A stretch of 64,000 nt of DNA, taken from the NCBI GenBank assembly GCA_025642075.2, contig JAODUO010000043.1, positions 367,501 to 431,500 of the forward strand, in the 5' to 3' direction. Both the position numbers and the translations under genes were made by a program. Source of the stretch: Ridgeia piscesae (Eukaryota > Annelida > Polychaeta > Sabellida > Siboglinidae). Below are positions 1 to 64,000 of the stretch, piece after piece (position 1 is the first letter of the stretch; each line of letters begins with the position of its first letter). The notes beneath the pieces were generated by a model. It saw only the letters and a list, made by a program, of their open reading frames with translations. It was not told where the DNA came from and did no database searches.

Positions 1-393
1 TCACCACATCCGACACCCAGCTAAAAATGTCTGTCCTAATGTGTCCACGTAGAGAGTCACAGGAAGATGTATTAGTGTGTTAAGAGTCAGAGTTCCAGTG
101 AGACAAGATGTACTAATGATACAGCTAAGTGACTGTTGCAGGTACACCTTGTGAAGCTGCTGATATGTTCACTCTAAAAGTATTTATAAATGTTCATAAA
201 ATTGTCCTTTGAATTATACGGATTTCCTACAAATTACCAGGGAAATTAATCAGGTAAATTTGTAATTTAAACACATCACAAATGTAGTGTCTGACGCTGT
301 GGGAAAGGAATCTATACGTCACTGCAAACAAACAAACCATGTGATTTAATGTCTTGTTGAAAAGCAGGAGTATCGACCAAGGTTATTCATTAC

Positions 394-398
<5 letters not shown>

Positions 399-424
<26 letters not shown>
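399..424. repeat. TA dinucleotide tract
   Basis: About 13 TA units, placed about 22 bases before the head of SINE copy A. Confidence 0.9.
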
Positions 425-431
<7 letters not shown>

Positions 432-446
432 AGCACAGTGGCTTGT

Positions 447-749
447 AGAGCGCAGTAGCTCAGTGGTAGAACTTCGGACTCTTGACTCCTGTGCTGTGGT
501 GTTAAAACATTGGGCAATTTTTTCACTCTACATTGCTCCAGTTCACTCAGCTGTATAAATAAATAAGTACCTGGCTATAAACAGTGGTGGATATGTGTAC
601 ACGCAGTCTTTGCACATTAATTGCAGCATATGACTGGACACTTCCCAGAGAAGTTGAGATAGTGTCTGATTGAACAGGTCTTCCAGGGAAGTAAAGTGTA
701 AAGCGCTTTGAGCAATTCTGAGGACTGGTTACTGTGCTATATAAGAATT
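447..749 (+). mobile_element. tRNA-derived SINE, copy A
   Basis: The head resembles a tRNA (GTAGCTCAGTGGTAG is an A box). The body is shared with copies B and C (TTTTCACTCTACATTGCTCC, ACCTGGCTATA, AGCGCTTTGAGCAAT) and the 3' end is TGTGCTATATAAGAATTTA. Compared with copy B it lacks about 22 bases that include the B box, so it should be dead for Pol III transcription. The tail passes straight into the TTACC array. The 3' body with GCTATATAA resembles widely distributed metazoan SINE families; the exact family was not determined. Confidence 0.85.
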
Positions 750-860
750 TACCTTACCTTACCTTACCTTACCTTACCTTACCTTACCTTACCTTACCTT
801 ACCTTACCTTACCTTACCTTACCTTACCTTACCTTACCTTACCTTACCTTACCTTACCTT
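750..860 (+). repeat. TTACC pentamer array (SINE tail expansion)
   Basis: About 22 perfect copies of a 5-bp unit (TTACC/ACCTT). Copies B and C of the SINE end in one or two related units (TTACCTTTACC), so this array looks like an expanded SINE tail. Confidence 0.92.
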
Positions 861-3001
861 ATATAAATTTATACATAACGTATAGGATGAGGTAGCAAAG
901 ACAGTGTTTATTCCATGGCAACATAATGACGAGCATGTGACAGTGTGACAATGTGACAGTGGAGATGACAGTGTCTCATCAAGTGGGCCCAAGCCTGGCC
1001 AGTAATGCCTGCAGTCAAAGAAACGACAAGACGTTCCAGGAAATAGCCACTTTTCTTGCCGCACGGACTGTTCAGCTAATTTTAGTGTCATAGAGACACT
1101 ATTATGGCCTGTTCCCTGGGCGCCTACCGGCAGTTGTCATTTCATGACAGCTGTAGCCCATAGGTATGGAACCATTAGAAGACGCGGTTTGACCATTGCA
1201 AGTGAATTTGTTTTTGTCATTGTAATTGCTGCAGAACAGGAACAAAATCTACTTTTTGTATTATTACATCCAATGCTAAGAACACTTAGATGGTGTTATA
1301 TTTATTATAATATTTTTATTATTGGCAAAATTTGCATTATTTAACGTCATCAATCATACAAATTCACTCAAATAATGAGGAACTGAAATTTATGTAATTT
1401 TTTTAAGTAGCTTGCTTTTTTATTTCCTCTTTTTAATAGGCTGTAAAATATTGAGCCGAGCATCGAAGGCATAATAGTCATGCGGCACTAATGTTGTATT
1501 TGTAATGTTGTCTACGAAAAACCAATAGTGGAAATTGTCATTGAATTCTTGGAAATGGTGACACAGCATTTCAGTTTGCCGTAGTAATGATAATGGCCTT
1601 GAAATCACAGTAGAGTTGCCGCCAGTGTAAACTCATTGACTGTGAGTGTGGGATGTGTTGTGTGCTGATTTTGTTACCAGTGTGGTGTTTTGTGATGACG
1701 CTGTAGCGCTTACATTTTTCCGGCGTTATACAAGTTTCGGTTGATGTTTCTGCACATGCGCGATACATGTAAAATCATCAGTGCGCAGCGAAAGGACAAA
1801 GCATTTATGATATGAATACTACGGGTTGTTCGTTAGGATGTATATAACCTCTCAGCAAAGTTGTTTGTCGCAAATTAACACGAGGTAAACAAGTTTTGAG
1901 GCATGTTTCGATGGCGAGCATAAATCACGAGACTAATGCGGCATAATCCGTGAAAGTTATTTAAATAAACGTAATATTTTATTGTATTGAACGACATTCT
2001 AAGCAACTCTTCACAGTAATCATCTCAGGAGAGTTAACAAACAGCCCGTGTCATTTATACCCAAATTGCTTTGTCGTTTCGCTGCACATTAATGATTTTA
2101 CATTTATCGCGCTTGCACAGAAATGTCAATCGGAAAGTTTATAACGACCGAAAAAATATAAGCGCAACAATGGTATAAATCACACTGAAGTATCAGTCTA
2201 GTAACTGGGGCATAAACTGGGCAACTGTAGTGAAACCATCACTTACAAATTTATAGGTTTCCAATTCAGACAGTCAGTATGTCCCTATAAAATAATAGAT
2301 GCACAAAAATTGTTCTGAAATTTCTATTTACACTAAAATGTTGCCAATTGCTATGTTGTGTATACGTGGGCTACATCAGCAACTCAGAAGCAATATTTTA
2401 TATATTTTACGAGTGTATATGTCTGTATTATCAACCACTTTCATACAATACCGTGACCTTTTTGTCATGTTTCTGTGAACTGTTAATTCAACCTGATATG
2501 TGATGTGTGCCCAGAATGCCTTGAAGCAGCTGTATGTGGTTGAGTTATAAGCCCGGCTAACTGTCTCCAATCACCATAGACTCTGCCCAGTAATGAGTTA
2601 CAGAAAGATGGATTGGATCACAAGGCGGCAGAACCCTGCAGCAGAATATGTAAAATAAGTTGAAATTGTGTGTGAATACGTAGAAATGGAAATATGAGTT
2701 CTGGGGACAAAGTATTCTTCAGTTTGCCAACCTGTTCATTCCAGTATGAATGGTGGTTGATGTTGGAACTGGCAGGGTGTGTGCAGTTTAATTTGTAGAT
2801 CTTGTATGGGCAATAGGGCAAGCAACGAAAGGCTTGAAAACATTGCAGAGAATCACTAAGCCATGTTTCAATTACTACATAATTACTGTATCCAAGGTTG
2901 TCAGGCACTTGTTTGTAGCACAGGGTGAACTATGTGCACTAGACGAAGGAAGGCAATGTCAGGATTGGAAGCGATTGTGTCTACATGTATTGATCAGACT
3001 G

Positions 3002-3595
3002 CACCAGTGCCCCAGGCCAGTGTGAACTAGTGCCAAGGCCATCGTGAGCCAATGCATAGGGCTCATGTAGGCCAGTGCACAGGGCCAGTGTGAGCCAGTC
3101 TCCAGGGCGAGTGTGGGCCAATGCCAAGGGCCACTGCGTGCCAGTGTCGAGGGCCAGTGTCGAGGGCCAGTGTGGGCCAATGCCAAGGGCCACTGTGTGC
3201 CAGTGTGAGCCAGTGTCCAGGGCCAGTGTGGGCCAATGCCAAGGGCCACTGTGTGCCAGTGTGAGCCAGTGTCCAGGGCCAGTGTGGGCCAATGCCAAGG
3301 GCCACTGTGTGCCAGTGTGAGCCAGTGTCCAGGGCCAGTGTGGGCCAATGCCAAGGGCCAGTGTGAGCCAGTGTCCAGGGCCAGTGTGGGCCAATGCCAA
3401 GGGCCAGTGTGTGCCAGTGTGAGCCAGTGTCCAGGGCCAGTGTGGGCCAATGCCTAAGGGCCAGTGTGAGCCAGTGTCCAGGGCCAGTGTGGGCCAATGC
3501 CAAGGGCCAGTGTGGCCCAGTGTGAGCCAGTGTCCAGGGCCAGTGTGGGCCAATGCCAAGGGCCACTGTGTGCCAATGTCCAGTCCCAGGGCTGT
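3002..3595 (+). repeat. Minisatellite built from CCAGTG-type blocks
   Basis: Irregular higher-order array of GGGCCAGTGTGGGCCAATGC, CAAGGGCCACTGTGTGCCAG and GAGCCAGTGTCCA blocks. It is open in several frames by composition only. Confidence 0.9.
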
Positions 3596-3611
3596 TGGGT
3601 GGTGCCAGTGA

Positions 3612-4245
3612 AAGCTGAGGAGTGAAATGTGAGGAGTGAAGGGTGTGGAGTAAAGGGTGAGGAGTGAAGGGTGAGGAGTGAAAGGTGAAGGGTGAGGAAT
3701 GAAGGGTGTGGAGTGAGGGGTGAGAAGTGAGGGGTGAGTAGTGAAAGGTGAGGAGTGAGGGGTGAGGAGTGAAAGGTGAGGAGTGAGGGTGAGGAGTGAA
3801 GGGTGAGGAGTGAAATGGGTGAGGAGTGAAGGGTGTGGAATGAAGGGTGAGGAATGAAAGGTGAGGAGTGAAGGGTGAGGAGTGAAGGGTGAGGAGTGGA
3901 ATGGATGAGGAGTGAAGGGTGAGGATGAAGGGTGAGGAAGTGAAGGGTGAGGAGTGAAGGGTGGGAAGGGTGAGGAGTGAAGGGTGAGGAGTGAAGGGTG
4001 AGGAGTGAAGGGTGAGGAGTGAAGGGTGAGGAGTGAAGGGTGAGGAGTGAAGGGTGAGGAGTGAAGGGTGAGGAGTGAAGGGTGAGGAGTGAAGGGTGAG
4101 GAGTGAAGGGTGAGGAGTAAAGGTGAGGAGTGAAGGGTGAGGAGTGAAGGGTGAGGAGTGAAGGGTAAGGAGTAAACGGTGAGGAGTGACGGGTGAGGAC
4201 TGAAGGGTGAGGAGTGAAAGGTGAGGAGTGAAAGGCTCCCAGGAG
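3612..4245 (+). repeat. 14-bp minisatellite GTGAGGAGTGAAGG
   Basis: About 45 copies of a purine-rich 14-bp unit, more uniform in its second half. It begins about 15 bases after the previous array. The strong G/A strand bias gives a long open frame on the other strand that is not a gene. Confidence 0.92.
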
Positions 4246-4590
4246 TAGGAGAGACTTATCAACAGACCCTGCCAGTTGATTGGCTACTTAATTGAGTTGG
4301 CGAGAGTCTGAAGACAACATCAGTCACTCAGCTTCCCTCGGTCACCAGCTGATCACTGACTATCTACACATAAATGTCACTGACCGCTCACTAATGCCCT
4401 TGGATGTCTGTGACATTTGTTATTACCAAGTCTCTTGACATTACATTGCACTGTCAACGAAGTTGCAACATTGCAGTTGCCACACTATAGATCGATCTTG
4501 TAACCTTATGAATAGACAGACACGCGACAATGCTGCCTGTGGCTACACTCCCTACAGTGTCATGTTTGGGACACTGAAGTCCACATCATG

Positions 4591-4660
4591 TCTGCTTGCT
4601 GTTGCCTGCTTGCTGTTGCCTGCTTGCTGTTGCCTGCTTGCTGTTGCCTGCTTGCTGTTG
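4591..4660 (+). repeat. 14-bp repeat TGCTTGCTGTTGCC, five copies
   Basis: Five near-perfect tandem copies. Confidence 0.88.
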
Positions 4661-5095
4661 ACTTTGATATTCTTTAGATTTAGAGTTGTCACCAGAAGCT
4701 GTGCAGTGCAGTACATGCGTGGCAGCAGGCAGATGGCTTTTATGATTATTGTTTCTGTTCAGTGTGACTTTTGTAATATTACAGTTTATTAGGGACAGTC
4801 ACTGAAGTAGTACTGAGTTACATGGAAATATTTAAGAACATTGTGTAGTTTGTTTCTTCGAATGTAGGTCATTAAAAAATATGCCCAGTAGCGTGCATGT
4901 TGGTGTGTTACGAAGGCGTGTAATTAAAGTGTCATGAAGTTGGTTTATTGAGGCATGTAAAATAGGTGCATTCAGGAGGTGTGTTAACACTTGCTATTGC
5001 ACAATCACAACTGAAACACATTAATATAAGAGTAACCAAATATAACGCAAATGAAAAATTGGAAGGAAAGCAAATCGTTTTACAAAACCACCTGT

Positions 5096-5228
5096 GGCTC
5101 TCTCTCTCTCTCTGTCTCTCTCTGTCTCTCTCTCTGTCTCTCTCTGTCTCTCTCTGTCTCTCTCTGTCTCTCTCTGTCTCTCTCTGTCTCTCTCTGTCTC
5201 TCTCTGTCTCTCTCTGTCTCTCTCTGTC

Positions 5229-5316
<88 letters not shown>

Positions 5317-5319
5317 CTC

Positions 5320-5417
<98 letters not shown>

Positions 5418-5486
5418 GTCTCTCTCTGTCTCTCTCTCTCTCTGTCTCTCTCTGTCTCTCTCTGTCTCTCTCTGTCTCTCTCTGTC

Positions 5487-5544
<58 letters not shown>

Positions 5545-5565
5545 CTCTGTCTCCCTCTGTCTCTC
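5096..5565 (+). repeat. TC/TCTCTG microsatellite
   Basis: About 470 bases of CT-rich repeat, with TCTCTG-type units at both sides of a pure TC core. It ends about 380 bases before exon 1. Confidence 0.95.
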
Positions 5566-5742
5566 TGTCCTGTTATGAACGATGAGGAGGGCTGATCACC
5601 TCCCCAACATATTATGACACTACTAAGTATTTCACCCAGTACTAGATCATACGTGAGGCCTACTCTGCCAGGAAACACAACCGTCTTGCTGCTACTTCAC
5701 ATAAGACAATTTGTTGTTCCTTAGTTTTGCAGATTGTTACCA

Positions 5743-5835
5743 TTCCACCATGATATTTCTACCTGTCCAAAATGGGTTTTGCCCAACCAAATAACAGGTG
5801 GACGGACGGGACGGACTCTACATAACGCTAACACC
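5743..5835 (+). repeat. Interspersed repeat, copy i
   Basis: It shares ATGATATTTCTACC, GTCCAAAA...GGTTTT, CCAAATAA and GGACTCTACATAACG-type motifs with copy ii at 8812 and, on the other strand, with copy iii at 17572. No coding capacity or terminal structure is seen. Confidence 0.6.
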
Positions 5836-5945
5836 AGATATTTTGAATGGTCAAAACTACACAAAGGCCTGCACTAAATGTTTAGTACAAAGACTCATTC
5901 ACACTCAGTTTGAGAGGATTTTAAAAGTTGCCTTGTGTGTTGTAG

Positions 5946-6231
5946 GGATGGTCGTCTTGAGGAGAACGACCAGATCCTGGCCATAGACAACCATGCCCTA
6001 GACGCCAACATCTCACACCAGCAGGCCATCCGAATCTTGCAGAAGGCAAGCGGACAAGTCGAACTCGTGGTTGCCCGTGGCCCGATTGCTGCTGCGCCGT
6101 CGGTGCCGCTGACAGCACCGCCCACCGCGAGCGCCACCCATACCGTCGGTGCGCCCAAACCGAGTGAGCACTCGGCGGGCAGCACCTTGGACCGGACGCC
6201 ATCCCATGCCAGTGAGGGATCAGACATGGTG
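5946..6231 (+). CDS. MPDZ: Exon 1 of window: second half of PDZ1 plus linker
   Basis: The exon starts after a GTAG acceptor with one base that completes a split codon, and ends in frame at ATG-GTG before the donor GTGAGT (95 codons). Residues 1-46 are the second half of PDZ1: [14 protein letters not shown] is the strand and turn before helix [13 protein letters not shown] is helix B, and VELVVARG is the last strand. This pattern is typical of MPDZ/PATJ PDZ1. Residues 47-95 form a linker rich in Ala, Pro, Thr and Ser. The exon carrying the first half of PDZ1, with its GLGF-type loop, should precede it but was not found between 1 and 5945. The sequence is GC-rich against an AT-rich background, as expected for coding DNA. 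Confidence 0.93.
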
Positions 6232-6493
6232 GTGAGTGGCTCCCTCTTGAGGCTCTACGTCTTCTTTAACACACCTTCTCAACTGTCACATCTCACTGGT
6301 GGCATTCAGGCAGAAACTGGGAGGCTGGGCAGTGAATGTTGAGTTCCATACCTTATAATATATTAATGATTATGACATTGTTTTGTAAACTTTTTTTTAC
6401 AATTTTGCATCAAATATGACTTGTGAAAGGTGTAAGCAATAAAGTTGTATCAATTAATGATATTATAAGTCAAATTTAAACACTTCATGGAAC

Positions 6494-6519
6494 AATTCAA
6501 TTCAATTCAATTCAATTCA
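6494..6519. repeat. ATTCA pentamer repeat
   Basis: Five tandem copies of ATTCA. The following CTTGCCCTTAAAAGG may belong to an unrecognised element. Confidence 0.85.
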
Positions 6520-6629
6520 CTTGCCCTTAAAAGGTTAGTCATTGTACAGCTCATGATCGCATCTAAAAACATATGTAAGAAAGAGAATGTCACAAAAGAC
6601 AAATTAAATTTCAAATATATAATTGTGTG

Positions 6630-6965
6630 AGTGCCGTGGCTCAGGGGTAGGGCGTTGGACTCTCGACTAAGAGGACCCGGGTTCGAATCCTGTGCTGCGG
6701 TGTTAAAACCTTGGGCAAGTTTTTTCACTCTACATTGCTCCAGTCAACTCAGCTGCATAAATGAGTACCTGGCTATAGACAAGTGGTGGATATGTGTACG
6801 AGCAGCCTTCGCGCATTAATTGTAGCATATGGCTGGATGCTTCCCAGAGAAGTTGAGATGGTGTTTGATTGAACAGGTCTGCCAGGGAAGTAATGTGTAA
6901 AGCGCTTTGAGCAATCCTGAGGATGATTGGATACTGCGCTATATAAGAACTTACCTTTACCTTTT
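6630..6965 (+). mobile_element. tRNA-derived SINE, copy B (most complete)
   Basis: A tRNA-like head has a good A box (TGGCTCAGGGG, 6637-6647) and a perfect B box (GGTTCGAATCC, 6680-6690). It is followed by the family body and the 3' end GCGCTATATAAGAAC with TTACCTTTACC. Both Pol III promoter boxes are intact. It lies in intron 1 in sense orientation about 400 bases after exon 1. Confidence 0.9.
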
Positions 6966-7777
6966 AATCACAAAAAAAATGTTTGAGGAATTTCCCTGAA
7001 GACACGAGTGAGTTCGCTGGTGGGACATGCAGTGATAATGCATTCACCTACGACTGCTGTGATGACAGTAGAGGATTGGACGCCAAATCAAATGATGGTG
7101 AACCAAGTGTACTACCAGCCATGCACTCCATTTGATAATGATTTGGAACATCTGCTGATGTCACTTGATTCTGCCGTACGGCATTGTGTCTATTTTCATC
7201 CGTTTGCCTGGTTTCAGGTGTTACTTTAGCAAATTGGAGTTTTTCTCGCCGGGTCATGTGACTGTCGGGTGGCGTTCATCAGTTGTCGCCATCTATTGAC
7301 AATGAGTGGTTTTTCATCACGTCTGTTTAATGGGTTTCACATTGTTTCAGTATTGATTGCGCCTTGTGTTCGGTGGATAACGTTCCTTGCACAATTCACA
7401 CAATCAATAGACCAGCGCCATTCATCTGTTGCATGGATATATACTTCACCAAGGGGTGATCCTTTCAGCACTTAATGCCAGCGGAAGGTTTCAATCATGG
7501 CACTTCCTCTGCCTGTACCGAGCTGAGGACAGATCCCAGGTATGAGGGAAAACAGCTGATATGGTATGTAAACCAGTGCAGTTGACTGTTAATGTTTGTG
7601 TGGACAGATTAAATGGCACGTTTATGCCTAATTGTTGGCGTGAAAAGATGCAAGTTAGATTGGTTTACGCTGTGAAAACAGTGCGGGTCTGACTAGACAA
7701 GTCTGACTGGAAGTGTCTGCTGGAGGGCGTGGTTCAAAGGGGCTAGTTAGAAGGACCATGTTGGGAATGCCGGGGTG

Positions 7778-7985
7778 GTAGGGCCTAGGTGTAAGGGCCT
7801 AAGTGGAAGGGCCTAGGTGGAAGGGCCTAAGTGTAAGGGCCTAGGTGTAAGGGCCTAGGTGTAAGGGCCTAGGTGTAAGGGCCTAAGTGGAAGGGCCTAG
7901 GTGGAAGGGCCTAGGTGTAAGGGCCTAGGTGTAAGGGCCTAAGTGGAAGGGCCTAGGTGGAAGGGTCTGAGTGCAGGAAGGCCCA
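7778..7985 (+). repeat. 14-bp minisatellite AAGGGCCTAGGTGT
   Basis: About 14 copies with GTGT/GTGG and CTAGG/CTAAG variants. Confidence 0.9.
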
Positions 7986-8811
7986 GTTTGGAAGGGCTAA
8001 ATCAAAGGGCCAGGCTAGAGGGCTTTAGTTAAAAAGCCCTGCTTGAAGAGTGTTCTTTTTGCAGGCAATGCAGTGTAAATGACGATGGAGTATGCCACCA
8101 TGTGTTGGTTGGGACACATTGGTGTGTGTACTGCAGAGACTGTCAACTACTGGAGGTAGCAGTCTGTGATCACTGACACCCTGGTGTATTCCAGCCTGTA
8201 CTCTGTCATTCTTTCGGTCCTTTAAGTGGTGTGTTAACACAGTATCACACGGGCCCTCTTACTTCATCCATGAATAATGCATGCTCAAGTCCCAGGGAAG
8301 TCACTTGGTGGTGATGCTGTAGCCACATGGTACTGCTTTCATTACCAGGCAGTCGCTTCTTGGTGCAAAAAGTACATGAATCGTGAAACTGCAGGACACA
8401 TCCGTGACTGTTGTTTCAACATGTCCTGGAAGAATTGCCCCATGGAAAGTGTTGTGGTGTTAGCTGGTTGCCTCAGGCTGGCAGGTGGCGGTGGTGTGAC
8501 TGGTGTCAACTGGAGGCCACACTTATCTTCTCTCTGTGACTATCCATCCTATACTAGCTCCTTATTGCTCCTCACTGACTCTTACAATACATCTTAACTG
8601 CTCCTCTTTATTTCAGTTTCCCACTAGATGTCCTTACTCTGCTCTTCTTTAGCTCAATTTCCCATAGGTCCTTCCGGTATTTGTCTATTATCTATTAACT
8701 ATCCTCTTTACTTCTGCAAAGCAATCACTTACATACAAGCCAGTCGAGCTTTGTGATCATGACTTAAAACCAAGTACAATCTGACAATATCTACCAACTT
8801 GGAAGAGTTGT

Positions 8812-8935
8812 TTTGCTCCTTATTTTTTTACCCGCCCACCACCCGTCCAGTGATATTTCTACCCATCCACAACTGGTTTTACGCGTCCAAATGATGCGTA
8901 AAACTCGGCTCTCTACATAATGCAATGTCAAATGA
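8812..8935 (+). repeat. Interspersed repeat, copy ii
   Basis: Second copy of the family seen at 5743 and 17572: TTGCTCCTTATTTTTTTACC, CGCCCACC, GATATTTCTACCCATCC and CCAAATGATGCG. This is the longest of the sense copies. Confidence 0.62.
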
Positions 8936-9499
8936 AGACCTAATTAATATATTTTTTATTATAGCATATTAAGTGTAGCACAATAATTTCCTTTAAAATA
9001 TACGACCAGCCACAAATAATCGACAATAAACATTTTCAGCCATATACTGCCCGTTGGTTATTTACCAGTTACGACAAGTACGAAATGACGTCTGTGGCTG
9101 GAGAGCATTTGGAGTAAGCAGCGGTCACTGATTAGTGTGCCTTTCTGTCTCGATATGATTATATGTTGTTGAGGCCAACTTGGCGTTCTCTTCACAGCCG
9201 GATCAATATTGTGGGTCTTGAGTGAGATTAGCAGTGATACAGGTTGTAGTGAGTGCGTCCATGGACACATGACCTCACTGTCATCATGGCAGATGTCACA
9301 TGGCTGACATGTGACAGTGACGCAGATTATGGTGAGTGCATCCACAGTCACACGACCTCGCTGTCACGGTAGATATCACATGACTGACATGTGACACGTT
9401 GAAGTACAGGAAAGTGTAGTTGCTATGTCTGTGCATTGCTCAGCTTTTTCATATTTTTTTGTTTGTGAAAATTATCTTCACTTATCAGTTTTCGCTGTT

Positions 9500-10743
9500 A
9501 GGAATGACGTGCCCAGGTTATCTGTCTGGAATCAGTGGAGTGACCTTCCCAGACTTGAGTCTGGAATGACCTGTCTGTCAGGAATGACCTGTCCAGGTTA
9601 TCTATCTGGAATCTGTGGAGTGACCTCCCAGACTTGAGTCTGGAATGACCTGTCTGTCAGGAATGACCTGTCCAGGTTATCTGTCTGGAATCAGTGGAGT
9701 GACCTTCCCAGACTTGAGTCTGGAATGACCTGTCTGTCAGGAATGACCTGTCCAGGTTATCTGTCTGGAATCTGTGGAGTGACCTTCCCAGACTGAGTCT
9801 GGAATGACCTGTCTGTCAGGAATGACCTGTCCAGGTTATCTGTATGGAATCTGTGGAGTGACCTTCCCAGACTTGAGTCTGGAATGACCTGTCTGTCAGG
9901 AATGCCTGTCCAGGTTATCTGTCTGGAATCTGTGGAGTGACCTTCCCAGACCTGAGTCTGGAATGACCTGTCTGTCAGGAATGACCTGTCAGGTTATCTG
10001 TCTGGAATCTGTGGAGTGACCTTCCCAGACTGAGTCTGGAATGACCTGTCTGTCAGGAATGACCTGTCCAGGTTATCTGTATGGAATCAGTGGAGTGACC
10101 TTCCCAGACTTGAGTCTGGAATGACCTGTCTGTCAGCAATGACCTGTCCAGGTTATCTGTCTGGAATCTGTGGAGTGACCTTCCCAGACCTGAGTCTGGA
10201 ATGACCTGTCTGTCAGGAATGACCTGTCCAGGTTATCTGTCTGGAATCTGTGGAGTGACCTTCCCAGACCTGAGTCTGGAATGACCTGTCTGTCAGGAAT
10301 GACCTGTCCAGGTTATCTGTCTGGAATCTGTGGAGTGACCTTCCCAGACCTGAGTCTGGAATGACCTGTCTGTCAGGAATGACCTGTCCAGGTTATCTGT
10401 ATGGTGTCAGGAATGGCCTGTCCATGTTAACTGTATGGAATCTGTGGAGTGACCTTCCCAGACTTGAGTCTGGAATGACCTGTCTGTCAGCAATGACCTG
10501 TCCAGGTTATCTGTCTGGAATCTGTGGAGTGACCTTCCCAGACCTGAGTCTGGAATGACCTGTCTGTCAGGAATGACCTGTCCAGGTTATCTGTCTGGAA
10601 TCTGTGGAGTGACCTTCCCAGACCTGAGTCTGGAATGACCTGTCTGTCAGGAATGACCTGTCCAGGTTATCTGTCTGGAATCTGTGGAGTGACCTTCCCA
10701 GACCTGAGACTGGAATGACCTGTCTGTCAGGAATGACCTATCC
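9500..10743 (+). repeat. 80-bp minisatellite
   Basis: About 15 copies of an 80-bp unit containing GGAATGACCTGTCCAGG, TGGAGTGACCTTCCCAG and GAATGACCTGTCTGTCAG. Each unit includes a small palindrome of the form CCAGAC-N4-GTCTGG. One unit near 10403 is rearranged. Confidence 0.93.
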
Positions 10744-11401
10744 ATATATTGACTACAGTGTCTGTAGACAGGTCCCAGTTGATCCTGAAGGACGTCACAG
10801 ACGTCACGGGGGAAGTCTAGACCACGGCCACTTACTGTCCAGTACAAGGCAGTAATCAGACTGCATCAGCAACTGTCATTGTTACTCCCAGCATCACTTC
10901 ATCACTCCACATTGCACCATCTCAGTGTTGTGTGTCAATGCGGGACACACCCAGCACTAGACACCACTTCACTGTGCAACCATTTCATGTACATTACACG
11001 TGGCATCTCTTTTAAATGTTCACTTATGACCACCAGTGTTTATTGTGCAAGATATCAAGTGGTATGTACTACGCTAATGTACAGAGACAGGAAATAAAAA
11101 GTGTTTTATTGTAATGCTTGTTTGAGCATTAATTTGCTCACAGCAATGCATGGAAATATGTGTGGTCGTTGTGACCATCTGAAAATCACATAAGAATGAT
11201 ATGAAAGATGTCATTCTTGCTGTCCAAAGCATTTGAAGATTCTCGGTCGTGGTACTTCCTGGTCGTGTCCTTGACCTTTTGTCACATGCAGCGTCTGGGC
11301 CCAGTGTCATGAGCACGTATATTGAGAGTTATACATTTGCAATATGATATCATGAAGCCATGATTGATTGGATATTTGCCTCAAAATTGGAGCATTCTTC
11401 A

Positions 11402-11425
11402 CGTTCGCTGTAACCACAGCGAACG
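11402..11425. other. Short perfect hairpin
   Basis: CGTTCGCTG, six loop bases, then CAGCGAACG: a perfect 9-bp stem. No function can be assigned. Confidence 0.6.
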
Positions 11426-11724
11426 CATTGACCGGTCCTCTTGCTGCCCTGGACGGCCGATTGAATCACACGACCTGTTGACTTGACCAGTGGCAGCATG
11501 ACCAGCTGGGATAGGATGACTGATGCGGCTGGGCCACTTAATGATTTTCAGTTGGAAATGATGGTAATACTGTTTGATGAGGGCATTGCAATCACTCGTG
11601 CCTTGTAGATTAACCTGGATTACTGGGTCTACCTGCCCCAGCCATCAACCCCGTCTGCATGGGCTGCAGGCTTCTTCAAATATACTACATCTCATACTTC
11701 TCCCCCTGTCATATGCTGTAGTTT

Positions 11725-12498
11725 ATCCTCTTGTAGTCTGCCCTCTTGTAGTCTGCCCTCTTGTAGTCAGCCCTCTTGTAGTCAGCCCTCTTGTAGTCTG
11801 CCTCCTGTAGTCAGCCCTCTTGTAGTCTGCCCTCCTGTAGTCTGCCCTCTTGTAGTCAGCCCTCTTGTAGTCTGCCCTCTTGTAGTCTGCCCTCTTGTAG
11901 TCTGCCTCCTGTAGTCAGCCCTCTTGTAGTCTGCCCTCCTGTAGTCTGCCCTCTTGTAGTCAGCCCTCTTGTAGTCTGCCCTCCTGTAGTCTGCCCTCTT
12001 GTAGTCTGCCTCCTGTAGTCAGCCCTCTTGTAGTCAGCCCTCTTGTAGTCTGCCCTCCTGTAGTCAGCCCTCTTGTAGTCTGCCCTCCTGTAGACTGCCC
12101 TCCTGTAGTCAGCCCTCTTGTAGTCAGCCCTCTTGTAGTCTGCCCCCTTGTAGTCTGCCCTCTTGTTGTCTGCCCTCTTGTAGTCAGCCCTCTTGTAGTC
12201 TGCCCTCTTGTAGTCTGCCCTCTTGTAGTCTGCCCTCTTGTAGTCTGCCCCCTTGTAGTCTGCCCTCTTGTTGTCTGCCCTCTTGTAGTCAGCCCTCTTG
12301 TAGTCTGCCGTCTTGTTGTCTGCCCTCTTGTAGTCAGCCCTCTTGCAGTCTGCCCTCTTGTAGTCAGCCCTTCTGTAGTCAGCCCTTCTGTATTCTGCCC
12401 TCCTGTAGACTGCCCTCCTGTAGACTGCCCTCCTGTAGACTGCCCTCCTGTAGACTGCCCTCCTGTAGACTGCCCTCATGTAGACTGCCCTCTTGTCC
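11725..12498 (+). repeat. 15-bp minisatellite TCTTGTAGTCTGCCC
   Basis: About 50 copies with variants (TCCTGTAG, GTCAGCCC, GTAGACTGCCC towards the right end). A unit of 15 bases keeps one frame of the minus strand open for about 230 codons, giving an artefactual reading frame. Confidence 0.93.
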
Positions 12499-13285
12499 AG
12501 CCACTTCTCCTTGCTGTGGTCCTCTGCTGTTACCTCGTACTTCTGACAGTTCATTAGCTCTGATCTTTTGTGTACAGAAAAAAAGAAACTAAAAACCTAC
12601 GTTCTTGTCTATCATAGATATTTCCTATGCTCCTAAATGGGGAGAAATTGTTCTAGATTGTGAACACTGCTCACGATCCAAACAGTAGAATCAAGACTGT
12701 ACAACAACAGTACTTTTCAGGATCATGCTGTAATTGTATTCCCTCTCTGTGATATGAAGATTTAGCCTGATTGTTGTACCAAGGAAAAAACAGATGGCAA
12801 ATGGCCATGGAAGCCATTGATTTATGTATGGCCCAGCAATTTTTCATACATGAAAGCTACTCTTCTGAAATATTTCTCAATTATTAATCGGCTTCTCTTC
12901 TGGCTGCCAGTAATCACCGTGCACAGCCACTCGTACAACATGGAAATTATATATGTGACAAGTTAAATAATAAAAACGTAATATAACATAAAATTATTAA
13001 AATTATTTCAATTCAGTGAATTTGCCAGATAGTTGTAATTTGAACATTGCTAAAAGACCTTGATTAGCCGTTTTGGACTGAATATCTTTGAGAACAATGC
13101 AACATCCTGTTATAAAATTATAATTAATAACACATTTAGCATTTATTTATTACACCTTTATTTACGTGTAGGTTATGACTTATGACCCTCAGCATAGCAG
13201 TTAATTGTGGTGTGTAAGTTGCTTGCATCGTGACAACTGCTTTTTGTTTCTCCACACTGCTGTTTGTGACCACTGCTACCTGTAG

Positions 13286-14090
13286 TGGAATGAATGTGCT
13301 TGTGGACAGTTAGTGGCACCACTTTGGAGACATTGTAAAACAGGTTACATCTAGCATAAAGGAATGTGCTTGTGGACAGTTAGTGGCACCACTTTGTAGA
13401 CATTGTAAAACAGGCTACATTATAGTGTAAAGAATGTGCTTGTGAACAGTTAATGGTATCATTTTTTAGACATTTTAAAACAGACTTCATATATTGCAAA
13501 GAATGTGCTTGTGAACAGTTAATGGCACCACTTTGTAGACATTGTAAAACAGGCTACATTATAGTGTAAAGAATGTGCTTGTGAACAGTTAGTGGCACCA
13601 CTTTGTAGGCATTGTAAAACTGGCTACATCTAGTGTAAACAATGTGCTTGTGAACAGTTAGTGGCACCACTTTGTAGACATTGTAAAACAGGCTACATCT
13701 AGTGTAAAGGAATGTGCTTGTGAACAGTTAGTGGCACCACTTTGTAGACATTGTAAAACAGGTTACATCTAGCATAAAGGAATGTGCTTGTGAACAGTTA
13801 GTGGCACCACTTTGTAGGCATTGTAAAACTGGCTACATCTAGTGTAAAGAATGTGCTTGTGAACAGTTAGTGGCACCACTTTGTAGGCATTGTAAAACTG
13901 GCTACATCTAGTGTAAAGAATGTGCTTGTGAACAGTTAGTGGCACCACTTTGTAGGCATTGTAAAACTGGCTACATCTAGTGTAAAGAATGTGCTTGTGA
14001 ACAGTTAGTGGCACCACTTTGTAGGCATTGTAAAACTGGCTACATCTAGTGTAAAGAATGTGCTTGTGAACAGGAAGTGGCACTACTTTG
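13286..14090 (+). repeat. 70-bp minisatellite
   Basis: About eleven copies, each with AATGTGCTTGTGAACAGTTA, GTGGCACCACTTTGTAG and TTGTAAAACAGGCTACAT. The four units from about 13775 are nearly identical. Confidence 0.93.
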
Positions 14091-14474
14091 TCTGCCTTTT
14101 GAGTTCTTTCACTGTGTCCTGCACATTTATTGCTGTGGGCTCATTCTCTGCGTCTCGGCTTTGTGTCGGTGACGAGGCGCTATCATGACAGTGTCGACGT
14201 CTGCACGATTATGAAGCAAAAGTGACACATTTCATGGAAAATCAATCAGTGGCTCTCATTGAACGGCACTTTACTGCCGACCCATTTCCCTTCAGCCACA
14301 CTGCGACCAGTCAGGCACATACGAGCTGGTCATGTTACACATCTGCCACTGTCCGAGTTCGCTTTGCAACATCGAAACTCGCTAATTTTTAAAAGGCTTC
14401 CCAAATTAAGTTTTCGTTTTCTGCATGACGACTGATGATGTTGGTGGAGGCTGATCCTGATTAGGCTGCAGCGG

Positions 14475-14512
14475 ACTGGAGGCTGGAGGCTGGAGGCTGG
14501 AGGCTGGAGGCC
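14475..14512 (+). repeat. 7-bp repeat CTGGAGG
   Basis: Five tandem copies. Confidence 0.85.
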
Positions 14513-15119
14513 GCCACCGGGCACGTTTCATCTTTTACTCTCTCGCCTCAGTTGGCTTATTGATTGGCCATCTTGGTTAGACATCGCCATTGTGGGGTGA
14601 AATTACATACATATACTATAGGGTTGTGTGGGGCTGAAGTTAGGTGATTACTAATTAAAGTAAGTATGGTACCGTCGTTTTACATTGACAATGCAACGAT
14701 ATGGATAATTTTGTTTGAAGACATTCCACGAGATTGCTTAGAGTTGTTTTTCTCTTACTCATCATTCTCTGGTAGATTTCTGAGAGTGAACTGTGGAATT
14801 GTTTTGACATCATGCGTTTAGTATTTGTGTACGTACCATTTTGAAATTCTACCTTAATTTTTATTATTGATCTAAACCACTCTTACTCTGTATAACGCCC
14901 ATGTTAAATATGCTTTGGCAAAATAAAAAATAAACTGGGAAATGTGATGGTAGTCATGGTACCTTTGCCGTCATTCCATTCAAAAGTACTTAAGAAAATG
15001 TACTTAGATATTAGAATTTCTCTCATAACCTGGCATTAAAAGTCAATTTTGTTAAATTACAGTTTGTGTTACATTATTGACAAGCTCTATCTCCTGTTTG
15101 AGAATAAATGAATGCCAGT

Positions 15120-15475
15120 GCCAGATAGAATATGGACCCTGATAGAAAATGGACATGGGGTCCATATTCTATTATAGAATTTGGACCCCCCATTGGAATC
15201 ACAGGTATGGCTCAGTTTCTACATTACTTCAGAAATAAATTATCAACAACTGGGGTCTATTTTCTATAGGGGTCCACATTCTATGAGACATAGAAAATGG
15301 AGCCCTATAGATTCTGGACCTGGGATCCATTTTCTATGGGGGTCCATATTCTATGAGACATATACGATATGGACCCACATAGAATATGGATGCCACCCGG
15401 GTCAAAGTTCTATAATAGAATGTGGGAATATAGACCCAGCATCCATCTTCCATAGGGTCCATATTACTATATGAC
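15120..15475. repeat. Cluster of inverted TCCATATTCTAT-type motifs
   Basis: At least a dozen copies of a 12-16-bp motif, GGGGTCCATATTCTAT and its reverse complement ATAGAATATGGACCCC, with ATTTTC variants, alternate in both orientations over 350 bases. Neighbouring pairs can form hairpins. This is not an ordinary head-to-tail tandem repeat. Confidence 0.75.
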
Positions 15476-16148
15476 ACTGGGTTAAAGACACAGGACAATG
15501 AATAAGATGTGAAGTTTCGTTCCAGTTTCAATGAGAAGATTGAAATGTGAGTTAACTGTAGCAGGACCTTGTAAATAGGCTACATTTACCTGCGAGTCAA
15601 ATTATGCAAAAAAAGAACATTGATTGTGCTTGATGCGACAGACAGAATTCTGTGAACGTCCGTGTCTGCGTCCGTGTCTGCGAGACCCTGTGGCAGGGTT
15701 AGTTCTGTGCCTCGGCATGCCAGGCAGCGTTTAGTGTCATTAACGCCACATCTTGGGAAAATATCACATCATTTCTCCACTTGCGGGGCTGATTTGGCTG
15801 CATGAGCTTTTGCAGTACCATGAACTAAGTGATATTGGCATGCAGCTTGAAACGAATGGCCCTAGAAACACACTAGAAACAGGCCCACTTGATCAATTCC
15901 TAAGTCCTGATGTTGTCATTACTAACATAGCATGATTTCCCTGTGGTAGAGCCAAATGCCAACTTGTGTTTTTGCATGGGTCTGTCTTTATGTCCATTGG
16001 TCAAAAGCCAGACTTCACTATTATTTACGTAAACACGGGATGTTTCATTAAAGGGTATTTTATTGTCAGACGTATGATTGTATCATCACAGACTATTTGG
16101 ACAAATGGACATTTAATCAGCTATACAAACATAGTTCCCTCTTTTTAT

Positions 16149-16152
<4 letters not shown>

Positions 16153-16190
<38 letters not shown>
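16153..16190. repeat. TA tract
   Basis: About 19 TA units followed by AATAATAATAA. Confidence 0.92.
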
Positions 16191-16194
<4 letters not shown>

Positions 16195-16239
16195 ATAATA
16201 AACAATGTACATTGAACAAAATTATCAGTGTTTCATTAA

Positions 16240-16575
16240 CACTTTTTACAACTGCATTGTTTCATTACATTTTTTATGTCCCAGAACAATGTAGTGGAAT
16301 CTTTCCATATGTTAAACCGAGATTCCGTTATATGACTATGGTTACAAGATCTATTTTTTCTCGCTCTATACCACTTTTGAAGTCTGAATTGGCTTCCTGT
16401 ATGATATCGTGTGACATTTAAGATCTGTTTCATTATGTACCAGGCAAGTAAGCCCAGTAAGCAAACGCCATATTTCCATTCACTGCTTACTCCTGTCAGA
16501 AACCCTATCAAGCATCGATCATCTTATTCTGACCTACTTGTTGTTCTTAGAATCAAGACTTAATACTGGAACTTG
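16240..16575 (+). mobile_element. Degraded L2/CR1-like LINE fragment
   Basis: Across two frames the sequence reads IPLLKSELAS..., then ICFIMYQA, then SLLTPVRNPIKHRSS and DLLVVLRIKT. These are the order and wording of the C-terminal reverse transcriptase region of L2/CR1-type non-LTR elements. Stops and frame changes make it a dead remnant. Confidence 0.7.
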
Positions 16576-17571
16576 GGCTGGTTATGTCGCTGCACTAACT
16601 CTGGAAGACACCAGGGTAGTGTTATATCAGTTGAAAATTTAAAAGAATTTTATTTCAGTTAAAAACTTATCTTTTCCACTTTAACTTTGCCACCACAGCT
16701 CCCTGTGTGTGACAACTGGAATACTCGTGATGGATTCTGAGACTGGTCAATTCTTTTTATATCTTGATGTACCTGTGAGCTTAGTTCCAAGGATGTTGGT
16801 GCAATAGAAGTTATCGTTGTATTATGTTATTATATTAATTATTATACAGCTAAAATGTCACGATGTGGGCCTAAAGAGGCAGGGTTACATCTGTGCAAAG
16901 CTTGTTAATGCAAATGTCAAGATCATGACATGTACACGTGGCACGTACATAGATGTGATCGTCACATGAGGTGTCGGCAATGACAGCGTGTCTTGCAGGG
17001 TGTGACACCCGCCGTGAAGTTGTCATGCGTCACACATTAACTGTCCTGCCCGTGTCATTGGCTGGTTAGTTAGCTGTGACTGGCCCGACAAAGTGGCTTA
17101 GTTGGTTTAGTTAACGGCTGATGCAGTCATTATATTCCCGTCAGTTCCACAAGGCTGTCACATTGGACACATGCGCACTGCTTCAGTGGAACTCTCTGAC
17201 CCTCGACTTGTCGCAAATGAACAGCCGGCTCTAACAACATCACGAATACAGGGGAATGATCGAATGAGACCAACTCACATGTGCAGTCAGTCTCCCTTAT
17301 TTATGTTTAGCTTTGCATTTAAAATGTGTTTTATTTAATAATAATTATGGTATAGATTATTTGAGAAGTGCAATGTGTCCAGATAGCAATCTGCACAAAG
17401 GTGCTGACAATCGTAGAGTATAAATAAAATATTATGTTAAATGACCTAAACATATTAAATAGAAGTATTAAATTGAATGTAAAAGAACACGAGTTTAAAA
17501 AGTTGTATAAAATGTGTGGCTGATCAAGAAATTGTAACTATTGCTTTTGCTAGAAAATAAGAAGTCTAATT

Positions 17572-17680
17572 TGTGATGGCCGAGACCTGTCCACCCGTCA
17601 TTTGGATGGGAAAAAAACGAATATGGACGGGTAGATATGGGTGGGCGGGTAAAAAACTGAAGGAGCAAAAAAGGTCTTCC
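17572..17680 (-). repeat. Interspersed repeat, copy iii (reverse)
   Basis: On the minus strand it reads TTTTTTGCTCCTTCAG, TTTTTTACCCGCCCACCC, ATATCTACCCGTCC and CCCATCCAAATGACGGGTGG, matching copies i and ii. Confidence 0.62.
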
Positions 17681-18359
17681 AAAACCCTAAATATTGTTAG
17701 TTATGCCTTGAAAGTGAGTGTAAATGGTGTCACATGTGTGTTTGTAGTCCATTTCATGCCATCAGACACATTTAAAAGTTTGTAAACTGGCTTAACGGTT
17801 AACATCCATGTGTCCACCAAAACATGTGTGACTGGCAATAATTTTATCCTGCATAAAGCCCTGCAGCAAATACACGCGATTGTCTGTGTGCGAAAGGAAT
17901 CCTGCAGAGAAACATTAGTTACGACTCAGCCTCATCTGTTTGTGTCAACAACGCAAAGTTACGCCAATACAAGAGATAATAGATTACTGTTATCATCCCA
18001 TTTGTACAGTTTCATTGTGATTGTCTTGTGGCCAGCCCCCGTTTGATGTGAGGGATGGGGGAAGAGGTCTAATCTGGTGATGTCCACCACACATGTCTGT
18101 GTGCGTCATCAAAGGACTAATGGGCTGTCAGTGATTGTTTCCGGCTATGTCTGTCCATTGTGATTAGAGAACGTTGTGTCAGCTCTGTGGGCAGTTGTAG
18201 CATTGACTTCATCACTGGTTGGACATCCTTCAGTTGCAGGTGATGCATTAACAATTCATTCAGAAGTGCAACTAGTGGTTTTTATGGAAGTTTAGATGTG
18301 CAGCTAGCCTGTATGAAATGCCACAGAATTTCATGTAATAATTTTAACAAGACAAGATT

Positions 18360-20060
18360 TAACAAGATTGCCACCTAGAGATTCAACTCTAGATGGCAGG
18401 TGGACTAGGAAGCCATTTGGCTTATCGAGAGTCCAACCTATCTATCTAAGTATACCCCGCCCTTCTTAGGTATATGTCGATTTTATTTTTAAATATATTA
18501 ACACTACTAGCACCTACACAATCAGCTGATAATCTGTTCCATTCGTTTACTGTTCTTTGTGAAAATGAAAATTTTCTAATATCTAGTCTAAACTGCTTCT
18601 TTGCTAATGTAACTCCATGTCCTCTAGTCCTTCTCTCTTCCTTGACTGTGAAAAAAATATTTCTGTCAACATTTTCATATCCATTCAATATTTTAAACAC
18701 CTCAATCTGATCTCCTCTCAATCTTCTGGTTTCTAGTGTTGTTAAACCACATTCTTTTAGACGCATTTCATAACTAACATTCCTGAGTTTTGGTATCATT
18801 TTGGTTGCTCTCCTTTGTACTCTTTCTAGCATATCAATATCCTTCTTGCGATATGGCCTCCATGCTTGTATACAATATTCTAAGTGAGGCCTAACTATTG
18901 TTTTATACAGCGGTATTATTAGTTCTTTTTCTTTGTAATCTATATTTCGCCTAATTAATCCAAGAATCTGGTTTCCCTTCGCTGCTGCAATTCCACACTG
19001 CTCTGATACCTTCATGTCAGCACTAATAGTTAACCCTAAGTCCTTTTCCTTTAAGGTAGTATTTAGTACAGTATCACCCATTGTATATTGTGCATCTTCA
19101 TTCCCACGTCCTGTGTGAAGGCACTTACACTTTCCAAAATTAAACAGCATTTGCCACTTCTCAGACCATTCTATCAACTTATTAAGATCATCTTGTAAAT
19201 GCTGTCTATCTGCATCACTTTTAATTTTCCTAAACACTTTTGTGTCGTCCGCAAACTTCAACACCTTGCTTGTTATGTCATCATCCAAATCATTGATATA
19301 TATTAAGAATAAAATAGGTCCCAGTACTGATCCCTGCGGTACTCCACTCAAAACCGATTTCCAGTTTGAAACCTCCCCATCAACTACTACTCTTTGTCTT
19401 CTATCAATAAGCCATTTTTCTATCCAGTTGATCATTCCATTTCCCATGCCATGGGCCTTTAGTTTAAGTAGTAGTCTTTGGTGTGGCACTTTGTCAAAGG
19501 CTTTTTTTAAAATCTAAGTAGATTATATCTACTGGTGATCCCTCATCTATCTACCCACTTTGTGACATCTTCCAAAAAACATAACATATTTGTTAAGCAT
19601 GACCTCGCTTTTAAAAACCCATGTTGAGATGGGTTTATCAATTTATTTTTAACAAGAAAATCAACCAGGTGATCTTTAATTAGTCTTTCTAATAGTTTGC
19701 AAATCACCGATGTTAAACTCACTGGTCTATAGTTCTCTGACTTGTTTCTCGGAACCTTTTTTAAATAATGGTATAATGTTTGCTTCTTTCCATTCTAACG
19801 GAACTATTCCCTCCTCTAATGACAAATTGAACACTGTTGCAAGCGGTATGCTGATTTGTTCTACAATTTCCAATATTAATTTGGGAGGAATCCCATCCAC
19901 TCCAGGTGATTTATTATCCTTCATATCTCTTATTTTCATAGCTACCATTGTTGGGGTTACAATTAGTTGTCCTAAATAGTCAAACTCTCTCCCTTCGAAC
20001 TTAGTCTCAAGTACTGGTAATATACTAATAATAATAATGTAGAAATTCATATACCACCTG
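18360..20060 (-). mobile_element. CR1/jockey-like LINE, 5'-truncated, in antisense
   Basis: The minus strand encodes the reverse transcriptase of a non-LTR retrotransposon. From 20050 to 19727 it has NKSPGVDGIPPKLI and PLEWKEANIIPLFKKG. From 19489 to 18446 it has a 347-codon block with SGVPQGSVLGPILFLIYIND, the catalytic FADD (FADDTKVF), HLEYCIQAWRPY, VQRRATKMIPKLR and a C-terminal SQRTVNEWNRLSAD. The 3' untranslated part runs to about 18360. The endonuclease half is missing (5' truncation near 20050). At least three frameshifts, near 19750, 19540 and 19505, break the RT. Retrotransposition function is lost, but divergence looks modest. Confidence 0.9.
18446..19489 (-). pseudogene. Reverse transcriptase remnant (C-terminal block) of the LINE
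   Basis: The largest uninterrupted part of the LINE reading frame: the RT palm with the FADD motif, the thumb and the typical C-terminal domain, ending in a TAA stop at 18446. It is out of frame with the upstream RT part because of the breaks around 19505-19750, so it is a broken copy rather than a host gene. Confidence 0.88.
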
Positions 20061-21949
20061 AATCCACTTCAAGATAAAATGCTCCCAGAGAACTGAATAA
20101 ATTAAATAACACTAAAGTATAAATTTAAAAACAACTATTCTAGTAATAATTTTTTTAAATATATAATAGAGTTTCTAATCTTACTACACAAACGTTTCTT
20201 CCTGTGTTAATTAGAATTGAACTATCACTATGTAAATTGGTATATAATTATAATTGTTTTAAGGTAAACTGGTTCTTAAAATAGTAAAAAACATGTATTG
20301 TCTGTATAAAATTCCCTGACTTTCCCATTTGAACAGTACCTTAAAACACAATGCAGGTATCATTTGGCGACCTGATCTTTGATCTTGCTTTGTGAAAGTG
20401 AAAGCTCTTGTTAAGGGTCCTGTCACCAGAATAAGTGCACATTTCCCAATTTGTCTCCTGTCTCCAAGACATATCATCCACCTGGCTTGCAATCTAGCAA
20501 GTTGTAACACTGCAACTTAGCACCTTCATAAAACATGGGAAAAGTCTATTTTAAATTGTTAGCCAGATTACCCCACATGCAGACATCTATTAAAATGTCA
20601 CAGACATGAAATGTTGTGCCTGTAAAGTTACAACAATTGACATGTTTAATGATCTTATGCATTTAGAACTCTAGAAATAGGAATGAGACGTTTTGGTCGT
20701 TAGATCAGGTGTGATTAGTTCATCTTCAAATGGTTTGATGTAGTAAAGAAAAGGTTCATTAATTGATGCAATTACAGGACAAAACTGCACATCTATTTGA
20801 GTCTATAATGGTTTAAACGATAAAGTTTGTATTATGACTGGTACAAAAGGTACTGGTAATGTTCATATAAGGATAGGTTCACACAAGGCAGCCTTTAGCT
20901 GTCATACTTAAACCTACATTCACAGATTTCTGACAAATCATATTGATCAGTTAAGGTTCCCACAGCCTCTCTTTCACTCCACTTACCACAGGTTGGCAAC
21001 ATCTGCCTTCCTGGCCACGGCTGTTTCATATAAAACGTACATTAAGTAATTTTATTGTTCCAAGTAGAAGTTTGTTTCTGACGTATTTGATTGGTTGTAA
21101 TGCTCAGACTAGCAACACCTTAGCACAGGTAGGTAATTAATGTCATCTAGCGGTGTCACTGTGAAATGTCAGAGTTCAAGATGACACATGATGAAGTTCA
21201 AACAGATGTGTCTGACAAGAAGGACAAATAAGAAACACGTGTCTCTGTGGTGTGTGAAGATCAGAGAGTGAATGGCGCATTAGGTTTGTGTTGTGGAACA
21301 TCACAGGAATGAATGATCATTAACGTTGATCATCAATGCATTTGTACAGATGAAAGTGTAGACAGAATTAGACGTAACCACAGCTGCTTTCAAGGTTTTG
21401 CTGCCGCAGCATCATCTTTGGCGTGCAGACGTATGTTCGATTGGTAAACAATGAGACAGACAGCGAGCATGCAGCAACACGGCCAATAAGATATGACGCG
21501 GCTTGACAGGAAATTGCACGGCGCAACGTTGGCGGTAATGGACTGCTGCCCCAGTAATGTAGCATCATTAGAATTTCAGAGGAAATTATGATATAAGATT
21601 CCATCAGAGGACTGATTTACTCGATGCACGTACACCTCAGGGAAATTACATACATGTTGACATCTTGCATGGTCATTTTGTTTTAGTGGACAGCCCTGTA
21701 TTAATACGTGATAACTGTGCCATGTTTGCAAGCATTTCTAGTTTGCACTTTTCTGTTTTGGGAGGTGCTGTTTTGGAATGTTCTGGAGTTAGATTTCTTT
21801 ACAACGGTTGCTTGTGTGATGTGTTTTGTTGCACAACAGTTTCTGGATGTGATAGTTATATTTTGGTTTGGAATTATGTATTACTAAAACAAGAATAATA
21901 ATTTTCAGATGTGTCGAATATTAAAGTTAACAGTGTCACATTTTCATGT

Positions 21950-22325
21950 ACAGTTAACCATGTGTTCTCTTGTTCCTCTTGATCCCTTGCGGGATGGGGG
22001 CTGACACATGTTGCCTCCTCTGCTGTTCTTGTCAGTTCCTTCCAAGCTCCCATGTCTTTCTTCTGCACAGAGCACCCATTCGTGGCTGTTCCTGCCACGA
22101 CTCCTCAGGTCTCTTGTCAGGCTGTCTCCCCATCTCAGCCTCGGTCTTCCCCTTCTCCACCTACCTTCTTCATCTGCTTCCCACACTATTTTTTCAGTCT
22201 GTCATTGTCCATTCTCTTTACATGACCTGTCCACCTCATTTTGCTCCCAACTACTTTCATCTTTAGGAGTTTTTTCATTCTAATCTATCTCAATTCCATC
22301 ATCGTCCTTGTATCATGTCACATCA
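21950..22325 (-). mobile_element. LINE C-terminal fragment, antisense
   Basis: On the minus strand: MKWTGHVKRMDNDRL, then WEADEEGRWRRGRPRLRWGD and SLTRDLRSRG. GHVxRM...GRPxxRWxDxxxxDL is the standard C-terminal end of many animal non-LTR retrotransposons. A stop separates the first two parts and the catalytic RT region is absent. Confidence 0.78.
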
Positions 22326-24776
22326 GTCTACATAGTCTTTACCAGTGCACTTTAATGACCCTGAAATGGTTGAACTTTGTATGTAGGACATTTCTTTACA
22401 TGGTCATTTGGCCGAAGGTATATTTGGATTAATGGGAGCTTTCTGGTCTGGTGTGGTGTTGGTTTGTTACTACATGTATCAAGAAGAGAGACTGGTAGAA
22501 GAGACAGACACTTGCTACACCGGGTGAGAAACTGATGCGAGTGCAGACAGTGTAGATGGAGGAGATGTTAAGCTGATGGTGAGACTAGTTGCACCCGCAA
22601 TTCACATCAACTTGATGTTATTAGAGCTCGCTGGCAGCGCGGATAAAAAGCCGTTCACTGGAAACAGCTTGTTCTGACTGTAAGATGGTCGGGTTCACTT
22701 TACGTAACTCACAGCCGCGACACCGGATGATTGGTGGAAACGATAATGATGACGCATGACCAGAGCCCATTCTCAGACACAGCCCCGAAGTGAGGTAATT
22801 CTCTCGCACGCTTATGGCCAATCAAACTGGCGTGAGTTAGTGATAAGTTTTCTCTCCCGATGGTCCATATGGAGTGAAGGAGATACCACAGAGGCACGCT
22901 GCACTTAGTCGACTCATGACTCCGCCGTGTTTTATGTGTGGAATGTTCTTCTACTGATGTTAAATCGGGAAAGGTCACATAGATACTGTGTCACTTGGTG
23001 TCACATTATAAACTCGCTTATTGCATTGTTATGCTTTTATTTAGCAAGCTTAGTTGAGTTAACATGGTTATACAGAGGACACATGGCGGCAGTATCTCAA
23101 TTTATACTGCAACTTTACGTCGCTTGGACTAAATAAAAAGGAATTTTGTGAGACGTTCACAAGTGGCCGTGCTATCACCTGGAGAAATGGCACCGGTATT
23201 AGCTAGGAGAGATTGGTGCACCCCTAGTTGGGATCATTCATTATTCAGTATGCACACTCAAGGAGGACTGGTTTTCTTTTAAATTCCAGGGGGACTCAGG
23301 TCTCAATACTCATGCTTGATTTCTGTTCCCCCCACTGCCTCCGTCCACTGTGCTTGCAATTCTGCACTTTTGTTTCCACCAACAATGACCATTCTCATGT
23401 ATCTTTTTTCTCTGTGATGCTCCCAAGCCAGCCATATCTATCTTTATACAGGACATACATGTTTTCTAAAGGTTCTACTCATTTTCGATCTTTAACTGGA
23501 AGGTAAAATAGAGGTTAAATAGGTCTGTTAGAAGCTGGAAAGTAAAACTATCCAAAAACATTGATCTGAAAGTCAAGTCCTTGCCAGATTAGGACAACTA
23601 CCAGGAAACAGTATGACTTAGAAAAGGTAGGATAACTTGGGAATGTGAAGTCTAGGAGTAGGCCAGATGGAGTAGATGAAGTGACTAGTGATTACACCAA
23701 CAGTGTAACTAAGGCTGCTGCTTTGAGTCATCACCTTCAGATAGTGTTTAACACAGATTCGTTGAATACAACCCTGGATACAGCTTCTGTTGCCAACATA
23801 GACGTGTTTGCTTTGTCAGTAGGTGGTGTCTACAGCCTAGCCAGACCACACAGTTAATATTTTATAGCCTGGCACATTCTAAAATAGACTTGTTAAATTT
23901 TTTTTGTTTTGTCTGGTGAAATGTTGTGATAAAAAAGCGCAGAAACTTGTTTCTTTATATGAGCAACATAATTATAATCTTACATTTATTGTCCGGCTGA
24001 CAATGTTTATTGTTGTTCAGTTTCACATAGAATGGTGGGCTAATTGGGAGGAGGTTTAAGTCTAGAACCTGGCTGCAACAACTCTGCACATACCAAGAGC
24101 ATAGCATCTAGTTAAATAAGACAATTTAGTCAAACAAACCTCTTGGGTTTACTCCGTAAATATGCTGATTTCAAATAACAAGATTAAGTGCACTTTTTAA
24201 TGGATATAGTATGAATTTATGTCATTAAGTTCTGCAATAGAACATGTGTTAATCTCAGATACTGCAAGAACTGACAGCATCTCCAGCACCCTGTAAACAT
24301 ACCGGGCAAAAGTCAAGATCTGTGATGTTTCCTGTTTGATTCAGGACAGGAAACTTGTGATATTAACTTTAATTATATATAATTATACATGTAAGTACTG
24401 CCCTCTTGTGGGATAAGTACACAAATGTGGCTGCCATCTGGTGGGCATAAAACAGACTAAATTAGAACAGCCCTACCATACTTGGTGAGATGTTGGCCTG
24501 TATTGCGCAACGTGTGTGCCGTGACAAGAAGGCCCGGTGTGTGTGATGTATGGCCAGAGAGCATGGCTGTGTTCTCTCTGCTGTGGCACACCTCAAATAT
24601 CTGTTTGTATTGTGCAGACAACTTCATTCATTGCCCAGTTGAGGCGAGTGCATGTTAATCTGTGGCTAGCATGCCACCAGGTCATCTAGCAGCCCCTATC
24701 ACAGCACTGCTCAAGTAGGAGCTGGAGACAGATGCCGTAAATGACTGTATAGACGCCTATTGTAATAGTGAAAGAG

Positions 24777-24777
<1 letters not shown>

Positions 24778-24808
<31 letters not shown>

Positions 24809-25260
24809 GCGTGTGCGTGTGCGTGTGCGTGTGCGTGTGCGTGTGCGTGTGGGTGTGCGTGTGCGTGAGGGTGAGGGTGAGGGTGAGGAGGGAGGGAAGG
24901 GGAGGGAGGGGGAGGGAGGGAGGGGGAGAGGGAGAGAGATGTGAGAGAGAGAGAGGTGGTAGTGAGTGGTGGTGGTGGTGGTGGTGGTGGTGGTGGTGAG
25001 TGAGTGAGTGAGTGAGTGAGTGAGTGAGTGAGTGAGTGAGTGCCTGCGTGCGTGAGTGAGTGAGTGAGTGAGTGAGTGAGTGAGTGAGTGAGTGATTGTG
25101 TGTGAGTGAGTGAGTGGAGTGTGTGAGAGTGAATGAGTGAGTGTGTATGTGCATGTTAGGAAGTGAGTGAGTGAGTGATCGAGCGAGTGAGCATATGCGT
25201 GCATGCATTTATGTGTGTGCATGTATGTGTGTGTGTGTTTGCATACATGTGTGTGCATGT
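24778..25260 (+). repeat. Compound microsatellite
   Basis: In order: GT/GTGC, GTGAGG, GGGA-rich, GGT, then GAGT and GTAT/GCAT units. It ends about 140 bases before exon 2. Confidence 0.95.
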
Positions 25261-25396
25261 GTATGTCCAGTGAAACTATATATTGAAAAAGAAAAAATTT
25301 CCATGCAATTTCCAGCTATCTTGGGTTTGTTTTAATAAAGTGATGAACACATTGTTCCCCACACAAACCACTGACCACTAGCACTGTGTGTTTCAG

Positions 25397-25531
25397 TTGA
25401 GCACAGAATGGAGCCAAATCGAAGTGATAGACCTACTCAACGACGGCTCCGGGCTCGGCTTTGGCATCATCGGTGGCAAGAGCACTGGCGTTGTCGTCAA
25501 GACCATCCTACCTGGGGGAGTGGCAGACAAG
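25397..25531 (+). CDS. MPDZ: Exon 2: first half of PDZ2
   Basis: Forty-five codons, phase 0 at both ends, between the acceptor TTTCAG and the donor GTCAGT. Residues 96-140. It encodes the first strands of PDZ2 with the carboxylate-binding loop GLGFGIIGG and the strand [16 protein letters not shown]. The pair [14 protein letters not shown] and [10 protein letters not shown] is close to the known MPDZ/PATJ PDZ2, which makes this the most diagnostic exon for the family. The domain continues directly in exon 3. The intron before it is about 19 kb, the longest seen in the window. Confidence 0.95.
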
Positions 25532-28006
25532 GTCAGTGTAGACGCAAACACACCTTCGTGTCTGTGGGACCCTGGGTGCCTCGTCCTCTCCATCTCCACA
25601 TGTTTCACCAGCTGCTGTTGCTTTCAAATGTCAGGCACATTAACAAAGACTGAGCCTGTTTTCAGCATGCATACTTTCTCTAGTTGTGTCGAAAATCGTG
25701 ATCAACCTGTTCATTTAAACATACTTTTTTCTTTGAAATAAAAATTGCATTCCAGCCTAATTCCTTGACGACACTCACTTTGATGATTGTGTTTGCAACT
25801 CTCTCCCTATTCATGGTTTTGCTTTGTTCCACCTGTAAGCCCTGACTGCTGATGATTTGTCTGTAATATTTGTTTTACTGTTATGATCTTTCAAACAGAC
25901 AATTGTGGTTAATGCACTAGAAAGTGATCATATATTGGTAAATTACTTGTAGAAAATGTTGTGGTTAAAACTGGCCATATTTTGTTAGAGACTGGCTTTG
26001 TTTTCTCTGTAGCATCGGGTAGGCCGACAGGAATAAAGGGTTTATTCAACATAAATACACACAGGTTCTACTAGTAAGACTCTGAATCATACTCTCAACA
26101 CAATACAAAGGTGTGTTCCATCAGATCACTGATCTGTTTGCATTAGAGTTGGGAGCTATGTATGCAGAGAAGGTGATGAATCATTCAAGGATTCCTGTGC
26201 TCAAGTGTGCATTTAATTTCATCAGCTAGCTGAACACACCCTGTAGAGACACAGTGCCCCTGATGTGACTGTCACAGGCAGTGTCAGTAGTTCACATGGT
26301 AGTTCTCTGTGGGAGGGAGGAGGGAGATCAGTGTCTTGCGGGAGGAGGAATACGGCACAGACGTGTCTTAATGTGAGATGTGAGGATCTCACTCCGCCAG
26401 GCCTAATCCTTTTAGCAGTGTTTATTGTGGGCAGACCTTAGAAGTCGCTGGATAAATGTCACTGCCGTCACTGGCCGATGCATATGTCACCTTCAAGGGT
26501 CTGAAGCACTTAGAGGCAGGATCGGCCATCTGCCTGCATTACGGAGTCGATGGTTAGTAAGTGAACAAAGTGATATTAAAAGGTTGAATGACCTTCAAGA
26601 TATTTATGGAAATATTTGGTTAAAGATTGGACAAACTTAATAAAATAATGATAATAATATCGACAAACATAATGGTAATAATGATAGCAATTTTGTATTG
26701 TCTGAGCACATATAAAGTAAAATTTCTCTTTGGCGTTTCGGATAAAATGCATAGGTAAAAAACCTTTTTTTGAAACCTGGAAACATCATAAATCTAAAAA
26801 GTATGAAAAATGACAATTTGTTATAAATAAATCTGAAGCATTACAGGGCACTAAAGCCTTTTATTAAAAACAAACAATGAAGACTAGATATAAGAAAGTA
26901 CTCATCATTCCTGTGATAAATATCCTTGCGAGGATGATAGTAAATGAACAGAAGAAATTGTGTAATATTGACAACAAATAAAACATGTTGTGGCCTCTCA
27001 AAACAAAAGGACATCTGTATCCAGTAGGTTTTGTTCGTTTCATTAATTATTTACCCATTTATATCTGATCACATCTTGGTTTATATTTGTTAGAAAGATA
27101 TCTTGTTGATTGGTATTTTAATCTAAGTTGTTGTGTGTTTAGCGTGCCAAGTGTAACTAGATGCTAAAGATTAGAAACACTCCGTGGGACACTATTGAGG
27201 ACAGGCTGTGTGGCATTAAATATTAACCTTATAGAGAGTGGGCCACCTGCCCCCTTCCAGGCCTTGTCAAATACTGACAAATGTTTGCGCTAGTCCTAGC
27301 CAATATGGCACGCAAGTGGAAAACTCAATCTTATATATCTTCTTTTACGCCATTTACAAGAGATCTTTTTATCCGCAGACAGATGCGCAGGCGATCGATT
27401 CAAGGAATATACATCAGTCATTCCAAGTTATATTGCCTGGGCGATCACATTTAATTACAAGTGATTGTTTTTGAAAGCGCGTGAATGTTTTGCGATGAAA
27501 CTGTTCAGTAAATTGTGGCCAGTTTAAAGAACGAAGTAGTTTGTTGTTGTGGTACGCTGTTGTCATATTGTGTAGTCAAAAATATTCTTACATAAATTCC
27601 AATACATCTTACACGGGAACTAAGAGTATATTATGTAGTTCTGTGAATGAAGTTTCTTTAGTGTATTAATGAAAATATTTACTTTGTAACCACAGTGTCA
27701 GTACTGAACTTCTACAGCCCTTAAATCCTCCAGATTAACTGAGAGAATTATTAAGTGTTTTATGTCTTTACCATGTACAGAAAGTATCACTGGAGGAAGG
27801 AATCACAGAGGATTTAGGGAGAAAATGTGCTTTGTACTTATTGTACATGGGTATGCATGCATGCATGCATGCAAGCACGCATGCATGCATGGCATTGCAT
27901 GCACACTGGTCACACACATGTGTGCATGCATGTATGAACACATGCATGCATACACAGATGCACCAGCACATTCACTTATGCATACATTCATTCGTGAATG
28001 CACGAA

Positions 28007-28058
<52 letters not shown>

Positions 28059-28178
28059 CACACAGGCAAAACTCCCACACCATTAATGAAACATTCATAT
28101 GTTACCCATTTATTGTGAGATCTTAGATGAGTTCTAAAATCCGACCCACTATTAACCCTCTCCCCCTTGTGTTCCCAG
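25532..28178 (+). other. Intron 2
   Basis: The intron separates the two halves of PDZ2. From 25532 to about 27850 it is AT-rich without recognisable elements. It ends with an ATGC/ACGC microsatellite (27850-28063), about 115 bases before exon 3. Confidence 0.85.
27850..28063 (+). repeat. ATGC and ACGC/CA microsatellites
   Basis: GCAT units (27850-27960), then ACGC units and a CA run up to 28063. Confidence 0.93.
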
Positions 28179-28472
28179 GACGGTCGCCTCCTAAGCGGGG
28201 ATCACCTGCTGCAGATCGGTGACGTCAACGTGCGGGGCATGGGCTCGGAGCAGGTGGCGTCTGTGCTACGGCAGTCGGGCGCTCACGTCCGGCTGATCGT
28301 GGCCCGCCCCGTCAATGAGCCCACCCCGAACACTCACCACAACGCCCAGGTGGTGCCCACCTACCAGCTGGACGAACACCTCCACAACATCAACCAGACC
28401 CTCGCTGTCATGGACGGCATGAACGAGTACAACATGGGCGTGTCAGCCGAGTATTTCGCTCAGATACACTCG
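28179..28472 (+). CDS. MPDZ: Exon 3: second half of PDZ2 plus linker
   Basis: Ninety-eight codons, phase 0 to 0, after a pyrimidine-rich acceptor ending TTCCCAG and before the donor GTGAGG. Residues 141-238. It begins [18 protein letters not shown], then helix B ([13 protein letters not shown]) and the final strand VRLIVARP, completing PDZ2. Residues from about 186 on form a linker with His, Asn and Gln, including a stretch around [16 protein letters not shown] that I do not assign to a known domain. The break between the two PDZ2 exons falls just before the DGRL motif; the first exon of the window begins one base before the same motif in PDZ1, consistent with duplicated domains sharing intron sites. 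Confidence 0.94.
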
Positions 28473-30531
28473 GTGAGGTCACGTCACCCTCCTCGATGGG
28501 TTTAGCTCATCGTTAATCTGGTTCAGTTCTATCAGTGATATAGTATGTTGTTATGTAATTATTATGTAATAAGTTGTATTCACATTTGTTTCATAAAAGA
28601 GTATTTTATATGCTTAAGAATTGGCACTTGTCATTAGATATGGCAAGAAGTGGGGTGGGTCGACCAGTGTGAGTCAATAGAAGGGGTTTGTAGGATTCAC
28701 ACTTTGCAGGCCGGCCCGTAACCATAGTCATAGTAGAATGTAAGACCTATACATATATCAGTAACACAGGAATACATTCAAGTTCCTACTCAACAATCAG
28801 AGAAATTTAGAAATTGTCCACTGTGTGAATGGATGAGGGGTTGTTGGGTACATGCTGTTGAGAAATGCTTATTAAAGGGACGGTGACAGGTCCTCTACCC
28901 AGAATTGCTAGAGCAGTAATTTGCAATGGGAAGATCTGCTGCCTAGAACGTGGGAAAGTTAAACATCAAAGGGTATTATTGTTAACTTTGCTCGCCTCGG
29001 CATTATTGCAAATCAATTTTGTTTGAAACATTGTTCCGGGCTTATTAAAGTAATTAAACACAAATTGGGCAGGCAGGAAACCTTCAGTTGTGGTAGTCAT
29101 AAGAATATAATATTAAACAAACAAAAATACAAAACCCCGGAGCCAGCAGCCTCGTGTTACAGCAACGTTTTTAGTTGTTTTTACATCATGTATGAAACAG
29201 TAACCGCAGTTGACACACGTTATGTTGACAGTACTTGTTATCATCTGTCGTAACTCAGGTGGGCTGATGTTCTTGTTTTGTCTCGTCACGAGAGAACACA
29301 CATGATTGCAGCATGCAGAAAGTAACAATGTAATTGTGATTATTATTCTCCTGCAACATAACCTACCAGTGAAAAGAACACATTATGTGGCACTAATGAT
29401 TGTCTGTAGCGTTTATGCCAGGAATGCGGTAGAATTAGACTGTCCAGATTTATGTCTGCGCACTAATGGTTGGGATGACTACACACTGACAGCCAAATGT
29501 GTAGATTTAGTAGATACATTATAAAAAAGTAGTGTGGTTGATTGTGTAATGCAGAGGGAACGATCACATTAAGATTGACATAATATCTAATTACAGCTCA
29601 TAGTGTGACTGATTAAAACCAGTTATGATTAAAATCATAATTGAACTTTAAGCTGGTTGATTTACTCATCGCTGAATCATCATGAGAGGTAAATTTGAAT
29701 TCAGCAACCTGAACCAGTGCATAAACACATGAAAAAATACCCTGATAAATTACTAGTTCATAGCGTGATATATTTCTTGAAGATATTTGATAAATACGAC
29801 TTATTTGTGGCAGTTTGACAGCAGATGACTGAGTAAAAATGACACACTATTAACCAAGCTGGTAGATGAAGACACTGATATAGATACAAGATTAGTTTAA
29901 TTTATTGATGTTGGGATTGTCTCAAAACATTGATGTTTGACTGTACAAATCAGTTTAATGGTGGTTAGTTGTATCTTTAGTTTAATTATGTGCTATATAC
30001 ATTGATTTATTTTGCCCCAAAATGCATTTTGTGGTTTTTTATAGGCATAAATAATGATTGTAACTTGTGCACTGAAGCAGGTACTTTCTTGTCAGAGTTG
30101 TCCACCTGGCGAAGACATTTTGTAACAGAGGAGGAGGGATGAAGTTAAATAATATCAGCTTTATATAATTTGTTAACAGTCCATCGAAGTTAAATCATGC
30201 TAACAAACAGTATATGAAATGTAATAATAATGTTAATAATGGAACCGTTTTGAGATAATCCCCAAACGTGGATGATGTCCCGGCATACTTGAAGATATCT
30301 TACGATGTAGTAGTGAGATGGTTATATTGCTTGCTTTTGTAAGTTTCCATGTCTTGATGAAATATATTTCATTGTGACGTTTCAGTTGCTTTCAGTAGTC
30401 TTTTCAGCCCACTACCACAAAACTGATTGTGAAGTAATATCAGTCATTTGAACCATTCAGCCTCATGAACCTCGCCACTGATTGAGTTGTTTCTCTCGTC
30501 TAATGTGCACCTCTCTCTGTTTCCCGTCCAG
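28473..30531 (+). other. Intron 3
   Basis: About 2.06 kb of AT-rich sequence without tandem arrays or TE coding remnants that I can recognise. Confidence 0.85.
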
Positions 30532-30628
30532 CCCCCGCAGGAGTTGGCGCTTCCAGAGGTGGAGTTTTTCGAAGTGGAGCTCGTCAAAGACACTCAGGGA
30601 CTCGGCATCACGATCGCTGGTTACGTGG
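30532..30628 (+). CDS. MPDZ: Exon 4: start of PDZ3
   Basis: The exon runs from the acceptor CCCGTCCAG to the donor GTGAGC and ends in phase 1 (32 codons plus one base). Residues 239-270. VEFFEVELVKDTQGLGITIAG gives strand A and the PDZ3 carboxylate-binding loop in its GLGI form. A second acceptor-like CAG lies nine bases into the exon (30538-30540), so use of either site would add or remove three residues (Pro-Pro-Gln) without a frame change. The chosen start is the upstream site because it has the better pyrimidine tract. Confidence 0.88.
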
Positions 30629-31411
30629 GTGAGCGAACCTCAGGTGCGCACATTTGCACACACACCCACACGCACGTAGAGCCTCACTCTCACTGTCGCA
30701 GGGTTGACGGTCATTTACGGGTCTAAGACCAGTGGGGCAATTCAAACGTTATACTCTGACTTGTTGTTGCTTCACTGTGTCAACAAATAAATGGGGAAAA
30801 TTGGGAGAAAACATGTCAAAACACAGCAGATTTTTCCTGTCTTATTAATCAGTATTGATGCTATTCCTGACAGGAGGGGAGTTCTTTTAAATTGAAGACC
30901 TTTTCTTGCTGTCAAATATTGTCAAGATGTAATGTATAGATAATTTTTTATATAATTGTAACACAATGATTGCCATGTACTATGATGTTGTGGGTGAGGG
31001 AAAAGCTATTAGCTACCCTCTTCCTGGGCTTAATGAAGGAGTTCGTGGGATTTTATTAAATGTCAGGCATTTTGTATTTGGGTGGAAAATGTTCAAGCAG
31101 TTCATTCGGGTTGTGTGTGCTGGTATTTGTGAAAGTAAACGATGATGTTTGTACAATTCTTCTGACACGCAATTTTTAATTAACAGACATGCCAAAAGTG
31201 CACGTTCACTTTGCTGGTGCGTGGTAAATGGAATATATCGTGTTATGCAACTTGGTTCATTTAAGTTTGAACGCATGTCAGTGCATTGGTCAGTGCATTG
31301 GTCAGTGTAGCGTGACAGGTCAATGAGTTGGACCCAAGGAACAGGCCAGAGTACACGAGTGTTACCTCATTGGAACCAACGTCTGGCAGATCTGGCACCA
31401 TTCCGTCACTG

Positions 31412-31552
31412 CATGATGTCACCACTCACCTGTCTGTGTCCTCTGTCATGATGTCACCACTCACCTGTCTGTGTCCTCTGTCATGATGTCACCACTCACC
31501 TGTCTGTGTCCTCTGTCATGATGTCACCACTCACCTGTCTGTGTCCTCTGTC
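31412..31552 (+). repeat. 35-bp minisatellite, four copies
   Basis: Four essentially perfect copies containing ATGATGTCACCACTCACC and TGTCTGTGTCCTCTGT. A smaller repeat of GTCAGTGCATTG lies just upstream (31270-31310). Confidence 0.92.
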
Positions 31553-31815
31553 GTGTAGATCACTAGGGTCTAGTTGATACAGTAGTAGTGACAGAATGAC
31601 TTCTTTGGTGCCAGTGTGCTACAAGACAACGGATTAAGTGTTCTCATTACAAGCATGGAATAGTAAGGGAATCTTTGAGTTTGAGTTCCTTAAATGTCCC
31701 TTACATACATTCTCCTGTGTTAAGTTGATTTACTAGATCGATGTTTCTCTACAGGTAGCATATGCTGTTAGTTATTTTTTTTTAATCAAGTGCCCTTCAA
31801 CTAAGCACATCATGT

Positions 31816-31817
31816 TT

Positions 31818-31902
<85 letters not shown>

Positions 31903-31945
31903 TATATATGTATTTTATATATATATATAATATATATATATATAT

Positions 31946-31985
<40 letters not shown>

Positions 31986-32068
31986 TATATATATATATAT
32001 AAATATATATATGTATATATAATATATATATATAATTATATATGTATTATATATATATATTATATATG

Positions 32069-32119
<51 letters not shown>

Positions 32120-32120
32120 G

Positions 32121-32178
<58 letters not shown>
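31816..32178. repeat. Long TA tract
   Basis: About 360 bases of TA repeat interrupted by ATTATATATGTATT-type blocks. Such tracts are unstable and hard to assemble. Confidence 0.95.
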
Positions 32179-32181
<3 letters not shown>

Positions 32182-32841
32182 CAGGTGGAATCCTAATGTC
32201 AGCCTCAGGACTGCCAAAGTGACGTAAGAAGGTAATCATATTAGTTGGACTAATTTCCTATACTTTACTGTTACGGAAATCATTTGGGATGGTTCTAGGA
32301 AACCATAGTAATAACCTTGAAGAGAAGTCCAGTTGTGCCGATATAATAATAATGATAATGCCACTTCTATAGCACCTATATCCTTGAGAATTCAAGCTCA
32401 GTAACACACAGAATCATTAGGCATAATCATAAATGGGGACACGCAAGAGTTGCAAAGATACTGATTGTCCTTAGTTATATGTGTCTCGGAATAAGAGTTG
32501 CCTTATGTGTGTTGAGTGCATCTGGGACTTGAGGAAGGGAGTGAGACAGATGGTATTTCTGACACCCGGCCGTATTACAGGCACAACTTAATGAGTCGGC
32601 ACGCACAAACAAGCTTCACTGTCAAGTAGATAAAAGCAGTGACCTTTGCATCCACCGTGACTTCGCTCTGGCTTGCTGCATTAGACGTTCCGTGTGTGTG
32701 TGCCATCACTTTTGAGTTCTACATAGTATGTTTGGTTTGGTTTTGCTTGCTTTGAAAGCTCGAGAATAGTTGTTCAGGTTTTAAAGTTTAAGATGCTATG
32801 CACTGTGGAAATAACTGAATCAATTTTTGTGCTGTGAGTGT

Positions 32842-33893
32842 GTAGTGAATACACAGTAATGTCTGTGTTGTGAATACACAGTAATGTCTGTGTTGTGAAT
32901 ACACAGTAATGTCTGTGTTGTGAATACACAGTAATGTCTGTGTTGTGAATACACAGTAATGTCTGTGTTGTGAATACACAGTAATGTCTGTGTTGTGAAT
33001 ACACAGTAATGTCTGTGTTGTGAATACACAGTAATGTCTGTGTTGTGAATACACAGTAATGTCTGTGTTGTGAATACACAGTAATGTCTGTGTTGTGAAT
33101 ACACAGTAATGTCTGTGTTGTGAATACACAGTAATGTCTGTGTTGTGAATACACAGTAATGTCTGTGTTGTGAATACACAGTAATGTCTGTGCTGTGAAT
33201 ACACAGTGACGTCTGTGCTGTGAATACACAGTGACGTCTGTCCTGTGAATACACAGTGATGTCTGTGTTGTGAATACACAATGACGTCTGTGCTGTGAAT
33301 ACACAGTGATGTCTGTGCTATGAATACACAGTGATGTCTGTGCTGTGAATACACAGTGATGTCTGTGCTGTGAATACACAGTGATGTCTGTGCTGTGAAT
33401 ACACAGTGATGTCTGTGTTGTGAATACACAGTGATGTCTGTGCTGTGAATACACAGTGATGTCTGTGCTGTGAATACACAGTGATGTCTGTGTTGTGAAT
33501 ACACAATAACGTCTGTGTTGTGAATACACAGTAACGTCTGTGCTGTGAATACACAGTAATGTCTGTGCTGTGAATACACAGTGATGTCTGTGTTGTGAAT
33601 ACACAGTGACGTCTGTGTTGTGAATACACAATGACGTCTGTGCTGTGAATACACAGTGATGTCTGTGCTATGAATACACAGTGATGTCTGTGCTGTGAAT
33701 ACACAGTGATGTCTGTGCTGTGAATACACAGTGATGTCTGTGCTGTGAATACACAGTGATGTCTGTGTTGTGAATACACAGTGATGTCTGTGCTATGAAT
33801 ACACAGTGATGTCTGTGCTGTGAATACACAGTGATGTCTGTGTTGTGAATACACAATGATGTCTGTGCTGTGAATTCACAGTAATGTCTTTCA
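32842..33893 (+). repeat. 25-bp minisatellite
   Basis: About 42 copies of a 25-bp unit containing GAATACACAGTAATGTCTGT. The left half is almost homogeneous (AGTAATGTCTGTGTTGTG); the right half carries GTGATG, GTGACG and GTGCTG variants. Since 25 is not a multiple of 3 and no frame has a stop, all three minus-strand frames are open; these are artefacts. Confidence 0.95.
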
Positions 33894-34405
33894 AAAATAC
33901 ACTGAAAAAAGTGCAGCAAATGAACAATAATGCGCTGACAGTTTCATTTGTTGGCACCAGGTGGCATGAGGAGACAGTCGCGGCTGAGTGTCTGTGATTG
34001 TCATTAGCTGCTGTGTCCCAGACAGACTGGAGATTAAAAAGTCATCTGACACAGATGTTTTTTGAGATATTGGAGCCTGATGAAAATATTGATGGAAGTG
34101 TTTTCCTGTCACTATATAGAACTTGATGAGACAAAGTAGTGTTCAACAAGGGACGGGGAGATTAGTTATAAAAAATGTTCATTCTCACAGAGGGAATTAT
34201 TAATTTATCAACTAATAATTAAAAACAGATTATTGACTAATTATGTAAATGCTAGCAGTATGAATGTGTTTAAAAAAAAAATTGACTGATCCTCAGAAGG
34301 AACAGTTAAAAAGCTGTTCACAGATAAAAGAAATTGGAATCCTGATAAATGAAAAGTTTACTCGTTCACTTTGCGTGTTGGGTTTATGCTCTGGAATGTG
34401 TTTGG

Positions 34406-34433
34406 AGTTGGATTGGATTGGATTGGATTGGAT
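34406..34433. repeat. GGATT pentamer repeat
   Basis: Five copies of GGATT. Confidence 0.85.
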
Positions 34434-34589
34434 TTATTTAATATAAATAGGATGACATAAAAAAGTGCAACCACTTGATTCCATTCTGGTTCCAGACAAA
34501 TATACAGATAAGATAAGAAAAATACATGAGAGACATTGACACAATGTGACAAATGTGACAATATTAAAACAATAATAATAATAATAATA

Positions 34590-36618
34590 AGTGAGGTTGT
34601 CACAGTGATGTGTTTGGTGTGTTCACAGAGGAGTTGTGAAGTGAGGTTGACACTGAGATGTGTTTGGTGTGTTCAACAGGAGTTGTGAAGTGAGGTTGTC
34701 ACTGTGATGTGTTTGGTGTGTTCACAGAGGAGTTGTGAAGTGAGGTTGTCACTGTGATGTGTTTGGTGTGTTCACAGAGGAGTTGTGAAGTGAGGTTGTC
34801 ACTGTGATGTGTTTGGTGTGTTCAACAGGAGTTGTGAAGTGAGGTTGTCATTGTGATGTGTTTGGTGTGTTCAACAGAGGAGTTGTGAAGTGAGGTTGTC
34901 ACTGTGATGTGTTTGGTGTGTTCACAGAGGAGTTGTGAAGTGAGGTTGACACTGATGTGTTTGGTGTGTTCACAGGAGTTGTGAATGAGGTTGTCATGTG
35001 ATGTGTTTGGTGTGTTCACAGGAGTTGTGAAGTGAGGTTGACACTGAGATGTGTTTGGTGTGTTCAACAGGAGTTGTGAAGTGAGGTTGTCACTGTGATG
35101 TGTTTGGTGTGTTCACAGAGGAGTTGTGAAGTGAGGTTGTCACTGTGATGTGTTTGGTGTGTTCAACAGGAGTTGTGAAGTGAGGTTGTCACTGTGATGT
35201 GTTTGGTGTGTTCACAGAGGAGTTGTGAAGTGAGGTTGCACTGCGATGTGTTTGGTGTGTTCAAAGGAGTTGTGAAGTGAGGTTGTCATTGTGATGTGTT
35301 TGGTGTGTTCAACAGAGGAGTTGTGAAGTGAGGTTGTCACTGTGATGTGTTTGGTGTGTTCACAGAGAAGTTGTGAAGTGAGGTTGATTTCACTGCATGT
35401 GATGTGTTTGGTGTGTTCAACAGGAGTTGTGAAGTGAGGTTGTCACTGTGATGTGTTTGGTGTGTTCAACAGGAGTTGTGAAGTGAGGTTGTCATTGTGA
35501 TGTGTTTGGTGTGTTCAACAGAGGAGTTGTGAAGTGAGGTTGTCATTGTGATGTGTTTGGTGTGTTCAACAGGAGTTGTGAAGTGAGGTTGACACTGCGA
35601 TGTGTTTGGTGTGTTCACAGAGGAGTTGTGAAGTGAGGTTGACACTGCGATGTGTTTGGTGTGTTCACAGAGGAGTTGTGAAGTGAGGTTGTCATTGTGA
35701 TGTGTTTGGTGTGTTCACAGAGGAGTTGTGAAGTGAGGTTGTCACTGCGATGTGTTTGGTGTGTTCACAGAGGAGTTGTGAAGTGAGGTTGTCACTGCGA
35801 TGTGTTTGGTGTGTTCAACAGGAGTTGTGAAGTGAGGTTGTCACTGTGATGTGTTTGGTGTGTTTACAGAGGAGTTGTGAAGTGAGGTTGTCACTGCGAT
35901 GTGTTTGGTGTGTTCAACAGGAGTTGTGAAGTGAGGTTGTCACTGTGATGTGTTTGGTGTGTTCACAGAGGAGTTGTTAAGTGAGGTTGTCATTGTGATG
36001 TGTTTGGTGTGTTCAACAGGAGTTGTGAAGTGAGGTTGTCATTGTGATGTGTTTGGTGTGTTCACAGAGGAGTTGTGAAGTGAGGTTGTCACTGTGATGT
36101 GTTTGGTGTGTTCAACAGGAGTTGTGAAGTGAGGTTGTCACTGTGATGTGTTTGGTGTGTTCAACAGGAGTTGTGAAGTGAGGTTGTCACTGTGATGTGT
36201 TTGGTGTGTTCACAGAGGAGTTGTGAAGTGAGTTTGTCACTGTGATGTGTTTGGTGTGTTCAACAGGAGTTGTGAAGTGAGGTTGTCACTGTGATGTGTT
36301 TGGTGTGTTCAACAGGAGTTGTGAAGTGAGGTTGTCATTGTGATGTGTTTGGTGTGTTCACAGAGGAGTTGTGAAGTGAGGTTGTCATTGTGATGTGTTT
36401 GGTGTGTTCAACAGGAGTTGTGAAGTGAGGTTGTCACTGTGATGTGTTTGGTGTGTTCAACAGGAGTTGTGAAGTGAGGTTGTCATTGTGATGTGTTTGG
36501 TGTGTTCACAGAGGAGTTGTGAAGTGAGTTTGTCACTGTGATGTGTTTGGTGTGTTCACAGGAGTTGTGAAGTGAGGTTGTCACTGTGATGTGTTTGGTG
36601 TGTTCACAGAGGAGTTGT
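34590..36618 (+). repeat. Minisatellite (47-50 bp) that includes the exon 5 splice acceptor
   Basis: About 40 copies of a unit containing GTGAGGTTGTCACTGTGATG and TTTGGTGTGTTCACAG followed by AGGAGTTGTGAA. The last, truncated copy provides the acceptor and first nine bases of exon 5. Copies fall into acceptor types TTCACAGAGG, TTCAACAGG, TTCAACAGAGG and TTCACAGG. Each full unit also contains GAAGTGAGG, a donor-like sequence. Confidence 0.95.
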
Positions 36619-36701
36619 CAGGCATCTTTGTGCGCAGTATCTCTGAAGGCAGTGCTGCAGCCCTCGATGGACGCATACAGGTCAACGACCAGATCATTGA
36701 G
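36610..36701 (+). CDS. MPDZ: Exon 5: middle of PDZ3
   Basis: A 92-base exon that enters in phase 1 and leaves in phase 0 before a perfect donor, GTAAGT. The first codon joins G from exon 4 with AG. Residues 271-301 give the strand SGIFVRSISEGSAA and the DGRIQVNDQIIE turn of PDZ3. The first nine bases (36610-36618) and the whole acceptor region are identical to the unit of the tandem array that ends here, so the true 3' splice site is the last of a long series of copies. The site was chosen because it is the only one that keeps the PDZ3 frame open. Confidence 0.9.
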
Positions 36702-38140
36702 GTAAGTAAACAACTACAACTTTCTGAAGACATTTGGAGAAAAGAACGAATCCAATGAGCTTCAAGTTCAGGCTGAAACAAAGAGGACTTGATTTCCCTG
36801 TCCACCATGTCTTTGATATTAGCTAAATACACAGCAACCTTTGTGAATTCACTGGGTTACATTGTTGAAAAGAAGGAACAGTTATGAATCAGACAGAAGG
36901 TCGACATGTTCTATGTGTTTAGGATTATCTACAGATGGTGCTGCCATCTAGCAGTCAGTCATGAAGCATGAGAATAACACATTTAACAACACAAGCACAA
37001 ATTTATCTGTACGTAAAGAAATCTCACCTGGAACATTTAACATATTTCTGAAATGTAATATGGATTTTTGGTCCAAGTGCAACTGTTTTTATTCGTAAAC
37101 GTGTTTCGGATTAAATGTAGCAGATATCCTTTGATGTAGGAATATTTAGTATAGTAACAGTTTGTTTGCTAAATGTGCCTTTTGCCTAATACAAGTATTA
37201 GGTGGTGATATTTGATTGGTACTGGTGAAACAAAATGGAATTAATTTGATGTAGGAACATTTTCATAGGCAGATTAACCAGTCGCAAATTGGACATTGAG
37301 ACAGTGTGTGGTCACTGCTGTGACATTGAGACTGGACATTGAGACAGTGTGTGGTCACTGCTGTGACATTGAGACTGGACATTGAGACAGTGTGTGGTCA
37401 CTGCTGTGACATTGAGACTGGACATTGAGACAGTGTGTGGTCACTGCTGTGACATTGAGACTGGACATTGAGACAGTGTGTGGTCACTGCTGTGACATTG
37501 AGACTGGGCATTGAGACAGTGTGTGGTCACTGCTGTGACATTGAGACTGGACATTGAGACAGTGTGTGGTCACTGCTGTGACATTGAGACTGGACATTGA
37601 GACAGTGTGTGGTCACTGCTGTGACATTGAGACTGGACATTGAGACAGTGTGTGGTCACTGCTGTGACATTGAGACTGGACATTGAGACAGTGTGTGGTC
37701 ACTGCTGTGACATTGAGACTGGACATTGAGACAGTGTGTGGTCACTGCTGTGACATTGAGACTGGACATTGAGACAGTGTGTGGTCACTGCTGTGACATT
37801 GAGACTGGACATTGAGACAGTGTGTGGTCACTGCTGTGACATTGAGACTGGACATTGAGACAGTGTGTGGTCACTGCTGTGACATTGAGACTGGACATTG
37901 AGACAGTGTGTGGTCACTGCTGTGACATTGAGACTGGACATTGAGACAGTGTGTGGTCACTGCTGTGACATTGAGACTGGACATTGAGACAGTGTGTGGT
38001 CACTGCTGTGACATTGAGACTGGACATTGAGACAGTGTGTGTTCACTGCTGTGACATTGAGACTGGACATTGAGACAGTGTGTGGTCACTGCTGTGACAT
38101 TGAGACTGGACATTGAGACAGTGGGTGTGGTGTGATTCAG
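36702..38140 (+). other. Intron 5
   Basis: The first 590 bases are AT-rich and unremarkable. The remainder is the homogeneous 43-bp minisatellite (37291-38125), which reaches almost to the acceptor of exon 6. Confidence 0.88.
37291..38125 (+). repeat. 43-bp minisatellite next to exon 6
   Basis: About 19 copies, nearly identical, with TGGACATTGAGACAGTGTGT and GTCACTGCTGTGACATTGAG. Only isolated changes were noticed (for example GGGCATTG near 37505 and GTGTTCACTG near 38040). Confidence 0.95.
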
Positions 38141-38276
38141 GTGGACAACCACCTACTGGAGGGGTTCAACAACCACCAGGCTGTGGAGGTGCTCAGGAAC
38201 ACAGGTCAGGTGGTGCGTCTCAAGCTGGCCCGCTACAACCACGGCACCAAGTACCAGCAGCTACAACAGTATGCAA
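38141..38276 (+). CDS. MPDZ: Exon 6: end of PDZ3
   Basis: Forty-five codons plus one base; acceptor TGTGATTCAG, donor GTGAGT, phase 0 in and 1 out. Residues 302-346. VDNHLLEGF, helix B (NHQAVEVLRNTG) and the last strand VVRLKLARY complete PDZ3, followed by a short Gln-rich tail. PDZ3 is thus split over three exons. A 43-bp minisatellite ends about 15 bases upstream, leaving little room for an independent branch point, so the branch point may lie inside the array. Confidence 0.93.
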
Positions 38277-38708
38277 GTGAGTTGAATAATAAATATGTTA
38301 TTATTATAATTCAGTGCAATTTTGCGTTACAGACGTGAATGACAAAATCACGTTTGTTTCAACTAAATAATTTTTGTTTCGCTTATGCCATCTCATATTC
38401 CAACTGCAATGTTGAATAAAATAAAACAGTAAATAATTGATTAAATTAATAAGTAAATGATTACAATTATTACTGAACAATAAAATACATGTATTATTAT
38501 TAAATGTCCAAAATGTGTTAAAAAAATTAAATATAAACAGACATAAAGTAAAATGTGCCAAAAGCTGATAACAGTAGTCAATGTAGACAAAGTCTCATTA
38601 TGTTCTCTTCATATTGAGAGGTCACTGTCCAAATGTCGTCACACAAAGTGATCAGAAAAAATTGAAAAAGTCTGTGTAGTACATTCATTTCCTGATGCTG
38701 TTGTCTAG
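38277..38708 (+). other. Intron 6
   Basis: A 432-base AT-rich intron; no element recognised. Confidence 0.85.
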
Positions 38709-38816
38709 GTTCAGTGCAACAAACAATGCCACCAAGTGTCACGTTGAACACTTCAGTGGGGAGTGACCAGCAAGTGACCACGCTGGACGACGTCAAACTG
38801 AATGCTGAAGACTTCA
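38709..38816 (+). CDS. MPDZ: Exon 7: linker between PDZ3 and PDZ4
   Basis: A 108-base exon, phase 1 in and 1 out, between TTGTCTAG and GTAAGT. Residues 348-382, plus split serine codons at both ends. The peptide is rich in Ser, Thr, Val and Asp (for example TTLDDVKLNAEDF) with no recognised domain. It is accepted because both boundaries match consensus, the frame is open and its phases join exon 6 to exon 8 exactly. Its length is a multiple of three, so skipping it would keep the frame; it could be a cassette exon. Confidence 0.8.
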
Positions 38817-38849
38817 GTAAGTGACGCTTCATGACACTTTATGCTGACG

Positions 38850-38950
38850 TGCTTTCTCTGTGGCTGCGCCAACAATTTGGAACCAACTCCCTATTATGAT
38901 TAAATCTTCTGAAACTGTAGACACCTTTCGTAAAAACTTGATTTGCTTAT
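38850..38950 (+). mobile_element. LINE C-terminal scrap
   Basis: Reads FSVAAPTIWNQLPIMIKSSE and then DTFRKNLICL, the wording found at the end of L2/CR1/Rex-type reverse transcriptases. It lies about 35 bases after exon 7. Confidence 0.65.
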
Positions 38951-39015
38951 GACTTTAAAAAAAAGATAATATTAAATTCCAAATTTCACATTTCTTTAAA
39001 AAATCATAAGCAAAT
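38938..39015. repeat. Small fold-back
   Basis: GATTTGCTTATGACTTT near 38940 is mirrored by AAAATCATAAGCAAATC at about 39000, separated by about 45 AT-rich bases. Confidence 0.65.
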
Positions 39016-39558
39016 CAAACAAATTAGAAGTACAAATTAATGATATAAAGCGTATTGGTGAAAAGTTAGAAAGAAGAAACATTGAAGGAAAAATACTTAT
39101 AAAGTCATGTTTCTCCTTAATAAAAAATATCTAGCAGCTTGTTAAGTTTCACAAGTGGTACAAACATGGCTATAATTACTTGTTTCCGATGCTTATTTTG
39201 AAACTATCCATTGTGAAAGTGACTCTACTTACAATAAGTTTAAAATAACTGTCTTTGTAATGCATGTATTCACCTTGGACAAGAATTGAACATCAAAATG
39301 ACAACTCATAATAAAAACACCTGTAGATCCACAAATATGAAACATAGAGTGAAGGATGGTGAATCGAGCATTTCCATGAACAAGTGTTAATGTCAATAAA
39401 TTAATTTTGCAAAAAAAGGGAAAATGTCTGAGTTATTTTGCTAGAACACTGTGTATTTATCTGGGCAGTTTAGTCAACACTTGTTCACTAGTCTCAATGT
39501 GACAATACTATTGTGTAGTACGACAATACTATTGTGCGTTGCTGCATTTGTTCACTAG

Positions 39559-39638
39559 GTGGTGACCTTGATCTAAATATGGAACAAAGTCTCAAGGAAA
39601 GGTGGCAAGTGATTGTTGGAGACGAATATGAAATAGTG
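39559..39638 (+). CDS. MPDZ: Exon 8: linker leading into PDZ4
   Basis: An 80-base exon, phase 1 in and 0 out, acceptor TTCACTAG, donor GTATGT. Residues 383-409. It encodes LKERWQVIVGDEYEIV, which resembles the conserved stretch that precedes PDZ4 in MPDZ/PATJ and provides part of strand A of that domain. The last residues run directly into VAQLSKF of exon 9. Its small size makes it easy to miss. Confidence 0.88.
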
Positions 39639-40043
39639 GTATGTGATAATAATACATTTTTGTTGTTGCAGTATTGTAATATTATTATTATTGAATCTAA
39701 CTGTTTGAAAGTTTCCATCTGTCTGTGGATTCTATGCACAGCCAGAGGGAAACTTTGAAACAAGTTAGATTAATATATTCTATAATATTATATTAATTAT
39801 TTCAGATTTGGATTACTTTATTCTAACTGATCACTGTTGATGTATTAAGTGACTAATTTATTTATTTAAACAATTAAACTTTGATATATTGATGTTTATA
39901 AAAAATGATTATAAATGTATATTATGTTATGTTTTTTATACTTAAACATGGTTTTAATATATGAACTATTTATGGATTATTATCTAGCACACTGCTCCAC
40001 TGAGTTGCGGATACGGCGCTTTACAGAGCAAACTGTATTACAG
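39639..40043 (+). other. Intron 8
   Basis: A 405-base, very AT-rich intron with nothing recognisable in it. Confidence 0.85.
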
Positions 40044-40217
40044 GTTGCGCAGCTGTCCAAGTTTCGCGAGGGTGGTGGCCTGGGCATCAGTCTGGAGGGG
40101 ACGGTGGACGTAGAGAACGGTCAAGAAGTGCGGCCACACCACTATATCCGCTCCGTGCTCATAGAGGGTCCTGTGGGTGCTAACGGCAGACTCAAGAGTG
40201 GGGATGAATTACTCGAG
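40044..40217 (+). CDS. MPDZ: Exon 9: first half of PDZ4
   Basis: Fifty-eight codons, phase 0 to 0, between ATTACAG and GTATGT. Residues 410-467. VAQLSKFREGGGLGISLEG carries the carboxylate-binding loop (GLGI), and HHYIRSVLIEGPVGANG followed by LKSGDELLE are the next strands. Compared with the family, about nine residues (around VENGQEVRP, 40107-40136) appear inserted in the loop between strands B and C. The exon is in frame throughout and the insertion is not repeat-like. Confidence 0.94.
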
Positions 40218-40935
40218 GTATGTCGTCTCTGCCAAACAAAAGGGATGGTGTTAATGATAAAATAAGTGTTTAGCATTGGTTCAGAGGTAACGATATCACA
40301 AGCCAAAGTTTTGCATTGATGTGTTTCAACATTGTGTCATAGTTTCAGAAAGCCCAAAAAATCATTATTCATTCAGGATTGGTTCAAAACTTTCACTACC
40401 TTATTAAAAGTAGTGTCTAAATTTCATTTGTGAAACTGTAATTAGATTACTGTGGATGTTATCTTTGACATATTTGACTAAAATAAAAGACAAAATCCTA
40501 GTTCAATCACTTTAAATCTACATGACCATATTGTAGACTGTTGCATTGCACACAAACAAGCACACAAAGTAAACAAATGCATTTTTGAAAGTACTATAAA
40601 ACTTGAGAACCTGTTGATGACACCACGACAGTAGTAGAACATAAGCACCAGACCTACATCTTGAAATATCATCTTACATCCTACTTTCAGCATGAATCCA
40701 ACTGTCTACACTGGTTAGGGATAAACCCTATACAAGTGTCCCACACCTGTTCTCTGTCAACCCTTAGTATTGTTTATTGGTTTACTTGTTTATAATGCAA
40801 TAACATGATGTATAATTCTTGAATGTTGTTGTTGGAGAATGGTGTTGTTGGAATTGACTTAGTCATTTATTTACCTGTAATGCAGAAGGATGCAGTGTGT
40901 ACCCACAGCCTGATCAAGTGTTTATTGTTGTGTAG
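40218..40935 (+). other. Intron 9
   Basis: A 718-base AT-rich intron inside PDZ4; nothing recognisable. Confidence 0.85.
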
Positions 40936-41322
40936 GTAAACAACACAACACTGCTGGGTCTCAACCACGTGGAGGTGGTGATGATCCTCAAGGAACTGCC
41001 CCAGCACGTACGCATCGTGTGTGCCCGCAAGAAGCCCCCGCCCTCCACCGTCTACGTGCCGCCCTCGGACACATTCTTCCAGACTCCGGCCGCTGCGTCC
41101 ACGCAGCCTATGGCCCTGTCGGCCAGTGACCGCCTTGTCAAGGCCAAGTCCGAGCAGGCGTTGTCCGTCACGAGCAACGTCGCCCTCGAGAACTCCCTCA
41201 ACAAGTTGAAGTCACGTTCGCTTGAGCCGTTGTCCGGTCTCGCCATGTGGAGCAGTGAGCCTGTGGTCATTTGTCTCGAGAAGGGTGACCGGGGACTTGG
41301 GTTCAGCATTCTTGATTACCAG
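40936..41322 (+). CDS. MPDZ: Exon 10: end of PDZ4, linker, start of PDZ5
   Basis: The longest exon here: 129 codons, phase 0 to 0, acceptor TTGTGTAG, donor GTCAGG. Residues 468-596. VNNTTLLGLNHVEVVMILKE and VRIVCARKK close PDZ4. A linker of about 80 residues rich in Pro, Ser, Ala and Thr follows. VVICLEKGDRGLGFSILDYQ then opens PDZ5 with a canonical GLGF loop. ILDYQ after the loop is a recognisable MPDZ/PATJ PDZ5 feature. Confidence 0.95.
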
Positions 41323-41951
41323 GTCAGGAGTCTAGTTGTCTTGCTGTCGTGTATTTGGTCTTGCTGAGGAAACTGGCCTGTTCTACAGGCAAACTAAATC
41401 TAACTATGTCATATCATAAAATTGTGATTTTGGCAGAAATGTATAACTTATAAACTCATCTTTCAGTGTTGGGTTCAGTTTTTATCTATAAATAATCAAA
41501 AACTAATAAATACAACATATCTGGTTGCCATGGACGTCAAATTTTCACATAACCCAATTAAATTATTGCTCAAAATGATGCAGCCTTAAAAAGTAGTTTG
41601 ACGACATAGTTGTGATATTTTAGAGTTTTCTTTTAAAATAAATTTTCTCTGTTAGAATTTAAGCCTTATATTTGTAATGTACAATTTTGTACATCGATGT
41701 TTTGAGTATTGTCATCAGTTTTCATCAGGAGCTGTTCTTCTGCTGCGTAACAAATTGATATTGTGTCATCACATTAAAGTTATTCATTTAACTTTATGAT
41801 CGTTTTCACAGCATTTGTATTACGATTGTCCAAGTAGATTACAATATAACACCCAGTGATTACATTCAAGTTTCAGTACTGGCCTCCATCCCCATGTGTA
41901 ATATGGAAATGTCATTTGTCACACATCTTGCTACGACCTCTGTTGACCCAG
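41323..41951 (+). other. Intron 10
   Basis: A 629-base AT-rich intron inside PDZ5, directly after the ILDYQ motif; nothing else recognisable. Confidence 0.85.
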
Positions 41952-42206
41952 GACCCCATCAACCCAGTGGAGACGGTCATCGTCATCCGCAGCCTTGTCC
42001 CAGGTGGCATTGCACAGATGGACGGCCGCCTGGTGCCCGGTGACCGACTCGTTTTCGTCAACGACACAAACGTCGAGAATGCCACACTCGATGAAGCTGT
42101 GCAGGCCCTCAAGGGGGCGCCAAAAGGCACCGTGAGAATCGGTGTCGCCAAGCCCCTGCCTCTGCCTGAGATTGGAGAATCGAGTACAGATGACATCGAT
42201 GACATG
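41952..42206 (+). CDS. MPDZ: Exon 11: rest of PDZ5
   Basis: Eighty-five codons, phase 0 to 0, acceptor TTGACCCAG, donor GTGAGT. Residues 597-681. The stretch from VIVIRSLVPGGIAQMDGR through GDRLVFVNDTNVENATLDEA to TVRIGVAKPLPLPE matches PDZ5 of MPDZ/PATJ very closely and is the best conserved part of the window. The tail ESSTDDIDDM is acidic and starts the long linker. Confidence 0.96.
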
Positions 42207-42325
42207 GTGAGTTGGGGACAAAACATGGAGGTTGTAAACTTTATATAACAGATAACGTTAACTCATAACTTCATTTTTGTAAATATATCACCAGTTAGTA
42301 GACTAGAGGCCAAGATGATAGGATG

Positions 42326-42327
<2 letters not shown>

Positions 42328-42381
<54 letters not shown>

Positions 42382-42427
42382 TATATATATATATATATGT
42401 ACAACTATATATAATATATATGTACAG

Positions 42428-42492
<65 letters not shown>
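42328..42492. repeat. TA tract
   Basis: About 165 bases of TA repeat interrupted by GTATATATGTACA-type blocks. Confidence 0.95.
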
Positions 42493-42496
<4 letters not shown>

Positions 42497-42865
42497 AATA
42501 AGTTCATCATAAAATCTGGGTTGATGTCTTCTTTTGAAACATGGTTAATTTCAGCTGAACGAGGCTGTTAGATAACTTTCCCTTCTGATTAAAATTATAT
42601 ACAAGTTGTTGCACGTATCTTTATTCAGAAGTGAGATATAAAGTATGTTTCACCATCAATGTTTAGAGTTTATAATGCGCTGTGTGCTATTGGACTTGAC
42701 TAGCACTAGCAGTGATCCAACCAGATGCTTGTAGTGTCCAGTCCAGTAATCCGTTGCAAAATCACTGCTGTTAATGATGTCTTACCAGGATACAGTAGAA
42801 CTTGTATCTCACCAGATGTAGTTATGCAATAATATACGAAGTACACTTTGAGCTATCCGAAAAGC

Positions 42866-42901
42866 AGGAAACCCTGCTGTATGAGAACTTACCTTTACCT
42901 G
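42866..42901 (+). mobile_element. SINE 3' tail scrap
   Basis: CTGCTGTATGAGAACTTACC followed by TTTACC matches the last 30 bases of the SINE family (copies A-C). Confidence 0.5.
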
Positions 42902-43077
42902 TTATACAAAGTAGTCACGCAGGAATAACTGCACTCAAACTGTCCTGTTCTGTGCTGTCTTCTCTCGGCATATATAAGTCATCCATGGCATTGCTGCTGC
43001 TTCAAATGCAATTCTTCCCAATCCTGCCATGCGCAGGCATTGGCGACAGAATGACCAGCGGTCACTTTGCTCTTCAG

Positions 43078-43260
43078 ACACTCGAGACAATGCCTCAGCC
43101 CCCCACAGTGCTGCCTCCACCCCCCGACATATCACCCCCTCATACACCCCCGCCAGCCCCCCCACGGGAGGAGAGCATGGAGCCTGAGGTGGAGGTCGGC
43201 TTCAGCGACACAACGCTGCAGCAACTGAGTGCCAACGAGATGGAGCTGGAGAGTGAGGAG
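43078..43260 (+). CDS. MPDZ: Exon 12: proline-rich linker
   Basis: Sixty-one codons, phase 0 to 0, after TTTGCTCTTCAG and before GTAGGT. Residues 682-742. It contains a polyproline run (VLPPPPDISPPHTPPPAPP) and an acidic tail (NEMELESEE), with no folded domain seen. Such runs can bind SH3, WW or EVH1 domains; this is inference. The frame is also open upstream as far as 42802, but phase rules out the acceptor-like AG at 43035-43036, and the site used has the best pyrimidine tract and keeps phase 0 with exon 11. Confidence 0.82.
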
Positions 43261-43484
43261 GTAGGTGCACTGCATGCTGGGAAACGCTTATGCGGGCGGT
43301 GCAGGCGTGATGTTTGTTTCGGTCGGTGAACGTGGGCGTATCATGATTTTTTGTGATGTGGAGTGATTATCAGGGTTTCAGATTCGTGTTTTTGCTTTCA
43401 TGTTCCGCCATTCAGAAGCCTGTGTGTGTTATGTTGTCACATTGTCTCTTTCCAGTGGCTGGTGTCAATGCGTCATCTTTGTCT

Positions 43485-45075
43485 TGTTTCATTTCAGTCA
43501 GACGTATGCGTGTTCTCTTCATCTTGTTTTATTTAAGTCAGACACGTGTGTTGTCTGTGTCTTGTTCTAGTTCATTCAAATGCCAGTGTGTCATCTTTGT
43601 CTTGTTCTGTTTAACTGTATATGTCATCTCTGTCTTGTTCTATTTCAGTCAGACACCAGTGTGTCCTCTTGGTCTTGTTCTGTTTAAGTCATACAACTAT
43701 ATATGTCATCTTTGTCTTGTTCTAATTCAATCAGACACCAGTGTGTCCTCTTGGTCTTGTTCTGTTTAAGTCATACAACTGTACATATCATCTTTGTCTT
43801 GTTCTAATTCAATCAGACACCAGTGTGTCCTCCTGGTCTTGTTCTGTTTAAGTCATACAACTGTACATGTCATCTTTGTCTTGTTCTAATTCAATCAGAC
43901 ACGAGTGTGTCCTCCTGGTCTTGTTCTGTTTAAGTCATACAACTGTACATGTCATCTTTGTCTTGTTCTAATTCAATCAGACACCAGTGTGTCCTCTTGG
44001 TCTTGTTCTGTTTAAGTCATACAACTGTACATGTCATCTTTGTCTTGTTCTAATTCAATCAGACACCAGTGTGTCCTCTTGGTCTTGTTCTGTTTAAGTC
44101 ATACAACTGTACATGTCATCTTTGTCTTGTTCTAATTCAATCAGACACCAGTGTGTCCTCCTGGTCTTGTTCTGTTTAAGTCATACAACTGTACATGTCA
44201 TCTTTGTCTTGTTCTAATTCAATCAGACACCAGTGTGTCCTCTTGGTCTTGTTCTGTTTAAGTCATACAACTGTACATGTCATCTTTGTCTTGTTCTAAT
44301 TCAATCAGACACCAGTGTGTCCTCTTGGTCTTGTTCTGTTTAAGTCATACAACTGTATATGTCATTTTTGTCTTGTTCTAATTCAGTCAGACACCAGTGT
44401 GTCCTCTTGGTCTTGTTCTGTTTAAGTCATACAACTGTATATGTCATCTCCGTCTTGTTCTAATTCAGTCAGACACCAGTGTGTCCTCTTGGTCTTGTTC
44501 TGTTTAAGTCATAAACTGTACATGTCATCTTTGTCTTGTTCTAATTCAGTCAGACACCAGTGTGTCCTCTTGGTCTTGTTCTGTTTAAGTCATACAACTG
44601 TATATGTAATCTTTGTCTTGTTCTAATGCAGTCAGACACCAGTGTGTCCTCTTGGTCTTGTTCTGTTTAAGTCATACAACTGTATATGTCATCTTTGTCT
44701 TGTTCTAATTCAGTCAGACACCAGTGTGTCCTCTTGGTCTTGTTCTGTTTAAGTCATACAACTCTACATGTCATCTTTGTCTTGTTCTAATTCAGTCAGA
44801 CACCAGTTTGTCCTCTTGGTCTTGTTCTGTTTAAGTCATACAACTCTACATGTCATCTTTGTCTTGTTCTAATTCAATCAGACACCAGTTTGTCCTCTTG
44901 GTCTTGTTCTGTTTAAGTCATACAACTCTACATGTCATCTCCGTCTTGTTCTAATTCAGTCAGACACCAGTGTGTCCTCTTGGTCTTGTTCTTTTAAGTC
45001 ATAACTGTATACATCATCTTTGTCTTGTTCTAATTCAGTCAGACACCAGGTGTCCTCTTGGTCTTGCCCCATTTC
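43485..45075 (+). repeat. 82-bp minisatellite in intron 12
   Basis: About 19 copies containing CAGACACCAGTGTGTCC, TTGGTCTTGTTCTGTTTAAG and CATCTTTGTCTTGTTCTAAT followed by TCAG or TCAATCAG. Many units contain a strong 3' splice-site-like sequence (pyrimidine tract plus CAG). Confidence 0.94.
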
Positions 45076-45122
45076 AGTGAGGCAGCTCTCTCTTGCTGCT
45101 TGCTGACTGCTGGTGCTTTTTC

Positions 45123-45385
45123 GTGCCACACTCCATGTGCCTGTGTGCTACAGTTGTTAGTGCCACACTCCATGTGCCTGTGTGCTACAGTTGTTTGTGC
45201 CACACTCCATGTGCCTGTGTGCTACAGTTGTTTGTGCCACACTCCATGTGCCTGTGTGCTACAGTTGTTTGTGCCACACTCCATGTGCCTGTGTGCTACA
45301 GTTGTTTGTGCCACACTCCATGTGCCTGTGTGCTACAGTTGTTTGTGCCACACTCCATGTGCCTGTGTGCTACAGTTGTTTGTGC
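45123..45385 (+). repeat. 37-bp minisatellite, seven copies
   Basis: Seven near-perfect copies of a unit with GTGCCACACTCCATGTGCCT and GTGTGCTACAGTTGTTT. Confidence 0.94.
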
Positions 45386-45837
45386 TTGCACTTTGACAGT
45401 TAGGGAGTACGGAGTCGAGTGACGGCGCGGCAGCAGCAGCCTGTGACCAGGTACACACTGCATGTCAACCTGCTGCATGTGTCACCTGTACCTGCGACAT
45501 GCATGAGAGAATACATGTTGTTGTTGTTGTTGTCGTTGCGTACTAACACACCTGTGTGGTCAATTAATCCAGTTGTTGTGCTACTCACGTACCTATTGTC
45601 AATGTCACCGTACAGTTTTAACTTGGTTACAAGCACACATTGAATACTGCCCAGTCCAGCTGGCCCAGTGTCTGAGGTGTACTATTTGTATAGTTGTTAT
45701 AAATTGACTATATCTGAACAAAATTATTAGGTGATTGAATTGGGGAACTATGTATTTTACCAGCTAATGTTTGCTGTGTAAATAAGTTGTACAACTTAGT
45801 TACTCTGATATGAATCATGTGATTTGTCCATACATTC

Positions 45838-46152
45838 TTACATGGCCCAGGGGTAGAGGTTTGGACCTTCAACTAAGTGAACCCGGTTTTGAATTATTTG
45901 CTGCTGTATGAAACCTTGGGCAAGTTATTTCACTCTACATTGCTCAAGTTTACTCAGCTGGCTATAGACTATGGTGGATATTTGTACGAGCAGCCTTTGT
46001 GCATTAATTGCATCATGGCTGGATGCTTCCCACACAAATTGAGATGGTGTTTAATTGTACAGGGCTCCCAGAGAAGTAAAGTGTAAAGTGCTTTGAGCAG
46101 TCCTGAGAACTGGATACTGCACTATATAAGAACTTACCTTTACCTTTTACTT
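45838..46152 (+). mobile_element. tRNA-derived SINE, copy C
   Basis: Same family as copies A and B: head ATGGCCCAGGGGTAG, degraded B box (GGTTTTGAATT), body with TTTCACTCTACATTGCTC and end CACTATATAAGAACTTACC. It is more diverged than copy B and has a short internal deletion near 45957. Confidence 0.85.
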
Positions 46153-46734
46153 TTACATGTTTTTTTATCTATTGGTCATCTCCCCCCTGTCTGCCAGCCA
46201 ACTCCACCTTTACATCCCTCTGTCTGTTTGTCTGCCACCCATCCACCTTCTTACTCATGTGTCCAGCTGTACGTCCATCAGTCCATCTAGCCTCTCCATT
46301 GATCTCTCGTTGTTCCTAGTGTACCCCACCCTCATCTTCCCGTGGTCTTCTTCCTTAATCTGCTAGAAATTTTCCCATAATTGCCTGCAGCATCTGCCTT
46401 CTTGTCAACTCCACAGTCGTGTGTCCCTCGCTCCCTGCTCCCCGTGTAGTCAACAGTGACGTGTATCTTAGGCAGATGGGTATATGTGCATGCGCATGCA
46501 TGTGTGTGTGAACAGTTATGATGCTCAAACAGTTGTGTCTCAACACTGGTTACTCTGACATAAATATTAAATAAAAAGGAGATACAGTTTAGCAACAACT
46601 ATGGTGCATTTTCATGTTGTTTGTGTTTATAATGTAAAAAGTATGTGTTTTAGAAGCTGAAGATGTGTATATTGTAAGGCTATGTTAAACATGTTGTTAC
46701 TATTACAATATTACTTGTTAACGTTGTTATTAAG

Positions 46735-46784
46735 ATATATTGGTTACGTGTAATACACAGTTGTATGTATTATGTATGTATGTG

Positions 46785-46834
<50 letters not shown>

Positions 46835-46895
46835 TATATATAATATATACATACATACATACATCAACTGTGTATTACATTTATCTTAATAACAA
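46735..46895. repeat. AT-rich fold-back with TA core
   Basis: GTAATACACAGTTG (46750-46763) is matched perfectly by CAACTGTGTATTAC (46865-46878). Further out, TTGTTATTAAGATA pairs with TATCTTAATAACAA. The loop is a TA tract flanked by GTATGTATG and CATACATAC. Confidence 0.75.
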
Positions 46896-46974
46896 TTAAA
46901 TTACTATTGTAACGTTCTATTATTAATGTATATATCTGTCACACACAACAGTATGATACAATATATATTACATG

Positions 46975-46976
<2 letters not shown>

Positions 46977-47029
<53 letters not shown>
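46977..47029. repeat. TA tract
   Basis: About 26 TA units. Confidence 0.95.
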
Positions 47030-47035
<6 letters not shown>

Positions 47036-47289
47036 TGTATATACAATATTTATATAAGATTAATCAGTATTCTGGGCCAATAACCAGTTAACCTTGTAAT
47101 GTTTTATCTGGTCACAAAACCGGCATATTCTCCCAAGACTTATCCTACGTTGTCAACGTCTCCCTATGTGTTCACAGTGTGATTTCCTGTCACACACAGA
47201 CAGTTTGAACAATAAACACACGTCATCTTGCGTGCTTATTGCGGCACCGACTAACCTGCCCCTAATGTCACGTTGGCACTTGTTTGAAG

Positions 47290-47634
47290 GCTGCAACTGT
47301 AGGACACGAGGCTGTCACATTTGACCAGATGTTGTTAAGTGAAGATGACACGCAGCTCAAAGCCTTTGGCATCACCTCTGAAAGACCCAGTGAACTGAGG
47401 CTCAGCCATGACAACTCTGTCACTGAGTGCTCAAGTGCAGAGACCAGCCTGTATAAGCAGTACGGATTATCAGTAGAGTCAGATGGATTCTCGTCAAAGA
47501 GCCCGAGTCCGGAGAAAGTTGGCCCACCCCAACTGGCAGTGCCAAAAAAGTTGCCAGCTGCAAGCGCAAATAAGCCAAAGCTGCCCCCTAAGCCAAAGTT
47601 AGGTGACGTGTCAAAGTTGACGTCGAAGACCCAG
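47290..47634 (+). CDS. MPDZ: Exon 13: linker between PDZ5 and PDZ6
   Basis: An open stretch of 115 codons, phase 0 to 0, ending at the donor GTGAGA. Residues 743-857. It is rich in Ser, Glu and Lys and ends with a basic proline motif, NKPKLPPKPKLGD, that resembles an SH3 ligand. No domain is recognised. The start is uncertain: the acceptor TTTGAAG is weak in pyrimidines but has a branch-like CTAAC about 40 bases upstream; a second in-frame acceptor (TTTGACCAG, exon start 47329) would remove 13 residues. Accepted because it lies in order and in phase between exons 12 and 14. Confidence 0.75.
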
Positions 47635-49467
47635 GTGAGAAGGCTGGTGACGTGCCTAGAGCGACTGGCTGTAGACGGTGACATGCCTAGTGGGTACTAG
47701 GGTGACATGCCTAGCGGGTACTAGGGTGACATGCCTGGAAAAACCGTGTAGAGATGGCTTGTGTTAGAGATGGCTTGTGTAGGATTGTTGGGGGTCTTAC
47801 TGATTGGCACTGGATTGGTTGACTAACTGGATAGATAACTAACTGGTAGATTACTAACAAGTTGGAGTACTAACAAGTTAAACCACTGGTCATTTAGAAT
47901 CCTGACAAAGTAGTAGTTGCATATTCAGGTGTCTTGTTGCCTGTGCTGTGTGTCTGTGTAACACAGGACTGTCTATAACTGCAGAATGAACTTGTTCATA
48001 ACACCACTACTTAATTTGTTTAGGCAGGTTTCCAGGAATAGCTCTATATTCTAGGTAGTTTTGTAATCCAGTTGAAAAATGTTTAAAACAATTTGAGAAA
48101 GAAAAACCATGAGAAAATATCAGATTGTTGTTTTTGGGCAGACATTCTGTCACAAAATTAATGCTTAGTAAAGGTTTAGTGGCATCATTGTAGGGAAGTC
48201 AACGGACTGTATATGTGGTTATACATGTGTAGCATTTGGCGAACATGGAAGAGTAACCAGATGCATGTTAGTGACAAAGGTAATGTTGTAGTTACTTGTC
48301 ATAACATGTCTTCACAATTATTTCTTCATTGGAACGAAAATACCACATTGAGTTTGATTTTGACCAAATTGTCATGACTTCTGCTTTGACTTTTTGGTTT
48401 AAAATTGTTCCACCATTCTTGCACCAGTTACAGTTTTTCTTGGACAAACAATGGATAGGTTAGGCCAAATTAAACTTGTTTTAGTCCTCCCTTTCAAAGA
48501 GCTTAGATATGCCACTGTTATAATTTAGACGTTTTACCGTGAAACGTTATCTTAACAAGTTAAACGTATACTAAATATAAAAAAAACATTTGCTTATATT
48601 CACAGTTTTATTTTGTTGCCATTGATGATGAAAAATAGCTTGTTGTCAGTGTGTGAATACTTCATGTCAGACATGGAGAGTTGATTTCACTGGCTGTAGA
48701 CTATCTCTGTGGGAAATGTATGTGCAAACTTTGAATCTGCCCGTTTGTTATGAAAGTGAAGGTTAGGAAAATGCATGAAATCATACACTAATAATTAAGG
48801 AAACAAAAATGTACTTATTTAAAAATATTATCTATATTACTGTTGCTCAATTGAGTAAGAGTTGCCATTAACAGTTAACTTATTAATCACCAGGTGGCGC
48901 TACTCTCTATATGTAATCACCAGATCAGATTCAGTGGGTTGTGATGTTTGCCATTGTGAAATGTATTGTGTAGGACCTCCTGCCTGACACTGTCTGTAGC
49001 TTACTTACCTGCCTTGAGTGCTTCTCTGATACAATAGTTGATACTAACAACTGTTGTATGACATTGATTGTTCCTGACAATGTTCTGCCTTTTACGTCTT
49101 CTTACTCAGGTGCAATTCCACGAATACATAATATTATTGTGTTTCTACCAAATCTACTGTATTTCCAGCGATAAAAATGTGTTTCTAGGAACCAGATTTC
49201 TTTCAAGTGCACCAAGAGTGTAAATATAAAACATTTCTGAGAACAGCAAAGACTAGTTTAAACCAGTTGATATATTTGTTTTTAGCAATAGCTGGCTTGG
49301 TGTGAACATTTCTACGAAGCACAGGAAATTCACACATTACCCATTGTCACATGCACACCAGGTCAGGAAGTCAGGAATTCAACCCGGAAATTGGGTTCTC
49401 AACAGATTTGCGGAGAAGAAAGAAAGATGGCAGCCAGTTAATGTGGCTTAATCGTCTCTGTTTGCAG
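47635..49467 (+). other. Intron 13
   Basis: About 1.8 kb. Just after the donor, at 47678-47742, a motif around GACATGCCTAG and GGGTACTAG is repeated two to three times. The rest is AT-rich with nothing recognisable. Confidence 0.82.
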
Positions 49468-49732
49468 AAGTCTCCACCAGTGGACTCAAGGGTACAACCC
49501 GCCATTTCCACATCACCCACCGCCATTGTACAAAGTCAGCCCGCCTCGCAGTCAAACTCAAGTGCCCTTACATCGTTTGCCTCATCCCCTGTCTTCACCC
49601 CTCACCCTCCGGTGACATCCCCCACCCCTGGGGTGACACGCACGATGCCTGGTTACCCCACCGACAGCATCCCCCCACTTCCATCTGCACTCGAACGCAC
49701 CATCAAGATCAAAAAGGGCACCGACCAGTTAG
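49468..49732 (+). CDS. MPDZ: Exon 14: linker and start of PDZ6
   Basis: Eighty-eight codons plus one base, acceptor TCTCTGTTTGCAG, donor GTGAGA, phase 0 in and 1 out. Residues 858-945. The first 70 residues are a Ser/Thr/Pro/Gln-rich linker. ALERTIKIKKGTDQL then gives strand A of PDZ6, and the split codon supplies the glycine of its binding loop. Splitting PDZ6 at the loop glycine joins perfectly to LTVETT in exon 15. Confidence 0.9.
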
Positions 49733-50339
49733 GTGAGAAACCATTGGGGTTGTCTTAAGTTGCCCCACAGATGAGGAATTTGAGAGTAAATCAGAGTGAC
49801 ACATTTTAAACTATGTATCATTACCCAGAGGAGTAAGTTAGGTGTGGTAATTATAATTAGCAGTAGGAGATTTGCTGAATAATTTGTCTTGAATGTGGAT
49901 AAGCATGCCAAAAATTAAATACCCTCTGCCATTAACCCAGCTAGCCTAAGCAAGAGGCTCTGATACATTTGAACCTTTCTGGTTATTTTGCATAAGAAGT
50001 TTGTTTTATACTGCAGTTTCTTTGTTGAATGCATTCTAAAAAGATTGATATGAACCCACATATTTGTAGCAGTAATTCGGTTTGGCAAGCAAATTTGTAT
50101 TTATGTATAAAAATACGATTGCTCTAGATCCATATGAAAATGAGATACTGTATCCCATTTTGATATATCATATAACAGGATTAAAAATATATATATATAT
50201 TGCACATATTATACAAGAAATGTTTTCCATGTGGCATGTCCATGGAAACAGTTTGGTGAGAATACTATGTATAGTTAGATTGAAGAGATGACGTTATGTG
50301 TAACCTTTGATGACGTTTGCTGCTTGTTTGTGACGCCAG
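49733..50339 (+). other. Intron 14
   Basis: A 607-base AT-rich intron inserted at the binding-loop glycine codon of PDZ6; nothing else recognisable. Confidence 0.85.
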
Positions 50340-50541
50340 GTCTGACGGTAGAGACGACTGACAAAGGTGTCAACGGTTGCATTGTGAAGACACTCAGCCC
50401 AAATGGTGCCGTAGCTAAGGACGGTCGCATCGTCGTTGGCGACTACATCCTGACGGTGAACAACGAAAGCATGCGACGCATCTCAAATGCTCAGGCACGT
50501 GCCATACTTCGTCGGGCCTGTTTACTTGGCACAGACATCAG
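50340..50541 (+). CDS. MPDZ: Exon 15: main part of PDZ6
   Basis: Sixty-six codons plus split codons, acceptor GACGCCAG, donor GTGAGT, phase 1 in and 2 out. Residues 946-1012. The loop reads L-G-L-T-V across the junction rather than GLGF. It continues with a short strand B-C turn, CIVKTLSPNGAVAKDGR, VVGDYILTVNNESM and helix B (SNAQARAILRRACLLGTDI). ARAILRR and the following TDI are characteristic of MPDZ-family PDZ6. The domain needs exon 16 for its last strand. Confidence 0.93.
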
Positions 50542-51824
50542 GTGAGTTGATGGTTGCTTCCTTTTCAATATTGTATCATCTTTAATGTTCATACTGTTAT
50601 ATACGAGGCACCTTCATGTAAGCATCCGTCTGGTTTACTTCATTCATTGCGTACTCTTGTAAAAAAAACTTATCCAGCTTCGATCGTCTAGTTCTGATGT
50701 ACTTTTTATCCTGAGAGTAGATATTAATATTGGGATTAGGGGTTTTTGTAGCTGCATTGACTCTTTGGAATATGTTTACTTTTAGTGTTAAATCTGTCAA
50801 AACTATTGCATAATTCCACTGTCAGTTAAAAACACCTTTGTAACCTTGCTAATCCACTATAGCTCTATGGCATGTTAATCCATTTGCCGACAATCCCCTG
50901 TAGCATCCAACCTTGATTTCCAAGGATTTAGGCGCAGTAGAATTTATTAATATTATCAGTCGTGAATGAATGCAAAAGAAGAATGTTCTAATTTCAGGCA
51001 AACACCTGTATACATACAAACATGCTTAAAACGTTATCATTATTTACCATAGCTGACATAAAATGGAATGATATCCCATTACATTAAAATCATCTGATAA
51101 CATAACCACTTTTCATAAAGAAAGGCTCAGTGACTTATTGTTTTGAAATTGCATTCTTGTCCCAAATCTTAGCCATCCATTCCTATCTCTAATCATTCTT
51201 TTGTGAATCCATCGTCATGATTTTGTCAAATGATTCTTGTTTGTTACACGATTGTAGAAGTATATTTTTATTGCTATAAAAAATAAATTACTATCTGAAA
51301 GGAATTTAAAATCCCCATGTGACTGTAAAATCTCCACACATGCAAATACAGTGTAGTGGATAAACAATTTAAGAAATCATAATAATAAAGTGACTATTAA
51401 TATAGATGGAATGTGAAGTCACAGTTTTATACAATAAATTATCTGTTTTATGTTATTGTAGTTGTTGTACATAGTTAACTTATAAAATTTCTTATTTGGA
51501 AGTAAAAATAATTGATATATAGCACAGCAGTAGTGTCTTGACTAGACACTTGTCAGGTTGTGTCTTTAGACACACCCTCCCAGCCCAAATCACCTTACCA
51601 CGCCACCAGTAGCTGGCCAGTCTCACTTGTCATAAGTTTTGGTAAACAAATAAATTATTCAGCATTTATTCAGCTGCTAAAGAAATGAATTTGATTCTGT
51701 GGTACTCATGTTTTTATGTATCCATTATAGGCAATTTTGTAGACAATAACAATGGTTTTTTGTAATTAAATTTTGTGTGTGAAATTTAGCTTTTTTACAT
51801 AATTTAAAAGATTTTTTATGTCAT

Positions 51825-51868
<44 letters not shown>

Positions 51869-52632
51869 TTTAATTAATTTAAGTTAATATGTGTTTATAT
51901 AATTTAAATGAAAAGATTTTACATAAATTAAATTTAAGGAATTAAATTTTAAATTTAATTTAATTTGATTTATTTTAATATTAGCACTAAAAAAATACAC
52001 GTTTGGAAAGATCATGTGTATAATATTACAGGTACTGGGTATATCTGTGCTAAAAGTGAAATAAAATACAATGTAGAATTTGTAATGATAACGTTCCCTA
52101 ACACAAAATGATTATTAAAAATATACCCTTATGTAACACCAAGAAATGGAATAAATGATGCACTGTTCTTAAAATTTGGTCAAATTAGGCAGATTTGGTT
52201 TCAAGGTCGTATCTGTCAAAGTGTGATGTGGATGATAACTAAATGTGCACTTTGGCATCTTCTTGGAAATCAGTCATGTGACATGTCACCAGCTACTCCC
52301 TGGGTATGCTCCCTGGGCCTGACCGCAGGCACACCTCACAGAGGTGACATTGATGAGTCTGCTGGGCCGAGACATGATAAACAGATCAATAAGGATAAGG
52401 TGTTGCAATTAACAGGAAATTATGATCGACTGGTGAGTCTATTAGTGTTGCCATTTCACACTGGCTGTTTTCAGTGTCGTTGCATCAGGGTAGACTCGAC
52501 CGCTGCCAGCGGTCAGTCGTCCACTTGTGGCACCGGTCAAGATGACCATTGATTATACTGATTACCTGCACCGTGTACTCATTTGTGTGTGCGTTTGCTG
52601 ACACTGTAGCCGTCGGTTCACGTCTGTTCCAG
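50542..52632 (+). other. Intron 15
   Basis: About 2.1 kb, AT-rich, with an AAT tract at 51826-51866. A pseudo-exon-like block at 52342-52432 was examined and rejected. Nothing else recognisable. Confidence 0.83.
51826..51866. repeat. AAT trinucleotide tract
   Basis: About 13 AAT units, then AT-rich sequence. Confidence 0.93.
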
Positions 52633-52737
52633 CGTCACCTATATTCCCGCGATGGACGCAGCTGTGCACCTTGAGTCGGCCATGATCGCCCTCAACGCCC
52701 AGGAGCCACCCGAAGCGAAGAATCAACTCTCGCCCAA
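52633..52737 (+). CDS. MPDZ: Exon 16: end of PDZ6 and short linker
   Basis: A 105-base exon between GTCTGTTCCAG and GTAGGT, phase 2 in and 2 out. Residues 1013-1047. It reads SVTYIPAMDAAVHLESAM and onward; the ITYxPA-like strand followed by a short helical stretch is what closes PDZ6 in this family. It was found by extending the frame from exon 15 and checking phase. Its length is divisible by three, so skipping would keep the frame but remove the last strand of PDZ6. Confidence 0.9.
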
Positions 52738-55679
52738 GTAGGTGTCCTTGCTAGCGTAGTCTGTCATGAGTCACACCACACAGTCGGTGGAAGTTATCAA
52801 CTTGACTTTGTGTGATTTTTGTCTGTAAAATCGATGTTACGATATGATAGAACGGCCGGTGGACTCTGATTGATCCACAGGTGGCGTAGGTTAATGAAAG
52901 GTAAGCAGGCGTGAGACAGTGTTTATTAGAGCCCCTACATCTGTGGTATTCTCGCAGTGTCCAGCAGGAACAAGGTGATTAGTATTGGTCATACGTAGCG
53001 GTGTACTTTGGAGAAATCCTAATTAATTCTGCTGCCTAGGGATGTCGAACGTAAGCTGGTTTGAGGAGTAAATTGGTTGAAATCATGAGGGCATCAGTGA
53101 TTCGATTATGTGGTAGCAGTTTGAATATGCTAATCTGACATCAAAGCTGAAGGGGTGTTTTTAATCTGATTGCAAACAAGATTAAATTAATGCATAATCT
53201 TTTTGTAATTGTAGCGTTGTGCAGTTCGGAATGAATATGAAATATGTGTTCAGTATTATTGATAACGATATCTTGTCATACTTAATGGTACGTTACTGTG
53301 TGTATTCTATATAGCATTTCCTCATTTTCATGTGACATGTTTGTGATGTTCGTCATGTCGTAATTTTTACAACACAGTGTAGCATTTTGTGAAAGACTGA
53401 CACGTTATTGGGTAAATTTTATTGATGCATCATTTTTAGAATTAATGAAAACAGTAGTTATAGTGATATTGGAATAGCTTTTGTATGGTATTTCAACTAC
53501 CTGGGTAGTGTGGGTTTCAGTGCTATTTGTCACTTTGATTATACCTCACATATATACAGTATTTTGATAACGTGCAAAATACAAATTATCAGGCTATTAT
53601 CAGTAAGATATACTGAGTAAATAGCACAGACGACTATGGTACTGGATCACTGTGAAAACAATATGTTCTATACAGTTGCCATCATGCATTTGCCAATGGT
53701 TTTGTTTCTGCCTCAGTTTCACCTTTAGAATAAGGTAGGGAGCGTTGCAGTTATCATTGCTGTTAGCTACCCTGTGTCTAGCTTGTGTTCTGTTATAGAC
53801 GAGCGATGTGTCTGCATGTATATGTGTCATCAAACGTTAACCCTTTCCCCTCAGCTAGTTAGGTTGTTCTGCGGGCTTCGAGTAAGTGTCATAGCATGAA
53901 TTGGTCTGCTGACGAACCAGTAAGACGTGTAAACCAGCTCGGTAGATTTGAGTAGTTAACATTTGTGAACTACTGTCCAATTATATAGCAAAATGAAGTT
54001 GACTAATTAGTATACCTTCTTAATGTGTATCTACCAGAATGATGGCAACAGCAATGAAGTAAACAAAGTAAATTATAGGAGAAGATGTGTAAGAATTTAA
54101 ATGAAGACCATTTAATTTCACATATTTCAGATATCTCTATGACATTGTTTTATAAAGAGAAACCTGTAAAACAGCCACAAATCGAAAACTAGCATCGTTG
54201 GAATGTTTGATAATTTGTAGAGAATAAGTTAGTTTTCAGATAACTTTTATCACCATTTTTTACCACATGGTAAAGATGTTAACAATGCACACGTGTTAGG
54301 TGTAGTGTGAGGTATACTACACCTGGGGTGTTATAAATGACCCTTTTAAACAATGTTACAGGTGAGAAGATACTGTTTCAAGGTAGCTTTATCAGTGAGT
54401 GTTATGTTCAGTGCGCTGTCAATGAATTCTTGTGCACTGATCTATGAAAGTAATGGTAACATATAGAGGATACAGAACACATCTGTCAGTCCAAATTTGC
54501 TATTTAAAGTCATGTGAGATTCTCAAAAGAATAAAAAGACCCAAAATTATTGGTTGCTTTATGATGTTTTGGCATAATGTGATAAGTCATTGTTTCTTCA
54601 AAATTTGGCCTAACCCAGCTTTGTGTCACCTACAGAGACTGGCCTTCTTTCTGGCACTGCACTGCCCTGAGGTCTTGTGATCAGGAACTGATCAAGTTAC
54701 TATGTTTTTATGCAGGCATGGAATATAAATCATGGAACTCATTCCAGAGTAATCAGATCCAACATCTAAAAAATTAAACTAAATGAGCAACTATGCTCAG
54801 TGGCAGGATGCGTCCGTAGGACAGTTTGCTTGTCAGAATACAGATGTACACATACACTGTGGATACAGAGAGAGGCTTAAAACAGCTGAAGGACCTGTTG
54901 TGTTTTAGCACAACATCTGGTGTGTTCCAGGCTTGTATATGTCCTGTTATTGTACAGTCTCCTGTCAGCATCATCTAGGAACTGTGGCTGTGTCCCCCTC
55001 AAACCCGCTAGAAGACTGCATGCATGTCTCACCACATAGAACTCCCTACAAGAACACTCCATTTTCCCATCAAGTACATATTTAATTTAACCTTTCTGCT
55101 ACAGACTATTGTGGGGAACAGTGAGAGACATATTTGGGAGACTCTTATGGCAGGTTAGGGCTCAACTGCAGTCACTCATTTCTGAAATGCAGTTATTTCA
55201 AAAACCAATTACAGTCCATTCTTGCTAAAATTACACTGGTTATTTATACTTATTAAGCCTAGTCAAAACTCAATTAAAAGTCAGGCTTCAAATAATTCGT
55301 TACAGTTACATACAACGCAGTTGTAACCAAATAGAGTTTAAACAATTGTGTCATGTAGTACCTTTTGTAATGGTAACATTTTTCAATGAGAATTGGTTAC
55401 AGAAACTCAATCCTGTCGATTGACTGTAATCTTTATAGATACAATGAGCTACAACAAAAACAAATGTAACACAAATTACTATACATTAGTATAGGTATTA
55501 ACAAGATATGTCAACATCATTACGACATATAATCTTACAGGGTAACATTTACCCCAAAGTAGTACACCATGGGGTGCTGTTGCTGGGGACTGTTTGGTTG
55601 TGGGCTTCCCATTCCCCCTCCCTGCGTCTGTGTGTCAGGCTTGGGTTGTCCGTCCGACACCCTCATTATGTTGTCCGTC

Positions 55680-55745
55680 CGATGCCCTCATTGTGTTGTC
55701 CGTCCGTCCGTCCGTCCGTCCGTCCGTCCGTCCGTCCGTCCGTCC
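55680..55745 (+). repeat. CCGT tetranucleotide tract
   Basis: About 12 CCGT/GTCC units, flanked by partial repeats of GATGCCCTCATT. Confidence 0.92.
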
Positions 55746-56974
55746 GATGCCCTCATTGTCCTGTCCGTCCGACGCCCTCATTACCACCTGGCTTACTGTT
55801 GTTCTGCTTTTCTTCGTACGCTTCGTCGTCAGGATATTTCCAAAGTACTATCGGTAAGCGACTGGTCGGTTCGTGCAGCAACGTTACGTTCTGTTGTCAG
55901 CGTTCAGTGTCTCGTGTGACTTGTGCTTAGCTTCCTCTGCCGCTTATGTTTCGGAGCTGATGCGGTCCTGGCAGTGGTGGGTCTGAGCAGTGCCACCTTT
56001 GTCCCAGGATATACCAGATTTACAGTGAAAAGAATTACGTCAACTTCTTTTTTGCTTTGTTTCTATGGATGGAATGTTTGATTTGATTAGGCTTTCCACA
56101 GAAATTGAATGTGAAAACATGAACGTTTTCACAGCAACAATGTTTTGTTTGGTTTATCATTCCACGGAAATTGTAAATGGAAATGTTATCAAATGAAGAC
56201 AATTAATTTGATTGATCATTCCACAGAAATTATATGTCTAAACCAGTGCATTTTAATAATTTTGCCTTTCCCAATTGAATGAATTTTAGTTAAAAATAAC
56301 TGTAAATGTAAGTAAGATGGATGGATTTATGGATTATGGATTTATTTTTAAGCAGCAAATGCCCAGTGAAGCACTGTCAGCCCCCACTGTCAGTTCCACC
56401 AGCTCACCCTCTTGTTGTGTGGGGTAGCTGCTGTCAGTATGAGTTGTTGAGCTATCCTCTAACCTGTGCTAGAGTTGTGGGTGAGTAGGTAGCAAGCATG
56501 TGTTGTTGTTGTCTGTGAGGGTGTGTTCAGAGGCTGACACCATCTGCGTTGTGACAACGCACAACCATGATTTGATTTGGATGGCTGAAATTTTGGTGAC
56601 ACTCAAATGTTAGCTTCTTGCTGTGTATGTTTAGCATTTTCAGCCGAATACTGATGCTGTTTTTTTGATGATATACTTTCGTTTCTCACAGGAGTTGGTG
56701 TGAAGTTTTGTTTCTTGTTGTGGCAGTGTGAGAGATGTGATTGTTGTGTGTGTTTGGTGTGAGTACTAAGGTTTGTTGAGTGTCGCTGAGGAAAGTGAAT
56801 GGTGGGCTGCCCTTGTTTGTTAAGCCCGTGATCTGCTATGAATGTATAACAGTGCTAGGGTTACAGGTGTTTCACAGGTCACAATCAAAGTTGTACAAAT
56901 TTAATTGCTAGTTTCAGTCAACTCAGACAGCTCGTCTTACAATGCACAATGATACACAGGTGTAGTATTCAACC

Positions 56975-57310
56975 TGGATAATAGCAAATTTACTACATTT
57001 TCCTTACTATATATTTCTGCTGCTTTTGATACAACTGATTATTAAATTGATCTACACCACTTAATCAAACACTTGGGAATTTCTGATACAGACCTTAAGT
57101 GATTTAGTTTGTCTAGTCAGCCATATCTGGCTCACTATCTTGTCTTAAAAATCTTCATTTTGGAGTTCCACAAGGATCTTATCTAAACTCTTACCATCAC
57201 TACCCTAGTTAAACAGTTGCTCTGGCTTCCAGTTGTATATAGTTCAATCAAATTGACATTAGCTACTGTTACATCATACAGTGAAGTATGGACGAGTAAT
57301 AATCTCTTTG
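56975..57310 (+). mobile_element. Degraded LINE (L2/CR1-like) fragment, internally deleted
   Basis: FSAAFDTTDY, HLIKHLGISDTDLK, FGVPQGSYL and VKQLLWLPVVYSSIKLTL follow each other in the order expected for a non-LTR reverse transcriptase. The catalytic FADD part between the last two is missing and there are stops. Confidence 0.72.
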
Positions 57311-57424
57311 CCGAGCCATTGTTGAGAGTTATTTTTGGTTTGTTTGGTCCATATTTTAAAATATCATTTGTGTATCTTGTATGTGCCATGGAAGTAAGAG
57401 AGGCTGGATTAAATATATATATAC

Positions 57425-57671
<247 letters not shown>

Positions 57672-57827
57672 TGCACAAACATTTGTACAACGTTCTACAT
57701 ATGTATATACAATGTATATACACTGTACACATATGTATACTATTTCTACATACAATATATCAACCTTTGAGCACTCTCTACCAGTAACTCCACATGCCCC
57801 TGTGTGACTCGATGTTGTCTATTCCAG

Positions 57828-58084
57828 CTCAACGTTACTGCAGCCTGGTGCTGACCAGTCCAGTGGTCAGTCAGCATACAGCCTGCAGGGAGGACGGTCA
57901 GCTTCAGACAAGGCACCAGGTCAGACAGACCAGGTGACTGTCGATGCTGATGACATTCGCGTGCCGGGGTCGCTGGCGTCAGGTGTCATGACAGGCAAGA
58001 CAGCGACGCTGGACTCCTGGGGACAGCCACGCCTTGTGGAGATTCACAGACAAGAGGGAGAGAACCTTGGCATCAGTATAGTGG
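57828..58084 (+). CDS. MPDZ: Exon 17: linker and start of PDZ7
   Basis: Eighty-five codons plus split codons, acceptor GTCTATTCCAG, donor GTGAGT, phase 2 in and 1 out. Residues 1048-1133. A Ser/Gly/Gln/Ala-rich linker is followed by PRLVEIHRQEGENLGISIVG, the first strand and binding loop of PDZ7. The exon stops in the middle of the domain, so at least one further exon must lie downstream; none is seen before 64000. From donor position +4 the intron is tandem-repeat sequence (agtacaaacag and onward). Confidence 0.93.
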
Positions 58085-58087
58085 GTG

Positions 58088-59750
<1,663 letters not shown>

Positions 59751-60009
59751 CATAGATCCTGACTGCCCCATAGCAGCACATGCACCACAGAAAAGCATGT
59801 CACATTGCAGTACATTGTAGCAGTTGGCAGCACAGCATCTGTCACAGCATGGCACATCACAGCATATCACAACACATCACATCAGAACATATCAGAACAC
59901 ATCATTGTATGTAACAGCACATCACAACATAACACATGACATTAAAGCACAACACTGCACATCACTGGCATACAGCACATCAGCTCATGAACCTCTCCCT
60001 GGCTGCACA

Positions 60010-62150
60010 TAGCCTCCTCTACCCTCGTTGGCTTCAGCCTCCTCTACCCTCGTTGGCTTCAGCCTCCTCTACCCTCCCTGGCTTCAGCCTCCTCTACCCT
60101 CCCTGGCTGCAGCCTCCTCTACCCTCGTTGGCTTCAGCCTCCTCTACCCTCGTTGGCTTCAGCCTCCTCTACCCTCCCTGGCTTCAGCCTCCTCTACCCT
60201 CCCTGGCTGCAGCCTCCTCTACCCTCCCTGGCTTCAGCCTCCTCTACCCTCGCTGGCTTCAGCCTCCTCTACCCTCCCTGGCTTCAGCCTCCTCTACCCT
60301 CCTTGGTGCAGCCTCCTCTACCCTCCCTGGCTTCAGCCTCCTCTACCCTCCCTGGCTGCAGCCTCCTCTACCCTCCCTGGCTTCAGCCTCCTCTACCCTC
60401 CTTGGTTCAGCCTCCTCTACCCTCCCTGGCTTCAGCCTCTACCCTCGCCCAGCTCCTCTACCCTCCCTGGCTTCAGCCTCCTCTACCCTCCCTGGCTTCA
60501 GCCTCCTCTACCCTCCCTGGCTTCAGCCTCCTCTACCCCCCCCCTGGCTGCAGCCTCCTCTACCCTCCCTGGCTTCAGCCTCCTCTACCCTCCCTGGCTT
60601 CAGCCTCCTCTACCCTCCCTGGCTGCAGCCTCCTCTACCCTCCCTGGCTGCAGCCTCCTCTACCCTCCCTGGCTGCAGCCTCCTCTACCCTCCCTGGCTT
60701 CAGCCTCCTCTACCCTCCCTGGCTGCAGCCTCCTCTACCCTCCCTGGCTTCAGCCTCCTCTACCCTCCCTGGCTGCAGCCTCCTCTACCCTCCCTGGCTT
60801 CAGCCTCCTCTACCCTCCCTGGCTTCAGCCTCCTCTACCCTCCCTGGCTTCAGCCTCCTCTACCCTCCCTGGCTGCAGCCTCCTCTACCCTCCCTGGCTT
60901 CAGCCTCCTCTACCCTCGTTGGCTTCAGCCTCCTCTACCCTCCCTGGCTTCAGCCTCCTCTACCCTCCCTGGCTTCAGCCTCCTCTACCCTCCCTGGCTG
61001 CAGCCTCCTCTACCCTCCCTGGCTTCAGCCTCCTCTACCCTCCCTGGCTGCAGCCTCCTCTACCCTCCCTGGCTTCAGCCTCCTCTACCCTCCCTGGCTG
61101 CAGCCTCCTCTACCCTCCCTGGCTTCAGCCTCCTCTACCCTCCCTGGCTTCAGCCTCCTCTACCCTCCCTGGCTTCAGCCTCCTCTACCCTCCCTGGCTT
61201 CAGCCTCCTCTACCCTCCCTGGCTTCAGCCTCCTCTACCCTCCCTGGCTGCAGCCTCCTCTACCCTCCCTGGCTTCAGCCTCCTCTACCCTCCCTGGCTT
61301 CAGCCTCCTCTACCCTCCCTGGCTTCAGCCTCCTCTACCCTCCCTGGCTTCAGCCTCCTCTACCCTCCCTGGCTTCAGCCTCCTCTACCCTCCCTGGCTG
61401 CAGCCTCCTCTACCCTCCCTGGCTGCAGCCTCCTCTACCCTCCCTGGCTGCAGCCTCCTCTACCCTCCCTGGCTGCAGCCTCCTCTACCCTCCCTGGCTT
61501 CAGCCTCCTCTACCCTCCCTGGCTTCAGCCTCCTCTACCCTCCCTGGCTTCAGCCTCCTCTACCCTCCCTGGCTTCAGCCTCCTCTACCCTCCCTGGCTT
61601 CATCCTCCTCTACCCTCCCTGGCTTCAGCCTCCTCTACCCTCCCTGGCTTCAGCCTCCTCTACCCTCCCTGGCTTCAGCCTCCTCTACCCTCCCTGGCTT
61701 CAGCCTCCTCTACCCTCCCTGGCTGCAGCCTCCTCTACCCTCCCTGGCTGCAGCCTCCTCTACCCTCCCTGGCTTCAGCCTCCTCTACCCTCCCTGGCTG
61801 CAGCCTCCTCTACCCTCCCTGGCTGCAGCCTCCTCTACCCTCCCTGGCTGCAGCCTCCTCTACCCTCCCTGGCTTCAGCCTCCTCTACCCTCCCTGGCTG
61901 CAGCCTCCTCTACCCTCCCTGGCTTCAGCCTCCTCTACCCTCCCTGGCTGCAGCCTCCTCTACCCTCCCTGGCTTCAGCCTCTACCCTCCCTGGCTGCAG
62001 CCTCCTCTACCCTCCCTGGCTTCAGCCTCCTCTACCCTCCCTGGCTGCAGCCTCCTCTACCCTCCCTGGCTTCAGCCTCCTCTACACTCGCTGGCTGCAG
62101 CCTCCTCTACCCTCCCTGGCTTCAGCCTCCTCTACCCTCGCTGGCTGCCC
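60010..62150 (+). repeat. 25-bp minisatellite, about 85 copies
   Basis: The unit contains CCTCCTCTACCCTCCCTGGC followed by TTCAG or TGCAG. The two variants intermix; a GTTGG variant is common at the left end. The + strand is pyrimidine-rich and without stops in any of the three frames, giving three open frames of about 680-760 codons. No splice or start context supports translation. Confidence 0.96.
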
Positions 62151-63299
62151 CTTTACTTGACACATCATTTATCAGTGTAATGTCATTCAGAACATGGATC
62201 AGTGATCGGTGATCGGTGATCAGTGACAGAACAGTTGGCTTGAGTATGTGTAAAAAAATGGTATCTCAAATAAGTAAAGCCAATATAACTGGCAACAATA
62301 CCTTATGTTCTAACTGAATATCTAACTAACTAACTAAGTAGAGACCAGTGTCCAGATGCATTGATTTGTAGTTAATATTACTCAGTATGCCGAATAAGAC
62401 AGGAAATAGTCAAAGTGTTGTTGATTGCTAAATAATGAGATACATCATGAAGTTATTATTAATTCATCTCCAGCATCAAGGCTTATTTTGTTACTCTGAC
62501 TTCATTTAATGTAGTAAGGATAACTCGTTAATAAAGCTTTGTCATTACGTAATAAACTATTGACATGATGGCCCTCTAATAATTTATGTTACACTATACT
62601 TGTAATAATTAGTATGTATTTTAAACTTGTCTGTTATTTGTCTTCCACCTTAGATTCCTCGCTAATCCATCCATCTATTGACAACTTGATTACTGTTTAT
62701 CAATGCTGGGATTGATCAATCCTTCTGCCTTCATGTGTTAGTCTTTTTCAAGGATTTTAGTGCCAAATAACTTACCATAACTTATTGTTGGTATTATTAT
62801 CATTTTAATTAGATTCAATCTGTCAGTATTATTTTTGATACCTTAACATATATTTCACTTGATCTAAAATTGATATGTGAATGTTTTAATATTGCAGGTC
62901 CCCTCTAAATGACCAGAGTGACTAGGGTTATAGTGCAGACGGATGCTCTTATTACTGTTGTTTTGGTTACTATGGCTACATGTAAAGATGTAGAAATGCC
63001 ATGTTGGTACATGTTGGTAGATGAATCTGGATGGAAGATGTCTAGTTCTGCTAACACATGTGGACACTTAGGGCCTGTGACATGATGGTATTATTGCCTG
63101 GTCCGACTGGTACATTGTGCTGAAGTAATGAGATAATGGCTGTAATGGGAGGTAATGACAGAGCCACACAGAGACAGCAGCACTGGCCCCAGTAGCTGTG
63201 CCATTGTTTCCCAGTGCTAATGGGGCCACTCACATAGGCTGGCCACTTGAGCCAGCTCATCTTGTTAGCTGAGAGCATCATGTGAAGAACTAACTTGAC

Positions 63300-63493
63300 A
63301 CACGAATTCATGCATGCATGCACACAAGATGCAACAATACACGTGGGACATATGCACACATACACACATGGCTGTTAGGTGCACACAGTTGTGCATATAT
63401 GTGTGTGTTGTGTGTGTATGTGTGCGTGTCTGTGTTGTGCATGTATGTGTGTTGTGTGTGTTTGTGATGTATGTGTGTGTGTGTGTGCATGCA

Positions 63494-63533
<40 letters not shown>

Positions 63534-63700
63534 TGTTTGTGTGCATTGACATACACTCCAAGCATCCATATATACACACTTGCTTGCAATCATGCACATG
63601 CATACACACGCGCATGCACGCACGCACCCACCCATGCACCCACGCATGCACGCACGCACGCACGCACACACTCACACACTACACCTGGACTTCAGCCTGT
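63300..63700. repeat. ATGC, GTGC and ACGC microsatellites
   Basis: Dispersed GCAT units, a GTGC run (63488-63535) and ACGC units (63610-63668). Confidence 0.92.
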
Positions 63701-64000
63701 AATGTGAAGTCCACACAACACTTGACCACAAACACATGCATGAGTGTGCACACACGTGCATGCACATACTCACACCAGACATTTGCAGACAGGTTTTAAC
63801 CTGAAGCCAATCTTGGAATCAATTTGTATAAGCCCATCAATAAAACAAGTGAAACTAAAAGGTCCTATTCTGACTGTTCACAAAATGTTCTTTTACCTCC
63901 ATTCACCTTGCAAAGAGTGCAAAAATGAATCACGGTGGTTTCACCCACAAGTGATTGAAGTTCTCAGCTGTCCATCTGCAATTTGTTCATCATCTATTAT

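Follow-up and report, generated by a model that had tools for sequence, protein, structure and literature searches.

The MPDZ gene and its array-bearing intron

The whole 64,000-nt stretch of Ridgeia piscesae DNA analysed here, referred to as the window, carries on its plus strand part of a multi-PDZ scaffold gene. Its 17 modelled GT-AG exons join into 1103 codons without any stop, and are located as follows.

5946-6231, 25397-25531, 28179-28472, 30541-30643, 36610-36701, 38141-38276, 39559-39638, 40044-40217, 40936-41322 (+ strand): exons 1-9 of the model
41952-42206, 43078-43260, 45400-45450, 47329-47634, 49468-49732, 50340-50541, 52633-52737, 57828-58084 (+ strand): exons 10-17 of the model

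By homology, this gene is MPDZ. The best E-value in the homology search was 1.3e-235, and the top relatives listed are the MPDZ proteins of Mytilus, Lingula and Mercenaria. Of 7978 proteins scored, 4797 fell below the threshold, and the best 120 of them were taken as the homologue set; these are annotated as MPDZ, inaD-like, patj, PDZ-containing, hypothetical or unnamed proteins, with PDZ Pfam domains. The PDZ series is collinear, as the main tblastn matches of five homologues (more than 45% identity) lie in window order, and the extra matches in the same five come from other PDZ domains. Lingula is the nearest of 35 relatives chosen from the 120 (68% over 654 columns). In a quick tree of these 35, whose named members include no annelid and no phoronid, the window protein forms a group with Lingula and Tubulanus, a nemertean, at an SH-aLRT of 94, just under the star threshold; the molluscs fall outside this grouping, and Branchiostoma is placed elsewhere on a long branch. 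Homology and tree thus place the gene in a spiralian and reject a lancelet origin of the window.

When any tblastn match was counted, including matches that stem from the protein's other PDZ domains, the 120 homologues touched 14 of the 17 exons, and ten of these were touched by 115-120 homologues. Exons 57828-58084, 49468-49732, 39559-39638 and 52633-52737 were matched by 37, 12, 2 and 1 homologue(s), respectively. No tblastn match of the 120 homologues fell on 43078-43260, 45400-45450 or 47329-47634, which were modelled on the basis of open frame, phase and splice signals. An earlier model, which lacked exons 39559-39638 and 52633-52737 and had another exon start at 39988, was replaced after tblastn.

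The features surrounding the array are listed below, with a slash marking each splice junction.

30541..30643 (+ strand): upstream exon, ...TQGLGITIAGYVGERTS, ending CAG/GTGCGC; its start could also be 30532
30644..36609 (+ strand): intron of 5966 bp, with the array as its 3' third
32839-33889: 25-bp x 42 array inside the same intron
34589..36618 (+ strand): minisatellite of 41 head-to-tail copies, with a unit of 46-56 bp, mostly 49 or 50
36569..36618 (+ strand): copy 41, consisting of 41 intron bases, which include the authentic acceptor, and exon bases +1 to +9
36610..36701 (+ strand): exon 3' of the array, PDZ core, (E)ELSGIFVRSISEGSAAALDGRIQVNDQIIE; acceptor CAG/AG, donor GAG/GTAAGT
38141..38276 (+ strand): next exon, VDNHLLEGFNNHQAVEVLRNTGQVV...

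The exon 3' of the array codes for the central part of an MPDZ PDZ domain and was matched by all 120 homologues in tblastn. Its label in the original prediction, exon 5, follows the order of the modelled exons in the window and is not its number within the gene.

A repeat unit spanning the intron-exon boundary

TRF identified a single array at 34589-36618 in the window, with a period of 49, 41 copies and 93% matches. Splitting the array at an exact 13-base anchor yielded 41 units with 19 distinct sequences, and since the anchors are spaced by 46-57 bases, every copy was caught by this procedure. The unit joins about 40 terminal intron bases to the opening nine bases of exon 36610-36701. From left to right, it contains the donor-like GAAGTGAGG, a branch-point-like GTCAC, a T/G-rich tract, the acceptor (CACAG or CAACAG) and the exon bases (AG)GAGTTGT, with variants. 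As judged by its motif, the GTCAC is carried by GTTGTCACTG and lies about 26 nt ahead of the AG. The 17 bases of GATGTGTTTGGTGTGTT, 13 of which formed the anchor, are the same in all 41 copies, whereas the differences between copies cluster at the acceptor and near the branch-point-like stretch.

The 19-base junction GTGTTCACAGAGGAGTTGT has 18 matches with up to three mismatches (16 exact and two with one mismatch), all within the array, as compared to a chance expectation of 0.06, and none of 100 shuffles reached 18. The AG is kept at the homologous place in all 40 upstream copies. The upstream acceptors had been described as equal to the real one, and this holds for the 15 of the 40 that contain the exact 19-mer. 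The junction form CACAGAGGAGTTGT accounts for 16 copies, including the real one, while another 16, all upstream, have the form CAACAGGAGTTGT, which reads CAACAG/GAG and is one base shorter, and the remaining nine upstream copies bear other variants.

Judged by frame and homology, the authentic 3' splice site belongs to the array itself, as its copy 41. The 41 intron and 9 exon bases of this copy agree with the proposal that the unit represents a 3' splice site plus an exon start, and the real site had correctly been recognised as the last of about 40 copies, as 41 were counted and the last one ends 9 bases into the exon. Copy 41 is identical at 50 of 50 positions to copies 3, 4, 7, 11, 13, 28 and 33, or seven of the 40 upstream copies. 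The identity with these seven twins extends for 59-61 bases leftwards and 0 bases rightwards, and thus stops at exon base 10.

The idea that the intron part of the unit represents an earlier duplicate of the exon start was rejected, as the common GTTGTCA is within chance (P 0.16). Unusual folding of the array RNA was likewise rejected, with z values of 0.33 and -0.54 for two array pieces, and Rfam returned no matches at gathering thresholds. The segment comprising copy 41 and the exon (36569-36701), one of three pieces folded, is predicted to fold somewhat more stably than its shuffles (z -2.4), with the T/G-rich tract paired to the exon.

Presumed choice of the last acceptor

When joined to exon 30541-30643, the frame remains open only from CAG/AGGAG at 36610. 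With any of the 40 upstream acceptors, the frame is closed by a stop codon ahead of exon 36610, located at the fourth or fifth new codon in 38 copies, at the ninth in one and at the twenty-second in one. The AG two bases further (CAGAG/GAG) also leads to a stop. Splice sites were scored with rough weight matrices. On this scale, the real acceptor scores 3.0, and the upstream acceptors score at least 3.0 in 20 of 40 copies, 2.79 in 16, 1.82 in three and 0.53 in one. Copy 40 outscores the real site (3.97 versus 3.0, by the same rough matrix), and its exon, of 140 nt, is of ordinary size. The donor of exon 36610-36701, GAG/GTAAGT, scores 7.6 with the rough donor matrix and ranks second of the 17 modelled donors. 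Donor-like GT sites are present at 40 places (36 GAA/GTGAGG, two TAA/GTGAGG and two GAA/GTGAGT).

Under the scanning rule (PMC1431707), the first AG 3' of the branch point is used, although very close AGs can depart from this. Every unit appears to have its own putative branch point, about 26 nt ahead of its AG. With each AG tied to its own branch point in this manner, the decision would fall at branch-point choice. Furthermore, because the seven decoys share every base of the real site between about -50 and +9, the cell must draw on information beyond exon base 9 or on position. At the level of its letters, local sequence cannot separate copy 41 from its seven twins. The choice of the last copy is most simply explained by exon definition, in which copy 41 would win not by local sequence but by its pairing with the nearby donor across an exon of 92 nt. 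Exon definition would account for the loss of the distant copies, and less well for that of copies 38-40. Given the higher score of copy 40 and its 140-nt exon, exon definition alone does not clearly exclude this copy. Occasional use of copies 38-40, with exons of 238, 190 and 140 nt, is predicted at a low level and would yield non-productive mRNA. The selection of the last acceptor had been put forward as a genuine question, and the finding of seven letter-identical decoys sharpens it. The question is not new, however, since arrays of this kind have already been described in amphioxus as "mirages".

The locus therefore offers a natural splice-site competition, in which one authentic acceptor competes with seven upstream sites that lie at known distances and share its sequence from about -50 to +9.

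Origin of the array and other arrays near splice sites

The nine exon bases of the unit, AGGAGTTGT, together with the G ending the previous exon, encode E-E-L-(S). The 120 homologues provide 36 distinct segments at this position, 28 of which conform to the pattern acidic-(L/I/V)-(S/C/A)-G-I. Examples are GYVGEKSSEELSGIFV in lancelet, SAELSGIFV in Lingula and EELSGIFV in lancelet and locust, as well as DELSGIFV, DEISGIFV, DDLCGIFV and similar segments. The eight segments without the pattern are six from vertebrates (EP-SGIFV) and two from crinoids (EQMKGIFV and EQINGIFV). Because the exon part of the unit encodes a motif common to most of the non-vertebrate homologues compared, the array seems to have been seeded from the boundary. 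The 28 of 36 fitting segments mark the exon bases as old coding sequence, in agreement with the proposal that the array grew from the intron-exon boundary.

We consider it fairly probable (about 0.72) that the array is a mirage minisatellite, seeded from the boundary, amplified and homogenised, with copy 41 as the working acceptor. Tandem duplication would have begun from about 40 terminal bases of the MPDZ intron and the first 9 exon bases. Growth to 41 copies and homogenisation may then have proceeded by unequal exchange or gene conversion, as judged from this one sequence, with the last copy presumably still serving as the 3' splice site and the array otherwise probably neutral. The identity of copy 41 with copies inside the array suggests continuing exchange of the working edge with the array.

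That identity could also be read in the opposite direction, with an array born within the intron later overwriting the exon edge by conversion of the acceptor and the first exon bases. Copy 41 is no diverged outlier but is identical to seven interior copies, so that exchange has probably occurred one way or the other. However, the nine exon bases encode residues common to 28 of the 36 distinct homologue segments, and an unrelated repeat would match nine given bases by chance with a probability of about 4^-9. Although silent sites could still have been converted, we regard overwriting as improbable. A regulatory decoy, in which the number of copies would set the share of poison transcripts and hence the MPDZ dose or the speed of splicing, seems equally improbable. 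The premature stop behind all 40 upstream acceptors, half of which equal or exceed the real site in score, would suit such a function, and the length of a donor-containing VNTR in human ABCA7 correlates with skipping of the next exon, according to the available part of that report (PMC5954066). Nevertheless, copies of nearly one sequence would all be followed by stops even in the absence of selection, and the presence of 17 minisatellites of at least 100 bp in the window means that the array needs no special reason.

An assembly artefact, in which the repeat was misplaced or expanded, is less probable still. Lancelet repeats of a similar type did change copy number across assembly versions, as noted in the accessible portions of two reports (PMC3902484; PMC3087553), but the window contains no N, the 19 distinct unit types are arranged in mosaic order, and the array runs straight into an open, conserved exon. 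Least credible of all is that the copies act as genuine micro-exons or alternative 3' splice sites giving rise to protein isoforms. The donor-like GT at 40 places, just past the exon-derived part or at the array start, speaks for this reading, yet splicing to any of the 40 upstream acceptors would meet a stop before exon 36610 is reached, and a mini-exon within one unit, read from the sequence, would be only 10-12 nt.

The favoured reading, a boundary-seeded mirage, has precedents in amphioxus, where mirages, as described in the available parts of the reports, are tandem repeats across intron-exon boundaries in Adh3, the globins BflGb6 and BflGb9, and troponin C, to which PGBD5 repeats have been likened; splicing is reportedly undisturbed, and length differences are reported for the Adh3 mirage and one globin mirage (PMC3087553, PMC3902484). 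The MPDZ locus likewise combines a minisatellite-type tandem repeat, a unit with both exon and intron bases, and an authentic site inside the array. As far as the same sources describe them, the amphioxus units also span the boundary, and the anatomy of BflGb6 is the same. On the other hand, the MPDZ array has 41 copies of 46-56 bp, as compared to 2-7 copies of 60-160 bp in the globin and PGBD5 repeats and units of 10-72 bp in Adh3, and its unit, unlike those of amphioxus, has only 9 exon bases. Homogenisation includes the authentic copy in MPDZ, whereas the cluster boundaries are reportedly excluded in BflGb6. The mirages found in print under this name are from cephalochordates and the present one from a spiralian, a difference of host range and not of mechanism. 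No report of a spiralian mirage was found in the open-access literature searched, and, as far as these searches show, the MPDZ array is of the mirage kind in a new animal group. It thereby extends boundary-spanning minisatellites to a spiralian, provides an unusually clean example outside lancelets, in another animal branch, and draws a coding edge into the homogenisation of an intron repeat.

Other known systems are more distant, as far as the accessible parts of their reports describe them. The VNTR in intron 18 of human ABCA7 is a 25-bp array of about 12 to 427 units that flanks an exon and includes its splice donor, and a cryptic donor causes one unit to be retained at 2 +/- 1% (PMC5954066). 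It lies on the donor side and the MPDZ array on the acceptor side, no coding bases of the exon are mentioned for its unit in the available text, and the measured effect of its length is skipping of the following exon. In human segmental-duplication genes, boundary minisatellite variation can alter splice patterns (PMC2812944), although these internal tandem repeats are short, averaging 30-bp units x 4, and belong to recently duplicated genes. Tandem duplication has also been described as a route of intron gain, in which duplicated splice signals provide raw material for introns (PMC4974935; also PMC3087553). In the MPDZ case, by contrast, an intron that was already there has become larger, with no sign of an additional one.

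A census of arrays with a period of at least 9 and a length of at least 100 bp found 17 in the window, which total 14.4 kb, as compared to 60.7 kb of non-exon sequence. Besides the MPDZ array, three of them lie close to modelled splice sites.

37290..38127 (+ strand): 43-bp array, 19.5 copies, ending 13 bp ahead of the acceptor at 38141
45123..45385 (+ strand): 37-bp array, 7.1 copies, ending 14 bp ahead of the predicted 51-bp exon 45400-45450, which lacks homology support
58088..59744 (+ strand): 9-bp array AGTACACAC, about 187 copies, 3 bp past the end of exon 57828-58084

Thus, for four of the 17 arrays, the nearest modelled splice site is no more than 15 bp away, where 0.15 arrays were expected (P 2.3e-5, or 2.5e-6 by resampling, on the order of 1e-5), with the 15-bp margin fixed after the distances had been seen and array overlap allowed in the random placement. 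When the MPDZ array was left out, three of 16 remained (P 3.4e-4), and two of 16 when the unproven exon 45400-45450 was also removed (P 0.007). With a 50-bp margin, the full set of 17 gave P 0.001. Splice junctions, or processes there such as co-transcriptional breaks, might be preferred birthplaces of minisatellites in this genome, with the MPDZ mirage alone keeping the exon edge, but we regard this extension as rather unlikely.

The three neighbouring arrays are not called mirages, because none contains the exon edge. Their candidacy was rejected, as the bases from the array end to the exon are no closer to the unit than shuffles (P 0.31-0.75, three scoring schemes), and in a comparison of 12 units with 34 exon borders, their own border was never among the best three. 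Four pairs of a unit (45123, 58088, 3607 and 31412) and a distant border were slightly above the largest of 300 shuffles, and were taken as chance since each unit underwent 34 comparisons. Finally, an 82-bp array at 43468-45066 (17.8 copies), located within one intron and not at its end, has acceptor-like half-units (TTGTCTTGTTCTAATTCAGTCAGACACCAG).
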